Shown here piece by piece: positions 1 through 46,920 of a DNA stretch of 46,920 bases (position 1 is its first letter; each line of letters opens with the position of its first letter). Both the position numbers and the translations under genes were made by a program. The notes under the pieces are model-generated. The model saw only the letters and a list, made by a program, of their open reading frames with translations. It ran no database searches and was not told the origin of the DNA. Source of the DNA: an uncultured SAR116 cluster alpha proteobacterium (GTDB lineage: Bacteria > Pseudomonadota > Alphaproteobacteria > Puniceispirillales > Marisalimonadaceae). The stretch lies in contig CACBXG010000003.1 in assembly GCA_902543145.1 (NCBI GenBank), positions 155,088-202,007 on the forward strand. The letters run 5' to 3'.

Positions 1-1175
1 TGACTATGGAGCAAGGTAAACCTGTTATTGAAGCAAAGATGGAAACAATGGGTGCAGCAGACTCAATTGATTGGTATGCAGAAGAAGGAAGAAGAGCCTA
101 TGGAAGAATAATACCTTCAAGAGCTCCAAAGGGAGTCTACCAATTTGTTTTTAAAGAACCAGTTGGTGTGGTTGCAGCTTTTACTCCTTGGAATTTTCCT
201 TTAAATCAAGTCGTTAAAAAAGTGGCTGCAGCGTTTGCAGCTGGTTGTACCGCGATTGTAAAAGGACCTGAAGAAACACCTGCAAGTGTAGCTGAATTGA
301 TTAGAGCTTTTGACGAAGCTGGAATGCCTAAAGGTTCCATAAATTTAGTTTATGGAATACCTGCTGAAATTTCTGAATATTTAATCTCTCACCCTGTTGT
401 AAGAAAAGTTACTTTTACTGGCTCTACAGCAGTTGGTAAATTGTTAGCATCCCAAGCTGGAAAACATATGAAAAGAGTTACTATGGAGCTTGGTGGACAT
501 TCACCAGCTATTGTTTGTGAAGATGCAGATGTGAAAACAGCTGTAAAGATATTGAGTGCAAATAAGTTTAGAAATGCTGGGCAGGTTTGTATTTCTCCAA
601 CTAGATTTTTGGTACATGACTCAGTTTATGAAGAATTTGTAGATGGTTTTGTAAAACAAGCTGAATCCCTTAATGTTGGCAATGGTCTTGAAGAAGGTGT
701 TAAAATGGGACCTTTAGCTCATGATAGAAGACTAACAGCAATAGAGGGTTTTGTAGCAGATGCTGTTGAAAATGGAGCAAAAATATTAACCGGTGGTAAA
801 AGAAAAGGTAATAAAGGTTACTTTTTTGAACCAACAGTTATGACAAATGTGAGCAAAGAGGCTAGAATTATGAATGAGGAACCATTTGGTCCATTGGCCC
901 CTATAAACTCATTTAGTTCAATTGATGAAGTTGTAGAAGAATCTAACCGATTAAATTACGGTTTAGCTGCTTACGCTTATACAAATTCTGCAAAAACCGC
1001 TCAAGATCTTGGTCAAAAAATTGAGAGTGGCCAAGTTTCGATCAATCACCATGGTTTAGGTTTAGTAGACACTCCATTTGGTGGTGTTAAAGATTCTGGA
1101 TATGGATCAGAAGGTGGACCAGAAGGCTTAGATGCTTACATGACTACAAAATTAGTCTCACAAACTGGTTTATAA
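1..1175 (+). CDS. NAD(P)-dependent aldehyde dehydrogenase, succinate-semialdehyde dehydrogenase-like (5' truncated)
   Basis: Oxidises an aldehyde to the carboxylic acid with NAD(P)+. The reading frame is already open at base 3 and runs in from outside the window; the ATG at position 6 lies in the conserved 'EQGKP' segment, so it is internal and roughly 80-90 N-terminal residues are missing. Counting from that Met, the cofactor/oxyanion motif PWN is at 61-63, the general-base Glu at 161 (ELGG), and the catalytic Cys at 195 (GQVC). The C-terminal PFGGVKDSG motif and GSEGG stretch resemble succinate/glutarate semialdehyde dehydrogenases, but substrate cannot be fixed within ALDH; sulfolactaldehyde dehydrogenases are close relatives. 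One oddity is KGPEETP where most members have KPSE. A terminator follows, so this is the last gene of its transcript. Confidence 0.9.
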
Positions 1176-1200
1176 ATAAATCAAAATGTAAAAAATTTAA

Positions 1201-1228
1201 GCAGTCTTTAATAGACTGCTTTTTTTTT
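1201..1228 (+). terminator. Intrinsic terminator of the aldehyde dehydrogenase gene
   Basis: A perfect 7-bp stem (GCAGTCT / AGACTGC) with a 5-base loop (TTAAT) is followed directly by nine T residues (1220-1228). It starts 25 bases after the stop codon. It is the clearest rho-independent terminator in the window. Confidence 0.88.
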
Positions 1229-1308
1229 GTAATATAAAATTTTTATTTCAAAATAATTAAAACTAATTTAGCATATAAATAATTTATAATTTTATAGGTA
1301 ATTATATT

Positions 1309-2136
1309 ATGGAATGGGTACCTGCACCAACACCAATAAATGAAAACAGAAGAGCTCAAGCTGTTGAGAAAACTGGTATAATTGGAACAGATCAAATTTA
1401 TTTATTTGATATTTATGTTGAAATTGCAAAAGATATTAGTGGCTATGATGCAGGGAGTTTTAGTTTATATGATTCTAAAAACCAATGTATGATTTCTGAA
1501 ATTGGAAAGCCAGAACCAAGAGAAATACATCGTAAAGCTGATAAGGCTGCTAGCATTTGCTCATATGTTTTACTGGAAAAAACTCCATTAATTGTATTTG
1601 ACTTAAAAAAACATGATATTTTTAAATATCACCCAGCTGTAGAAAGTGGTATGGTTCATAGTTATTGCGGATTTCCAGTTAGAAATAAAGATGGCTATGC
1701 TATGGGGACTTTTTGTATCTTCCATTTTGATGGTATAAAAGAGTTATCATCTGAAAAGCTAAGTTTGATTGAAAAATTAGTTTCTAGATTAGCCCTTCAG
1801 ATTGATACACAAACCGAACAAAAAGAATTGACATCTCAAAAAATCTCAAAATCAATTGATGTTTTTCTTGAAAGTAACAATGAATTCCAAATCACTGATT
1901 ATAAAAGTTTTATTGATATATGCAGTGGACTTACCTTGCCTAAAGAAAATACAATAAATCTAATCAAAAATGGATTATGTGAACTCAAAAATCATACTGT
2001 TATTCTGTCTTCCGCAGGTAATGAATTGCAAGAAAAAATGAATATATTTACAAAAGTACATAATCAGATAAAGGTTGAAGGTAACGAAGCTAATACATTA
2101 ATAGACAGTGCTCTTGATAAGTTGGGTGAACTGTAA
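1309..2136 (+). CDS. GAF-domain sensor-like protein
   Basis: 275 residues, no membrane segment. Residues about 5-165 look like a GAF domain of the type found at the N-terminus of signalling proteins: an opening 'PAPxPxNE.RR...' followed by a short helix, 'DAGSFSLYD', 'YCGFPVRNKDGYAMGTFCIF' and a closing helix ending near residue 168. The C-terminal hundred residues match nothing I know; no kinase, cyclase or GGDEF output motif is visible. The stop codon overlaps the next start in TAATG, so the downstream 110-residue protein is probably translationally coupled and may be its partner. Ligand unknown. No clear Shine-Dalgarno is seen; a TATAAT-like hexamer at 1285-1290 lacks a convincing -35. Confidence 0.6.
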   Translation: MEWVPAPTPINENRRAQAVEKTGIIGTDQIYLFDIYVEIAKDISGYDAGSFSLYDSKNQCMISEIGKPEPREIHRKADKAASICSYVLLEKTPLIVFDLKKHDIFKYHPAVESGMVHSYCGFPVRNKDGYAMGTFCIFHFDGIKELSSEKLSLIEKLVSRLALQIDTQTEQKELTSQKISKSIDVFLESNNEFQITDYKSFIDICSGLTLPKENTINLIKNGLCELKNHTVILSSAGNELQEKMNIFTKVHNQIKVEGNEANTLIDSALDKLGEL

Positions 2137-2468
2137 TGTTTGCAAAGGTTTATCAATATAAATTTGGGACCGTAGCAGAAGCCAAGGTTGCTGCTTCCTT
2201 CTGTGCAGATAACTTAGGTAAAAAAATTAGTAAATACAAATTCCAATCTTTAAATGTAATGATTGGAAAAGAAGGTGATTTATCAATATTTATTAAATTT
2301 GATACAATTGATAGACTAAAAAAATATGAATCAGAGTCTGATGCATTTATAAAAGAATTAAAGCAAACATTTGTTTTCAAAGAAAATCAGTTTGCTGGCG
2401 TTTTTGTTTACAATTATGAAGCTGAAGCAACTTCTTCAGAAATAAAAATCACAAATCCAGCAGCTTAG
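2136..2468 (+). CDS. Conserved-looking small protein of unknown function, coupled to the GAF protein
   Basis: 110 residues starting at the A shared with the upstream stop (TAATG). The first 85 residues alternate predicted strands and helices (strand 'MFAKVYQYKF', helix rich in Ala, strand 'LNVMIGKEGDLSIFIKF', helix, strand), which would suit a ferredoxin-like alpha/beta fold of the antibiotic-biosynthesis-monooxygenase/Dabb kind. This is a fold guess only. The C-terminal 20 residues are low-complexity and probably flexible. No cysteine-based or other catalytic motif stands out. I do not recognise the family. Confidence 0.5.
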   Translation: MFAKVYQYKFGTVAEAKVAASFCADNLGKKISKYKFQSLNVMIGKEGDLSIFIKFDTIDRLKKYESESDAFIKELKQTFVFKENQFAGVFVYNYEAEATSSEIKITNPAA

Positions 2469-2599
2469 TTTTCTAAAATCATTTTTATATTAAAAATTAC
2501 CCATAACAACCTTGTAGTTAGGTATTTAGTTTAATTTCTATTTTACACATATTTCTTAATAAGAAATTAATTTTAATAAAATTTGTTTATATGAAGAAA

Positions 2600-2629
2600 T
2601 TTATAATTTAAAATATTTTAAATTATAAA
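2600..2629. promoter_or_regulatory. 30-bp perfect A/T palindrome overlapping the dgoK ribosome-binding site
   Basis: The two 15-base arms (TTTATAATTTAAAAT and its exact reverse complement) meet between 2614 and 2615. The palindrome ends two bases before the end of the AAAGG Shine-Dalgarno (2627-2631) that serves the TTG start at 2640. It could be an operator for a dimeric repressor or a hairpin that hides the ribosome-binding site. Being pure A/T in an A/T-rich genome lowers its significance, but perfect symmetry over 30 bases is unusual. Confidence 0.45.
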
Positions 2630-2639
2630 GGTTAATATT

Positions 2640-3536
2640 TTGGAAAAATGGATTGCTGTTGACTGGGGAACAAGTACTTTTCGTGCTTATTTAGTCCAAA
2701 ATAATAAAGTTTCTGATACTATAGAAACTAAGGATGGAATGAAATTTGTTAAAAGACATTTTTTTGAACAGACTTTGCTCAGTTTGATTGATCGATGGTT
2801 AAATGATGATGAAATCACAGAAATTTTAGCTAGTGGTATGGTAGGGTCCAAACAAGGTTGGGAAGAGGCTCCATATCAACAAACCCCATGTAATCTCAAA
2901 AAATTAAACTACATAACACCAACCTTAAAAGATAAAAGAATTTCACTTAAAATTTTTTCAGGTCTATCTCAAACCCATCAGCCAGATGTTATGCGTGGTG
3001 AAGAAACTCAAATTGCTGGATTTTTGAATGAAACCCCAAATTTCAATGGTTCTATTTGTTTACCAGGAACACACAGTAAATGGGTGGAAATAAGAAATAA
3101 TAATATTATAAAATTTAAAACTTTTATGACAGGTGAATTATTTGAAATAATTTCTAAAAATTCAGTATTAATACACAGTGTTGAAGCAGAAAAAATTGAT
3201 AAGATGGAACTGCTTAAATCAGTTGATAAAATTCTTCAAAAACCAGAATTATTTAGTAATGCGTTATTTCAGCTAAGAGCGGATGATTTAATTAACTCCA
3301 AAGGTCCTACAATTTATAAATCCAGATTATCTGGATATTTGTTAGCTATTGAATTGCTAGGCAGTGCGGAGTTTTGGGAAAATAACGACATAGTTTTGAT
3401 AGGTAATCCAGATTTGACAAGAATGTATCAATTCGTATTAAATAAAAAGGTCAAGTCTATCAAAAAATTCTTATCAAGTGATATGGTATTAAAGGGGCTG
3501 AAAAATTTTAAAAATTCAAATAAGTTTAAAACATGA
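2640..3536 (+). CDS. dgoK: 2-dehydro-3-deoxygalactonokinase (KDGal kinase)
   Basis: Phosphorylates 2-keto-3-deoxy-galactonate to its 6-phosphate with ATP, a step of the De Ley-Doudoroff galactonate pathway. The 298-residue length fits the family. Family landmarks are DWGTS at residues 8-12 (phosphate-binding loop of the ASKHA-type fold), 'PDVMRGEETQ' at 115-124 and 'LPGTHSKW' at 141-148. The start is TTG at 2640: it gives the family-typical N-terminus, is preceded by AAAGG with 8-base spacing, and the nearby ATG at 2648 is out of frame. The 3' end overlaps dgoA by four bases (ATGA). No galactonate dehydratase (dgoD) or transporter lies beside it, so the sugar-acid source is unclear. Confidence 0.85.
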   Translation: MEKWIAVDWGTSTFRAYLVQNNKVSDTIETKDGMKFVKRHFFEQTLLSLIDRWLNDDEITEILASGMVGSKQGWEEAPYQQTPCNLKKLNYITPTLKDKRISLKIFSGLSQTHQPDVMRGEETQIAGFLNETPNFNGSICLPGTHSKWVEIRNNNIIKFKTFMTGELFEIISKNSVLIHSVEAEKIDKMELLKSVDKILQKPELFSNALFQLRADDLINSKGPTIYKSRLSGYLLAIELLGSAEFWENNDIVLIGNPDLTRMYQFVLNKKVKSIKKFLSSDMVLKGLKNFKNSNKFKT

Positions 3537-4165
3537 ATAAAAACAACATATTTGAATCTAGAAGACCTTTGATTGCTATATTAAGAGGTATAACACCTTT
3601 GGAGGCTGAAAGTGTTTCAGATATTCTAATTGAGGCAGGTATTAGTATAATAGAGGTTCCCCTTAATTCACCTCAGCCTTTTGAAACAATAGAAAGAATG
3701 GTAAAATTCCACGGTGACGAAGGTATTTTTGGGGCTGGAACCGTTTTAAGAGAGTATGATGTTTACAGAGTACAAGAAGTTGGAGGAAAAATAATAGTTT
3801 CTCCAAATTTGAATACGCTTGTCATTAAAAAAACAAAAGAATTAAATATGTATAGTATACCAGGAGTTTTTACTGCAACAGAGTGTTTTGATGCTTTGGA
3901 CAGTGGAGCTGATGCGCTTAAATTTTTTCCAGCTTCTCTATTAAAGGAAGAAAATTTTAAAGCATTATATGCAGTTTTGCCGGAAAATACTATTTCGATT
4001 GCCGTGGGTGGCATTAGTGAAAACACATTTCCAAGTTGGTTAAAAGTAAATATCAAGGGTTTTGGCTTAGGATCAAACCTATATAAACCTGGTATGTTGG
4101 TTGAAGAAATAAAGTTAAAAGCAGAAAATATCGTTAAATTTTATGATAACTGTGTCCGGAGTTAA
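3533..4165 (+). CDS. dgoA: 2-dehydro-3-deoxy-6-phosphogalactonate aldolase
   Basis: Class I aldolase of the KDPG/KHG family that splits KDPGal into pyruvate and glyceraldehyde 3-phosphate. 210 residues is normal. The Schiff-base lysine is K130 in 'ALKFFPA', the catalytic Glu is E41 in 'IIEVPLNSP', and 'GAGTVL' (67-72) is the family strand-loop. Pairing with dgoK by an ATGA overlap favours the galactonate-pathway role over generic KDPG aldolase. Members of the same family also act on the sulfonated analogue KDSG in the sulfo-Entner-Doudoroff pathway, which matters because sulfopyruvate-type decarboxylase genes follow downstream. The next gene starts 12 bases after the stop. Confidence 0.85.
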   Translation: MNKNNIFESRRPLIAILRGITPLEAESVSDILIEAGISIIEVPLNSPQPFETIERMVKFHGDEGIFGAGTVLREYDVYRVQEVGGKIIVSPNLNTLVIKKTKELNMYSIPGVFTATECFDALDSGADALKFFPASLLKEENFKALYAVLPENTISIAVGGISENTFPSWLKVNIKGFGLGSNLYKPGMLVEEIKLKAENIVKFYDNCVRS

Positions 4166-4177
4166 AAAAGTTTTGTA

Positions 4178-5830
4178 ATGTCAGAAGATAAATTCAATAA
4201 CGATTTTAAAAGTGATACTCTAGCGGAAGATCAAATTTTACTTGAAAAAATTTTATCACCATTAGATTTAAGACGTGATTTATTAATTGAACATTTACAT
4301 AAAATCCAAGACTATTTTGGTTTTTTATCAGAAAAAAATTTAGCTCTTTTAGCTAAAATTTTAAAATTAAGCAAAGTTGAGGTATATGAAGTAGCATCTT
4401 TTTATGCCCATTTTGACATAGTTAAAGAAGGAGATATTCCTCCTCCTAAAATAACCATAAGAGTATGTAACTCTTTATCTTGTCAAATTAATGGTTCTAC
4501 AACTTTAAAAAACAAAATAATTAAAAGATTTCAAGATCAAGATATTAGAGTTCTAGATGCTCCTTGTATGGGACGTTGTGCCTTTGCCCCGGCATTAGAG
4601 ATAGGTCATTTTCATGTTGAAAATGCAAACTTGGAAAAAGTTATTGAAGCAATTGAAAAGAAATGGAGAGCTCCAATAATACCAAATTATCAATCTTTTT
4701 ATGATTATATTAATAAAGGTGGATATCAGAAACTTAAAGAAATCAAAGATAGGAAAGATATTTGGTATGATAATATTATTAAGGCTGATTTAAGAGGCCT
4801 TGGAGGCGCAGGTTTTAGGACAGCAAAAAAATGGAAACTGGTTTCTAATGAAAAAGGACCTAGATATTTAGCAGTCAATGGTGATGAAGGAGAACCTGGA
4901 ACATTTAAAGATAAATATTATCTTGAAACAGAACCTCACATGTTTTTAGAAGGAATGTTGATGGCAGCAACTTCTATTAATGCTAAAAAATGCTTTATTT
5001 ATATAAGAGATGAATATCCTGCAGTCTTAAAAATTTTAAAAGATGAAATTATAAAACTAGAAAATGAAAAAATTATTCCTTTAAATTATATTGATCTTAG
5101 AAGAGGTGCTGGAGCCTACATATGTGGCGAGGAAAGCGCTATGATTGAGAGTATTGAGGGTAAAAGGGGTTTGCCCAGACATAGGCCACCATACGTTGGT
5201 CAATCTGGTATTTTTGGGAAACCAACATTAGTTCATAACGTTGAAACTCTTTACTGGGTAGCAAGAATAATGAGAGAAGGCCCCGAGATTTTTACAGACT
5301 TTAATAAAAATAATTGTATGGGCCTCAGAAGTTACTCAGTTTCAGGGAGAGTGAAAAATCCAGGTTTATATTTACTTCCTTCAGGCTCTACTATTTTAGA
5401 TATAATTGAAGCTTCTGGAGGTATGATTGAAGGTCATCAATTTAAAGCCTACCAACCTGGAGGGGCATCCTCTGGTCTTTTACCAGCAACTATAAATGAT
5501 GTCCCATTAGATTTTGATACTCTTGATAAATATAACACATTTATCGGTTCTGCGGCTGTTGTTGTTCTGTCTAATAAAGACAAAATAAAGGATGTAGCTT
5601 TAAATATGATTGAATTTTTTAAATCTGAAAGCTGTGGTCAATGTACTCCTTGCAGGGTAGGATGTGAAAAAGCCGTTAATATAATGAAACTAAAAGATTG
5701 GGATATCTCTCTTCTTGAGGATTTGTGCGAAGTAATGGAGAGTTCATCAATTTGTGGGTTAGGTCAGGCAGCAACAAATCCTATAAAATCGAGTATTTCT
5801 TTCTTTAGTGAAGAGTTAAAAAATGAATAA
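4178..5830 (+). CDS. fdsB: NAD-dependent formate dehydrogenase, fused gamma-beta (FdsG-FdsB / NuoE-NuoF-like) subunit
   Basis: Diaphorase half of a cytoplasmic molybdenum formate dehydrogenase, passing electrons from the alpha subunit to NAD+. Residues ~20-160 are a NuoE-like thioredoxin-fold domain with a [2Fe-2S] set C97, C102, C130, C134. Residues ~195-550 are NuoF-like: GLGGAGF (207-213) and NGDEGEPG (234-241) bind FMN and NADH, 'GAGAYICGEE' follows, and C486, C489, C492 with C526 bind a [4Fe-4S] cluster. In well-studied Fds enzymes gamma and beta are separate genes; here they form one chain of 550 residues. The 3' end overlaps the alpha-subunit gene by 8 bases. Confidence 0.88.
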   Translation: MSEDKFNNDFKSDTLAEDQILLEKILSPLDLRRDLLIEHLHKIQDYFGFLSEKNLALLAKILKLSKVEVYEVASFYAHFDIVKEGDIPPPKITIRVCNSLSCQINGSTTLKNKIIKRFQDQDIRVLDAPCMGRCAFAPALEIGHFHVENANLEKVIEAIEKKWRAPIIPNYQSFYDYINKGGYQKLKEIKDRKDIWYDNIIKADLRGLGGAGFRTAKKWKLVSNEKGPRYLAVNGDEGEPGTFKDKYYLETEPHMFLEGMLMAATSINAKKCFIYIRDEYPAVLKILKDEIIKLENEKIIPLNYIDLRRGAGAYICGEESAMIESIEGKRGLPRHRPPYVGQSGIFGKPTLVHNVETLYWVARIMREGPEIFTDFNKNNCMGLRSYSVSGRVKNPGLYLLPSGSTILDIIEASGGMIEGHQFKAYQPGGASSGLLPATINDVPLDFDTLDKYNTFIGSAAVVVLSNKDKIKDVALNMIEFFKSESCGQCTPCRVGCEKAVNIMKLKDWDISLLEDLCEVMESSSICGLGQAATNPIKSSISFFSEELKNE

Positions 5831-8579
5831 TAAAATTTCATTTTTCATTAATAATAGAAAAGTTAAAGCTAATAATAATGAAACAATTTGGAGTGTTTCT
5901 AGAAGAGAAGGAATAGAAATTCCTCATCTTTGCCACAATAATAAAAGTGGTTATAAATCAGACGGTAATTGCAGAGCTTGTGTTGTGCAAATACAAGGAG
6001 AAAAGACATTAACAGCCTCATGTATAAGACAACCAACACAGGGAATGAAAGTCTTTACTAACACTCCTAAAGTTGAAAATTCTCAAAACTTAATCTTAGA
6101 ATTGCTACTATCAGATCAACCTAAAAATAAACATAAAAATTTTCAGGGAAACCATTTTTGGAATATACTCAACAAGAAAAAGATTAATAAATCCAGATTT
6201 TTGAAAAAAAATAAAGATTATGTTCCAAACATAGATCAAAGTCACCCTGCGATGACTGTGTCCTTAGATGCATGCATACAATGTGGGTTATGCATTAGAG
6301 CGTGCAGAGATGTGCAGGTAAATGATGTGCTAGGAATGTCCGGAAGGGGAGCAGACAGCTATCCTGTTTTTGATATGAACAATCCAATGGGTGAGAGCAG
6401 TTGTGTTGGTTGTGGTGAATGCGTCCAAGCTTGTCCAACTGGTGCTCTTATTGAAACTTCTTTATTAGATAAAAATAATGATCAAACAATTTTCCCTGAA
6501 AAGAAAATAAAGAGTTTATGTCCTTTTTGTGGTGTTGGTTGCCAGACATTAGTAAGTGTAAAGGATAATAAAATAGTAGCGGTAAATGGTGAAAATGGGC
6601 CTGCTAATGAAAATAAATTATGTGTTAAAGGACGTTTTGGATTTGATTATATTAATAGTCCACTAAGGTTAACCAATCCTCTAATAAGAATTAGTAAAAA
6701 ATCAAAATCCTGGGATATATCAATTGATCACAAAGATATTTATAAATATTTTAGAAAAGCTTCTTGGGAAGAAGCGTTGGATCTTGCATCTAAAAAATTT
6801 ACTGAAATTTTAAAAAGTAACAATAAAAATTCTTTAGCAGGTTTTGGTTCAGCAAAAGGTTCAAATGAAGAAGCATATATATTTCAAAAATTGATAAGGA
6901 CTGGTTTTAAAACTAATAATGTAGATCACTGTACACGACTTTGTCATGCTTCGTCAGTAGCCGCATTATTACAATCCGTAGGATCAGCAGCTGTGTCAGC
7001 ACCATTTACAACTGTAAAAGATAGTGAATGTATAATTTTAATAGGAGCAAGACCTGAACAAAACCATCCTGTGGCGGCTTCATATTTTAAACAAGCTGTT
7101 AAAAATGGTACAAAATTAATTATTTTAGATCCAAGAAAACAAAGTTTATCTAGATACGCAACACATCATTTACAATTTAATCCAGGGCAAGATTTAGCTT
7201 TGTTAAATGCTATGATTTTTACAATTATTAATGAAAATTTAACAAACAAAGAATATATAAAAAATTATACTGAAGGGTTCGAACAATTAGAAAAAGAGAT
7301 AAAAAAATTTAATCCTGTTTTTATGGAAAAATTATGTGGAATACCAAAAGAAATTATTAGAGAAGTTGCAAGAATATATGCAAAGGCAAAAACATCAATA
7401 ATCTTTTGGGGAATGGGCATTTCACAACATGTGCATGGGACCCAAAATGCTTTTTCATTAATAAATTTAGCGTTAATCACAGGACATCTAGGAAAATCAG
7501 GCTCAGGATTGCACCCTTTAAGAGGACAAAATAATGTACAAGGTGCTTCTGATGCAGGGCTAATACCTATGTCATATCCAGATTATAATTCTGTTAAAAT
7601 AAAAATAAATAACGAAAAAATGGAGAAATTTTGGAATTCAAATTTAGACCTCAATGAAGGCAAAACAGTTGTAGAAATTATTAAGGGTATAAATGAAGGT
7701 GAAATAAAAGGATTGTATGTTCAAGGTGAAAATCCTGCTATGTCAGATCCAGATTTAATACATACCAGAAAAAGTTTAGCAAAGTTAGATCATTTAGTTG
7801 TTCAAGATATTTTTATGACGGAAACAGCTTGGTTTGCAGATGTGATTTTACCAGCATCTGCTCATGCAGAGAAATCAGGTACCTATACTAACACTAATAG
7901 ACAAGTACAATTAGGAAGGAATGTGGTAGATTCTCCAAAAGGTGTAAAGCAAGATTGGTGGATTATTCAAGAAATTGCAAAAAGAATGGGATTAGATTGG
8001 AATTATGCATCTCCAAAAGAAATTTTCGATGAAATGAAATTGATAATGCCCTCCCTAAATAATATCTCTTGGGAAAGGTTAGGAAAAGAAAATTATGTTA
8101 CTTATCCTGTAAAAAGTAAAAACATTCTAGGTGAAGATATTATATTTTATGATGGTTTTCCTACATCAAACAATTTAGCAAAAATTATACCCGTTGATTT
8201 GATTAATCCAAATGATGAATTAAATAGTGATTTCCCATTGATACTATCCACGGGTAGGTTGTTAGAACATTGGCATACTGGCACTATGACAAGAAAAGCT
8301 ATAATTTTGAATGATCTTGAGCCAGACCCAATAGTTTTTATAAATGAAATAGACAGCAAATTTTATAATATTGATATGACTAGAGAAGTTTCAATTGAAA
8401 CAAGACGAGGAAAAATAAAAATAAAAATTAGATATGATAACGACCTTCTTCCTGGAATGTTATTTTTACCTTTTTGTTTTAAGGAGGCTGCTGCCAATAT
8501 ATTAACTAATTCAGAACTAGATCCAATTGGAAAAATTCCTGAGTTAAAATACAGTGCGGCTAGGATTTACCAAGTTTAA
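5823..8579 (+). CDS. fdsA: NAD-dependent formate dehydrogenase, molybdenum alpha subunit
   Basis: Catalytic subunit oxidising formate to CO2 at a bis-MGD molybdenum centre. Domain order in 918 residues: NuoG-like [2Fe-2S] domain with C37, C50, C53, C67; a 2x[4Fe-4S] ferredoxin region ('CIQCGLCIRAC' and 'CVGCGECVQAC', about 150-210); a [4Fe-4S] motif 'LCPFCGVGC' opening the molybdopterin domain; catalytic C374 followed by H375 in 'RLCHAS', so this is a cysteine, not selenocysteine, enzyme; C-terminal molydopterin-dinucleotide-binding domain. No His-Cys3 cluster motif (HxCxxC...) is present between the first two iron-sulfur regions. The accessory genes fdsC and fdsD, expected nearby, are not in the window. 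Confidence 0.9.
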   Translation: MNNKISFFINNRKVKANNNETIWSVSRREGIEIPHLCHNNKSGYKSDGNCRACVVQIQGEKTLTASCIRQPTQGMKVFTNTPKVENSQNLILELLLSDQPKNKHKNFQGNHFWNILNKKKINKSRFLKKNKDYVPNIDQSHPAMTVSLDACIQCGLCIRACRDVQVNDVLGMSGRGADSYPVFDMNNPMGESSCVGCGECVQACPTGALIETSLLDKNNDQTIFPEKKIKSLCPFCGVGCQTLVSVKDNKIVAVNGENGPANENKLCVKGRFGFDYINSPLRLTNPLIRISKKSKSWDISIDHKDIYKYFRKASWEEALDLASKKFTEILKSNNKNSLAGFGSAKGSNEEAYIFQKLIRTGFKTNNVDHCTRLCHASSVAALLQSVGSAAVSAPFTTVKDSECIILIGARPEQNHPVAASYFKQAVKNGTKLIILDPRKQSLSRYATHHLQFNPGQDLALLNAMIFTIINENLTNKEYIKNYTEGFEQLEKEIKKFNPVFMEKLCGIPKEIIREVARIYAKAKTSIIFWGMGISQHVHGTQNAFSLINLALITGHLGKSGSGLHPLRGQNNVQGASDAGLIPMSYPDYNSVKIKINNEKMEKFWNSNLDLNEGKTVVEIIKGINEGEIKGLYVQGENPAMSDPDLIHTRKSLAKLDHLVVQDIFMTETAWFADVILPASAHAEKSGTYTNTNRQVQLGRNVVDSPKGVKQDWWIIQEIAKRMGLDWNYASPKEIFDEMKLIMPSLNNISWERLGKENYVTYPVKSKNILGEDIIFYDGFPTSNNLAKIIPVDLINPNDELNSDFPLILSTGRLLEHWHTGTMTRKAIILNDLEPDPIVFINEIDSKFYNIDMTREVSIETRRGKIKIKIRYDNDLLPGMLFLPFCFKEAAANILTNSELDPIGKIPELKYSAARIYQV

Positions 8580-8619
8580 ATTAATATACTTATTCTATGA
8601 TATAATATTAAATAATAAA

Positions 8620-9123
8620 ATGAGCTGGCAAGATAGAATTTATAATATATTAAAAAATGACGGAGTTAAATTATTTAGCTATGTTCCTGATGCTGGACAT
8701 AGGATATTAATAGAAAATGCAACAAAAGATAATTCAGTCATTGCAATTCCTCTAACATCAGAAGAAGAGGGCGTAGGCATCGCTGCTGGTTCTTATCTTG
8801 GAGGAACTAAAGCTGTATTGTTAATGCAAAGTAGTGGTGTTGGAAATTGTATTAATCAATTATCATTAATTAAACATGGTCAATTTCCTTTTTTTACTAT
8901 TATAACAATGAGAGGTGAGTTTGGTGAAGGAAATCCTTGGCAATTTGCAATGGGTGAAGCAGTAATACCAACATTAAATTTAATGGGAGTAAATTGTATT
9001 AAAATTGAAAAAGAAGAAGATGTCGAAAGTACAATAAAAGCTGCTTTGACAATGGCATTTAAGTCAGAGAGATCTGTTGCTGTTTTACTGTCACAGAAAT
9101 TAATCGGGGCTAAGATATTTTAG
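8620..9123 (+). CDS. comD: TPP-dependent 2-oxoacid decarboxylase alpha subunit, sulfopyruvate decarboxylase-like
   Basis: N-terminal (PYR) half of a split thiamine-diphosphate decarboxylase. With the ComE-like next gene it should turn sulfopyruvate into sulfoacetaldehyde, or act on phosphonopyruvate or a related 3-substituted pyruvate. I chose the ATG at 8620, giving 167 residues that open with 'MSWQDRIYNILK', because it matches the usual ComD length and N-terminus; an in-frame ATG at 8554 lies inside fdsA and adds 22 unrelated residues. The expected TPP-activating Glu lies in 'SEEEGVGIAAG', and 'MQSSGVGNCINQL' is typical of the PYR domain. No good Shine-Dalgarno; the gap to fdsA is 40 bases. 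Substrate is inferred from family resemblance. Confidence 0.75.
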   Translation: MSWQDRIYNILKNDGVKLFSYVPDAGHRILIENATKDNSVIAIPLTSEEEGVGIAAGSYLGGTKAVLLMQSSGVGNCINQLSLIKHGQFPFFTIITMRGEFGEGNPWQFAMGEAVIPTLNLMGVNCIKIEKEEDVESTIKAALTMAFKSERSVAVLLSQKLIGAKIF

Positions 9124-9139
9124 TTAAAAATTATAAAAA

Positions 9140-9712
9140 ATGAATTTATTAGACAGAAAAAAAGCAATTCCTATTTTGATTGGTGATCATAAGAGATTTC
9201 TTATTATTTCAGGTTTGGCAGGGTCAGCAAAGGATATTGGTTTTTTAACTAAAGAAACTCCAAATACATTTTTATTTGGGGGTGCCATGGGAGGTGCGTT
9301 GCCAACTTCTCTTGGTCTTGCTCTATCAAGACCCAATGATAGAGTTCTTTGTGTTTCTGGTGACGGTGATATTTTAATGTCTATGGGTTGTCTGGCGACA
9401 ACAGTAACTATTAAACCTAAGAATCTTATTATTATTTGTGTTGACAATGCGTTATATTTGGAAACGGGTGGGCAAACATCTCATACAGGTTTAGGCGTAA
9501 ATTTAGAAATGATTGCAAAGGGGTGTGGCTTTTCTATTACCAAAACTATAATAACAGAGCAGGAATTATTAGAAGGAAAAAAAATTCTTGATAATTTTAG
9601 CGGACCAGCTTTCATACTATTAAAGGTTAGTGAATCAAGTCCTCCTAAATATTCTAGAAATTGGAATGCTTCTGAAGAAAAATTTAAATTCAGAAAAAAT
9701 TTAATAAACTAA
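9140..9712 (+). CDS. comE: TPP-dependent 2-oxoacid decarboxylase beta subunit, sulfopyruvate decarboxylase-like
   Basis: C-terminal (PP) half of the split decarboxylase, 190 residues, close to ComE length. It carries the TPP/Mg2+ motif: GDGD in 'VSGDGDILMSMG' and, about 24 residues later, N in 'VDNALY'. 'GGAMGGALPTSLGLAL' is typical of this domain. It starts 16 bases after the alpha gene, and both are needed for one active site. No xsc (sulfoacetaldehyde acetyltransferase) or pta gene lies in the window, so the fate of the aldehyde product is unknown. The cluster that began at dgoK ends here; no terminator hairpin is evident before the MarR gene. Confidence 0.75.
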   Translation: MNLLDRKKAIPILIGDHKRFLIISGLAGSAKDIGFLTKETPNTFLFGGAMGGALPTSLGLALSRPNDRVLCVSGDGDILMSMGCLATTVTIKPKNLIIICVDNALYLETGGQTSHTGLGVNLEMIAKGCGFSITKTIITEQELLEGKKILDNFSGPAFILLKVSESSPPKYSRNWNASEEKFKFRKNLIN

Positions 9713-9749
9713 ATTTTTATCTTTGATTAAATTAGTAAATATGTTAACT

Positions 9750-9773
9750 AAATAGTTTCCTAGTAAACTATTT
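9750..9773. promoter_or_regulatory. Inverted-repeat operator candidate upstream of marR-emrAB
   Basis: Perfect 9-base arms AAATAGTTT and AAACTATTT flank a 6-base spacer, 12 bases before the MarR start. A possible promoter (TTGATT at 9723-9728, 16-base spacer, TAACTA at 9745-9750) would place the transcription start inside the repeat. That geometry suits autorepression by the MarR protein encoded next. The match to MarR operators is by general shape only. Confidence 0.5.
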
Positions 9774-9785
9774 TGTAGGTATTGT

Positions 9786-10220
9786 TTGAAAGAATCATTT
9801 GAAGATAATATAGGATTGTTAATTCATGATGTAGCTCGATTACTTCGTGTTTTATATGATCGTCAAATGGCTTCTATAGGTCTAACTAGATCTCAATGGT
9901 GGCTCTTAACTTATTTATATTTTAAAGATGGCATAAAACAATCCGAACTTGCAATACTTATGGATATGGAAAAAGCACCATTAAGTAGACTTATAGACCG
10001 CATGGAATTAAAGGGATGGGTTGAAAGAAAAAGTGGAAGTAAAGATCGAAGAATAAAAAATATTTATTTATCTGAAAAAATTAAACCTCTTATTAATTCC
10101 ATGAGGGACAAAGCAGCAACTTATAGAAAAGATTCTTTATCCATATTAAATAATCAAGATCTCAACAAGTTAAGGGATTTACTACAGATTTTAAAAAAAG
10201 ATTTATCTTCAAAAGTATAA
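9786..10220 (+). CDS. MarR family transcriptional regulator
   Basis: Dimeric winged-helix repressor, 144 residues. The recognition region reads 'TRSQWWLLTYLYFKDGIKQ', then 'LAILMDMEKAPLSRLIDRME' and the wing 'GWVERKSGSKDRRIKNIYL' with the conserved D-R-R. The start is TTG at 9786; there is no earlier in-frame ATG and TAGG lies 6 bases upstream. It sits 18 bases before the membrane-fusion gene, the standard arrangement for a local repressor of an EmrAB-type pump that is induced when the protein binds a toxic ligand. The inverted repeat at 9750-9773 is the likely target. Confidence 0.85.
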   Translation: MKESFEDNIGLLIHDVARLLRVLYDRQMASIGLTRSQWWLLTYLYFKDGIKQSELAILMDMEKAPLSRLIDRMELKGWVERKSGSKDRRIKNIYLSEKIKPLINSMRDKAATYRKDSLSILNNQDLNKLRDLLQILKKDLSSKV

Positions 10221-10238
10221 TTTAAAGGAAAAGAGTTA

Positions 10239-11498
10239 ATGTCAAATGAAGTTGATAAAGAATTAAATCCTAGCAATAAAGTAGTTAGATTTTTATTATT
10301 AATTTTACTTCCTATTTTAGTTGTACTCACCACTGTGGGTTATTTTTATTCTTTAGGTAGGTTTATATCAACTGAAAATGCATACATAAAAGCTCCTATT
10401 ATTTCTGTTCAATCTGAGGTTTCTGGAAGAGTAGATATGGTATTTATTAAAGATAATCAAAGGGTAAATAAAGGAGATAAACTTTTTAAAATTGATACCG
10501 AAAAACTTGAATTGGATTTAAGTGAACAAAAACAGAATCTTATAAATATAATTAAAGAAATTGAGAAAAGAAAATCAAAATATAACGAGGCGAAAGAAGA
10601 AGTAAAATTAGCAAAAGAAGAAATTAAATTTTATTCTTCTGAAATTAAGAGAGTGAACTCTTTATTTAATGTTGAGATTAAGTTAGCGAAGGAAAAAGTT
10701 GAATATCAAAAATTAGAGCTTAATAGAATTAAAAATTTGGTTAAAAAAGGAGTTGGTCTTCAAAGTAAACTTGATGAAGCAAAATTTCTTTATAATTCTG
10801 CCATAGCTAATTTAAAATATGTAAATCTAAATAATGATTTAGAAAAAATTAAATATTCGTATTTGTCTTCAAAACAAAAACTAAAAATAAATCAAGATAA
10901 ACTCAAAACAATACTAACCACTTTAAATGGTAATGAAAAAATTTTGCCAAAAAAACATCCACTATACTTAAAACATAAAAGTAAATTAAATAAAATAAAC
11001 TTTGATATTAAGCAGTCTATTATATTTGCTAAACAAGATGGGATTGTTGCTAAATTGAATCTAGAAAAAGGAGAGTATATAGATGTTGGAAAAATTCTAT
11101 TTGCAATAGTAGATGAAAAAAATTCTTGGTTAGAAGCTAATTTAAAAGAAACTGACTTAACCAATATAAAAGTTGGTCAATCAGCATATTTTATTCCTGA
11201 TGCATATCCTGATACAAAATGGAATGCCCAAGTGCAAAGTATAAGTCCTGCCACAGGTGCTGAATTTTCAATTTTACCACCACAAAACTCTTCTGGTAAT
11301 TGGGTAAAAGTTGTTCAAAGAATACCTGTAAGAATTTCGATTGGTGATCCTATTAATAAAAATAAAGATAATTTAAATGCTGATAAACAGCTTAGGGTAG
11401 GTATGTCTGTGTCAGTTACGATAGACACTAAGTATGAGAGTGAAATTCCAATAATAATCCGACCTTTTGCTTCTATTTTTAAATCACTAAGAGATTAA
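10239..11498 (+). CDS. emrA: HlyD/EmrA-type membrane fusion protein
   Basis: Periplasmic adaptor linking the inner-membrane pump to an outer-membrane channel. 419 residues: cytoplasmic N-terminus of ~17, one membrane anchor (about 18-40), then 'TENAYIKAPIISVQSEVSG' and 'GDKLFKID' of the lipoyl-like half-motif, a long charged coiled-coil hairpin (about 90-240), the second lipoyl half ('AKQDGIVAKLNLEKGEYI') and a beta-barrel domain ending in 'RVGMSVSVTID'. A good Shine-Dalgarno (AAAGGA) precedes the ATG. The gene is one base from the pump gene. The TolC-like outer-membrane partner is not in the window. Confidence 0.88.
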   Translation: MSNEVDKELNPSNKVVRFLLLILLPILVVLTTVGYFYSLGRFISTENAYIKAPIISVQSEVSGRVDMVFIKDNQRVNKGDKLFKIDTEKLELDLSEQKQNLINIIKEIEKRKSKYNEAKEEVKLAKEEIKFYSSEIKRVNSLFNVEIKLAKEKVEYQKLELNRIKNLVKKGVGLQSKLDEAKFLYNSAIANLKYVNLNNDLEKIKYSYLSSKQKLKINQDKLKTILTTLNGNEKILPKKHPLYLKHKSKLNKINFDIKQSIIFAKQDGIVAKLNLEKGEYIDVGKILFAIVDEKNSWLEANLKETDLTNIKVGQSAYFIPDAYPDTKWNAQVQSISPATGAEFSILPPQNSSGNWVKVVQRIPVRISIGDPINKNKDNLNADKQLRVGMSVSVTIDTKYESEIPIIIRPFASIFKSLRD

Positions 11499-11499
11499 G

Positions 11500-13002
11500 T
11501 TGTCACCTCTAATATCTGAAACTAATACTTCTTTTAAATGGTTTATTTTAGCTACAGCAACATTTGTAACTATGCTTTATGCGATGAATGTAACAATAGC
11601 TTCAATTGCATTATCAGACATGAGAGGAGCTATGGGAGCAACACAAGACCAGATTTCTTGGGTTGTAACTGGAAATATAGTTGCAACAGCAATCTTTACT
11701 CCTTTTGCTGGCTGGTTATCTTCGAGAATACAAATTAGAACAATTCTTTTTTTTAGCGTAATAGGTTTTATAATTTCTTCCATTTTTTGTGGAATGTCAG
11801 ATTCTTTAGAAGAAATTGTTATTGCAAGGGTAGCGCAAGGCATTTTTGGAGCACCACTTCCGCCGCTTTCACAAACGCTTGTTTTAGCAGTATTTCCAAA
11901 AAGACAAATTTCTGTGGCTATGGCAGTTTGGGGAATGGGTACAATTCTGGGTCCTGTGATTGCACCAACAATTGGAGGATATCTTGGTGAATTACTAAAT
12001 TGGAGATGGATTTTTTACACCTTAGTACCATTTGGTTTTTGTGCTTTATTAGCTGTAATTGCCACAGTTCCAAAAAGACCAGTTGAAGGTGGAATGCATT
12101 TAGACTGGGTTGGTTTTTTAGCTCTTGCATGTAGTGTTGCTGCATTACAAATAATGTTCGATAGAGGAGAAAGAAATAGTTGGTTTGATAGCACAGAGAC
12201 TATTATTGAGTGTGGAATAGCTATTATTGGCTTTTATATCTTTATTACTCACAGCCTGACAACAAAAAAGCCTTTTATAAATTTAAGTATTTTTAAAGAT
12301 AGAAATTACACTGTAGGTCTTATTCTAATATTCTTCTTTGGCATGTTAAATTTTGTTCCAATGGTAATCTTTCCACCTCTACTACAAGAATTGAGAGGGT
12401 ATCCTCAATCTATAATTGGATTAATATTAGGAATGAGAGGAATAGGAACGTTTGTTGGTTTTGCAATAATAGCTTTTACAAGCAGGATTGACCCAAGAAT
12501 AATTATTTTTTTTGGTTTTGGGATACAAGCTATCTCAGGTCTTTACATGTCAACCTTTGATATAAATATGACCTTTTCACATATAGCCTGGGCCAGCTTA
12601 GTTCAGGGTTTAGGTGTTGGTTTGACTTGGCCTCCAGTGAGTGTTATTTGCTTTGCAACCTTGTCAAATAAATTTCACGGAGAAGCTACAGCTATGTTTC
12701 ATCTAATTAGAAACATTGGATCAAGTTTTTTTATTTCAGTAAGTGTTGCAGTTGTTCTTCATATGGGTCAAATTAACTTTGAAGAAATTGGTTCTACAGT
12801 ATCCTTATGGAACCAAGGGATTAACTTTTCAGGTTTCATTAATTCATTAGATGATTTGAATGTTACAAAGTTAACAAATGAATTAAATAGACAAAGTCTT
12901 ATGGTTGGGTATATAGATACATTTAAATTATATTCATGGGTAGGATTTTTATCTATACCATTAATTTTTTTAATAAAAATAACAAAGACTCAAAATAATT
13001 AA
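11500..13002 (+). CDS. emrB: DHA2 family MFS drug efflux permease (EmrB-like)
   Basis: Proton-driven multidrug exporter with about 14 hydrophobic segments in 500 residues, the DHA2 size. Typical motifs: 'NVTIASIALSDMRG' in TM1, 'WVVTGNIVATAIFTPFAGWL' region in TM2, the loop 'SSRIQIRTIL' (motif A position) and 'WGMGTILGPVIAPTIGGYL' (motif C of drug antiporters). The start is TTG at 11500, one base after the stop of the fusion-protein gene, giving 'MSPLISETNTSFKW'. An internal ATG would remove part of TM1. It works with the preceding adaptor; substrate unknown. Confidence 0.88.
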   Translation: MSPLISETNTSFKWFILATATFVTMLYAMNVTIASIALSDMRGAMGATQDQISWVVTGNIVATAIFTPFAGWLSSRIQIRTILFFSVIGFIISSIFCGMSDSLEEIVIARVAQGIFGAPLPPLSQTLVLAVFPKRQISVAMAVWGMGTILGPVIAPTIGGYLGELLNWRWIFYTLVPFGFCALLAVIATVPKRPVEGGMHLDWVGFLALACSVAALQIMFDRGERNSWFDSTETIIECGIAIIGFYIFITHSLTTKKPFINLSIFKDRNYTVGLILIFFFGMLNFVPMVIFPPLLQELRGYPQSIIGLILGMRGIGTFVGFAIIAFTSRIDPRIIIFFGFGIQAISGLYMSTFDINMTFSHIAWASLVQGLGVGLTWPPVSVICFATLSNKFHGEATAMFHLIRNIGSSFFISVSVAVVLHMGQINFEEIGSTVSLWNQGINFSGFINSLDDLNVTKLTNELNRQSLMVGYIDTFKLYSWVGFLSIPLIFLIKITKTQNN

Positions 13003-13023
13003 TTCTGATTTATAGGGAGATAC

Positions 13024-13911
13024 ATGGTTAATAATATAATTCTTATTGATGGTGGCATGGGCCAAGAATTAATACATAGATCAAAAGTTAAACCAGATGG
13101 TCTCTGGTCAGCAAGAGTGATGCTTGATAATTATGACTTAGTTGTGGATTTGCACAGAGATTTTATAAAAGCTGGTGCAGAGGCAATAACATTAAATTCT
13201 TATAGTATCACACCACAAAAGTTAAAAAGACATAATCTGGAAGAATTATTCATACCTCTTCAAAAAAGTGCAATAAAAGCGGCCATTGAGGCTAAAAACT
13301 CATCGTCAGTTGAAACTGATATAAAAATTATTGGCTGTTTGCCTCCACTAGTTATGAGTTATAAGACAAATATAGGCATGGATAAAAATGAAGCAAAAGA
13401 TACTTATAAGAAAATAATAGAAATTCAAGAACCACATGTAGAAATACTTTTGTGTGAGACAGTTTGTTCAATTGAAGAAGCTCATATAGCAACTGAAACT
13501 GCTTTAACTACTGATAAAAAAGTTTGGTTGAGTTTCTGTGTCAAGGAAGAAGACGGAACCTTATTACGATCTGGAGAGAGTTTAGAAGATGCTTTAAGAG
13601 AATTTAATAATTCAAAAATTGATTCCTTTTTAATAAATTGTGCTCCACCTGAAGCTATTCATTCTTCAATTAATGTTATGAAAAATTTTTCCAAGCCATT
13701 TGGTGCTTTACCTAATGCTTTTGTAACAGTAAATGACCTAGACATTCACAATGATGTATCAATTCTTAAAAAAAGATCTGATTTAAACATTAATAAATTT
13801 ACAGGTGAAATATTGAGTTACATTAAAAATAATGCTTCTATAATTGGAGGATGTTGTGAGGTAGGTCCAAAATATATAAAAGCACTAAAAAACGAAATTT
13901 TTAATAAATAG
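13024..13911 (+). CDS. Homocysteine S-methyltransferase family protein
   Basis: Zinc-dependent methyltransferase of the Hcy-methyltransferase/BHMT family that moves a methyl group from a donor (betaine, S-methylmethionine, or a related compound) to homocysteine. 295 residues. The opening 'LIDGGMGQEL' is the family signature, C206 ('INCAPP') and the pair C277-C278 ('GGCCEVGP') are the three zinc thiolates. The strong Shine-Dalgarno GGGAG stands 5 bases before the ATG. It lies 21 bases after the pump gene on the same strand but has no evident functional link to it. The donor cannot be read from sequence. Confidence 0.85.
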   Translation: MVNNIILIDGGMGQELIHRSKVKPDGLWSARVMLDNYDLVVDLHRDFIKAGAEAITLNSYSITPQKLKRHNLEELFIPLQKSAIKAAIEAKNSSSVETDIKIIGCLPPLVMSYKTNIGMDKNEAKDTYKKIIEIQEPHVEILLCETVCSIEEAHIATETALTTDKKVWLSFCVKEEDGTLLRSGESLEDALREFNNSKIDSFLINCAPPEAIHSSINVMKNFSKPFGALPNAFVTVNDLDIHNDVSILKKRSDLNINKFTGEILSYIKNNASIIGGCCEVGPKYIKALKNEIFNK

Positions 13912-13936
13912 ATCAAGTTTTTGGAGTTTATAAAGA

Positions 13937-14776
13937 ATGAAATTTAATGGAACTCAGAATTATATTTCAACTGAAGATTTGAACGTTGCAGTAAATGCAG
14001 CAATTTCACTTGAAAAACCATTATTAATTAAAGGTGAGCCAGGAACTGGAAAAACAGAATTGGCTAGACAAGTATCGGACAGCCTAGGATTAGGTATTAT
14101 TGAATGGAATATAAAATCCACAACAAAAGCTCAGCAAGGATTATATGAATATGATGCTGTTAGTCGTCTTAGAGATAGCCAACTAGGCGATAAAAAGATA
14201 GAAAATATTGGAAATTACATAAAGAAAGGTAAGATTTGGAATGCTTTTGAGTCTAAAGAAAGATCAGTACTATTAATTGATGAGATTGATAAAGCAGACA
14301 TAGAATTTCCAAATGACCTACTTCAAGAGTTAGATAAAATGGAATTTTTTGTTTATGAAACTAGTGAAATTGTTAAAGCAAAAAAAAGACCCATAGTAAT
14401 AATAACATCTAATAATGAAAAAGAACTTCCAGAGGCATTTTTAAGACGATGTTTTTTTCATTACATTCAATTTCCTGAAATTGATACTTTAAAAAAAATT
14501 GTTCAAGTACACTTTCCTGAAATAAAAAAATCATTACTAGAATCAGCACTAAATAGATTTTTTGAAGTTAGAGAAATTCCTGGATTAAAGAAAAAACCAT
14601 CAACTTCAGAGGCCTTAGATTGGATTAAACTTTTATTACTTGAAGATATTAATCCAATAGATTTAAAAAGTGATGGAAAGGATTTGTTGCCTAAGTTACA
14701 TGGCGCTCTAATTAAAAATGAACAAGATGTTCATTTGTTTGAAAGATTAGCTTTTATGGCAAGAGGAAATAGATAA
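13937..14776 (+). CDS. MoxR-type AAA+ ATPase
   Basis: Predicted ATP-driven chaperone of the MoxR/CoxD group that works with a VWA-domain partner to mature or insert cofactors in client enzymes. 279 residues. Walker A GEPGTGKT at 33-40, Walker B with D115-E116 in 'VLLIDEID', sensor-1 'IVIITSNNEKELP', and the arginine-finger region 'EAFLRRC'. The VWA gene follows after 4 bases. A plausible client is a molybdenum or other metal enzyme, but no coxLMS, nor or similar operon is adjacent; the formate dehydrogenase 5 kb upstream is the only molybdoenzyme in the window. Confidence 0.85.
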   Translation: MKFNGTQNYISTEDLNVAVNAAISLEKPLLIKGEPGTGKTELARQVSDSLGLGIIEWNIKSTTKAQQGLYEYDAVSRLRDSQLGDKKIENIGNYIKKGKIWNAFESKERSVLLIDEIDKADIEFPNDLLQELDKMEFFVYETSEIVKAKKRPIVIITSNNEKELPEAFLRRCFFHYIQFPEIDTLKKIVQVHFPEIKKSLLESALNRFFEVREIPGLKKKPSTSEALDWIKLLLLEDINPIDLKSDGKDLLPKLHGALIKNEQDVHLFERLAFMARGNR

Positions 14777-14780
14777 GAGA

Positions 14781-15971
14781 ATGTTTCTAAATTTCTTTTT
14801 CAAACTAAAAGATGCCAGAATTCCAGTTACATTAAATGAATTTTTTACATTTTTAGATACAATTAAATTAGACTTTATTCAATTTAACATTGATAATTTT
14901 TATTACATGGCTAGAGCATGTCTAGTCAAAGACGAAAGATTAATAGATCGATTTGATGTTGTTTTTGGTGAATATTTTAAGGGTATTGAAACCTTAAAAT
15001 TAGAAGACGTACTTGAACATTTAAAAGTCCCAAAAGAATGGCTTCAAAAAATGTTGGATAAGCATTTTACTAAAGAAGAAATTGAGGAGATAAAATCTTT
15101 AGGTAGTTTTGATGAACTAATGAAAACACTTGAACAAAGACTAAAAGAACAAAAAAAACGTCATCAAGGTGGTAATAAATGGATAGGTACAGCTGGTAAA
15201 TCACCCTTTGGAGCTTATGGATACAATCCAGAAGGAATAAGAATTGGACAACATGAAAGAGGGCAGGGAAAGGCTGTTAAAGTATGGGACAAAAGAGTAT
15301 TTCGAGATTTTGATGATACAAGAGAATTAGATACACGAGGAATGCAAGTTGCATTAAAAAGATTAAGGCAATGGGCGAGAACTGGTATTGATGAAGAGTT
15401 AGATATAGATAATACAATATCACATACTGCAAAAAATGGTTATTTAGACATAAAAACCAGAAAAGAAAGAGAAAATGCAATTAAAATATTACTTTTTCTT
15501 GATGTAGGTGGTTCTATGGATGACTATGTCAAACAAGTAGAAAATTTATTTTCGGCTGCAAAAAATGTTTTCAAAAACCTTAACTTTTTTTACTTTCATA
15601 ATTGTCTATATGAAGGTGTTTGGAAAAGTAACGTAAGACGATGGAAAGAACAATTTTCTACAACAGAAATTTTCAGGACATATGGAAAAGAATATAAATG
15701 TATCTTCGTTGGTGATGCTTCAATGAGTCCATATGAAATTTTAGCAGAGGGTGGTGGTAATGAACATTTTAATCAAGAAACAGGACAAGTTTGGTTAGAA
15801 AGAGCTATTGCCCAGTGGCCGTCAAATGTATGGATTAATCCAACAAAACAGGAGCATTGGAATTATTCTCAGTCTACACATATTATTAAAGAAATATTTT
15901 CAAATAGAATGGTACCCCTAAGCATAAAAGGAATAGAAGAAGCAACTAAAATTTTATCTAAAACTAATTAA
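14781..15971 (+). CDS. VWA domain protein, CoxE-like partner of the MoxR ATPase
   Basis: 396 soluble residues. The N-terminal part ('FFFKLKDARIPVTLNEFFTFLDTI') is typical of CoxE-like proteins; residues about 95-130 are a charged helix; a glycine-rich segment with 'GTAGKSPFGAYGYNP' follows. The VWA domain begins near 234 with a modified MIDAS: D241-V-G-G-S245-M in place of DxSxS, which is usual in this subgroup. The C-terminal half contains 'FVGDASMSPYEI'. It should recruit the client protein for the MoxR ATPase through metal-ion-mediated contact. The tight pairing supports this role; the client is unknown. Confidence 0.8.
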   Translation: MFLNFFFKLKDARIPVTLNEFFTFLDTIKLDFIQFNIDNFYYMARACLVKDERLIDRFDVVFGEYFKGIETLKLEDVLEHLKVPKEWLQKMLDKHFTKEEIEEIKSLGSFDELMKTLEQRLKEQKKRHQGGNKWIGTAGKSPFGAYGYNPEGIRIGQHERGQGKAVKVWDKRVFRDFDDTRELDTRGMQVALKRLRQWARTGIDEELDIDNTISHTAKNGYLDIKTRKERENAIKILLFLDVGGSMDDYVKQVENLFSAAKNVFKNLNFFYFHNCLYEGVWKSNVRRWKEQFSTTEIFRTYGKEYKCIFVGDASMSPYEILAEGGGNEHFNQETGQVWLERAIAQWPSNVWINPTKQEHWNYSQSTHIIKEIFSNRMVPLSIKGIEEATKILSKTN

Positions 15972-15992
15972 AATAAATAGGTCATTTAATAA

Positions 15993-16496
15993 ATGAAAGA
16001 AAACAAAATTGGCGGTCAGTATTCAACTCCAATTGTTCTTCCCGAACAGAAAGTTTTAAAAGAATGGTTGGATTATAATGGCCATATGAATGTTGCTTAC
16101 TATACACTAGCATTTGATAAATCCTTAGATATATTCTTAGAAGATTTTCTTGGAATAGGAGAAACTCATGCTTATGAAAATTCCCAGGGTCCATTTGTTG
16201 TTCAAGCTCATTATCATTATTTAAGTGAGATGAAATTAAATGAAAAATTTAACGTACGCTTATTTGTGGTTGATTGCGATAAAAAAAAGATGCACTTATG
16301 TTTAGAAATTTTTTCACAGCTTCAAGAAAAAGTAATTGCAGTTGTTGAACAAGTTTTAATAAATGTAAATTTAAAACTACGTAAGTCTGAACAATATCCA
16401 TCATGGGCTTTTGAAAAACTTCTCAAATTAAAAAATATTCATAAAAATGCCTCATTACCATCTGCTTTTGGAAAATCAATAGGATTAAAAAAGTAG
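15993..16496 (+). CDS. 4HBT/hot-dog fold acyl-CoA thioesterase
   Basis: 167 residues, likely hydrolysing an acyl-CoA to free acid and CoA. The active-site signature 'DYNGHMN' (27-33) with D27 and the following helix 'VAYYTLAFDKSLDIFLE' identify the 4-hydroxybenzoyl-CoA thioesterase family. 'MHLCLEIF' and 'VEQVLINVNL' form the later hot-dog strands. It begins 21 bases after the VWA gene and ends 5 bases before the unknown permease, so all may be cotranscribed. Relatives occur in carnitine/betaine operons; nothing nearby proves that substrate here. Confidence 0.78.
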   Translation: MKENKIGGQYSTPIVLPEQKVLKEWLDYNGHMNVAYYTLAFDKSLDIFLEDFLGIGETHAYENSQGPFVVQAHYHYLSEMKLNEKFNVRLFVVDCDKKKMHLCLEIFSQLQEKVIAVVEQVLINVNLKLRKSEQYPSWAFEKLLKLKNIHKNASLPSAFGKSIGLKK

Positions 16497-16501
16497 AAAA
16501 A

Positions 16502-17809
16502 ATGATATTAAAATTAATTTTGACATGTTTTTGCTGGATGGCTGTTTTGCCAATAATTTACGGTGCAAATTTTGGCGAAAAATATATTTTTTTTATAATT
16601 TTCATTTATTTTTTATTATTGTCTTGGATGCTTATATTCTCAAAAACTACTACTAAGATAATTATCACCTTATTATTTTTATTTACTTTTTTAATTTTAG
16701 ACAATTTTCCATCAAAAGAAAATTTTCTTAAAGCTGGAAATTTTTTTATTATTTTTTCCGCTTTCCTTCCAAGTTTATGGCTTTTAAGAGCTACAGCTAT
16801 CACAATGCCATCTGTTCAAAACACTCAATCACTTTTATCAAAATTAAATGCAAAAAAAATACTTTCAGGGTTTCAAGTTACATCTCATTTTCTTGGAAGT
16901 GTAATTAACATTGGTTCTTTCCCGATGTTGTCGTCTGTACTACCTAAAAATTCAAAAATTAGTTTAAGACAGTCTGCTGGTGAAGCTTCAATTCGTGGAA
17001 TGAATACTGCGGTTTTATGGTCACCCTTTTTTGTTAGTTTTGCTGTTGGACAAATTTATCTTCCTGAAATGTCAGCATGGATGGGGATTGGATTTGGAAT
17101 TATTATAGCTACACTTTTTAATCTTATAACAATAAAATTAATTATTGGAAAATTAACAATAAATTATATTTTGGATTCTTTATCATGTATTAAACCAATA
17201 TTTTCACGATTACTTATTTTAGCAATATGTGTATTATTAGTTGGTCAAATTTTTAACAAAACTGCTTTGAATGCCATAATAATTGTAGTACCAATTTTAG
17301 TGTTTATTCAAATATTAAGACGACCAGAAACATCAAACTTCATTTTCAAAAATTTAAAAAATTTGATCCAAAACTCAGGAGATGAAATGTTACTAATTTC
17401 AGTATCTATGTTTTTAGGATCAATATTAACTAACTCTATTGAGATTCAAAATTTTGTAAACAGTAATATAGGTGATTACTTCCCATTTTGGATGATGATC
17501 ATTTTGTTACCTTTTATAGTTTGGTGTTTTAGTTTAATTGGTATACATCCAATAATAACGTCAGCTCCAATTTTATCTATATTTGGTCCATTATTATCTG
17601 TTTGGGAAGCGGCCTTTTTAATGCAAGCACATCTTATTGGTTGGTGTGCCGGTACAGCAATAAGTTTTACATCTCTTTCTGTTTTAACAAGTTCTGAAAA
17701 TTTTAAAATCTCTATCTCAAAATTAGTATTTGGACCTAACTTTTTTGCTACCATTGGACTTGTTTTTTTTGGAGCACTTATCTTAATTATATCAAATTAC
17801 TTTTTGTAA
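16502..17809 (+). CDS. Multi-spanning membrane protein, possible ion-transporter-superfamily permease
   Basis: 435 residues with about 11-12 hydrophobic segments and little soluble material, therefore an integral inner-membrane protein. I do not recognise the family. Internal features recall the DcuC/CitM-like ion-transporter superfamily: a glycine/serine-rich re-entrant-like stretch 'GSVINIGSFPMLSSVLP', 'GEASIRGMNTAVLWSPFF', and a second C-terminal counterpart 'GIHPIITSAPILSIFGP' followed by 'GWCAGTAISFTSLSVL'. These paired stretches suggest two inverted halves. Start ATG is 5 bases after the thioesterase stop. The last 18 bases overlap the convergent EamA gene. Substrate unknown. Confidence 0.5.
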   Translation: MILKLILTCFCWMAVLPIIYGANFGEKYIFFIIFIYFLLLSWMLIFSKTTTKIIITLLFLFTFLILDNFPSKENFLKAGNFFIIFSAFLPSLWLLRATAITMPSVQNTQSLLSKLNAKKILSGFQVTSHFLGSVINIGSFPMLSSVLPKNSKISLRQSAGEASIRGMNTAVLWSPFFVSFAVGQIYLPEMSAWMGIGFGIIIATLFNLITIKLIIGKLTINYILDSLSCIKPIFSRLLILAICVLLVGQIFNKTALNAIIIVVPILVFIQILRRPETSNFIFKNLKNLIQNSGDEMLLISVSMFLGSILTNSIEIQNFVNSNIGDYFPFWMMIILLPFIVWCFSLIGIHPIITSAPILSIFGPLLSVWEAAFLMQAHLIGWCAGTAISFTSLSVLTSSENFKISISKLVFGPNFFATIGLVFFGALILIISNYFL

Positions 17810-18679
17810 AGTTTTATTTGAATTAATTTTATCTAATTTGTGCTCTTTGAAAGAAACATAGCAGACACACATCATTATTATTGTGCCTCCTAAAATTACA
17901 AAAGGATCAAATTTTTCATCGAAGATAAATAAACCTATCATAGATGCCCATACAAGTTGTAAAAATAATATAGGCTGAGTTACTACCATCGGCGCTACTT
18001 TTATTGCTTTTGTCATAGTTATGTGTCCAATAGTTGCTATTATAGCAGTGACAGTAAGTATTAATAAAGCTTCAATTGAAAGAGGTTCCCAACTATAAAT
18101 TGCGGACGGAATTAAAAATATTGTTGTAAAAATAGAAAGCATTGCAACAATTTCAGAAGAGGTTCTTTCTTTCGATACTATTTTAGCAATTAGATAAGAC
18201 ATAGTGAAAACTACAGTTGCCAATAACATGCTTATTTGACCACTTTCAACTACCTTAAAACCTGGTCTTAAAATTATAAGAGCGCCAATAAAAGATATTA
18301 TTATTGCTAATAGCCTGTGTTTATGTAAGGTTTCATTTAGAATAAAACATGCTCCAAACGATACAAAAATATATGTTAAAAAACCAATTGCTGTCACCTC
18401 TGCGACGGGCATAACAGACATAGCATAGAACCACAAAGTAACACCAATAGAGTGAACAAATCCTCTTAAAATAAATTTTTTCATCAAAGATTTATGAGGC
18501 CTGATTTTGATAAGTGATATCAATGAAGGGATTAATAGGATTGTCCCAATTGCATATCTTAAAAAAGCAGCCTGCGGTGCAGGAACCTCTCCCTCTAAAT
18601 ATCTTACTGTAGCTGTAACGCCTACAAACAAAATTGTGGTAATTATCATCCACAAAATACCGACTAAAGATTGATTCAA
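17792..18679 (-). CDS. EamA/DMT family transporter
   Basis: Drug/metabolite transporter superfamily exporter with ten transmembrane segments arranged as two EamA repeats in 295 residues. Repeat 1 includes 'FLRYAIGTILLIPSL', repeat 2 'SQISMLLATVVFTMSYLIAK'-like helix and the closing 'PFVILGGTIIMMCVCYVSF'. The start is TTG at 18679, preceded by AGGA with 7-base spacing on the minus strand. Its 3' end overlaps the convergent permease gene by 18 bases, so the two messages would be partly antisense. It lies 70 bases downstream of ETF-QO. Substrate not predictable. Confidence 0.85.
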   Translation of the reverse strand: MNQSLVGILWMIITTILFVGVTATVRYLEGEVPAPQAAFLRYAIGTILLIPSLISLIKIRPHKSLMKKFILRGFVHSIGVTLWFYAMSVMPVAEVTAIGFLTYIFVSFGACFILNETLHKHRLLAIIISFIGALIILRPGFKVVESGQISMLLATVVFTMSYLIAKIVSKERTSSEIVAMLSIFTTIFLIPSAIYSWEPLSIEALLILTVTAIIATIGHITMTKAIKVAPMVVTQPILFLQLVWASMIGLFIFDEKFDPFVILGGTIIMMCVCYVSFKEHKLDKINSNKTLQKVI

Positions 18680-18749
18680 ATCAAAATCCTATATTTTATT
18701 TATCATGTTAATTAAATAACTAAATTAAGTCTAACTAATTGTTTTAAAA

Positions 18750-20375
18750 TTACATTCCTTGGTAATTAGGGCCACCTCCACCTTGAGGTGTTACCCAATT
18801 AATATTTTGAGTTGGGTCTTTGATATCACATGTTTTACAGTGAACACAATTTTGTGCGTTGATTTGTAGTTTTGGTTTATTATCATTTAAAACAATTTCA
18901 TATACGCCAGCTGGACAATATCTTGTCTCTGGATTGTCATATAATTCAAAATTCGTATTTATTGGTACTTTCTCGTCTTTTAGCTGTAAATGACAAGGTT
19001 GATTTTCTTCATGATTTGTCCCTGAAAAAGAAACATTTGTAAGTCTGTCAAAGCTTATTACATTATCAGGTTTTGGATAATTTATTTCTTTATAATCATT
19101 TTTGTTACCAAGACTTTCGTGATCAGTTCCATGGTGATCGATTGTCCAAGGTGCATTTCCACGAAAAATATAAGTATCAATAGCACTATAAAATATTGCT
19201 TTCCAGAAACCCCATTTAAAAGAAGGTCTAATATTTCTTACTTTGTATAATTCTTTCCATAACCAACTTTTCTTAATAGAGTTTTCGTACTCTAATATTT
19301 CGTCATTTTTATCTATGTTTTCAAAAATTGATTCTGCTGCAATAATGCCTGATTTCATTGCAAGATGGGTTCCTTTAATTTTTGGTACGTTAAGAAAACC
19401 AGCTTCACATCCTGATAAAATTCCACCAGGAAAAGTCAATTTAGGCAAAGATTGAACCCCACCTTCATTTAATGCTCTTGCACCGTAATTAATTCTTCTT
19501 CCACCCTCAAGTAATTTCTTTATTTCTGGATGATGTTTGAAGCGTTGAAATTCAAGATAGGGAGATAAATAAGGATTTTTATAATCTAAACCTATTACGA
19601 AACCTATTGATACTTTATTATTATCCAAATGATATAAAAAAGATCCACCATATGTATCATTATCTAGAGGCCATCCTGTAGTGTGCATAATATTTCCTGG
19701 TTTACTGTTTTCAGGAGTCACTTCCCATAATTCTTTTATTCCAATACCGTAAGTTTGTGGAGAGTTGTCTGAATTTAGGTTAAATTTTTCCATTAAAATT
19801 TTTCCTAGATGACCTCTGCAACCTTCAGAAAATATTGTTTGTTTAGCTCGTAATTCTATGCCTCTTTCAAAGTTAGGCCCTTCAGAACCATCCTTTAATC
19901 TTCCCATATCGGAAGTTGCTACACCCAAAACTTTATTATTTTCATCAAAAAGCACTTCTGATGCCGCAAAACCTGGATAAATTTCTACTTCAAGTTCATC
20001 AGCCTGTTGAGCTAACCATTTCGTAAAATCGCTTAAACTAATTATGTAATTCCCTTTGTTATGCATTTGCGGAGGGGTAGGTAGTTGATATGATTTAGTC
20101 TCTGTGAGATATAAAAATTTATCATTTTTTGCTTCAGTTTTTAATGGGCTATTTTTTGTTTTCCAGTCTGGTATAAGTTCGTCTAATGCTTTAGTTTCAA
20201 TAACTGCACCCGATACAATGTGTGCCCCAACCTCTGATCCTTTTTCAATCACACAAACTGATAGCTCCTTATTAGCTTCTTTAGTGAGTTGTTTTAATTT
20301 TATAGCAGCACTTAGTCCAGAGGGGCCAGCTCCTACAACAACAACGTCATATTCCATTATCTCTCTATTAGTCAT
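18750..20375 (-). CDS. Electron transfer flavoprotein-ubiquinone oxidoreductase
   Basis: Membrane-associated FAD/[4Fe-4S] enzyme (EC 1.5.5.1) that passes electrons from ETF, reduced by acyl-CoA and dimethylglycine/sarcosine-type dehydrogenases, to the quinone pool. 541 residues, normal length. FAD-binding GAGPSGL at 15-21; a lysine- and glycine-rich mid region including 'GCEAGFLNVPKIKGTHLAMKSG'-type quinone/FAD contact; cluster cysteines C487, C510, C513, C516; conserved GGGGPNYQGM end. The ATG at 20375 has AAGG 7 bases upstream. The ETF subunits themselves are not in the window. Confidence 0.93.
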   Translation of the reverse strand: MTNREIMEYDVVVVGAGPSGLSAAIKLKQLTKEANKELSVCVIEKGSEVGAHIVSGAVIETKALDELIPDWKTKNSPLKTEAKNDKFLYLTETKSYQLPTPPQMHNKGNYIISLSDFTKWLAQQADELEVEIYPGFAASEVLFDENNKVLGVATSDMGRLKDGSEGPNFERGIELRAKQTIFSEGCRGHLGKILMEKFNLNSDNSPQTYGIGIKELWEVTPENSKPGNIMHTTGWPLDNDTYGGSFLYHLDNNKVSIGFVIGLDYKNPYLSPYLEFQRFKHHPEIKKLLEGGRRINYGARALNEGGVQSLPKLTFPGGILSGCEAGFLNVPKIKGTHLAMKSGIIAAESIFENIDKNDEILEYENSIKKSWLWKELYKVRNIRPSFKWGFWKAIFYSAIDTYIFRGNAPWTIDHHGTDHESLGNKNDYKEINYPKPDNVISFDRLTNVSFSGTNHEENQPCHLQLKDEKVPINTNFELYDNPETRYCPAGVYEIVLNDNKPKLQINAQNCVHCKTCDIKDPTQNINWVTPQGGGGPNYQGM

Positions 20376-20485
20376 TTATCTGCCTTAAATATTGTTTGAA
20401 AAAATTATATTGTTACTGGTAATTTTTACAATTTATTTTATATTACGTATTTAATGATTATTATATAAATTAAAAGGTTTAAAAA

Positions 20486-20584
20486 ATGAATCCTGATGTT
20501 GGAATTATATTATTAATTCTTTATCCAATCGTCCTCGTTGGTGCAATTATTTGGTTCGGGAAACACTCTGTATCTCCTGATTGA
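20486..20584 (+). CDS. 32-residue single-pass membrane miniprotein
   Basis: Small reading frame with ATG at 20486 and TGA at 20582. The product has a short polar N-terminus (MNPDVG), one hydrophobic helix of about 18 residues (IILLILYPIVLVGAIIWF) and a polar tail (GKHSVSPD). A clear AAAAGG Shine-Dalgarno at 20472-20477 stands 8 bases upstream. It is oriented away from ETF-QO and towards the SufU-like gene in a gap with no other explanation. Function unknown; small single-helix proteins often stabilise a larger membrane complex. Confidence 0.5.
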   Translation: MNPDVGIILLILYPIVLVGAIIWFGKHSVSPD

Positions 20585-20592
20585 TAGTTTCA

Positions 20593-21015
20593 TTATATTA
20601 AATCAACAGACCTACAGGTTGCTTCAAATGGCATTGTTATACACTTGTGTCTATTTTTAATTTCTCTGATAGGTTCAAAAACCTCCATTTCAATTGGCAA
20701 TTGATCTGAGAAGTTTTTTTCAGTATTTTCAAGCCAACTTAAAAACTCATCTAAAAAGTTTTCATCTGGAACATCTTTATTTTTAAATAATTCAACAACT
20801 AATCCAGCAGAAGCCTCACATAGTGCACATCCTCTTACAACTGCTGAAATATCAATTATTTTAGTTTCAACTAATTTTAGTCGAACTTTTACTTCATCCC
20901 CACACATAGGATTACGCATTTCAAAAGATCTGTTAAAGTCTTTTAAAGCAATAACTTTTTTATTTTTCGCAGCAAGACTTAATATTTTTTCTTGATAAAT
21001 TGATAGATTATTCAA
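20593..21015 (-). CDS. sufU: SufU/IscU-like iron-sulfur cluster assembly scaffold
   Basis: 140-residue protein of the NifU N-terminal/SufU family, which receives sulfide and iron or relays sulfur from the cysteine desulfurase. Scaffold cysteines are C38 and D40 ('NPMCGDEV'), C63/C66 ('GCALCEAS') and C125 ('HKCITMPFEA'). The start is TTG at 21015, directly adjoining the stop of the 43-residue upstream frame (TAATTG); this start keeps the expected N-terminal helix 'YQEKILSLA'. No other suf or isc genes are nearby, so it acts with genes elsewhere or in a dedicated role. Confidence 0.8.
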   Translation of the reverse strand: MNNLSIYQEKILSLAAKNKKVIALKDFNRSFEMRNPMCGDEVKVRLKLVETKIIDISAVVRGCALCEASAGLVVELFKNKDVPDENFLDEFLSWLENTEKNFSDQLPIEMEVFEPIREIKNRHKCITMPFEATCRSVDLI

Positions 21016-21147
21016 TTATTGATTAACCATTAATAAAACTACACTTGCGACGGCTATTGCATAAAATACATACAGTAAAATATGAGTGTTCTCATAGATA
21101 TTCTCTACAGGAACTCCGTTGGGTAAATCTTTTTTATTTTTCTTCAT
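21016..21147 (-). CDS. 43-residue single-pass membrane miniprotein coupled to sufU
   Basis: Minus-strand frame from ATG at 21147 to TAA at 21018-21016. A GAGG Shine-Dalgarno lies 5 bases before the ATG. The product has a basic N-terminus (MKKNKKDLPNG), an acidic/polar linker, and one hydrophobic helix of about 18 residues (ILLYVFYAIAVASVVLLM) ending VNQ. The positive-inside rule puts the N-terminus in the cytoplasm. Its stop directly abuts the TTG start of the SufU-like gene, which strongly implies translational coupling. I do not know the family. Confidence 0.6.
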   Translation of the reverse strand: MKKNKKDLPNGVPVENIYENTHILLYVFYAIAVASVVLLMVNQ

Positions 21148-21198
21148 TTTTTCCTCAATATTCTAAAGAAGAGTTTTTTAATTAAACTATTTTACAAT

Positions 21199-22896
21199 TT
21201 ATAAATAAATTTTCCATACAAAGATGAAAATTAAATAAATTATAAAAAGTTGTACAACTATTAAAGTATCTTGACCAACTTCTCTATCAAAAACTTTGTT
21301 TTTTATCATTGTATTAGCAAAAAACTTTCTAACATACATAAACATAAATCCAATTAATTGTTCAATTTTTTTATTGATATTATTTATAAGATTTAAAAGA
21401 GGTAATAAAACACCTGGTATCATTTTTCTATAAATCCAATCGCTATTTAAAACAGTTGAGTTTAGCTCTGGAGGATAGATTTTGAAATGCCATAAACATA
21501 TAAATGCAAATGCGGCAAATGTTAAAAGCTGCAACTGTCCAACAACGTGGCTAAAGTCATATGGCTGATATTGAATTTGATAGGGTAGAATTTCATAGAA
21601 ATAAGAAGGAAAAACTCCAATTAATATACAAAGAGTAGATGCAATAATCATTGCAATTATCATATTTAACGGAGCTTCTTTTGTTTTAATACCACTTTCA
21701 TGAGCAAAAAAAGCAAAAAATGGGATTTTAATTCCAGAATGATGAAGTACACCAGCAGATGCAAATAAAAGCATAAAGTAGACAAAAACTAGTCCTTCTT
21801 TGCCAAGTGCTGACATTATGAGTGATTTTGCAACAAACCCGCTAAATAAAGGAAAAGCTGATATGGAGATAGCACCAATAATAGTGCATATCGCAGTAAT
21901 TGGCATAAATTTAAATAGCCCTCCTAATTCAGAAGCTTTACATGTTCCTACTCTATAAAGAACTGCTCCCATTCCCATGAATAGTAATCCTTTGTAAAGA
22001 ATGTGAGCAAAGGCATGAGCTACAGCTCCATTAATAGCTAATTCAGTACCAATTCCAATTGCAACTATCATAAAGCCAAGTTGGTTATTAAGGCTGTATG
22101 TTAAAACTCTTCGTAAATCATTTTCAATAACCGCAAAGAAGATAGGATAAAAAGTCATAATTGCACCAATTATGATAAGTATTTCAGTACCCGCAAAAGA
22201 TTTGGCAAAACAAAAAATAGCTAATTTAGTTGTAAATGTTGAAAGAGCAACTGTACCTATCTCTGAGGCTTCTGGATAAGAATCCTGTAACCAGCCATTT
22301 AATAATGGAAAAGCTGCTTTTATTCCAAAAGCTATGAAAATTAATTGTCCATAAAGGGAATTAATATCAAAATTTCTAAATTCAGCACTACCAGTTTCAG
22401 ACATTAATAAAATTGCTCCTGCTAATAAAAACATGCCAGAACCAACTTGAATTAAAATGTATCTAAATGCTGATTTATAAGATCTTTCAGTTTTACTTGC
22501 TAAAATAAGAAAAACTGAAGTAAATGCTGTAGCTTCCCACCAAATAAATAATGTGAATAAGTCTCCAGCATGAACTGCTGCAATTGCTGCTCCACTGTAA
22601 CTCATAATTGCTACATGCTGATTCCAGTGTTTTTCATGAGCTCCATAAATGACATTTAATATAGCTGCGATGTGAAATATTATTGCAAAGGGTAAGGTTA
22701 AGGAATCTGATTGAAATATTATGAATTCAATATCCATTACATCAATTTTAGAGTGTGTACCAAAACCTAATGTTAATGCGTAGGCTGATACCAGGATTAG
22801 AACCATCATATATATCTGTCTAATAATATGAGGTAAAAATGGGATTAATAATGCCCCAATCATCATTATTAAACCTGGAGGAAAGCTACTTATCAT
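21199..22896 (-). CDS. Mrp/Mnh antiporter subunit, NuoL/M/N-like (third D/A-type subunit)
   Basis: Proton/cation-translocating membrane subunit with about 14 helices in 565 residues. It has the antiporter-family acidic residue in 'FIWWEATAFTSVFLIL' and the conserved lysine helices 'FGIKAAFPLLNGWLQDSYP' and 'FTTKLAIFCFAKSF'. I prefer ATG at 22896, which has GAGG 6 bases upstream; another in-frame ATG at 22908 has no such site. Either start overlaps the preceding 75-residue gene. The extended C-terminus ending in extra helices resembles MrpA's main body, whose usual C-terminal domains are encoded separately here (26887-27465). It is the last gene of the operon. Confidence 0.8.
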   Translation of the reverse strand: MISSFPPGLIMMIGALLIPFLPHIIRQIYMMVLILVSAYALTLGFGTHSKIDVMDIEFIIFQSDSLTLPFAIIFHIAAILNVIYGAHEKHWNQHVAIMSYSGAAIAAVHAGDLFTLFIWWEATAFTSVFLILASKTERSYKSAFRYILIQVGSGMFLLAGAILLMSETGSAEFRNFDINSLYGQLIFIAFGIKAAFPLLNGWLQDSYPEASEIGTVALSTFTTKLAIFCFAKSFAGTEILIIIGAIMTFYPIFFAVIENDLRRVLTYSLNNQLGFMIVAIGIGTELAINGAVAHAFAHILYKGLLFMGMGAVLYRVGTCKASELGGLFKFMPITAICTIIGAISISAFPLFSGFVAKSLIMSALGKEGLVFVYFMLLFASAGVLHHSGIKIPFFAFFAHESGIKTKEAPLNMIIAMIIASTLCILIGVFPSYFYEILPYQIQYQPYDFSHVVGQLQLLTFAAFAFICLWHFKIYPPELNSTVLNSDWIYRKMIPGVLLPLLNLINNINKKIEQLIGFMFMYVRKFFANTMIKNKVFDREVGQDTLIVVQLFIIYLIFIFVWKIYL

Positions 22897-23113
22897 AATA
22901 ATCCTCATCTTTCATAAGGAATGATCGTAAACTAACACCAATTTTAAAAATAACTATGCATGACACATATCCAAAAAAAGCTGGAAAAAATAAAATATCT
23001 TCTATTGATGTTTCTCCATGCCTATGTCCAATTAATTCTAAAACTAGAAAAATTATACAGAGAAAAAGCACTGAGGTATTTATTTTACCAAATTTTTCAA
23101 TTAAGTACTTCAT
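22886..23113 (-). CDS. Small two-helix membrane protein inside the Mnh operon
   Basis: 75 residues, two predicted membrane helices (about 13-29 and 42-62) joined by a short polar loop with 'GHRHGETS'. The sequence 'FFPAFFGYVSC' starts the second helix. It overlaps its upstream neighbour by four bases and its downstream neighbour by 11-23 bases, so it is certainly part of the operon. It is not one of the classical MrpA-G subunits. The His-rich loop and conserved-looking acidic residue make it a candidate accessory subunit; no function can be stated. Confidence 0.65.
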   Translation of the reverse strand: MKYLIEKFGKINTSVLFLCIIFLVLELIGHRHGETSIEDILFFPAFFGYVSCIVIFKIGVSLRSFLMKDEDYYDK

Positions 23114-24567
23114 ATCTTACTCACAATCATAGAAGTTAGATTTTCAAATGGTTCTATATAAAAGAATAATAAAATAGTTAAAATAGAAGTTATTAGAGTT
23201 GGGATTAAAATAAGTTTTGGTATTTTTATATTGATTTCTCTTTCTTTTTTAAAAAAGAATGCTCTAGCAGGGATTTCCATCAAATAAAATGCATTAAGTA
23301 TAGTAGATATGCAAAAAACACCAATAACAACTACATAACCACTGTCTGCTGCACCTAACATTAAGAAGAATTTACTCCAAGAACCTACCATTGGAGGAAC
23401 TCCAATTATTGAGAGTGAACCAACAAAAAAAGCAAGAAAAATTAGTGGCGCGCTTATGCCATGACCATTCAAATCTGAAATTTTTGTAATTTTTGCTCCA
23501 ACATACAAAGCTCCTGCTACAAAAAATAAAGTAATTTTACCAGCAGCGTGTGTAATTATGTGTAAAGCTGCGCCTTGTGTTGCCATTGAAGTAGCCAATG
23601 CTCCTCCTAACGTTATATAAGAAAGTTGACTAATAGTTGAATATGCCAGTCTTGCTTTTAAATCATCTTTGTAAATGGCTATTATACTTGTTGCTAGAAG
23701 AGTAAAAGATGCTAACCAGATTAGCCATTCTGACGCACCTGTTTTGGCTAAAAAATCTATTCCAAAAACATTTGTCAGCACTATTAACATTGTAAACACA
23801 CCCGCTTTTACAACTGCTACAGCATGCAAAAGAGCGGATACAGGTGTTGGTGCAACCATAGCAGCAGGTAGCCACTTATGAATTGGCATTAGTGCTGCCT
23901 TTCCAATTCCAAAAACAAACATTGCTAATAATAGTGGTGCATAGACTGCATCTAATTTTCCTTCTAAAACACCATTTTGGGACATTTCTAAAGAACCAGT
24001 AGCAACCCAAACCCAAATGATTGCTGGAAGAAGTAATATAACAGAAGATCCAACTAATATGGACATATATAATCGACCAGCTTTTTGAGCCATTTCATTT
24101 TGATTATGAGTAACTAGAGGATATGTTGAAAATGTAAGAACTTCGTAAAAGATAAATAATGTTAATAAATCACTAGCATAAGCAATACATAAAGCGGCAT
24201 GAACAGCCATTGCATAAAATGCATAAAATCTTGTTTGATTTTTTTCTTTATTTCCCCTCATGTAGCCAATTGAATAGATAGCTGCAAAAATCCACAGAAA
24301 TGATGCAACCAGTCCAAAAATAGCACCTATGGGTGTGACTTCAAAACCAATTGATACTCCTTCAGCTATTTTAACAATTTCTAAAGTGGTATTTTGATTG
24401 TTGAGTGCTGAGCTCATAATATTTAATGCACCCCAAGAACTAATCATACCGCCAATTGGTCCCAAGAAATCTCTCAAAATTGTATTTTTTGAAGTGAATG
24501 GAGTTAAAACACAAACGATTAGAGGTGATAAAATTGTGATTAATATAAAATTTTCAATTGTTATCAT
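23110..24567 (-). CDS. mnhD: Mrp/Mnh antiporter subunit D-like (NuoM/N-like), second copy
   Basis: 485-residue polytopic membrane protein of the proton-conducting transporter family. Conserved Glu in 'FIFYEVLTFSTYPLV' on helix 5 and Lys in 'HAVAVVKAGVFTML' on helix 7, with 'PIHKWLPAAMVAPTPVSALL' before it, are the key family residues. Four-base overlaps on both sides place it firmly in the operon. It differs in sequence from the subunit encoded upstream (24564-26054), so the complex should carry two D-like plus one A-like subunit. Likely role: cytoplasmic pH and Na+ homeostasis by exchanging Na+ for H+. Confidence 0.85.
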   Translation of the reverse strand: MITIENFILITILSPLIVCVLTPFTSKNTILRDFLGPIGGMISSWGALNIMSSALNNQNTTLEIVKIAEGVSIGFEVTPIGAIFGLVASFLWIFAAIYSIGYMRGNKEKNQTRFYAFYAMAVHAALCIAYASDLLTLFIFYEVLTFSTYPLVTHNQNEMAQKAGRLYMSILVGSSVILLLPAIIWVWVATGSLEMSQNGVLEGKLDAVYAPLLLAMFVFGIGKAALMPIHKWLPAAMVAPTPVSALLHAVAVVKAGVFTMLIVLTNVFGIDFLAKTGASEWLIWLASFTLLATSIIAIYKDDLKARLAYSTISQLSYITLGGALATSMATQGAALHIITHAAGKITLFFVAGALYVGAKITKISDLNGHGISAPLIFLAFFVGSLSIIGVPPMVGSWSKFFLMLGAADSGYVVVIGVFCISTILNAFYLMEIPARAFFFKKEREINIKIPKLILIPTLITSILTILLFFYIEPFENLTSMIVSKI

Positions 24568-26054
24568 TTTAGATCCCCAATTAATTTATCAGCGGCTTCA
24601 AAACTTCCGTTTACAACTAATGAGGCATCTAGACCAAAATAAATATTTAGAAAAGTTATAATAATAAGTGATATATAAATTGCTGGGTTTTCTTTTTTTA
24701 CAATTTTTTTCCCCTCACGCATCCACATGACTTCTATTATTTTCCACAAATAAACGACTGATAATGCTGAACTAATCAATATGAGTATTGCTAACCATAT
24801 GCCATCTGAGCTGATAGATGCTTTAATTAAATATAATTTTGAAATAAATCCAGCTGTAAGTGGTAGACCTGCTAGGCTTAATGAACAAAGGACAAAACAA
24901 AAAAAAGTGATAGGCATTTCCCTTCCAAGACCTGATAAATTATTTATAGTGACTCTTCTTTTAATGTAGAAACCAATTGAAGTTATAGCTATAAACAAAC
25001 CACCTTTAATAATCGCATGATTGAACATGTGTATAAAACCAGCTGCTATACTCGCTTTTGTTCCAATAGCAAAAGCTAGAGTTATATATCCTATTTGAGC
25101 AACTGAAGAATGAGCTAGTAACCTCTTAATATCCTTCTCATAAATGGCCATAATTGTACCAGCAAACATAGCTAATAGAGAAAGTGGAAGTATAACAAAC
25201 AATAAAGTGTTATTTATCAAATTTTCTGAATTTTCAAAAATAGAAAATAATATGCGAGCTAGTATATACAAAGAAGCTTTTGTTGCTGTTGCAGCCAGTA
25301 ATACAGATACTGCAGATGGAGCATAAGCATATGCTCTTGGTAACCAAATATGTAATGGGAAAACAGCTGCTTTAACCATAATCCCAACTATCATAAAACC
25401 AAAACCTGCGATTAATGCTCTGTTGTTATTTAGATCAGCAATTCTGTTTGTTAGGTCTGCCATATTTAAAGTGCCAGTTACGCCGTATAATAATCCTACA
25501 CCTATTACATATAACGTTGCCCCAACTGCGCCTATGATAAGGTAATTATAAGCGGCAACCAAAGCTTGTTTATCTTGATGAGCGCCCATTGCTACAAGAG
25601 CAACAGAGGCTAAAGATGATATTTCTAAAAAAACAAAGAGGTTGAATGCATCGCCTGTTGTTACAAGACCCAGTAAGCCTGCTATAGCTAAAAGCCATAA
25701 ACTATAAACTTTAGATATTGATTTCTTTTCTATTTCCTCAGGCATTATCTTATAAGCAAAGATGGTTGCTAAAAAACTTATACCTGAGATTATTATAATT
25801 GGAATTATTGCTACCTTATCGATAATATATTCTATTCCTATTGGCGGCATCCATTTGCCTAAAGCATAAGAAATATGAGAATGAATTTGAATTTCTTGAT
25901 ATAATAAAATCGAAAATAAAAATGTTAAAAAAGTACTTAAAGTTGTTAAAGCCCATGAAAAAAATATATTAGGAATCAGCACAACAAATAAAGACATCAT
26001 CAATGGACATAAAACTACAATAATTGGAAGATTTTTTATTAAAATGTCTATCAT
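24564..26054 (-). CDS. mnhD: Mrp/Mnh antiporter subunit D (NuoN-like), first copy
   Basis: 496 residues, about 14 membrane helices. The acidic residue sits in 'FNLFVFLEISSLASVALVA', the lysines in 'MIVGIMVKAAVFPLHIWLP' and 'AATATKASLYILAR'. This is the best match to canonical MrpD by position directly after the MrpC-like gene. It overlaps that gene by four bases and the next D-like gene by four bases. Part of the hetero-oligomeric antiporter; not functional alone in known Mrp systems. Confidence 0.87.
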   Translation of the reverse strand: MIDILIKNLPIIVVLCPLMMSLFVVLIPNIFFSWALTTLSTFLTFLFSILLYQEIQIHSHISYALGKWMPPIGIEYIIDKVAIIPIIIISGISFLATIFAYKIMPEEIEKKSISKVYSLWLLAIAGLLGLVTTGDAFNLFVFLEISSLASVALVAMGAHQDKQALVAAYNYLIIGAVGATLYVIGVGLLYGVTGTLNMADLTNRIADLNNNRALIAGFGFMIVGIMVKAAVFPLHIWLPRAYAYAPSAVSVLLAATATKASLYILARILFSIFENSENLINNTLLFVILPLSLLAMFAGTIMAIYEKDIKRLLAHSSVAQIGYITLAFAIGTKASIAAGFIHMFNHAIIKGGLFIAITSIGFYIKRRVTINNLSGLGREMPITFFCFVLCSLSLAGLPLTAGFISKLYLIKASISSDGIWLAILILISSALSVVYLWKIIEVMWMREGKKIVKKENPAIYISLIIITFLNIYFGLDASLVVNGSFEAADKLIGDLK

Positions 26055-26464
26055 TTCTTAAACTTCAAATCGAAATTTTTGCCAGTTTCAATATCATCGT
26101 GATAATCTACAAGATCTTGTGCAGAAACATCATCTTCTTCAATACTGCCGTATTCTGAGTTAATTCTTAACACTAAAGATAATCCCAAAGCTGTTGTTGC
26201 CACTCCAACAACAATAGCTGTAAGTATCAATACGTGAGGAAGAGGATTTGAATAAATAGTATCAATAGATTCATTTAAAATTGGAGGTGTGCCTCCTTTG
26301 ATTTTTCCAAAAGTTATATAGAGTAGAAATACAGATGTTTGAAAGATAGCTAATCCAACAATTTTTTTTAATAAATTTTTTCTCCCTATTACTAGAAACA
26401 AACCAATCATCATTAGACAAAAAACTATCCAGTAATTCCAAATGCCAATTGTTGAAGAAATCAT
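26051..26464 (-). CDS. mnhC: Mrp/Mnh antiporter subunit C (NuoK-like)
   Basis: 137 residues with three membrane helices, as in NuoK/MrpC: 'GIWNYWIVFCLMMIGLFLVI', 'IVGLAIFQTSVFLLYITFG' and 'LILTAIVVGVATTALGLSLVL'. 'LTAIVVGVATTALGLSL' with 'NPLPHVL' just before it is the clearest MrpC signature. A charged 30-residue cytoplasmic tail follows. It lies between the B and D genes with a one-base gap to B and four-base overlap with D. Confidence 0.87.
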   Translation of the reverse strand: MISSTIGIWNYWIVFCLMMIGLFLVIGRKNLLKKIVGLAIFQTSVFLLYITFGKIKGGTPPILNESIDTIYSNPLPHVLILTAIVVGVATTALGLSLVLRINSEYGSIEEDDVSAQDLVDYHDDIETGKNFDLKFKK

Positions 26465-26465
26465 T

Positions 26466-26894
26466 TTATTTCTCTTTTACTTTATCATAACTAGCAAATG
26501 CGTTAAAAAGTGCAATCATTACGTTTGAAACTGTTAAGCCAACACCAAATTCAACTAAAAGTATACCAATGTGCTGACCTGATTGTGGAGAAGAACCAAG
26601 TATATTGTACGCTAAAAATTCATCTCCTAATATCATTGAAACAATGCCAACACCACCATAGACTATTCCGCCTAAAGCCAGTAATATCAAATTAATGTTT
26701 GTTGGAAACAGTTTTTTGCCTTCCTCAATACCAAATACAAGAGAATATAGTATAAATGCACTAGCTACAATTACTCCAGCTTGGAAGCCTCCTCCAGGAC
26801 CAAAATCTCCATGAAATTGTACATAAAGTCCAAAAAGTATTATAGGTGCAAAAAGTATTTTAGTAGAAATTCTCAAAATCGGATTATTATGCAT
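26466..26894 (-). CDS. mnhB: Mrp/Mnh antiporter subunit B
   Basis: Membrane subunit of the MnhB family, 142 residues from the ATG at 26894. A longer in-frame start at 26963 would add 23 basic residues that merely mirror the 3' end of the upstream gene; the shorter form opens 'MHNNPILRISTKI', as expected for MnhB. Conserved features: 'FGLYVQFHGDFGPGGGFQAG' containing the GPGGGFQ signature, and four helices. It overlaps the preceding gene by 8 bases. Confidence 0.85.
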   Translation of the reverse strand: MHNNPILRISTKILFAPIILFGLYVQFHGDFGPGGGFQAGVIVASAFILYSLVFGIEEGKKLFPTNINLILLALGGIVYGGVGIVSMILGDEFLAYNILGSSPQSGQHIGILLVEFGVGLTVSNVMIALFNAFASYDKVKEK

Positions 26895-27465
26895 TTTTTC
26901 TAATCTTTTGTTTGGGTTGAGATTTATTCTTTTTAGTAGTGTTTTTCTTCTCCAGAAGGGCAAGCACAGCTACTCCTGCGGTAAAAACAACTATTGTTTC
27001 ACCAAAAGTATCGTAACCCCTATAACTTGCCAATACTGAAGTAACTATATTTGGAATACCAATATCTTCTTTAGATCCTTTAATATATTCAGGTGCAATA
27101 TGTTGGTGTATTGGAGCTGTTAATTGACCAATTTCAGGTAAATCAAAACTACACCAGATTAATATTACTCCTAGGATTATACAAGAAAGTGCAGGAATAA
27201 ATTCACTGCTAATGCTCTCTTCTTCTTTTTTGGGCAAATAAGCCATAGCTGCTAAAAATAGAATAGTAGATATTCCTGCGCCAACTGATGCTTCTGTAAA
27301 TGCAACATCAACTGCATCTAATGTTATAAACATTAATGCCGCTACTAGAGAATAAGCACTTGTCAAAATTACGGTAAATATAACAGTTCTAGTTTTAATT
27401 AGAGCTATTGCAATACTGAGCATAATTGTCACTAAAAAAGCATTTATTAATAGTTCAGAAATCAT
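26887..27465 (-). CDS. DUF4040/MbhD-MbhE-like antiporter subunit (separate MrpA C-terminal domain)
   Basis: 192 residues. The first 80 residues form a three-helix MbhD/DUF4040 domain ('LDAVDVAFTEASVGAGISTILFL'-type signature, here split over helices two and three). The second part has two more helices, ending with 'NIVTSVLASYRGYDTFGE' and 'FTAGVAVLALL', the typical MbhE-like region of MrpA. In classical Mrp operons these domains are the C-terminus of MrpA; here they stand alone. A strongly basic tail (KKNKSQPKQKIRK) ends the protein. Overlaps its upstream neighbour by four bases. Confidence 0.82.
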   Translation of the reverse strand: MISELLINAFLVTIMLSIAIALIKTRTVIFTVILTSAYSLVAALMFITLDAVDVAFTEASVGAGISTILFLAAMAYLPKKEEESISSEFIPALSCIILGVILIWCSFDLPEIGQLTAPIHQHIAPEYIKGSKEDIGIPNIVTSVLASYRGYDTFGETIVVFTAGVAVLALLEKKNTTKKNKSQPKQKIRKNA

Positions 27466-27782
27466 AAAATTTTTCCAATCTTTTTCCCTAGTGGAAGTAT
27501 ATTTTTTTGCCTTGCTAAATTTGCTGTTACATGACTTGTTACAGGACTAGTAAAAAAAATGAACACACCAATTAATATCAACTTAACGGTTATTAATGAC
27601 CAACCAGTTTGAAAAATCATCCCTAAAATAAAAAACGCAGTACCGCCAGTATCAATCATACCAGCGGCATGAATTCTTGAAAATACATCTGGTAGCTTAA
27701 TAAGTCCACAAGCGCCAATTATAATACACAAAGAACCAATAAAAAAACAAATGCCTGTGAAAATATCTAATATCAATTCCAC
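27462..27782 (-). CDS. mnhG: Mrp/Mnh antiporter subunit G
   Basis: 106 residues with three membrane helices. The signature 'GLIKLPDVFSRIHAAGMIDTGG' region (first 'IKLPDVFSRIHAAG') is characteristic of MnhG, followed by 'FFTSPVTSHVTANLAR'. It lies two bases after mnhF and overlaps the next gene by four. Together with MnhE and MnhF it forms the small-subunit part of the antiporter. Confidence 0.88.
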   Translation of the reverse strand: MELILDIFTGICFFIGSLCIIIGACGLIKLPDVFSRIHAAGMIDTGGTAFFILGMIFQTGWSLITVKLILIGVFIFFTSPVTSHVTANLARQKNILPLGKKIGKIL

Positions 27783-27784
27783 TT

Positions 27785-28048
27785 TTACTTATCTCCTCCC
27801 AAGGAGCCAGTGCTAAAAAGTTTTAAAACAGCAACTGTCCCTATAAAATTAATCAATGCATAAACAATTGCAATGTCTAAAAATTCTGGTCTATTTGAAT
27901 AGAAACCATGAAGAGAAATCCCAATAACTATAACAGTGCCAAGACTATTAACTGCTAAAATTCTATCAAATGTAGTTTTGCCTAAAATAATTCTCACTAA
28001 AATGAGAATTCCTGTAATTGCACAGGCAATTAAACTAGCTAAAAACAT
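27785..28048 (-). CDS. mnhF: Mrp/Mnh antiporter subunit F
   Basis: 87 residues, three helices. 'RIILGKTTFDRILAVNSLGT' with the conserved DR.LA..SLG motif, then 'RPEFLDIAIVYALINFIGTVA', identifies MnhF. Its ATG shares one base with the mnhE stop (TAATG), so translation is coupled. Confidence 0.88.
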   Translation of the reverse strand: MFLASLIACAITGILILVRIILGKTTFDRILAVNSLGTVIVIGISLHGFYSNRPEFLDIAIVYALINFIGTVAVLKLFSTGSLGGDK

Positions 28049-28515
28049 TATTTCTTACCCTCTAACCAAGTTACTTTGTTGTCCATTTCATTTGTTCGAA
28101 CATCATTTCCAAAATCAGAATTTAAAGCATGCACCTCAAAAACATCCTTCTGCATTTTTGTTGTAACTGTTCCTGGTGTAAGTGTTATCGAGTTGGCATA
28201 TGTAACTTTTGCAACATCGGTGACTTGAGAAGCTTTGACGGTAAAGGTTTCAGGCTCAACTTTTCCGTTTATAATTACTTTTGCAGTGCTTAAATTCGAT
28301 TTCAATATTTCCTTAAATAACCATATAATATAATTCAAGAGTCTTGGTATAAAAAATATTGGCAGACCTTCATCATCAATGAGCTTGCCACGTTTAGCAA
28401 CATAAACACAAAATGCACATGAAAATATACCTAGACTTATTATAAGGATACTATAGTGTCCTGACATCAATAACCATAAAGTAAGTAGTATGAAAAAAAG
28501 GATTAATGATTTCAT
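28048..28515 (-). CDS. mnhE: Mrp/Mnh antiporter subunit E
   Basis: First gene of the antiporter operon. 155 residues: two N-terminal helices, then 'FFIPRLLNYIIWLFKEILKSNL', and a soluble C-terminal domain with 'ANSITLTPGTVTTKM', the well-conserved MnhE motif. The operon reads E-F-G-(DUF4040)-B-C-D-D-small-D/A. The 76-base gap to thiY upstream holds no visible terminator, so read-through from the thiamine genes is possible. Confidence 0.87.
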   Translation of the reverse strand: MKSLILFFILLTLWLLMSGHYSILIISLGIFSCAFCVYVAKRGKLIDDEGLPIFFIPRLLNYIIWLFKEILKSNLSTAKVIINGKVEPETFTVKASQVTDVAKVTYANSITLTPGTVTTKMQKDVFEVHALNSDFGNDVRTNEMDNKVTWLEGKK

Positions 28516-28591
28516 TAATTTAAACCTTCACTAAATTATTATTAATTTTTAACTAATGTTAGGTTTTATTTCAATAACAGTTTTGATGGCT

Positions 28592-29530
28592 TTATGGTTT
28601 TGCAAAAGTTTCTACTTTTGTGATCTTTTTTATAATTCCTTTTCTTTTAAGGAAATTACTAAAATTTAAATAAGTTTTTAAATCATGTGCTTGTGGTCTT
28701 AGAGCAAACCTAGATATAGTATCTTTATAAGCTCTTTTATTTAATTCATCATTTAAACCTTTTTTGTAAGAAGAAAAGTCTTTCCATGTAGAAACTGGGT
28801 CATTTATAATTGTTAAAGTGGCTTTCTGGATTGCACTAAAAAACTTATCGAAAAGTGGGTTGTTTTTATTTTTTTTATTTGCAATATATATTAGTTCTTC
28901 ATAAGTAGGTACGCCGTGCTCTTCGGGATAGAAAGCTCTACCTGGGTGATTAACAATGTCCATTTGATTGAGCTCAAAATTCCTAAAAGCTCCAATTACT
29001 GCGTCAACTTTCTTTGCAATTAATGAGGGTGATAATGAAAAGTTAATATTCACTAAATCTACATCAGACATATTTAGGTTATATTTTTGAAGCATTCCAG
29101 ATAGTAGAGCCTCTTCAAATCCACCAACTGAAAATCCAACTTTTTTTCCTTTAAGATCTGAAATTGTTCTAATAGGCCCGTCTTTTAATACAACTAGGGA
29201 ATTTAAAGGAACACTTACTAATGTTCCTACTCTTACAACTGGTAATCCTTGATCAACTTGAATATGTAGTTGTGGTTGATATGAAATTGCTAAGTCTAAT
29301 TTACCAGCTGCAACTAATTTTGGAGGATCATTTGGATCAGCAGGCTCGATCATCTCAACTTCAAGGTTAAGGTCTTTAAAAAAATTTCTTTTTTTAGCTA
29401 TTATTAGGGGAGCATGATCAGGGTTTATAAACCAATCAAGTCCTATGGTTAATTTTTCAGATGAAGCTTTAACATTACTAGTGAAAGTTAATAGCAAGGT
29501 ACTTAAAAGTATTTTAAAAATTATTTTCAT
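28592..29530 (-). CDS. thiY: ThiY-like periplasmic binding protein for thiamine pyrimidine precursor
   Basis: Substrate-binding protein of an ABC importer for formyl-aminopyrimidine or a related HMP precursor. 312 residues: Sec signal peptide (1 to about 22, 'KASS'), then the NMT1/THI5-like fold opening 'LTIGLDWFINPDHAPLIIA', with 'PADPNDPPKLVAAGKLDLAI' region and 'GTLVSVPLNSLVVL' being typical of ThiY. The TPP riboswitch directly before it confirms the thiamine link. Its Shine-Dalgarno (GGGAG on the minus strand, 29541-29537) is inside the aptamer's 3' side. The ABC ATPase (thiZ) is not in the window. Confidence 0.88.
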   Translation of the reverse strand: MKIIFKILLSTLLLTFTSNVKASSEKLTIGLDWFINPDHAPLIIAKKRNFFKDLNLEVEMIEPADPNDPPKLVAAGKLDLAISYQPQLHIQVDQGLPVVRVGTLVSVPLNSLVVLKDGPIRTISDLKGKKVGFSVGGFEEALLSGMLQKYNLNMSDVDLVNINFSLSPSLIAKKVDAVIGAFRNFELNQMDIVNHPGRAFYPEEHGVPTYEELIYIANKKNKNNPLFDKFFSAIQKATLTIINDPVSTWKDFSSYKKGLNDELNKRAYKDTISRFALRPQAHDLKTYLNFSNFLKRKGIIKKITKVETFAKP

Positions 29531-29614
29531 TTGCGTCTCCCTGCGCTGGTTTTAACCAGATCAGGTTATAAGGGTTAATTTCTCAGCTAGACTAATGTCA
29601 CGCACCCCTGGCAA
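29531..29614 (-). promoter_or_regulatory. TPP (thi-box) riboswitch controlling thiY
   Basis: On the minus strand the aptamer shows GGGGTGCG near the 5' end, CTGAGA, ACCCTT, ACCTGATCTGG, then a TGGTT/AACCA hairpin and GCGCAGGGAG: all the conserved THI-element blocks in order. Closing helix P1 can form from TTGC (29614-29611) and GCAA (29534-29531), the latter touching the ATG. The Shine-Dalgarno GGGAG lies between them, so TPP binding would hide the ribosome-binding site; regulation is probably translational. No terminator hairpin exists between aptamer and start codon. Confidence 0.93.
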
Positions 29615-29656
29615 TTTACTTCTATTGCAAATAATATAAATAAAATCAATAATAAT

Positions 29657-30382
29657 TTATTTCCACCATACGTATCTACTTAAAACGTAATCTGTAATTT
29701 TATAAATGGTAATGGTCATAAAAATAAGAATTAACAGAGCGGCAAACATGTTATCAGTTTGCAATCTTGCATTACTGTATATCATAAAAGACCCAAGTCC
29801 AGTGCTTCCCCCAATCCATTCTCCAACAACTGCTCCAATTGGAGCAAAACAAGCAGCAACTCTAAGCCCAGAACATAATCCAGGTAAAGAAGAGGGAATT
29901 TTGATCTTCCAAAACAATTGAATTTTGGAGAGGTTTAATGTTTTCCCAGCGTCAATTAGTTCTTGAGGAACTTTATTTAAAGCATCTGTGAAATTAGATG
30001 TAATTGGAAAAAAAACTATCAAAACGCCTATTACTATTTTACTAATCATACCGTATCCAAGCCACAAAATTAACAATGGAGCTAAAGCAAAAACTGGAAT
30101 TGATTGACTGGCAAGTAATATTGGCATTATCCATCTTTTTAATGTGACCGAAGAAGAAATTATCAAAGCTGTTGATATTCCAATTAGAGAGCCAATTGCT
30201 ATAGATGCTAAAATTTCAATAAGTGTGTAGGATGCGTGAATTATGAGTTCATCCCAATTAACGTAAATTGATACAAATATTTTTGATGGAGGAGGGAGCA
30301 TAAAAACAGGTAGCTGAAAAAATAAACAGCTTATTTCCCATATCACAAAAATAGTTGTTGCAATTAATATTCCTCTTATCAT
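29657..30382 (-). CDS. thiX: ABC transporter permease, thiamine-precursor type (ThiX-like)
   Basis: 241 residues with six hydrophobic helices and the cytoplasmic EAA-type loop 'ELIDAGKTLNLSKIQLFWKIKIPSSLPGL', matching binding-protein-dependent permeases of the SsuC/TauC/ThiX kind. It precedes thiY on the same strand, 42 bases from the riboswitch. No riboswitch is visible upstream of it (30383-30435). Assignment to thiamine-precursor transport rests on its pairing with ThiY. Confidence 0.82.
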   Translation of the reverse strand: MIRGILIATTIFVIWEISCLFFQLPVFMLPPPSKIFVSIYVNWDELIIHASYTLIEILASIAIGSLIGISTALIISSSVTLKRWIMPILLASQSIPVFALAPLLILWLGYGMISKIVIGVLIVFFPITSNFTDALNKVPQELIDAGKTLNLSKIQLFWKIKIPSSLPGLCSGLRVAACFAPIGAVVGEWIGGSTGLGSFMIYSNARLQTDNMFAALLILIFMTITIYKITDYVLSRYVWWK

Positions 30383-30435
30383 TGTAACCTTAGTAAGTAA
30401 TTTTTATATCAATTATATATATTAAATATAAAAGA

Positions 30436-31563
30436 ATGCAGAATTTTTTATTTACAAGCGATATTTTTAGAGGCTCTAGATATGAAAAAGGTCATCCCCT
30501 CGATATGGATAGAGTATGGCCAAGTGTAGAGCTTATAAAGCTTATGGGATGGGTAAAAGAAGATCAAATTATAAAAAATTCACCTGCGGATATTAGTGAA
30601 TTAATTAAATTTCATGATTTGGACTATGTAAAAGCATTAAAAAAGGCTGAAGAAGATCAAAATCTTCCAGATAATCTTAAGAAGAAATTTAATATTGGTA
30701 TTGGAAATAATCCAATATTCAGAGAGGTTTTCTCAAGACCGGCAACTGCTGCTAAAGCCTCTATAAAAGCTGTTGAAATGATAGTAAATAAAAAGGCAAA
30801 AAAAATTTTAAATATATCTGGTGGAACTCATCACGGACGAAAGTCACAAGCTTTCGGCTTTTGTTTTCTAAATGACTGTGTTTTAGCAATCCTAAAAGCT
30901 TTAGAATTTAATTTTAAAAATATCGTTTATGTAGATCTTGATGCTCACCATTGTGATGGAGTGCAAGATGTTTTTTCTGAAAATGAGAATGTGTCAATTA
31001 TATCAATTCATGAAAAAAACAGATGGCCTAAAACTGGTAAATTTGAGGATAACAAATTTTTCAATGTAATGAATTTCCCTGTTAATGAGGATTTTAATGA
31101 TAATGAAATGGACTATATAGTATCTAACGTTATTATTCCTTTTTTAAAAATCAAGAAAGCTGATCTTTTAATAATTCAAGCAGGGGCTGATATGCTAGAT
31201 GGTGACCCTCAATCAAGAATTAGTTTGAGCAACAATGCGTATTGGAAGGCAGTCAGAGATATTCAGTCTCTCAATGAAAATGTTATAATCTTAGGTGGAG
31301 GTGGCTATAATCCATATTTAACGGCAAAGGCTTGGGCTGGTAACTGGGTTTTAATAAACGATAAAGAAGAGTATTTAGACCAAGAGATGAAGCCACAGTG
31401 TTATGATTTTCTTAAATCTCTTACTTGGCATAATAGACGAGTTAAGAACGGGATCCCCAATAAATGGATTAGTGCTTGGAGAGATAAATATAAAAATGCT
31501 GCAGTAGGTGATGAAATTTTATTTCTTGTAGATAAAATGTTGAAAATTAAAAAAATATGCTAA
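30436..31563 (+). CDS. Histone deacetylase family amidohydrolase (AcuC/acetylpolyamine amidohydrolase-like)
   Basis: Zinc amidohydrolase of the arginase-deacetylase fold, removing acetyl groups from lysine side chains or acetylated small amines. 375 residues. Catalytic His pair H132-H133 ('GGTHHG'), zinc ligands D169 and H171 ('DLDAHH') and D252 ('AGADML'); 'GFCFLND' and 'GGGGYNP' are also diagnostic. Reads divergently from thiX with 53 bases between starts. Overlaps the DUF192 gene by 7 bases (ATGCTAA). The substrate cannot be deduced. Confidence 0.85.
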   Translation: MQNFLFTSDIFRGSRYEKGHPLDMDRVWPSVELIKLMGWVKEDQIIKNSPADISELIKFHDLDYVKALKKAEEDQNLPDNLKKKFNIGIGNNPIFREVFSRPATAAKASIKAVEMIVNKKAKKILNISGGTHHGRKSQAFGFCFLNDCVLAILKALEFNFKNIVYVDLDAHHCDGVQDVFSENENVSIISIHEKNRWPKTGKFEDNKFFNVMNFPVNEDFNDNEMDYIVSNVIIPFLKIKKADLLIIQAGADMLDGDPQSRISLSNNAYWKAVRDIQSLNENVIILGGGGYNPYLTAKAWAGNWVLINDKEEYLDQEMKPQCYDFLKSLTWHNRRVKNGIPNKWISAWRDKYKNAAVGDEILFLVDKMLKIKKIC

Positions 31564-32024
31564 ACCAAATCATAATTACTATGTTAGGATTTTTCCTAAT
31601 AGCTTTTCCAAGTTCTTTATTTTCTGAAATTAATAGTCCAATATTCAAACAAATTGTTTGTAGTGTTAATGTTGGTAATAAAAATGCTAAAGAGTTATCA
31701 TTAGAAATTGCTGACAATGAACAAAAAAGATCTTATGGATTAATGAATAGAAAAGATATGAAACCTAATACAGGAATGTTGTTTATTTGGAAAAATAGAC
31801 AAATTCAGAATTTCTGGATGAAAAATACACATTTTAATTTAGATTTGTTCTTTTTGAATAACCAAGGTGAAATAATTGAGATTTATAAAAATGCTAAAGC
31901 ATTTGATGAAACTAACATTAAAAGTCAAAATGAAGTAAAATTCGTTGTAGAATTAAAATCTGGAGAGTATCCACTCCAAATAGGAGATAAATTTAATTGT
32001 CCATTTAAAGAATTATTGAAATAA
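31557..32024 (+). CDS. DUF192 family exported protein
   Basis: 155 residues: an N-terminal signal peptide (hydrophobic to about residue 22, cleavage near SLFSE) and a DUF192 domain with 'RSYGLMNRKDMKPNTGMLFIW' region and 'FWMKNTHFNLDLFFL', the family hallmark. The single-domain periplasmic protein has no established biochemical activity. Its start codon overlaps the end of the deacetylase gene, so the two form an operon, though a functional tie is not obvious. Confidence 0.83.
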   Translation: MLNQIIITMLGFFLIAFPSSLFSEINSPIFKQIVCSVNVGNKNAKELSLEIADNEQKRSYGLMNRKDMKPNTGMLFIWKNRQIQNFWMKNTHFNLDLFFLNNQGEIIEIYKNAKAFDETNIKSQNEVKFVVELKSGEYPLQIGDKFNCPFKELLK

Positions 32025-32047
32025 ATTGAATTTCTTTAAAGTAAAGC

Positions 32048-32075
32048 TTGATTTTGACGATTTCTAAAGTATAAA
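32048..32075 (+). promoter_or_regulatory. Sigma-70-like promoter of tRNA-Pro
   Basis: TTGATT (32048-32053), 16-base spacer, TATAAA (32070-32075). The predicted transcription start around 32082 lies four bases before the mature tRNA. Position and spacing fit a dedicated tRNA promoter; it is read from consensus only. Confidence 0.5.
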
Positions 32076-32085
32076 TCGAATTGTT

Positions 32086-32162
<77 letters not shown>

Positions 32163-32186
32163 AATTTTATTATTTATCTTCTATTT

Positions 32187-33053
32187 TTAGGCCATCATAG
32201 GTTCTTGGTCACCAACTAAGGTAACTCTATGCATAATCCTTTTGATAGTATTGTTATCAAAAGGTTCAACTGAATGCATTGTGCATCTATTATCCCACAT
32301 CACAATGTCATCATTATTCCAAATATGTTTGTAAACATATTTAGATTGAATTGAATGTTCTATTAAGAAATCAAGCAATTCTCTTCCTGCACTATCATCA
32401 TAATCAACAATTTTTACCATCGTATGTGGTGATAAAAAGAGACTAGATTTCTTGGTTGAAGGATGTTTCCTTACCAAAGGATGAATAACAGGATCGAGTT
32501 TATCATAATTGCCTTTGTTTTTTCTTTTGTTAAGTTCGTCAGACAAACTTATTATAAAGTCGTGATCGTGTACCACATTTAAGCTTTTTATTTTCTGTTT
32601 CATCGACTCTTCTAGGTCATCATAAGCTTTATACATATTTGCAAATAGAGTGTTTCCTCCTTTATTTGTGGTAGAAATACCATGAAGAATAGATCCATTA
32701 CTTGGTATTTTTCGAAATGAACTATCAGTATGCCAAAGCCAGGATTGTTTCAAATATTGCCAAGAGGTTTCTTTGTTAGGAATAATTTTACCATTTTCAT
32801 CAACATTTGAAACTCTATAAATTTCAGGATTTCTTGATGATCTATGAGATAAGGAAGGATGAACTTCTAGTTCACCAAATCTTTTCCCAAATTCAATATG
32901 AACTTCATCAGAAATATTTTGATTGGGAAATACAATAACTAAATATTCAAGCCATAATTTTTTTATTTTTTGAAAAGTATCACTATCTAAATTTGAAAGA
33001 TCAATACCTTCAATTGAAACTCCTATATTCTCATGTAATTTTTTTACAATCAT
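32187..33053 (-). CDS. TauD/TfdA family Fe(II)/2-oxoglutarate dioxygenase
   Basis: 288-residue oxygenase that hydroxylates a substrate while decarboxylating 2-oxoglutarate. The iron facial triad is H108, D110 ('WHTDSSF') and H260 ('TMHSVEPF'); R276 ('MHRVTL') is the 2-oxoglutarate anchor. Overall shape resembles TfdA/TauD enzymes that open sulfonates, aryloxy acids or carnitine-type compounds. It is a single gene convergent with the tRNA. Given sulfonate-type genes elsewhere in the window a sulfonate is tempting, but there is no direct support. Confidence 0.85.
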   Translation of the reverse strand: MIVKKLHENIGVSIEGIDLSNLDSDTFQKIKKLWLEYLVIVFPNQNISDEVHIEFGKRFGELEVHPSLSHRSSRNPEIYRVSNVDENGKIIPNKETSWQYLKQSWLWHTDSSFRKIPSNGSILHGISTTNKGGNTLFANMYKAYDDLEESMKQKIKSLNVVHDHDFIISLSDELNKRKNKGNYDKLDPVIHPLVRKHPSTKKSSLFLSPHTMVKIVDYDDSAGRELLDFLIEHSIQSKYVYKHIWNNDDIVMWDNRCTMHSVEPFDNNTIKRIMHRVTLVGDQEPMMA

Positions 33054-33087
33054 AATAAAAACTACTTTGATGTGATATTAAAATATT

Positions 33088-33840
33088 TTATTTCAATTTA
33101 ATTAGTAGATCTGCAGTACGTCTCTGGTTTGCTACAACACGTTCGCGATCTGCTTGTATGCGTTCACGTCGTTTAGCAATGTCATCACCAAGTTCTAATA
33201 TGCCTTTTGTGTCGTTCTCGACACGATTTACCAAATCATTAGCGTCTTTCTCTGCTATATTTGCTCTTTCTAGTAGTTTGTCTAATCGCTCGGTATTAGA
33301 TTTTACAAATTGTGCATTTGCATTTGAAGTTGCCTTTCTCATTTGCTTAGCAATAGATCCATCAGCCCAGTCAGCATTTTCAGAAATCATGGTATCACCT
33401 TGTTCAACCACTGATTCATTTGCTTCAGTAATCAAACTGTTAACAGACTGCAACATCTGATTTACTTCAATCATTTTTGTAGCAATGTCGCGCAGAGTAT
33501 CATTGAGGTCAGTACGGTTTTCAAGTTGTTCAATCCTAACTTGATTTGACATTCTAACCTTGAAATTATTTTGAACATCAGATGAAGGTTCTAGTGCTTC
33601 AAGCATTGCCATTCGACAGCCATACAGATCATTGACATTGTCAATTGCTATTGATCTATTACCCATAAAAGCAGAAGTAAAGTTTCTTTGTAGCAACGAA
33701 CGATTTTCTTCAATATCAGCCAGTAAAAGCATGAGTTCAGCGTATGTCGTAGACACTTCTGCATCCAGCTCAAAAATCCTACGTCTGTTCTTACGAATAT
33801 TTGTTTTATTTTCAGATATTAAATCAGTTTTTTTTGCCAT
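33088..33840 (-). CDS. Coiled-coil protein of the DUF1538/P-II operon
   Basis: 250 residues, hydrophilic and almost wholly helical, with several heptad-like stretches (about 5-50, 95-150 and 175-245) and many charged residues; no signal peptide or membrane segment. A conserved-looking middle is 'GNRSIAIDNVNDLYGCRMAMLEAL'-like (split by polar turns). It starts four bases after the second P-II-like gene and closes the operon. I do not recognise a family. A structural or adaptor role with the transporter and its P-II-like regulators is an inference. Its G+C is clearly above the flanks. Confidence 0.65.
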   Translation of the reverse strand: MAKKTDLISENKTNIRKNRRRIFELDAEVSTTYAELMLLLADIEENRSLLQRNFTSAFMGNRSIAIDNVNDLYGCRMAMLEALEPSSDVQNNFKVRMSNQVRIEQLENRTDLNDTLRDIATKMIEVNQMLQSVNSLITEANESVVEQGDTMISENADWADGSIAKQMRKATSNANAQFVKSNTERLDKLLERANIAEKDANDLVNRVENDTKGILELGDDIAKRRERIQADRERVVANQRRTADLLIKLK

Positions 33841-33844
33841 GGTT

Positions 33845-34237
33845 TCACCTATAATTCTGTATTTCCTCTAACTCTGTGTGATCATCATCCTGAAGTTCAT
33901 GTGTAGTGGATTTCTTTAGTTTGTTCATATAGATTATCCCTTTATTCGGCTCTGATAAGTCACAGAAGCGATAAATAAAATCAAATATATTCTCAGCTTG
34001 GTCAGCTGTTACTACAACATGGAATTGTTCTACATCAAAAGAACCTGAAACACCTGCAACAGTTTTTTGCCCGATCATTGTGCCAGCCACGTTATAAAAG
34101 TAAACTTCATTTATATTACGTTTCATTAGCTCAGGGATTAACTTGTCTGTCCCACCTTCATACAATATACCTGAAATTAACCAAGTGTAATCAAGATAGT
34201 TAACCCTAGGATCTGTTTTTATTTCAGGAAAAACCAT
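33845..34237 (-). CDS. Second P-II-like regulatory protein
   Basis: 130 residues. The core shows a beta-alpha-beta repeat as in P-II-like proteins: 'YTWLISGILYEG', helix 'GTDKLIPELMKRNI', 'EVYFYNVAGTMIG' leading into a T-loop-like turn, then 'QFHVVVTADQAENIFDFIYRF' and 'KGIIYMNKL'. The acidic C-terminal tail (TTHELQDDDHTELEE) is extra. It is weakly similar to the preceding P-II-like protein and begins one base after its stop. Classical nucleotide- and uridylylation-site residues are not evident. Confidence 0.6.
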   Translation of the reverse strand: MVFPEIKTDPRVNYLDYTWLISGILYEGGTDKLIPELMKRNINEVYFYNVAGTMIGQKTVAGVSGSFDVEQFHVVVTADQAENIFDFIYRFCDLSEPNKGIIYMNKLKKSTTHELQDDDHTELEEIQNYR

Positions 34238-34238
34238 C

Positions 34239-34598
34239 TTACGAACCTACATATTTAGATAAAATGGAAGGTGGAACGTAGGTGGCAGCCTGCATTAGAG
34301 GAGTGGCGTACATGAAGCCCATACCTGGCGTATCCAACTTTCCAGCTAAAAACATTCGTTCAAAAACTCTATCTACTTCATCACTTGAAACCATCACATT
34401 GACGACATCTCTTTCGGCATCTACAGCAACACCTAAAGCCCCTAATCTTTCGCGAATTCCAACACCCATTGCGCCATGCACGGTTGATCCTTGAATTCCT
34501 ACCTCCAGTAAAGCGTCAGTGATGATTTCCCCATAACCATGTTGAACAACTGCAGTAATTAGTGTTGCTTCAGTTAATGTGGTAAATGAACGTTTCAT
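34239..34598 (-). CDS. P-II family regulatory protein
   Basis: 119 residues with the layout of GlnB/GlnK-like proteins: first strand and helix 'ATLITAVVQHGYGEIITDALLEVG', a T-loop-like region with 'GSTVHGAMGVGIRERLG', then 'DVVNVMVSSDEVDRVFERMF' and a final 'GMGFMYATPL'. The uridylylated Tyr of GlnB is absent. P-II proteins are trimers that sense nucleotides and bind a target; here the target is very likely the DUF1538 membrane protein, whose gene overlaps this one by four bases (ATGA). Confidence 0.72.
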   Translation of the reverse strand: MKRSFTTLTEATLITAVVQHGYGEIITDALLEVGIQGSTVHGAMGVGIRERLGALGVAVDAERDVVNVMVSSDEVDRVFERMFLAGKLDTPGMGFMYATPLMQAATYVPPSILSKYVGS

Positions 34599-36385
34599 TT
34601 TGTTTCTCCTTCAAGAGTAAGCTCACGAGCAACGCGTCGCTCCTCACGTTTTACTTTAAATTGTACATAAATACCAAGTGTCAAAACTGCGACAATAGGG
34701 CAAATTGATGCCGCAGCCAAAATTCCAAATCCATCTGTTGAACCAAGCGCATTTCCAAATCCTAGACCCATCGCAAGCACTAATGGAACAGTTACAGGCC
34801 CAGTAGTCACACCTGCAGAGTCCCAACCAACATTGACGAATTCTTCAGTCGATAAAAGAGTTAATATCAATCCGAGGGTGTAGCCAGGTATTAAAATATA
34901 CATTATATGAAACCCATATATAAGCTTTAAAACACCTAGCATAATTCCAGTACCTACACCAAATGCGACAGCTATCATTAACATGGATTTTTTAAATGCA
35001 CCGTTTGTTAAATTTTGCACAGTCATCCCAAGGGCATTCAGAGCAGGCTCTGCAAGAGTGGCTGAAAGACCAAGAACCCAAGCAAACAAACCCGCAATCC
35101 CGACACCTACAGTCATGCTATAAAGCGGACTTGCTTTAATTGCATCAATTGATGTAAAAGCACCTGCAATCAATCCGCCCGATTGATCTCCGAGTTTCGC
35201 TAAACCGTAGGTTAAACCAACATTAAAAATACACATTCCAACGACTGCTAGTATAATTCCATAGTAGGTGATGAAGGCATTTTTCAACTTTTCTCGCAAA
35301 ATTACTAATAGCACCACTGCTAAGAATATCACCAATGGTACAATGGCTCGCACACCTAAAATCACTTCTGTCCAAGGGGTAACTTCATACCATTGTGGCT
35401 GAGAGGTTGCAGTCTGAGCGGCTAATTTTATTTCAGCTGCCTTTTCGATAATCAGTTCAGCAGGAACTGTGTAAGCAGTATAAAAGCTTAGTATCAAGAC
35501 GCCCATGATTGGGAATACTGATGCCAATGTCACAATACCAAACCCGGATAATGAAGAATCTGCACCTTTACCAGCTGCTGCAGCCACACCAATACCAAGT
35601 GCAAGGACTAATGGTACTGTTACTGGACCAGTTGTAACTGCCCCACAATCCCAAGCTAAACCAACAATTTTAGTTAATTCAGGGTCCATGAAAGCAATAA
35701 TACTCAAAATTAAAGTAGGGGTAACGCTCATAAAAATCATTGGCTTTAAGCTCCAGCCACGTAAGAACCTTACTGTCCCCAAAACAGCTGCTAAACCAAC
35801 GCCAAGTCCAACTAGTAAAACAGTTGCACCAGAACGATCATTTAGTAGTGTAAATAAATAAGGTGCTTGTTCTGGATTGACAATTGATCCAGCTACCTGT
35901 AGTGCGCCAATTGCTGGCTCGGCAAATGTTACACCTATCCCTAACAGAAATGCGATAAATAGTACGCCAGCCAATGGTAATTTACGAGGTAGAGTGTTAC
36001 CAATTATCTCACCGAAAGGCATAAGCCCAAGCTTCAGGCCCTCCATAAACATCATCAAGCCAATCATAACAGCAAATAATCCGCCTGCAATTATACTTGC
36101 GTCCATAACAGGTGTTTGAAGAACTAAATATTGGAAAAGTGCCAAATAAATTGCCAGTGGAACAACTGCACGTGCCTGATCAATAAATCGTGTGGACAAA
36201 TATGGTTGCAGAATTTTAAATATATCACCACCGCCCAATTTCATTTTTGGTACAGGTTGTGGATGTTCATTACCATGACGATCAAACAATGGTTCTGGCA
36301 TTAATTCTTGATATGGAATTTTTTGACTGTCGATTGACATTGCTTGTATGTAATCACCAAATCTTATGGTTTTGCGTCGTGCCAT
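34595..36385 (-). CDS. DUF1538 membrane protein with internal duplication, probable transporter or channel
   Basis: 596 residues: soluble N-terminus (1 to about 65), then about 12-14 membrane helices in two homologous halves, then a basic tail. The repeats share AEPA at 155-158 and 445-448, 'WDCGAV'/'WDSAGV' at 245 and 521, and the identical 12 residues TTGPVTVPLVLA at 251-262 and 527-538, followed by GFGI at 281 and 552. This matches DUF1538 (two copies). The paired glycine/proline-rich motifs could form the central pathway of a transporter. An AAGGAT Shine-Dalgarno precedes the ATG by 5 bases. First gene of the four-gene operon; substrate unknown. Confidence 0.8.
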   Translation of the reverse strand: MARRKTIRFGDYIQAMSIDSQKIPYQELMPEPLFDRHGNEHPQPVPKMKLGGGDIFKILQPYLSTRFIDQARAVVPLAIYLALFQYLVLQTPVMDASIIAGGLFAVMIGLMMFMEGLKLGLMPFGEIIGNTLPRKLPLAGVLFIAFLLGIGVTFAEPAIGALQVAGSIVNPEQAPYLFTLLNDRSGATVLLVGLGVGLAAVLGTVRFLRGWSLKPMIFMSVTPTLILSIIAFMDPELTKIVGLAWDCGAVTTGPVTVPLVLALGIGVAAAAGKGADSSLSGFGIVTLASVFPIMGVLILSFYTAYTVPAELIIEKAAEIKLAAQTATSQPQWYEVTPWTEVILGVRAIVPLVIFLAVVLLVILREKLKNAFITYYGIILAVVGMCIFNVGLTYGLAKLGDQSGGLIAGAFTSIDAIKASPLYSMTVGVGIAGLFAWVLGLSATLAEPALNALGMTVQNLTNGAFKKSMLMIAVAFGVGTGIMLGVLKLIYGFHIMYILIPGYTLGLILTLLSTEEFVNVGWDSAGVTTGPVTVPLVLAMGLGFGNALGSTDGFGILAAASICPIVAVLTLGIYVQFKVKREERRVARELTLEGETK

Positions 36386-36414
36386 AATTGATCCTTACAA
36401 TAAATTAATATGTA

Positions 36415-36443
36415 TAAATAACTGTAATAAATTACTAAATCAA
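36415..36443 (-). promoter_or_regulatory. Possible promoter of the DUF1538/P-II operon
   Basis: On the minus strand TTGATT (36443-36438) and TATTTA (36420-36415) are separated by 17 bases, giving a transcript start near 36408 and a leader of about 23 bases. In such A/T-rich DNA chance matches are common. The rest of the 170-base gap (36386-36556) shows no hairpin, repeat or extra reading frame. Confidence 0.35.
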
Positions 36444-36556
36444 TAAATTTTATTTCAGAATGTACAAATGTAAACTTTTAGTCTTATAAATTTTAAATAA
36501 ATGATTTTAAATTTTATAGCTATAAATCAATTAGTAACTTAAAGTTAAGATAGATG

Positions 36557-37330
36557 TTATGTTTTCCATTTGGGTTCTCTTTTTTCCAAAAAGGCTTTCA
36601 AACCTTCCTGAGCATCCGGGGTTGTTGCAGCATTACAAAAATCTTCAACTGCATTAGCAACACCTCTTCTGTAATCAAGATCATTAGTTCTTAAAAAGGC
36701 TGCTCTTCCTAAATTCATAGATATCGGTGATTTTTTTGATAAGTTCATTGCTATTTCATTAGCTTTTTCTCTAATTTCATTTGATAAAACTTTCCGACTA
36801 ATTAATCCTAACATAAGCGCTTCATCAGAGTAAAATGTTCTACCGCTAAATAATAAATCAAATGCTTTATATCTTCCGATAATTCTTGGAAGATGTGTGA
36901 AATGGATTGCAGGTAACAATCCTAAGTCAATTTCTGGATATCCAAATGAAGCTTTTTCTGATGCAATAATTATATCACATGATATAGCTAGAGTCATGCC
37001 TCCACCTCTTGCGGCTCCGTTAATTGATGCTATTGTAGGTTTTCCCATGTTATATTGAATATCCCAAAGATCTATGTAGAGGCGTTTTAAAAACTCTCTA
37101 ATTTCTAATCCTGACTTATTTATTAAAAGATTTAAATCTAGACCTGCAGAAAATATCCCTTTGACGTCACTTTCTAAAATAATAGCTCTTACCTCTTTAT
37201 CTTTAGAGGCAATTTTAAGTGTGTGTAAAATATCATCTAAAAAATCGATGCTAAACGCGTTGGAAGGATTACGTTTAAGTGTTATCCACGCAATGTAATC
37301 TATAACTTTATATTCAATCAATTTATCCAT
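36557..37330 (-). CDS. Enoyl-CoA hydratase/isomerase (crotonase) family protein
   Basis: 257-residue CoA-binding enzyme of the crotonase fold. The oxyanion-hole segments are 'IFSAGLDLN' and 'GAARGGGMTLAISCDI'. In true enoyl-CoA hydratases one catalytic Glu follows GGG(C)E; here that position is Thr. The second Glu is kept in 'YPEIDLGLLP'. One-Glu arrangements are found in delta3-delta2 enoyl-CoA isomerases, so isomerase or another crotonase reaction is more likely than hydratase. The gene stands alone, divergent from the predicted glycosyltransferase (145 bases between starts). Confidence 0.82.
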   Translation of the reverse strand: MDKLIEYKVIDYIAWITLKRNPSNAFSIDFLDDILHTLKIASKDKEVRAIILESDVKGIFSAGLDLNLLINKSGLEIREFLKRLYIDLWDIQYNMGKPTIASINGAARGGGMTLAISCDIIIASEKASFGYPEIDLGLLPAIHFTHLPRIIGRYKAFDLLFSGRTFYSDEALMLGLISRKVLSNEIREKANEIAMNLSKKSPISMNLGRAAFLRTNDLDYRRGVANAVEDFCNAATTPDAQEGLKAFLEKREPKWKT

Positions 37331-37475
37331 ATTGATATTTAAATTTAACTTTACCTAATTAATTGATTAAAATTTTGACAAAAATGAAATTTAAACTGCA
37401 AAAATAATTAACAAATAAAATTTATGATAATTTTATATATACATTAAGTTTATATTATTATTTATTTTTTTAAAC

Positions 37476-39308
37476 ATGCAACAATTAGATTACTTTGAAA
37501 AGATACTAAAAAACATTGTTTCTGATAAAGATTTATTAAATTTATCATTAAAAAATTCTAGTGATAGCTTTTCTAAGCTTTGTAGAGCTTTTATTATTAA
37601 GTTTTACAATGAAAATAAAGATTTCAATGAATCTATGTCTTTATTAAATTCTCTTAAGGATGAAACTTGCTTGAGGCTTTTTGATGAATTTTTTAATTCA
37701 CAATCACAAAATATTACATTTAATTACGATAGAAAATACAATGATCACATTTGGGATATTTTTTGTCCAGAGGCTCTTGAGTCTTATAATAAACCTGAAG
37801 AAATAAAGAATAAAATATTAAGAAAAAGAAAACTGACTAATCTCAAAGAGAGTAAAAATCACCTTACAAACCCAGCTAAAGAGATACTTTTTTTAAGCAA
37901 TGTTTTAATCACAACACCAATTGATTATTTTTCACCAAACATACCAATTGAAATTAAAGATGAATTACAAAAATTTAAGAATGTAAGACAAAACTATTGG
38001 TATGATCATCCAATACCTTTGGATGCAACAGTAAATGAAAATGAAATAATTTATGGATTAAAAAATCTTGATGAAGCAATTGCTTACGAAGCACAAAGGA
38101 ATAACCTAAAAATTTCAGATAAAATCAAACTAGTTCTATCTGTTTCCGTCACACATAATGGTCTGGAAAAAATTGCGCTAGAATATGTTAAATTAATTAT
38201 TAAGAAATCTTTAAATTTAAAATTTATTGAAGTCTATCTCTTTGATGAGGATATTTGTAATAAAATTTACTCAACAATATTTCAAAAAAATCACAAATTT
38301 AACAATTTATTAGGAGTCAATGGAAATTATGGTCGACATTACACCTTTTTAAAATACATCTTATTAATTTATAATAAGGTAATTAAATCAGATTTTAGAT
38401 ATAGTTTTAAGATTGATTTAGATCAAGTTTTTGATCAGAAGATGTTATTAAAAAATACTAGTTCTTCAATATTTGAAATTTTTAAAAATCAAAAATTTTG
38501 GGGAGGTACTGCAACTGATTTCGAAGGAAAAAAAGTTGATTTAGGCTTGCTGGCTGGAGCATTAGTAAATAAGAATGATATCTCCAAAGATTTGTTTACA
38601 CCAGACGTTCAAAGACCAAAGATAAACAATTTTGCATCTGATTTATCATCCAAAAGAATTTTTTGTCCTGAATGGCCACAATCATTGTCAACAGAAGCAG
38701 AATTAATGTACAAATCAAACGATATCCAAAGAATACATGTAACTGGTGGCACTACAGGAATAACATTAGAAAGTTTAAAAAAATGGGCTCCATTTACGCC
38801 TAGTTTTGTTAATAGAGCGGAAGATCAAGCTTTTGTTATTTCATCTATTAATAAAAACGAATATCTGAGTCATTGTCACGCCAAAAACTTGATCATGAGA
38901 CATGATAAACATGCATTTGCTCAAAAAAGTATAGAAATGTCCAAGTTTGGAAAAGAAATAGGAAATTTAGAAAGAATATTAGTATTTAGTAATTATTTTG
39001 AAGCGCATGAACTTGATTTTAAAATTTTAAAAGAACATTTCTGGCCATTTACATCAGTCTTTTCTACTGAGCATGCTGAATTCCTTGTAGGATTAATATT
39101 TTTAATTGATGGGTGTTTTAATGGTGAAGAATATGTTAGTTTAGGTGCAAAAAGGTTGTTGGATACTCAAAAATTTTGCAAAACAAAATTAAATGCTCAA
39201 TACAAAACTGAAAAACGATTTTGGCGAGAGTTTGTAGATCGATTAGAGTTATTTGATGATAAAAATCATGTGTTAAAATCAATAATAAATTCAACTAAAA
39301 TATTATGA
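37476..39308 (+). CDS. Large uncharacterised protein with a glycosyltransferase-like (GT-A) domain
   Basis: 610 soluble residues. The N-terminal 200 are unrecognised and helical. From about 225 the pattern recalls GT-A folds: strand 'KLVLSVSVTHNG', helix, then 'YSFKIDLDQVFD' with D314-L-D316 as a possible metal/nucleotide-sugar DxD, 'FWGGTATDF', and 'NRAEDQAF' (E449-D450), where an ED pair often gives the acceptor base, followed by 'MRHDKHAF' (His as late metal ligand). No membrane helix. It is a single gene between divergent and convergent neighbours, with no sugar-synthesis genes around. Alternative: the DxD is coincidental. Confidence 0.5.
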   Translation: MQQLDYFEKILKNIVSDKDLLNLSLKNSSDSFSKLCRAFIIKFYNENKDFNESMSLLNSLKDETCLRLFDEFFNSQSQNITFNYDRKYNDHIWDIFCPEALESYNKPEEIKNKILRKRKLTNLKESKNHLTNPAKEILFLSNVLITTPIDYFSPNIPIEIKDELQKFKNVRQNYWYDHPIPLDATVNENEIIYGLKNLDEAIAYEAQRNNLKISDKIKLVLSVSVTHNGLEKIALEYVKLIIKKSLNLKFIEVYLFDEDICNKIYSTIFQKNHKFNNLLGVNGNYGRHYTFLKYILLIYNKVIKSDFRYSFKIDLDQVFDQKMLLKNTSSSIFEIFKNQKFWGGTATDFEGKKVDLGLLAGALVNKNDISKDLFTPDVQRPKINNFASDLSSKRIFCPEWPQSLSTEAELMYKSNDIQRIHVTGGTTGITLESLKKWAPFTPSFVNRAEDQAFVISSINKNEYLSHCHAKNLIMRHDKHAFAQKSIEMSKFGKEIGNLERILVFSNYFEAHELDFKILKEHFWPFTSVFSTEHAEFLVGLIFLIDGCFNGEEYVSLGAKRLLDTQKFCKTKLNAQYKTEKRFWREFVDRLELFDDKNHVLKSIINSTKIL

Positions 39309-39333
39309 TTTATAATACTAGTTTAAATATACT

Positions 39334-40161
39334 TTAAATAGCAACATATTTATATCCACTTCCAAATTTATCTAAATATCCAAATTTTGGTTCTAGAATA
39401 TGGCCTCCCGAACAAATTATTCTATCATTACACACCATATCAAAAGCTTTTTTTCTTGATTTAAGTCCTTGCTCAACATCAATGTCAAATAGTACAGAAA
39501 TATTTGGGTCTGATAACTGTAAATTAGGTGTATGCAAAACATCGCCCATTTGAACAAAACTAATATTATCATCGTCTATTCTAAACCCACTATGCCCAGG
39601 TGTGTGTCCTGGAAGTGGTACAGGGAATACTCCAGAAATTATTTCTTGATTAGTTTTTATTGTTTTTACTTTTTCACCATAGGCTTTGATAACAGATTTG
39701 TTTAAATCAGCCATGTTTTTACCATTTACCTCAATATCTTCAAAATCATCCTTACTCCAAAAGTTTAATTCATCTTCTATAATGTTGACGGTTGCATTTG
39801 GAAAAATTGCCTTACCATCTTTGTTAATTGATCCTCCTACATGATCAGGATGTAAATGAGTAAAAAAGATGTCGGTTATATCTTCTGGTTTGACATTAGC
39901 TTTTGCAATTTCTTCATGAACAAATCCACAGGTTGGTCCAAATAAATCTCTACATCCTGAATCAACTAATAGAATTTTTTCATTTTTGAATATTAGATAA
40001 GCATTAATTTGACTGTTTGTGAGTTGATTATTTTCTTCAGAGAGTTTTTTAGTAGTTTCTTCATCTATATTAAGAAGTATTTCCTTAGGTAAAGTTAACT
40101 CTCCATCCTTAAGAGCAACTACTCTTGTTGAACCAACCATTAATTCTTGTAAATCTGACAT
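39334..40161 (-). CDS. MBL-fold metallohydrolase
   Basis: 275 residues of the metallo-beta-lactamase superfamily with the dinuclear zinc motif H102-x-H104-x-D106-H107 ('THLHPDHVGG'), a later His in 'PLPGHTPGHSG' and Asp in 'VQMGDVLH'. The domain layout resembles AHL-lactonase/methyl-parathion-hydrolase-like proteins without a signal peptide. The substrate cannot be deduced. It lies upstream of nothing related; convergent with the glycosyltransferase-like gene (25 bases apart). Confidence 0.82.
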   Translation of the reverse strand: MSDLQELMVGSTRVVALKDGELTLPKEILLNIDEETTKKLSEENNQLTNSQINAYLIFKNEKILLVDSGCRDLFGPTCGFVHEEIAKANVKPEDITDIFFTHLHPDHVGGSINKDGKAIFPNATVNIIEDELNFWSKDDFEDIEVNGKNMADLNKSVIKAYGEKVKTIKTNQEIISGVFPVPLPGHTPGHSGFRIDDDNISFVQMGDVLHTPNLQLSDPNISVLFDIDVEQGLKSRKKAFDMVCNDRIICSGGHILEPKFGYLDKFGSGYKYVAI

Positions 40162-40243
40162 GTTTTACCCCTATAAAATAGTCTACTATTAAATTTTAGA
40201 AAATAAAATTTTGTAATTCAATACAATTAATGAAAAAAATTTT

Positions 40244-41809
40244 TTACAAAAACTCTAATTTGAATTCACAAAGTTGTATCACTTCGCTAGTTGGTTTATC
40301 TTCTCTAAGCCTCTTAATTCTAGGAAATCTCAATGCAACTCCAGATTTATGTCTTGTGCTAGAGTTAACAGAGTCAAAAGCAACTTCAATAACGAAAGTT
40401 TTTTCTACTTCTCTTACAGGACCATATTTTTTAATCGTGTTGTTACGAACAAATTTATCTAAAATTTTTAATTCATTATCATTGAATCCAAAATATGCTT
40501 TCCCAATTGGTGAAAGTTGGTTTCCATCCCATAAACCAAAAGTAAAGTCAGAATAATATGAGCTTCTTTTGCCGTGACCTCTTACTGCATACATTAAAAT
40601 TGCATCAACAGTTTTAGGATCTTTTTTCCATTTATACCAATGTCCTTTTGGACGACCAGAAATATAAGGGCTAGACTTTCTTTTTATCATTAAGCCTTCA
40701 TGTTGTTCGTCGATGATTTCATTTTTTCTAATTGCAGTTAAATTCTTCCAACTATTAAAATTAATTATTTTTGATAAATCAAAAAATTCATTTTTGTTTT
40801 TATAATACCAATTCTCAAGTAAATTTCGTCTTTCTTCCCAATTTTTTTCTCTTAAATCATCATTGTTCAAATACAAAATATCATACAACTTTACAAAAGC
40901 AGGGAAGTCATCAATGTGCTTCAAACTTACTTTTTTTCTATTCAATCTTTGTTGTAGTGAATTAAAATTCATAGGAATATGATTTCTTCCTACTAATAAT
41001 TCTCCATCAAGTATAACCATATTTTTTTCAAGAGTTTTTATTTCAGGAAATGAAAGACTAATATCATCACCTGTACGAGAAAAAATTTTGACTTTAGTAT
41101 CATTTATAATAATTTGTACTCTTATCCCATCCCATTTCCACTCTGCAACAAAGTTATTGCAATTAAGATTTATAAAATCTTTATCTTCTAATGGATTGGC
41201 AAGCATCATAGGATTAAATGTATTTTTAAGATCAATCTCTGGGAAAGGACCTGAATCACATAACCATTTAAATAAATTTTCATATGGTGGGTCAATTCCG
41301 TGCCATATTTTTTCTATATCATCTAATTTTTTTTCTCCAAATTTAGCTAATGCGGTTTTAGCTAGTCTTGATGAAACACCTATTCGCAAACCACCGCTAA
41401 TTAATTTAATTAAGGCCCATCTTTCAGTCTCATTTGCAATGGAAAGAAAGCTATGAATTTTTCTTGTTAATTCATTTTTATTAATATTTTTTAAAATACT
41501 TATCATTTTTGAAATTTGAGGAAGATTACCATTTTCTTTATTAGGCCAGATTAAAGAAATAGTCTCCGCTAGATCTCCAACATAATCGTATGATAACGCA
41601 AATAACTCTTCATCTACGGTTTCTCGAACTATCTCTTTTATTTTAGAAATTGGAATATTTTTTATTTCTAGACTGTTAGTAATAATAGCAAGAGTAAAAC
41701 CTCTATCTGGATCAGGAGCATTTTTAAAATAATCACATAAAACATCAACTTTTCTATTTCTAGATGAAGTTAACAATAATTTATTAATTAATTCACTAAA
41801 ACTTCTCAC
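40244..41809 (-). CDS. ATP-dependent DNA ligase (ligase-associated cluster)
   Basis: 521 residues. N-terminal DNA-binding domain with 'LIKLISGGLRIGVSS', then the nucleotidyltransferase domain with adenylated lysine K225 in motif I ('EWKWDGIR'), motif III 'VILDGELLVG', motif IV 'EGLMIKRKSSPY', motif V 'WYKWKKDPKTVD', and a C-terminal OB domain. This is the large bacterial LigB/C-type enzyme that occurs with the exonuclease, helicase and phosphoesterase also found here, a set presumed to act in DNA repair. It overlaps the exonuclease gene by four bases. Confidence 0.9.
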   Translation of the reverse strand: MRSFSELINKLLLTSSRNRKVDVLCDYFKNAPDPDRGFTLAIITNSLEIKNIPISKIKEIVRETVDEELFALSYDYVGDLAETISLIWPNKENGNLPQISKMISILKNINKNELTRKIHSFLSIANETERWALIKLISGGLRIGVSSRLAKTALAKFGEKKLDDIEKIWHGIDPPYENLFKWLCDSGPFPEIDLKNTFNPMMLANPLEDKDFINLNCNNFVAEWKWDGIRVQIIINDTKVKIFSRTGDDISLSFPEIKTLEKNMVILDGELLVGRNHIPMNFNSLQQRLNRKKVSLKHIDDFPAFVKLYDILYLNNDDLREKNWEERRNLLENWYYKNKNEFFDLSKIINFNSWKNLTAIRKNEIIDEQHEGLMIKRKSSPYISGRPKGHWYKWKKDPKTVDAILMYAVRGHGKRSSYYSDFTFGLWDGNQLSPIGKAYFGFNDNELKILDKFVRNNTIKKYGPVREVEKTFVIEVAFDSVNSSTRHKSGVALRFPRIKRLREDKPTSEVIQLCEFKLEFL

Positions 41810-42795
41810 AAATCTTCCTCATCTTCTCTTCCAGATAAGGATAGTGCTAATCCATTGATCTGATTCAATTTGCACCAATGAACTATTGCTTCTTCTCTGC
41901 CGTGAGTGACATAAACATTTTCAGCGCCTGTTAATTTTATATATTGAGTTAACTCATTCCAATCTGCATGATCAGAAATTATAAGAGGAAGTTCAACTAG
42001 GCTTTGTTTAGCTCTTTGTTTGATTGACATCCATCCAGATGCTTGACAAATAATTGGATCTTCAAATTTTCTAGACCATACATTTTTTATTGAAGATGGT
42101 GGAGCAAGAATAATTTCTCCTTGATACACCTTTTTATCTTTGAGGTTTGTCTTTAAAAATTTTCCTAAAAAAATTTTTTCTTCTACATAATAATTACATA
42201 ATTTTTCTAATGCTCCATGTATAAAAATTTCTTTATCATATCTTTGTTGTCTTAATAAGCCTATTATTCTTTGTGCCTTTCCAAGAGCATAAACTCCAAC
42301 TAGATGTGGTCTTTTTGGAAACAATTCAAGTGATCTTAAGAGTTTTTTTATTTCATTATGTTCATTTGGATGTTGAAAAACAGGCAGTCCAAAAGTAGCT
42401 TCAGTAACTAAAGTGTGACATTTTACAGGTTCAAAATTTTCACAAGTTTTATCCTTTTTAGTTTTGTAATCACCTGTAAAATTTATTCTTTCGCCCTTAT
42501 ACTCTGCTAATACTTGAACACTTCCTAATATATGTCCAGCTGGATAAAAGGTGATTTTAATATCATCAATTTTTAAAGTTTTATTTAATGTTAACTCTTG
42601 AAAATTTTGTGCACAATTTTCACCATACCTTATTTTCATAATATTTATTGTCTCTTTTGTTGCTAAGACATTTTTATGACCTGGTTTGGCATGATCAGCA
42701 TGTCCATGGGTTATAATTGCATTTTCCACTGGCTTAGAAGGATCAATATATGTATTGATTGGAGATATATATAAATTTTCATTAATCCATTTCAT
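41806..42795 (-). CDS. Ligase-associated DNA exonuclease (MBL/beta-CASP-like)
   Basis: 329-residue metallo-beta-lactamase-fold nuclease. Metal ligands H30, H32, D34, H35 ('HGHADH'), 'GHILGSVQV' and 'TGDYK', and C-terminal 'ISDHADWNEL' and 'YVTHGREEAIVHW'. Known as the exonuclease partner in this four-gene set, and related to SNM1/Artemis-type nucleases. It forms an operon with the ligase and reads divergently from the helicase; only 17 bases separate the two start codons. Confidence 0.87.
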   Translation of the reverse strand: MKWINENLYISPINTYIDPSKPVENAIITHGHADHAKPGHKNVLATKETINIMKIRYGENCAQNFQELTLNKTLKIDDIKITFYPAGHILGSVQVLAEYKGERINFTGDYKTKKDKTCENFEPVKCHTLVTEATFGLPVFQHPNEHNEIKKLLRSLELFPKRPHLVGVYALGKAQRIIGLLRQQRYDKEIFIHGALEKLCNYYVEEKIFLGKFLKTNLKDKKVYQGEIILAPPSSIKNVWSRKFEDPIICQASGWMSIKQRAKQSLVELPLIISDHADWNELTQYIKLTGAENVYVTHGREEAIVHWCKLNQINGLALSLSGREDEEDL

Positions 42796-42812
42796 TATAG
42801 TAATATATAATA

Positions 42813-45236
42813 ATGTCAGATATTTTAAAGATTGAACCTATCGATAATTGGTTGAAAAAAAATAATTGGTCCTTTTACAATCATCAAGTTGAAACCGTAA
42901 AATTATCTGAAAATGGTTTTGATGTTTTACTTGTTGCACCTACTGGAGGTGGTAAAACTCTAGCTGGTTTTTTACCATCACTAAAAGACTTAATTAATAA
43001 TAAATCAGAAAAAAATAAGCTGCACACACTATATATATCTCCCCTCAAAGCACTTACAATCGATGTTCATAGAAATTTAACTAGTCCTATCGAAGATCAG
43101 GGTTTGGATATAAGCGTTGAAACAAGAACAGGTGATACTTCAGCTTACAAAAAAAATAGGCAAAAGATTTTACCTCCTCATATGCTTATGACTACCCCTG
43201 AATCATTAGCTTTGTTATTGTCAAATAAAGAATCAAAAGATTATTTTAAGGATCTAAAATATCTAATTATTGATGAAATACATGTTTTAGTTAATTCAAA
43301 ACGAGGTGATTTACTATCACTAAATTTATCTAGAATTCAATCAATTAGTCCAGATTGCAAAAGAATAGGTTTGTCTGCAACTGTTAAAAATAAAGAAACT
43401 GTATTAAAATTTTTAACTTCAAAAAATAAGGCTAAAATTTTAAACGTTAAAGAAACATCTTTTCCCAAAATAGAAATTTTAGAAACAAAGACTAGGGTTC
43501 CATGGTCTGGTCATATGGCAAGTTATGCAATTGAGGATATATATCAAAAAATACAAAAATCGTCATTAACGATTGTTTTTGTTAACACAAGAGCGCAAGC
43601 AGAATTAGTTTTTAATAAACTATGGCAAGAGAATGATAATAATTTAAGAATTGCTATACATCATGGAAGTTTAGAAAAAGAGATTAGAAGAAAAGTAGAA
43701 AACTTAATGTCTCTAGGAAAAATCGACTGTGTAGTAGCAACAAGTTCTCTAGATCTTGGAATTGATTGGGGAGATGTTGATTTAGTTATTCAAATTGGTT
43801 CACCAAAAGGGATTTCAAGATTTTTACAACGTATAGGAAGGAGCAATCATAAATTTGATGAACCTTCAAACGCAATTTTAGTGCCATCAAATAGATTTGA
43901 ATATTTAGAATGTTTATCTGCAATACATTCAATTCAAAATAAGTTATTAGATGAAACAAGAGAAAAAAAAGGAAGTTTAGATGTACTTGCCCAGCATGTT
44001 TTAGGTGTTGCATGTAGTGAACCATTTCAAGTTGATGATTTGTATAATCAAGTCATAAATGCATGGCCATATAGAAATTTAACAAAAACAAAGTTTCTTG
44101 AAGTTGTCGAGTTTGTTAAAAATGGTGGGTATTCTCTAAAACATTATGAACAATATTCTAAGATAGGACTTAATAAAGATAAACTCTACGCAATTAACAA
44201 TAAAAGTGTACGAAATAGATATAAATTAAATGTAGGTACTATTGTAGAATCTTATATGCTTAAAGTTAAATTAGGAAATAAAACTCTTGGTCAAGTAGAA
44301 GAATGGTTTATACAAGGATTGAATGAAGGAGATACTTTTTTATTTGGTGGTAGAGTTTTAGAATATCAAAGTATTTCAAATAATAATATAATTGTAAAAT
44401 CTACAAGTCATACACATCCAAAAATTCCTTCTTACGCTGGAGGAAGACTACCTCTAAGTACAGAACTTTCAATTGAAGTAAGAAAATTATTGAGTAAAAA
44501 ACAATTTTGGAAAAATTTCCCAAATCAAATTAATGAATGGTTAAAACTACAATCTAAATTTTCGAATTTACCATCTTTAAATGGGCTTTTAGTAGAAACT
44601 TTTCCTCGTTTAATGAGTGGTAAAAAAAGATTTTTTTTGATTTGTTATACTTTCGAGGGAAGGAACGCTAATCAAACACTTGGTTTTTTAATGTCAAAAA
44701 AAATGTTACGTATCGGTTATAAACCTATAAGTTTTGTTGCCACAGATTATGCTTTAGCAATATGGTCAATGAATGAGGTAAAAGATGTAAACAGTGTTCT
44801 AAATGAAGATCTTATGTTAGATGATTTATATGAATGGTTAGAAGAAACACCATTATTGAAGAAAAATTTTAGAGATGCGGCTATTATTTCAGGATTGATA
44901 GAGCGATCAATACCTGGGCAGAAAAAAACTGGTAAACAGGTTTTATTTAACTCTGATTTAATTTTCAATGTTCTTAAAAAACATGAGCCAAAACATCTTT
45001 TATTAGAAGTTGCAAGAGAAGATTCTTATCGAGGGCTAATAGATTTAGATAGATTAAGTGAATTTTTGAAAAGAATTGAAAAAAATATTACTCATAAAAA
45101 ACTTGATAGAATTTCACCATTAGCAGTTCCACTAATTTTAGAAATAAACAGACAAACTATTGATAAATCTGAAATGGAAGAATACTTCCTTGAAGAACTT
45201 GAAAATGAAATGTTAAGTGAAGTTGGTTTGAATTGA
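42813..45236 (+). CDS. Ligase-associated DExH-box helicase (Lhr-like)
   Basis: 807-residue superfamily 2 DNA helicase. Walker A APTGGGKT (42-49), DEIH box at 154-157, motif III 'LSAT', motif IV/V region 'IHHGSLEKEIRRKVE' and 'TSSLDLGIDWGDVD', motif VI 'QRIGRSNH'; then a winged-helix and Lhr-type C-terminal region. The length suits the 'ligase-associated' Lhr subgroup, shorter than full Lhr. Overlaps the phosphoesterase gene by four bases (TTGA). Expected role: unwinding nicked or gapped DNA for the ligase and nuclease. Confidence 0.9.
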   Translation: MSDILKIEPIDNWLKKNNWSFYNHQVETVKLSENGFDVLLVAPTGGGKTLAGFLPSLKDLINNKSEKNKLHTLYISPLKALTIDVHRNLTSPIEDQGLDISVETRTGDTSAYKKNRQKILPPHMLMTTPESLALLLSNKESKDYFKDLKYLIIDEIHVLVNSKRGDLLSLNLSRIQSISPDCKRIGLSATVKNKETVLKFLTSKNKAKILNVKETSFPKIEILETKTRVPWSGHMASYAIEDIYQKIQKSSLTIVFVNTRAQAELVFNKLWQENDNNLRIAIHHGSLEKEIRRKVENLMSLGKIDCVVATSSLDLGIDWGDVDLVIQIGSPKGISRFLQRIGRSNHKFDEPSNAILVPSNRFEYLECLSAIHSIQNKLLDETREKKGSLDVLAQHVLGVACSEPFQVDDLYNQVINAWPYRNLTKTKFLEVVEFVKNGGYSLKHYEQYSKIGLNKDKLYAINNKSVRNRYKLNVGTIVESYMLKVKLGNKTLGQVEEWFIQGLNEGDTFLFGGRVLEYQSISNNNIIVKSTSHTHPKIPSYAGGRLPLSTELSIEVRKLLSKKQFWKNFPNQINEWLKLQSKFSNLPSLNGLLVETFPRLMSGKKRFFLICYTFEGRNANQTLGFLMSKKMLRIGYKPISFVATDYALAIWSMNEVKDVNSVLNEDLMLDDLYEWLEETPLLKKNFRDAAIISGLIERSIPGQKKTGKQVLFNSDLIFNVLKKHEPKHLLLEVAREDSYRGLIDLDRLSEFLKRIEKNITHKKLDRISPLAVPLILEINRQTIDKSEMEEYFLEELENEMLSEVGLN

Positions 45237-45898
45237 AGGTAATAAATTTCAATAATCATAAATTTCAAATTAGTAAAGAGGGCATCTTATTTTGGTTTGA
45301 TAAACAAATTGCAATAATTGCAGATTTACACCTTGAAAAAGGAAGTAGTTTTGGTCCTTCTGGTCAATTTTTACCACCTTATGATAGCGAAGAAACTCTA
45401 AAAAAAATTTTAAATACAATTAAAGACCATAAGATAAAAAAAATTATCCTTCTAGGTGACACTTTTCATGATAAGAATGCAATTAGTAGAATGTCCAAAA
45501 AAGTAACTATTCTTTTTAGGTCACTTATAGAAAAATACGAAGTTATTTTTATTCTTGGCAATCATGAAAGTAAGTTTGAAATTGGCCAAATAAATTTTTT
45601 AAATGAATACGTTATTAATGACATACACTTCATTCATGAAGCTTTACAAACAAGTGTATTTCAAATATCTGGACATTTTCATCCAGTAGCTACTGTAAAA
45701 TCAAATATTAAAAAAATTACAGCGAAATGTTTGTTACATACAAATAATCACATCATCTTGCCCTCATTTGGTCAATACACAGGTGGTTTAAATATAACTA
45801 ATCCGGTCTTGAAACCATTTTTAAATAATGAATCTAAAATTTATATGCTTACAAAAAAATCTATTTACAAATTTACAAATAAAGAAATTGAAATTTAG
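45233..45898 (+). CDS. pdeM: Ligase-associated metallophosphoesterase
   Basis: 221 residues of the calcineurin-like phosphoesterase fold. Metal-binding motifs D31-x-H33 ('ADLHLEKG'), 'LLGDTFHD', 'LGNHE', and 'ISGHFHP'. 'GPSGQFLPPYDSEETL' after the first motif is diagnostic of the ligase-associated PdeM group. The start is TTG at 45233, overlapping the helicase stop. It completes the repair set; its substrate (end processing of DNA or nucleotide) is not settled. Confidence 0.87.
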   Translation: MKVINFNNHKFQISKEGILFWFDKQIAIIADLHLEKGSSFGPSGQFLPPYDSEETLKKILNTIKDHKIKKIILLGDTFHDKNAISRMSKKVTILFRSLIEKYEVIFILGNHESKFEIGQINFLNEYVINDIHFIHEALQTSVFQISGHFHPVATVKSNIKKITAKCLLHTNNHIILPSFGQYTGGLNITNPVLKPFLNNESKIYMLTKKSIYKFTNKEIEI

Positions 45899-45958
45899 TA
45901 TTATGATTTTGGTATCTTTTTTGCATCTTGATATTTAATTATTTTATGGAGATTTAAA

Positions 45959-46189
45959 ATGTATGGAATCAAGATCTGGTCATCTGAAAAAGATAATGAT
46001 TGGTATTTATTAAGAGATATGAATGACGGCATAGTTCATGTTTGGGACAAAAAAGAAGAAGTTGAAAGAGTGCAAAACAATTTAAGTTGTAAGAGGTCAG
46101 CTATTACTAAAATTATGTCAAGCGTGATAATTGACAGAGCTTTAAATAAACGTAAAGAGAAAGAAAATTTAAAATATTTTTTAAAATAA
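45959..46189 (+). CDS. Small hydrophilic protein of unknown function
   Basis: 76 residues with a good GGAG Shine-Dalgarno 7 bases before the ATG. The N-terminal half looks like a compact beta structure rich in Trp and acidic residues ('IKIWSSEKDNDWYLL', 'GIVHVWDKKEEVE'), the C-terminal half a basic helix ('IDRALNKRKEKENLKYF'). I do not recognise it. It lies alone between pdeM (60 bases) and the YeiH gene (48 bases). Confidence 0.6.
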   Translation: MYGIKIWSSEKDNDWYLLRDMNDGIVHVWDKKEEVERVQNNLSCKRSAITKIMSSVIIDRALNKRKEKENLKYFLK

Positions 46190-46237
46190 AAATTTAATTT
46201 TTCTGTTTTAGAGTGTTTTTGTGTTAAGTATTCTTGT

Positions 46238-46920
46238 ATGAATATTATTAGGCAAAACATAATAGGTGCTACTACAATTTTAAGCCTTGTTGTTTTTTCT
46301 ATTTTATTAAGTCATTTTTTATCATCCAAAAATATAATAATTTCATCTGCATTCCTATGTATTTTTCTGGGCTTAATAGTAGGAAATTTTTTTTCTTTAA
46401 AAAAGATTGAACCATTTGCAAATTTTTGTTTAAAAAAACTTCTAAGAATTGGAATAGCTCTGCTTGGTTTAAGTTTGAGCTTAAATGAACTTTTTAATTA
46501 TGGCTTAGCAGCGTTTTTTTTAATTATCATTAACATTATCATAGCATTTCTGATTATAAAATATCTGTGCAATTTGTTAAAAATACCTAATGTCTTGGGT
46601 TATTTGATTACTATGGGAACTTGCATCTGTGGTGTGACTGCAGTTATCGCCACCTCTTCAATTATGAAGACTGATAAAGACCAAACTAGCTATGCAGTAG
46701 GTGTTGTTACATTATTTGGAATTATTGCTGTTTTTTTCTATCCATACATAGCAAACTATTATTTTAAATTTTCACCAGATCTTGCAGGTATTTTCCTTGG
46801 CACAGCAATTCATGACACAGCACAAGTAAGTGCTGCAAGTGTAATATATTCAGATATATATAATAGCGAAGAAGCTCTCAATTCTGCTATTACCACAAAA
46901 CTTTTAAGGAATTCATTTTT
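46238..46920 (+). CDS. yeiH: YeiH/UPF0324 family membrane transporter (3' truncated)
   Basis: 227 complete codons are visible before the window ends; the frame stays open, and the family is about 330-350 residues long. Predicted membrane helices every 25-30 residues. Family landmarks: 'LLRIGIALLGLSLSLNE', 'TMGTCICGVTAVIATSSI' and 'FLGTAIHDTAQVSAAS'. UPF0324 members are putative anion exporters, and some are encoded with taurine/sulfonate degradation genes and proposed to export sulfate or sulfite; that link is only suggestive here. The start ATG at 46238 gives 'MNIIRQNIIGATT'. Confidence 0.85.
   Translation, partial: MNIIRQNIIGATTILSLVVFSILLSHFLSSKNIIISSAFLCIFLGLIVGNFFSLKKIEPFANFCLKKLLRIGIALLGLSLSLNELFNYGLAAFFLIIINIIIAFLIIKYLCNLLKIPNVLGYLITMGTCICGVTAVIATSSIMKTDKDQTSYAVGVVTLFGIIAVFFYPYIANYYFKFSPDLAGIFLGTAIHDTAQVSAASVIYSDIYNSEEALNSAITTKLLRNSF

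Follow-up and report, generated by a model that had tools for sequence, protein, structure and literature searches.

A fused DUF1538 membrane protein with two P-II-type partners: a candidate P-II-regulated antiporter unit in a SAR116 cluster bacterium

Why should a single membrane protein be encoded together with two different P-II-type proteins? The question is raised by four minus-strand ORFs at 33088-36385 of a 46,920-nucleotide stretch of DNA (the window) from an uncultured SAR116 cluster alphaproteobacterium, whose translations correspond to a DUF1538 protein, two P-II-type proteins (PIIa and PIIb) and a coiled-coil protein (CC). The DUF1538 and PIIa genes overlap by 4 bases, with a 1-base gap to PIIb and a 4-base gap to CC; the ORFs, overlap and gaps are the same as those in the original prediction from this sequence, which had seen in them a transporter with dedicated P-II partners. 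We propose, with a probability of roughly 0.6, that the unit consists of a monovalent cation/H+ antiporter-like transporter, built of fused UmpA/UmpB-like halves, and a dedicated, probably two-component, P-II regulator. The features are as follows.

34595..36385, minus strand: fused DUF1538-DUF1538 membrane protein, 596 aa (ORF, Pfam, NCBIfam, predicted model)
34239..34598, minus strand: PIIa, P-II-type protein, 119 aa, with a short T-loop and without canonical ligand residues (ORF, Pfam)
33845..34237, minus strand: PIIb, second divergent P-II-type protein, 130 aa (ORF, hhalign, predicted fold)
33088..33840, minus strand: CC, coiled-coil protein, 250 aa, fourth gene in the marine subclade (heptad pattern)
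36386..36556, no strand: intergenic stretch 5' of the operon (Rfam and promoter scan)
33030..36563, no strand: block missing from the same-genus genome G033, approximate extent (genome comparison)

The DUF1538 protein and its relation to UmpAB

The 596-residue protein matches Pfam DUF1538 (PF07556) twice, with 330.9 bits against a cut-off of 22.6. By NCBIfam profiles its N-terminal half (residues 66-300) is UmpA-like at 217.3 bits and its C-terminal half (345-582) UmpB-like at 167.1 bits; both scores lie under the equivalog cut-offs of 490 bits (NF041627) and 500 bits (NF041628), so that this is a resemblance rather than an assignment to UmpAB, and the substrate may differ from that of UmpAB. 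AEPA and WDxxxVTTGPVTVPLVLA motifs are conserved in each half, and acidic residues in both (E156, E446, D246 and D522) are invariant among 21 sequences, which would suit a cation/proton carrier. The predicted model is all-helical except at the N-terminus, with moderate confidence (pLDDT 66.7); the protein has no sequence relative in the PDB at E 1, and Foldseek returned no match better than E 0.15.

The sole measured relative that we found is UmpAB. UmpA and UmpB of Halomonas zhaodongensis belong to the DUF1538 family and together act as a Na+(Li+,K+)/H+ antiporter (Meng 2017, PMC5484666). Antiport was measured in vesicles from E. coli KNabc, a strain lacking NhaA, NhaB and ChaA, into which umpAB had been introduced, with K0.5 values of 0.26-0.46 mM, and the earlier statement that DUF1538 has no assigned substrate was thus mistaken. 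The two systems share the family and the UmpA-then-UmpB order, which is retained in the halves of the fused protein, but in H. zhaodongensis there are two separate genes where here there is one, and the main text of PMC5484666 contains no mention of P-II, PII, GlnK or GlnB. As umpAB suffices for antiport in vesicles of E. coli, P-II would be expected to modulate the transporter, perhaps by inhibiting it, and not to be a required subunit.

Two divergent P-II-type proteins and their linkage to DUF1538

PIIa exceeds the Pfam P-II (PF00543) cut-off, with 27.3 against 25 bits, and each of the 22 sequences in its family alignment matches P-II with an E value no higher than 0.1. PIIb has no match to PF00543 at E 1, and is related to the PIIa family by hhalign (98.7% and 96.7%), the two families being 19% identical in the profile alignment. 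Its predicted fold is the ferredoxin-like beta-alpha-beta-beta-alpha-beta arrangement of P-II, at modest confidence (pLDDT 63.9); every one of the 50 PDB matches listed is named P-II or GlnK, the best at E 1.1e-4, with TM-scores of about 0.5 by query length. Marine-clade PIIb proteins have N- and C-terminal extensions of their own. That there are two unlike P-II-type proteins here, as first proposed, is therefore upheld, for PIIa by Pfam and for PIIb by profile comparison together with a modest-confidence fold. The accompanying idea of gating by nucleotide state is weakened. The canonical P-II of the window's genome (L147) has the T-loop tyrosine and the GRQKG, GDGKIFV and RIRTGE segments, and compared with it both PIIa and PIIb are without the T-loop tyrosine and the residues that bind 2-oxoglutarate and ATP in canonical P-II proteins. 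Judged from these sequences, textbook nucleotide gating is unlikely because neither protein has the canonical ligand residues.

We counted P-II genes at loci found through DUF1538 that have at least 450 bp of downstream sequence, and a P-II domain lies immediately 3' of DUF1538 in 107 of 113, the loci being mutually related so that the counts are not independent. This survey of DUF1538 neighbourhoods supports the proposal of dedicated P-II-type partners beside the transporter. At fused genome loci a P-II follows in 48/48, and 44/48 have two P-II ORFs; split umpA-umpB pairs carry one P-II, located 3' in 52/57. The five split loci without a downstream P-II are L150, L158, L198, L200 and L202, although in L198 a P-II lies just 5' of DUF1538. 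Two P-IIs accompany the fused form of about 590 residues, with one divergent exception; the same domain search as was applied to the wide loci finds only one P-II domain at five fused loci (L179, L196, L199, L204 and L205), and since L196 is close to 590 residues the rule is not strict. Clostridial fused forms are accompanied by a single P-II gene with two P-II domains, which, together with the pairs at the 44 fused loci, lends indirect support to a two-component P-II. In one genome (L079) DUF1538 and P-II share a reading frame.

The wide loci number 70 and span 880 kb, some having been reached through PIIa; every one of their 130 P-II domains is a neighbour of DUF1538. Nine of ten sampled partner proteins score over the Pfam P-II cut-off, and among seven plasmid records fetched, all five annotated loci name a 'P-II family nitrogen regulator' next to DUF1538. 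Named cases of the linkage come from Alpha- and Gammaproteobacteria, Bdellovibrionota and Clostridia. The pairing is widespread in bacteria, yet we found no paper that describes it. In one related group, 9 of the 17 loci with two P-IIs also have cNMP-binding genes; such a gene was rejected as a fifth partner in general (0/10 loci L186-L195, 2/30 marine loci, 1/6 loci L062-L067). Nor did a cation riboswitch provide a clue to the substrate, Rfam being blank at 17 other DUF1538 loci and at this operon; what it does match in the window, a tRNA and a TPP riboswitch, lies outside the operon. Promoter-like matches near the operon are about as numerous as in shuffled sequence (27 versus 22.0 +/- 4.5).

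The coiled-coil gene and the origin of the unit

CC is a helical protein with the heptad pattern of a coiled coil. Its gene was seen beside the operon only in the marine subclade, where all four genes are present, at least in part, in 30/30 loci (L032-L061), and the CC family occurs also without the operon. CC has no Pfam match over cut-off, and 20 family members scanned gave no consistent family (best E 0.0006); NCBIfam gave only E 0.9 and PADLOC nothing. Against PDB sequences the family has weak coiled-coil matches only, the best profile match being 2wpq (E 0.009). Asparagine at heptad position d is a motif of trimeric coiled coils, as in the stalks of trimeric adhesins, and 2wpq with conserved asparagines seven residues apart suggested that CC might be trimeric; a register test ruled this out, showing the core to lie elsewhere in the heptad, with the asparagines adjacent to it (position e).

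The genes of the operon have G+C contents of 41.0% (DUF1538), 42.8% (PIIa), 34.9% (PIIb) and 36.5% (CC), compared with 30.6 +/- 2.5% in 39 other genes. The contrast noticed originally is real but was overstated, the range being 34.9-42.8% and not 43-48% throughout. Synonymous codon use deviates clearly in DUF1538, PIIb and CC (z 7.6, 3.5 and 9.6) but not in PIIa (z 1.2), the remaining window genes tested reaching at most 2.2. Identity to gammaproteobacterial copies is 87-93%, whereas the other type of fused copy, within the same order, reaches 53-57%, and alphaproteobacterial and gammaproteobacterial rows are intermixed in the tree. G033, of the same genus, is without the block, with DNA identity of about 89% in the genes on either side. 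A search for mobile-element terminal repeats around the unit yielded only short two-copy matches. Codon use, tree, context and the empty site favour the four genes having been gained (or lost) together, in agreement with the horizontal movement first suggested, and the unit was probably acquired from other bacteria. We consider it very unlikely that the unit is ancestral in the genus and that its composition reflects high expression or membrane-protein content: highly expressed genes do deviate in codon use, PIIa does not deviate, near kin share the synteny and the empty site suits gain or loss alike, but the z values of the other three genes, the high identity to Gammaproteobacteria and the mixed tree speak against it.

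A P-II-regulated antiporter and its alternatives

Known systems provide partial parallels. SbtB, by description, is a dedicated non-canonical P-II-like partner, encoded by a linked gene, of a different transporter, the bicarbonate transporter SbtA. SbtB is a single homotrimer, unlike the two P-IIs here. In GlnK-AmtB (PMC3831643) P-II docks on an ammonium channel and the two genes are linked, as a P-II-type gene is linked to a transporter gene in this operon; the transporter family differs, however, there is one P-II rather than two unlike ones, and PIIa and PIIb do not have the tyrosine and three segments named above. In the same source, NifI1 and NifI2 are said to act as one complex of two different P-II-type proteins, resembling PIIa and PIIb in this, although the target is nitrogenase and not a transporter.

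PIIa and PIIb may form a mixed assembly that would dock at the antiporter's cytosolic side, opening or closing the transporter when it senses a small ligand other than the usual ATP/2-oxoglutarate pair. CC, first proposed as an adaptor, would be an extra partner gained in one marine lineage, and the unit would have spread as one block among marine Alpha- and Gammaproteobacteria. Separate PIIa and PIIb homotrimers with separate signals are nevertheless a serious possibility, if somewhat short of an even chance, given the low identity of the families and the extensions of marine PIIb; the adjacency of such genes at most fused loci and the two-domain clostridial proteins favour the mixed assembly.

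It is rather unlikely that the clade of fused proteins with about 590 residues transports something else, such as bicarbonate or another anion, under P-II control like that of SbtA by SbtB. The sub-cut-off UmpA and UmpB scores and the lack of a close fold match would allow this, and four genomes (G426, G507, G519 and G526) contain both fused copies and split umpAB, suggesting a different task for the fused form. The conserved UmpA-UmpB order, the invariant acidic residues and the antiport activity of the only measured relative argue instead for cation exchange. Less probable still is that the P-II-type proteins control expression or some other target, and accompany the antiporter through a common condition without docking. 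Many P-IIs do act on soluble enzymes or regulators, and the complex with the DUF1538 protein is one that we infer. UmpAB is also active without P-II in E. coli (PMC5484666). The downstream position of P-II in several phyla and the single DUF1538-P-II frame nonetheless point to direct contact, and we favour the P-II-regulated antiporter. More tentatively, and at less than even odds, P-II gating of cation/H+ exchange might be general among DUF1538 antiporters, through a single P-II where the transporter is split and a heteromeric one, from two genes or from two domains of one protein, where it is fused. The ligand sensed would be other than ATP/2-oxoglutarate, and a marine lineage would have added CC and passed the four-gene unit between classes.

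The known roles of P-II proteins lie mostly in the control of nitrogen and carbon. A fixed place next to one family of cation/H+ antiporters, in several phyla, would widen these roles to the homeostasis of ions and pH, and if this is true P-II signalling would reach the balance of Na+, K+ and pH. DUF1538 gains a testable regulator, and the P-II pair of the fused clade, with the clostridial two-domain protein, makes the idea of a heteromeric P-II directly testable.

The operon and its products

Four minus-strand genes, predicted originally from the sequence with a 4-base overlap followed by 1- and 4-base gaps, occupy 33088-36385, and the ORF positions agree in every case:

34595-36385 (-), fused DUF1538 membrane protein, 596 residues
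34239-34598 (-), P-II-like protein PIIa, 119 residues
33845-34237 (-), P-II-like protein PIIb, 130 residues
33088-33840 (-), coiled-coil protein CC, 250 residues

Pfam places two DUF1538 stretches in the 596-residue protein. Of the NCBIfam models, UmpA is the best fit to its first half and UmpB to its second, with both scores far under the equivalog cut-offs; we refer to such genes as fused, and to umpA-umpB gene pairs as split. Among named genomes, SAR116-cluster records come nearest. PIIa narrowly passes the Pfam P-II cut-off and PIIb has no Pfam match, but profile alignment joins the PIIb and PIIa families with 98.7% probability (30 sequences), or 96.7% with 17 near relatives only, 16 of these from the window and the named marine loci and one from another genome. 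The predicted structure of PIIb (mean pLDDT 63.9) arranges its strands and helices in the P-II order and leaves the T-loop region disordered, and all 50 listed PDB matches are named P-II or GlnK (best E 1.1e-4, TM-scores about 0.5). Profile comparison and this predicted fold, of modest confidence, together uphold the P-II character proposed for this protein. PDB entry 9p1x contains two different P-II family chains, G and H, in 6 and 12 copies; when the PIIb family profile is compared with PDB, chain H ranks first, though weakly (E 0.003), and the entry might serve as a template for a mixed P-II. The CC sequence shows heptad patterns and could be assigned to no family.

Elsewhere on the same contig this genome has two more strongly scoring P-II genes, and one of them, the canonical L147, was used for comparison. 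PIIa and PIIb, and likewise the other DUF1538-linked P-II proteins in the alignment, lack its GRQKGHTELY T-loop and its GDGKIFV and RIRTGE segments, which in canonical P-II proteins are associated with the sensing of ATP and 2-oxoglutarate; since these are absent, textbook ATP/2-oxoglutarate sensing by PIIa and PIIb is unlikely.

Linkage of DUF1538 to P-II genes

Each of the 36 named loci collected with PIIa has, directly upstream of the P-II gene, a fused DUF1538 gene that is complete or truncated at a contig end. A less biased view, based on DUF1538, covered overlapping genome sets at the level of the order (136 genomes, 32 with matches), the class (289 genomes, 28 with matches) and the phylum (398 genomes, 126 with matches). 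Loci (L numbers) were taken from the best 30 or so matches per search by score; a second search covered 20 genomes chosen because their matches were weak, fused or multiple, wider stretches were used for some, and seven of nine plasmid matches were included. Merging loci with the same first 200 DUF1538 residues left 116, and in 113 of these the downstream flank reaches at least 450 bp; the loci are not independent, many coming from a single order. Because the P-II models had been built by iteration from PIIa and PIIb and could drift, partners were checked against Pfam, whose P-II cut-off was passed by nine of ten sampled DUF1538 partners, the tenth scoring 23.4 bits.

The expectation that P-II genes would be found beside DUF1538 in other genomes is confirmed, at least one P-II domain lying directly downstream in 107 of the 113 loci. 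These include all 48 fused genome loci, four with one P-II ORF (L196, L199, L204 and L205) and 44 with two, counting the fused gene of L198, whose second P-II may belong to its split neighbour. They also include 52/57 split loci, two of three partial matches, and all five clostridial plasmid loci, where a single ORF holds two P-II domains in four cases and one in L179. A downstream P-II is missing in L093 (a 119-residue partial match), L150, L158, L198 (where P-II is just upstream of the split pair), L200 and L202. The association of the form of about 590 residues with two P-II proteins is strong but not strict, because the divergent DUF1538 protein of L196, near 590 residues, has a single P-II. 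Across 70 wide loci from both views (880 kb), no P-II domain was found except beside DUF1538.

Fusions are also present. Two clostridial proteins (Paraclostridium and Peptoclostridium) each have two Pfam P-II stretches, and the genes of both adjoin a fused DUF1538 gene whose product has about 500 residues; at L079:2173-3333, the sole example and one found in a draft genome, an UmpB-like DUF1538 (217.7 bits) and a P-II domain (30.2 bits) share one 387-residue frame. In one related genome group (L132, L133, L134, L137, L138, L142, L144 and L145), small cyclic-nucleotide-binding proteins (PF00027), sometimes two in tandem, are encoded beside or near the fused-DUF1538/two-P-II operon.

The coiled-coil gene and the variable site of the operon

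In all 30 marine loci (L032-L061) CC directly follows PIIb, although it is broken in L047 and incomplete at the contig end in L057; of the 44 two-P-II genome loci, 13 have it too. At L062-L067 no CC gene was found next to the operon. CC-like matches occur in 25/136 genomes of the order, the weaker ones apart from any DUF1538 operon, and in the window genome alone among the 398 of the phylum set. By this distribution CC belongs to a small family, was added in a specific lineage and is no core part. Eight stand-alone regions in other genomes of the order (L207-L214) encode distant relatives with a common SxFxGNR-like motif; a cNMP-binding gene is present in L209, in its near copy L211 and in L212, and an ion-channel gene in L210. 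In L047, a Planktomarina MAG, both P-II matches are whole and those of DUF1538 and CC are in pieces in different frames, through either decay or assembly error.

The deviating codon use originally expected of the operon holds for DUF1538 (z 9.6), CC (7.6) and PIIb (3.5), relative to at most 2.2 for the other window genes tested, and fails for PIIa (1.2), an outlier by G+C only. With gammaproteobacterial copies the DUF1538 protein shares 87-93% identity, and with other-type fused copies in its own order 53-57%; a quick tree, with SH-aLRT support only and several long branches, intermixes Alpha- and Gammaproteobacteria within the marine clade. All four genes are common to SAR116 and gammaproteobacterial loci, in keeping with horizontal movement of the operon as a unit; among the top 25 clusters listed, each in at least three loci, one further family occurs on both sides, a 267-residue protein (L040, L044, L053, L058 and L061) located several kilobases from the operon in L040. 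In G033, of the same genus, ECH and TauD, the genes that flank the operon here, adjoin each other with no operon between them, in DNA about 89% identical on both sides; this empty site alone does not separate gain from loss. In other members of the genus different genes occupy the site, which is thus variable. G033 (L215) also lacks, between the corresponding neighbours, the gene of the 610-residue protein listed below, which is therefore the second gene here to vary. Other features of the window are:

29521-29619 (-), TPP riboswitch, just upstream of minus-strand gene 28592-29530
32086-32162 (+), tRNA-Pro (TGG), close to the variable site holding the operon in this genus
37476-39308 (+), 610-residue protein in the most A+T-rich stretch, with no Pfam match at E 1

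Transport and its possible control

DUF1538 was originally thought to have no assigned substrate, which proves incorrect: according to Meng et al. (2017; PMC5484666), umpA and umpB jointly, and neither singly, make E. coli KNabc salt-tolerant, and Na+(Li+,K+)/H+ antiport by UmpAB was measured in vesicles. P-II, PII, GlnK, GlnB and nitrogen do not occur in its main text, and the spelling 'P-II' is absent from PMC5484666, PMC13255231 and PMC12093952, which mention DUF1538 or UmpAB. No description of the DUF1538-P-II linkage was found in the literature searched, which took in few subscription papers.

By homology to UmpAB, the fused DUF1538 protein most likely exchanges monovalent cations for protons. 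The two P-II proteins, perhaps as a mixed oligomer, would dock on it and respond to a ligand, and CC may also take part; the linkage and fusions suggest that the P-II pair most likely modulates the fused protein from the cytosolic side.
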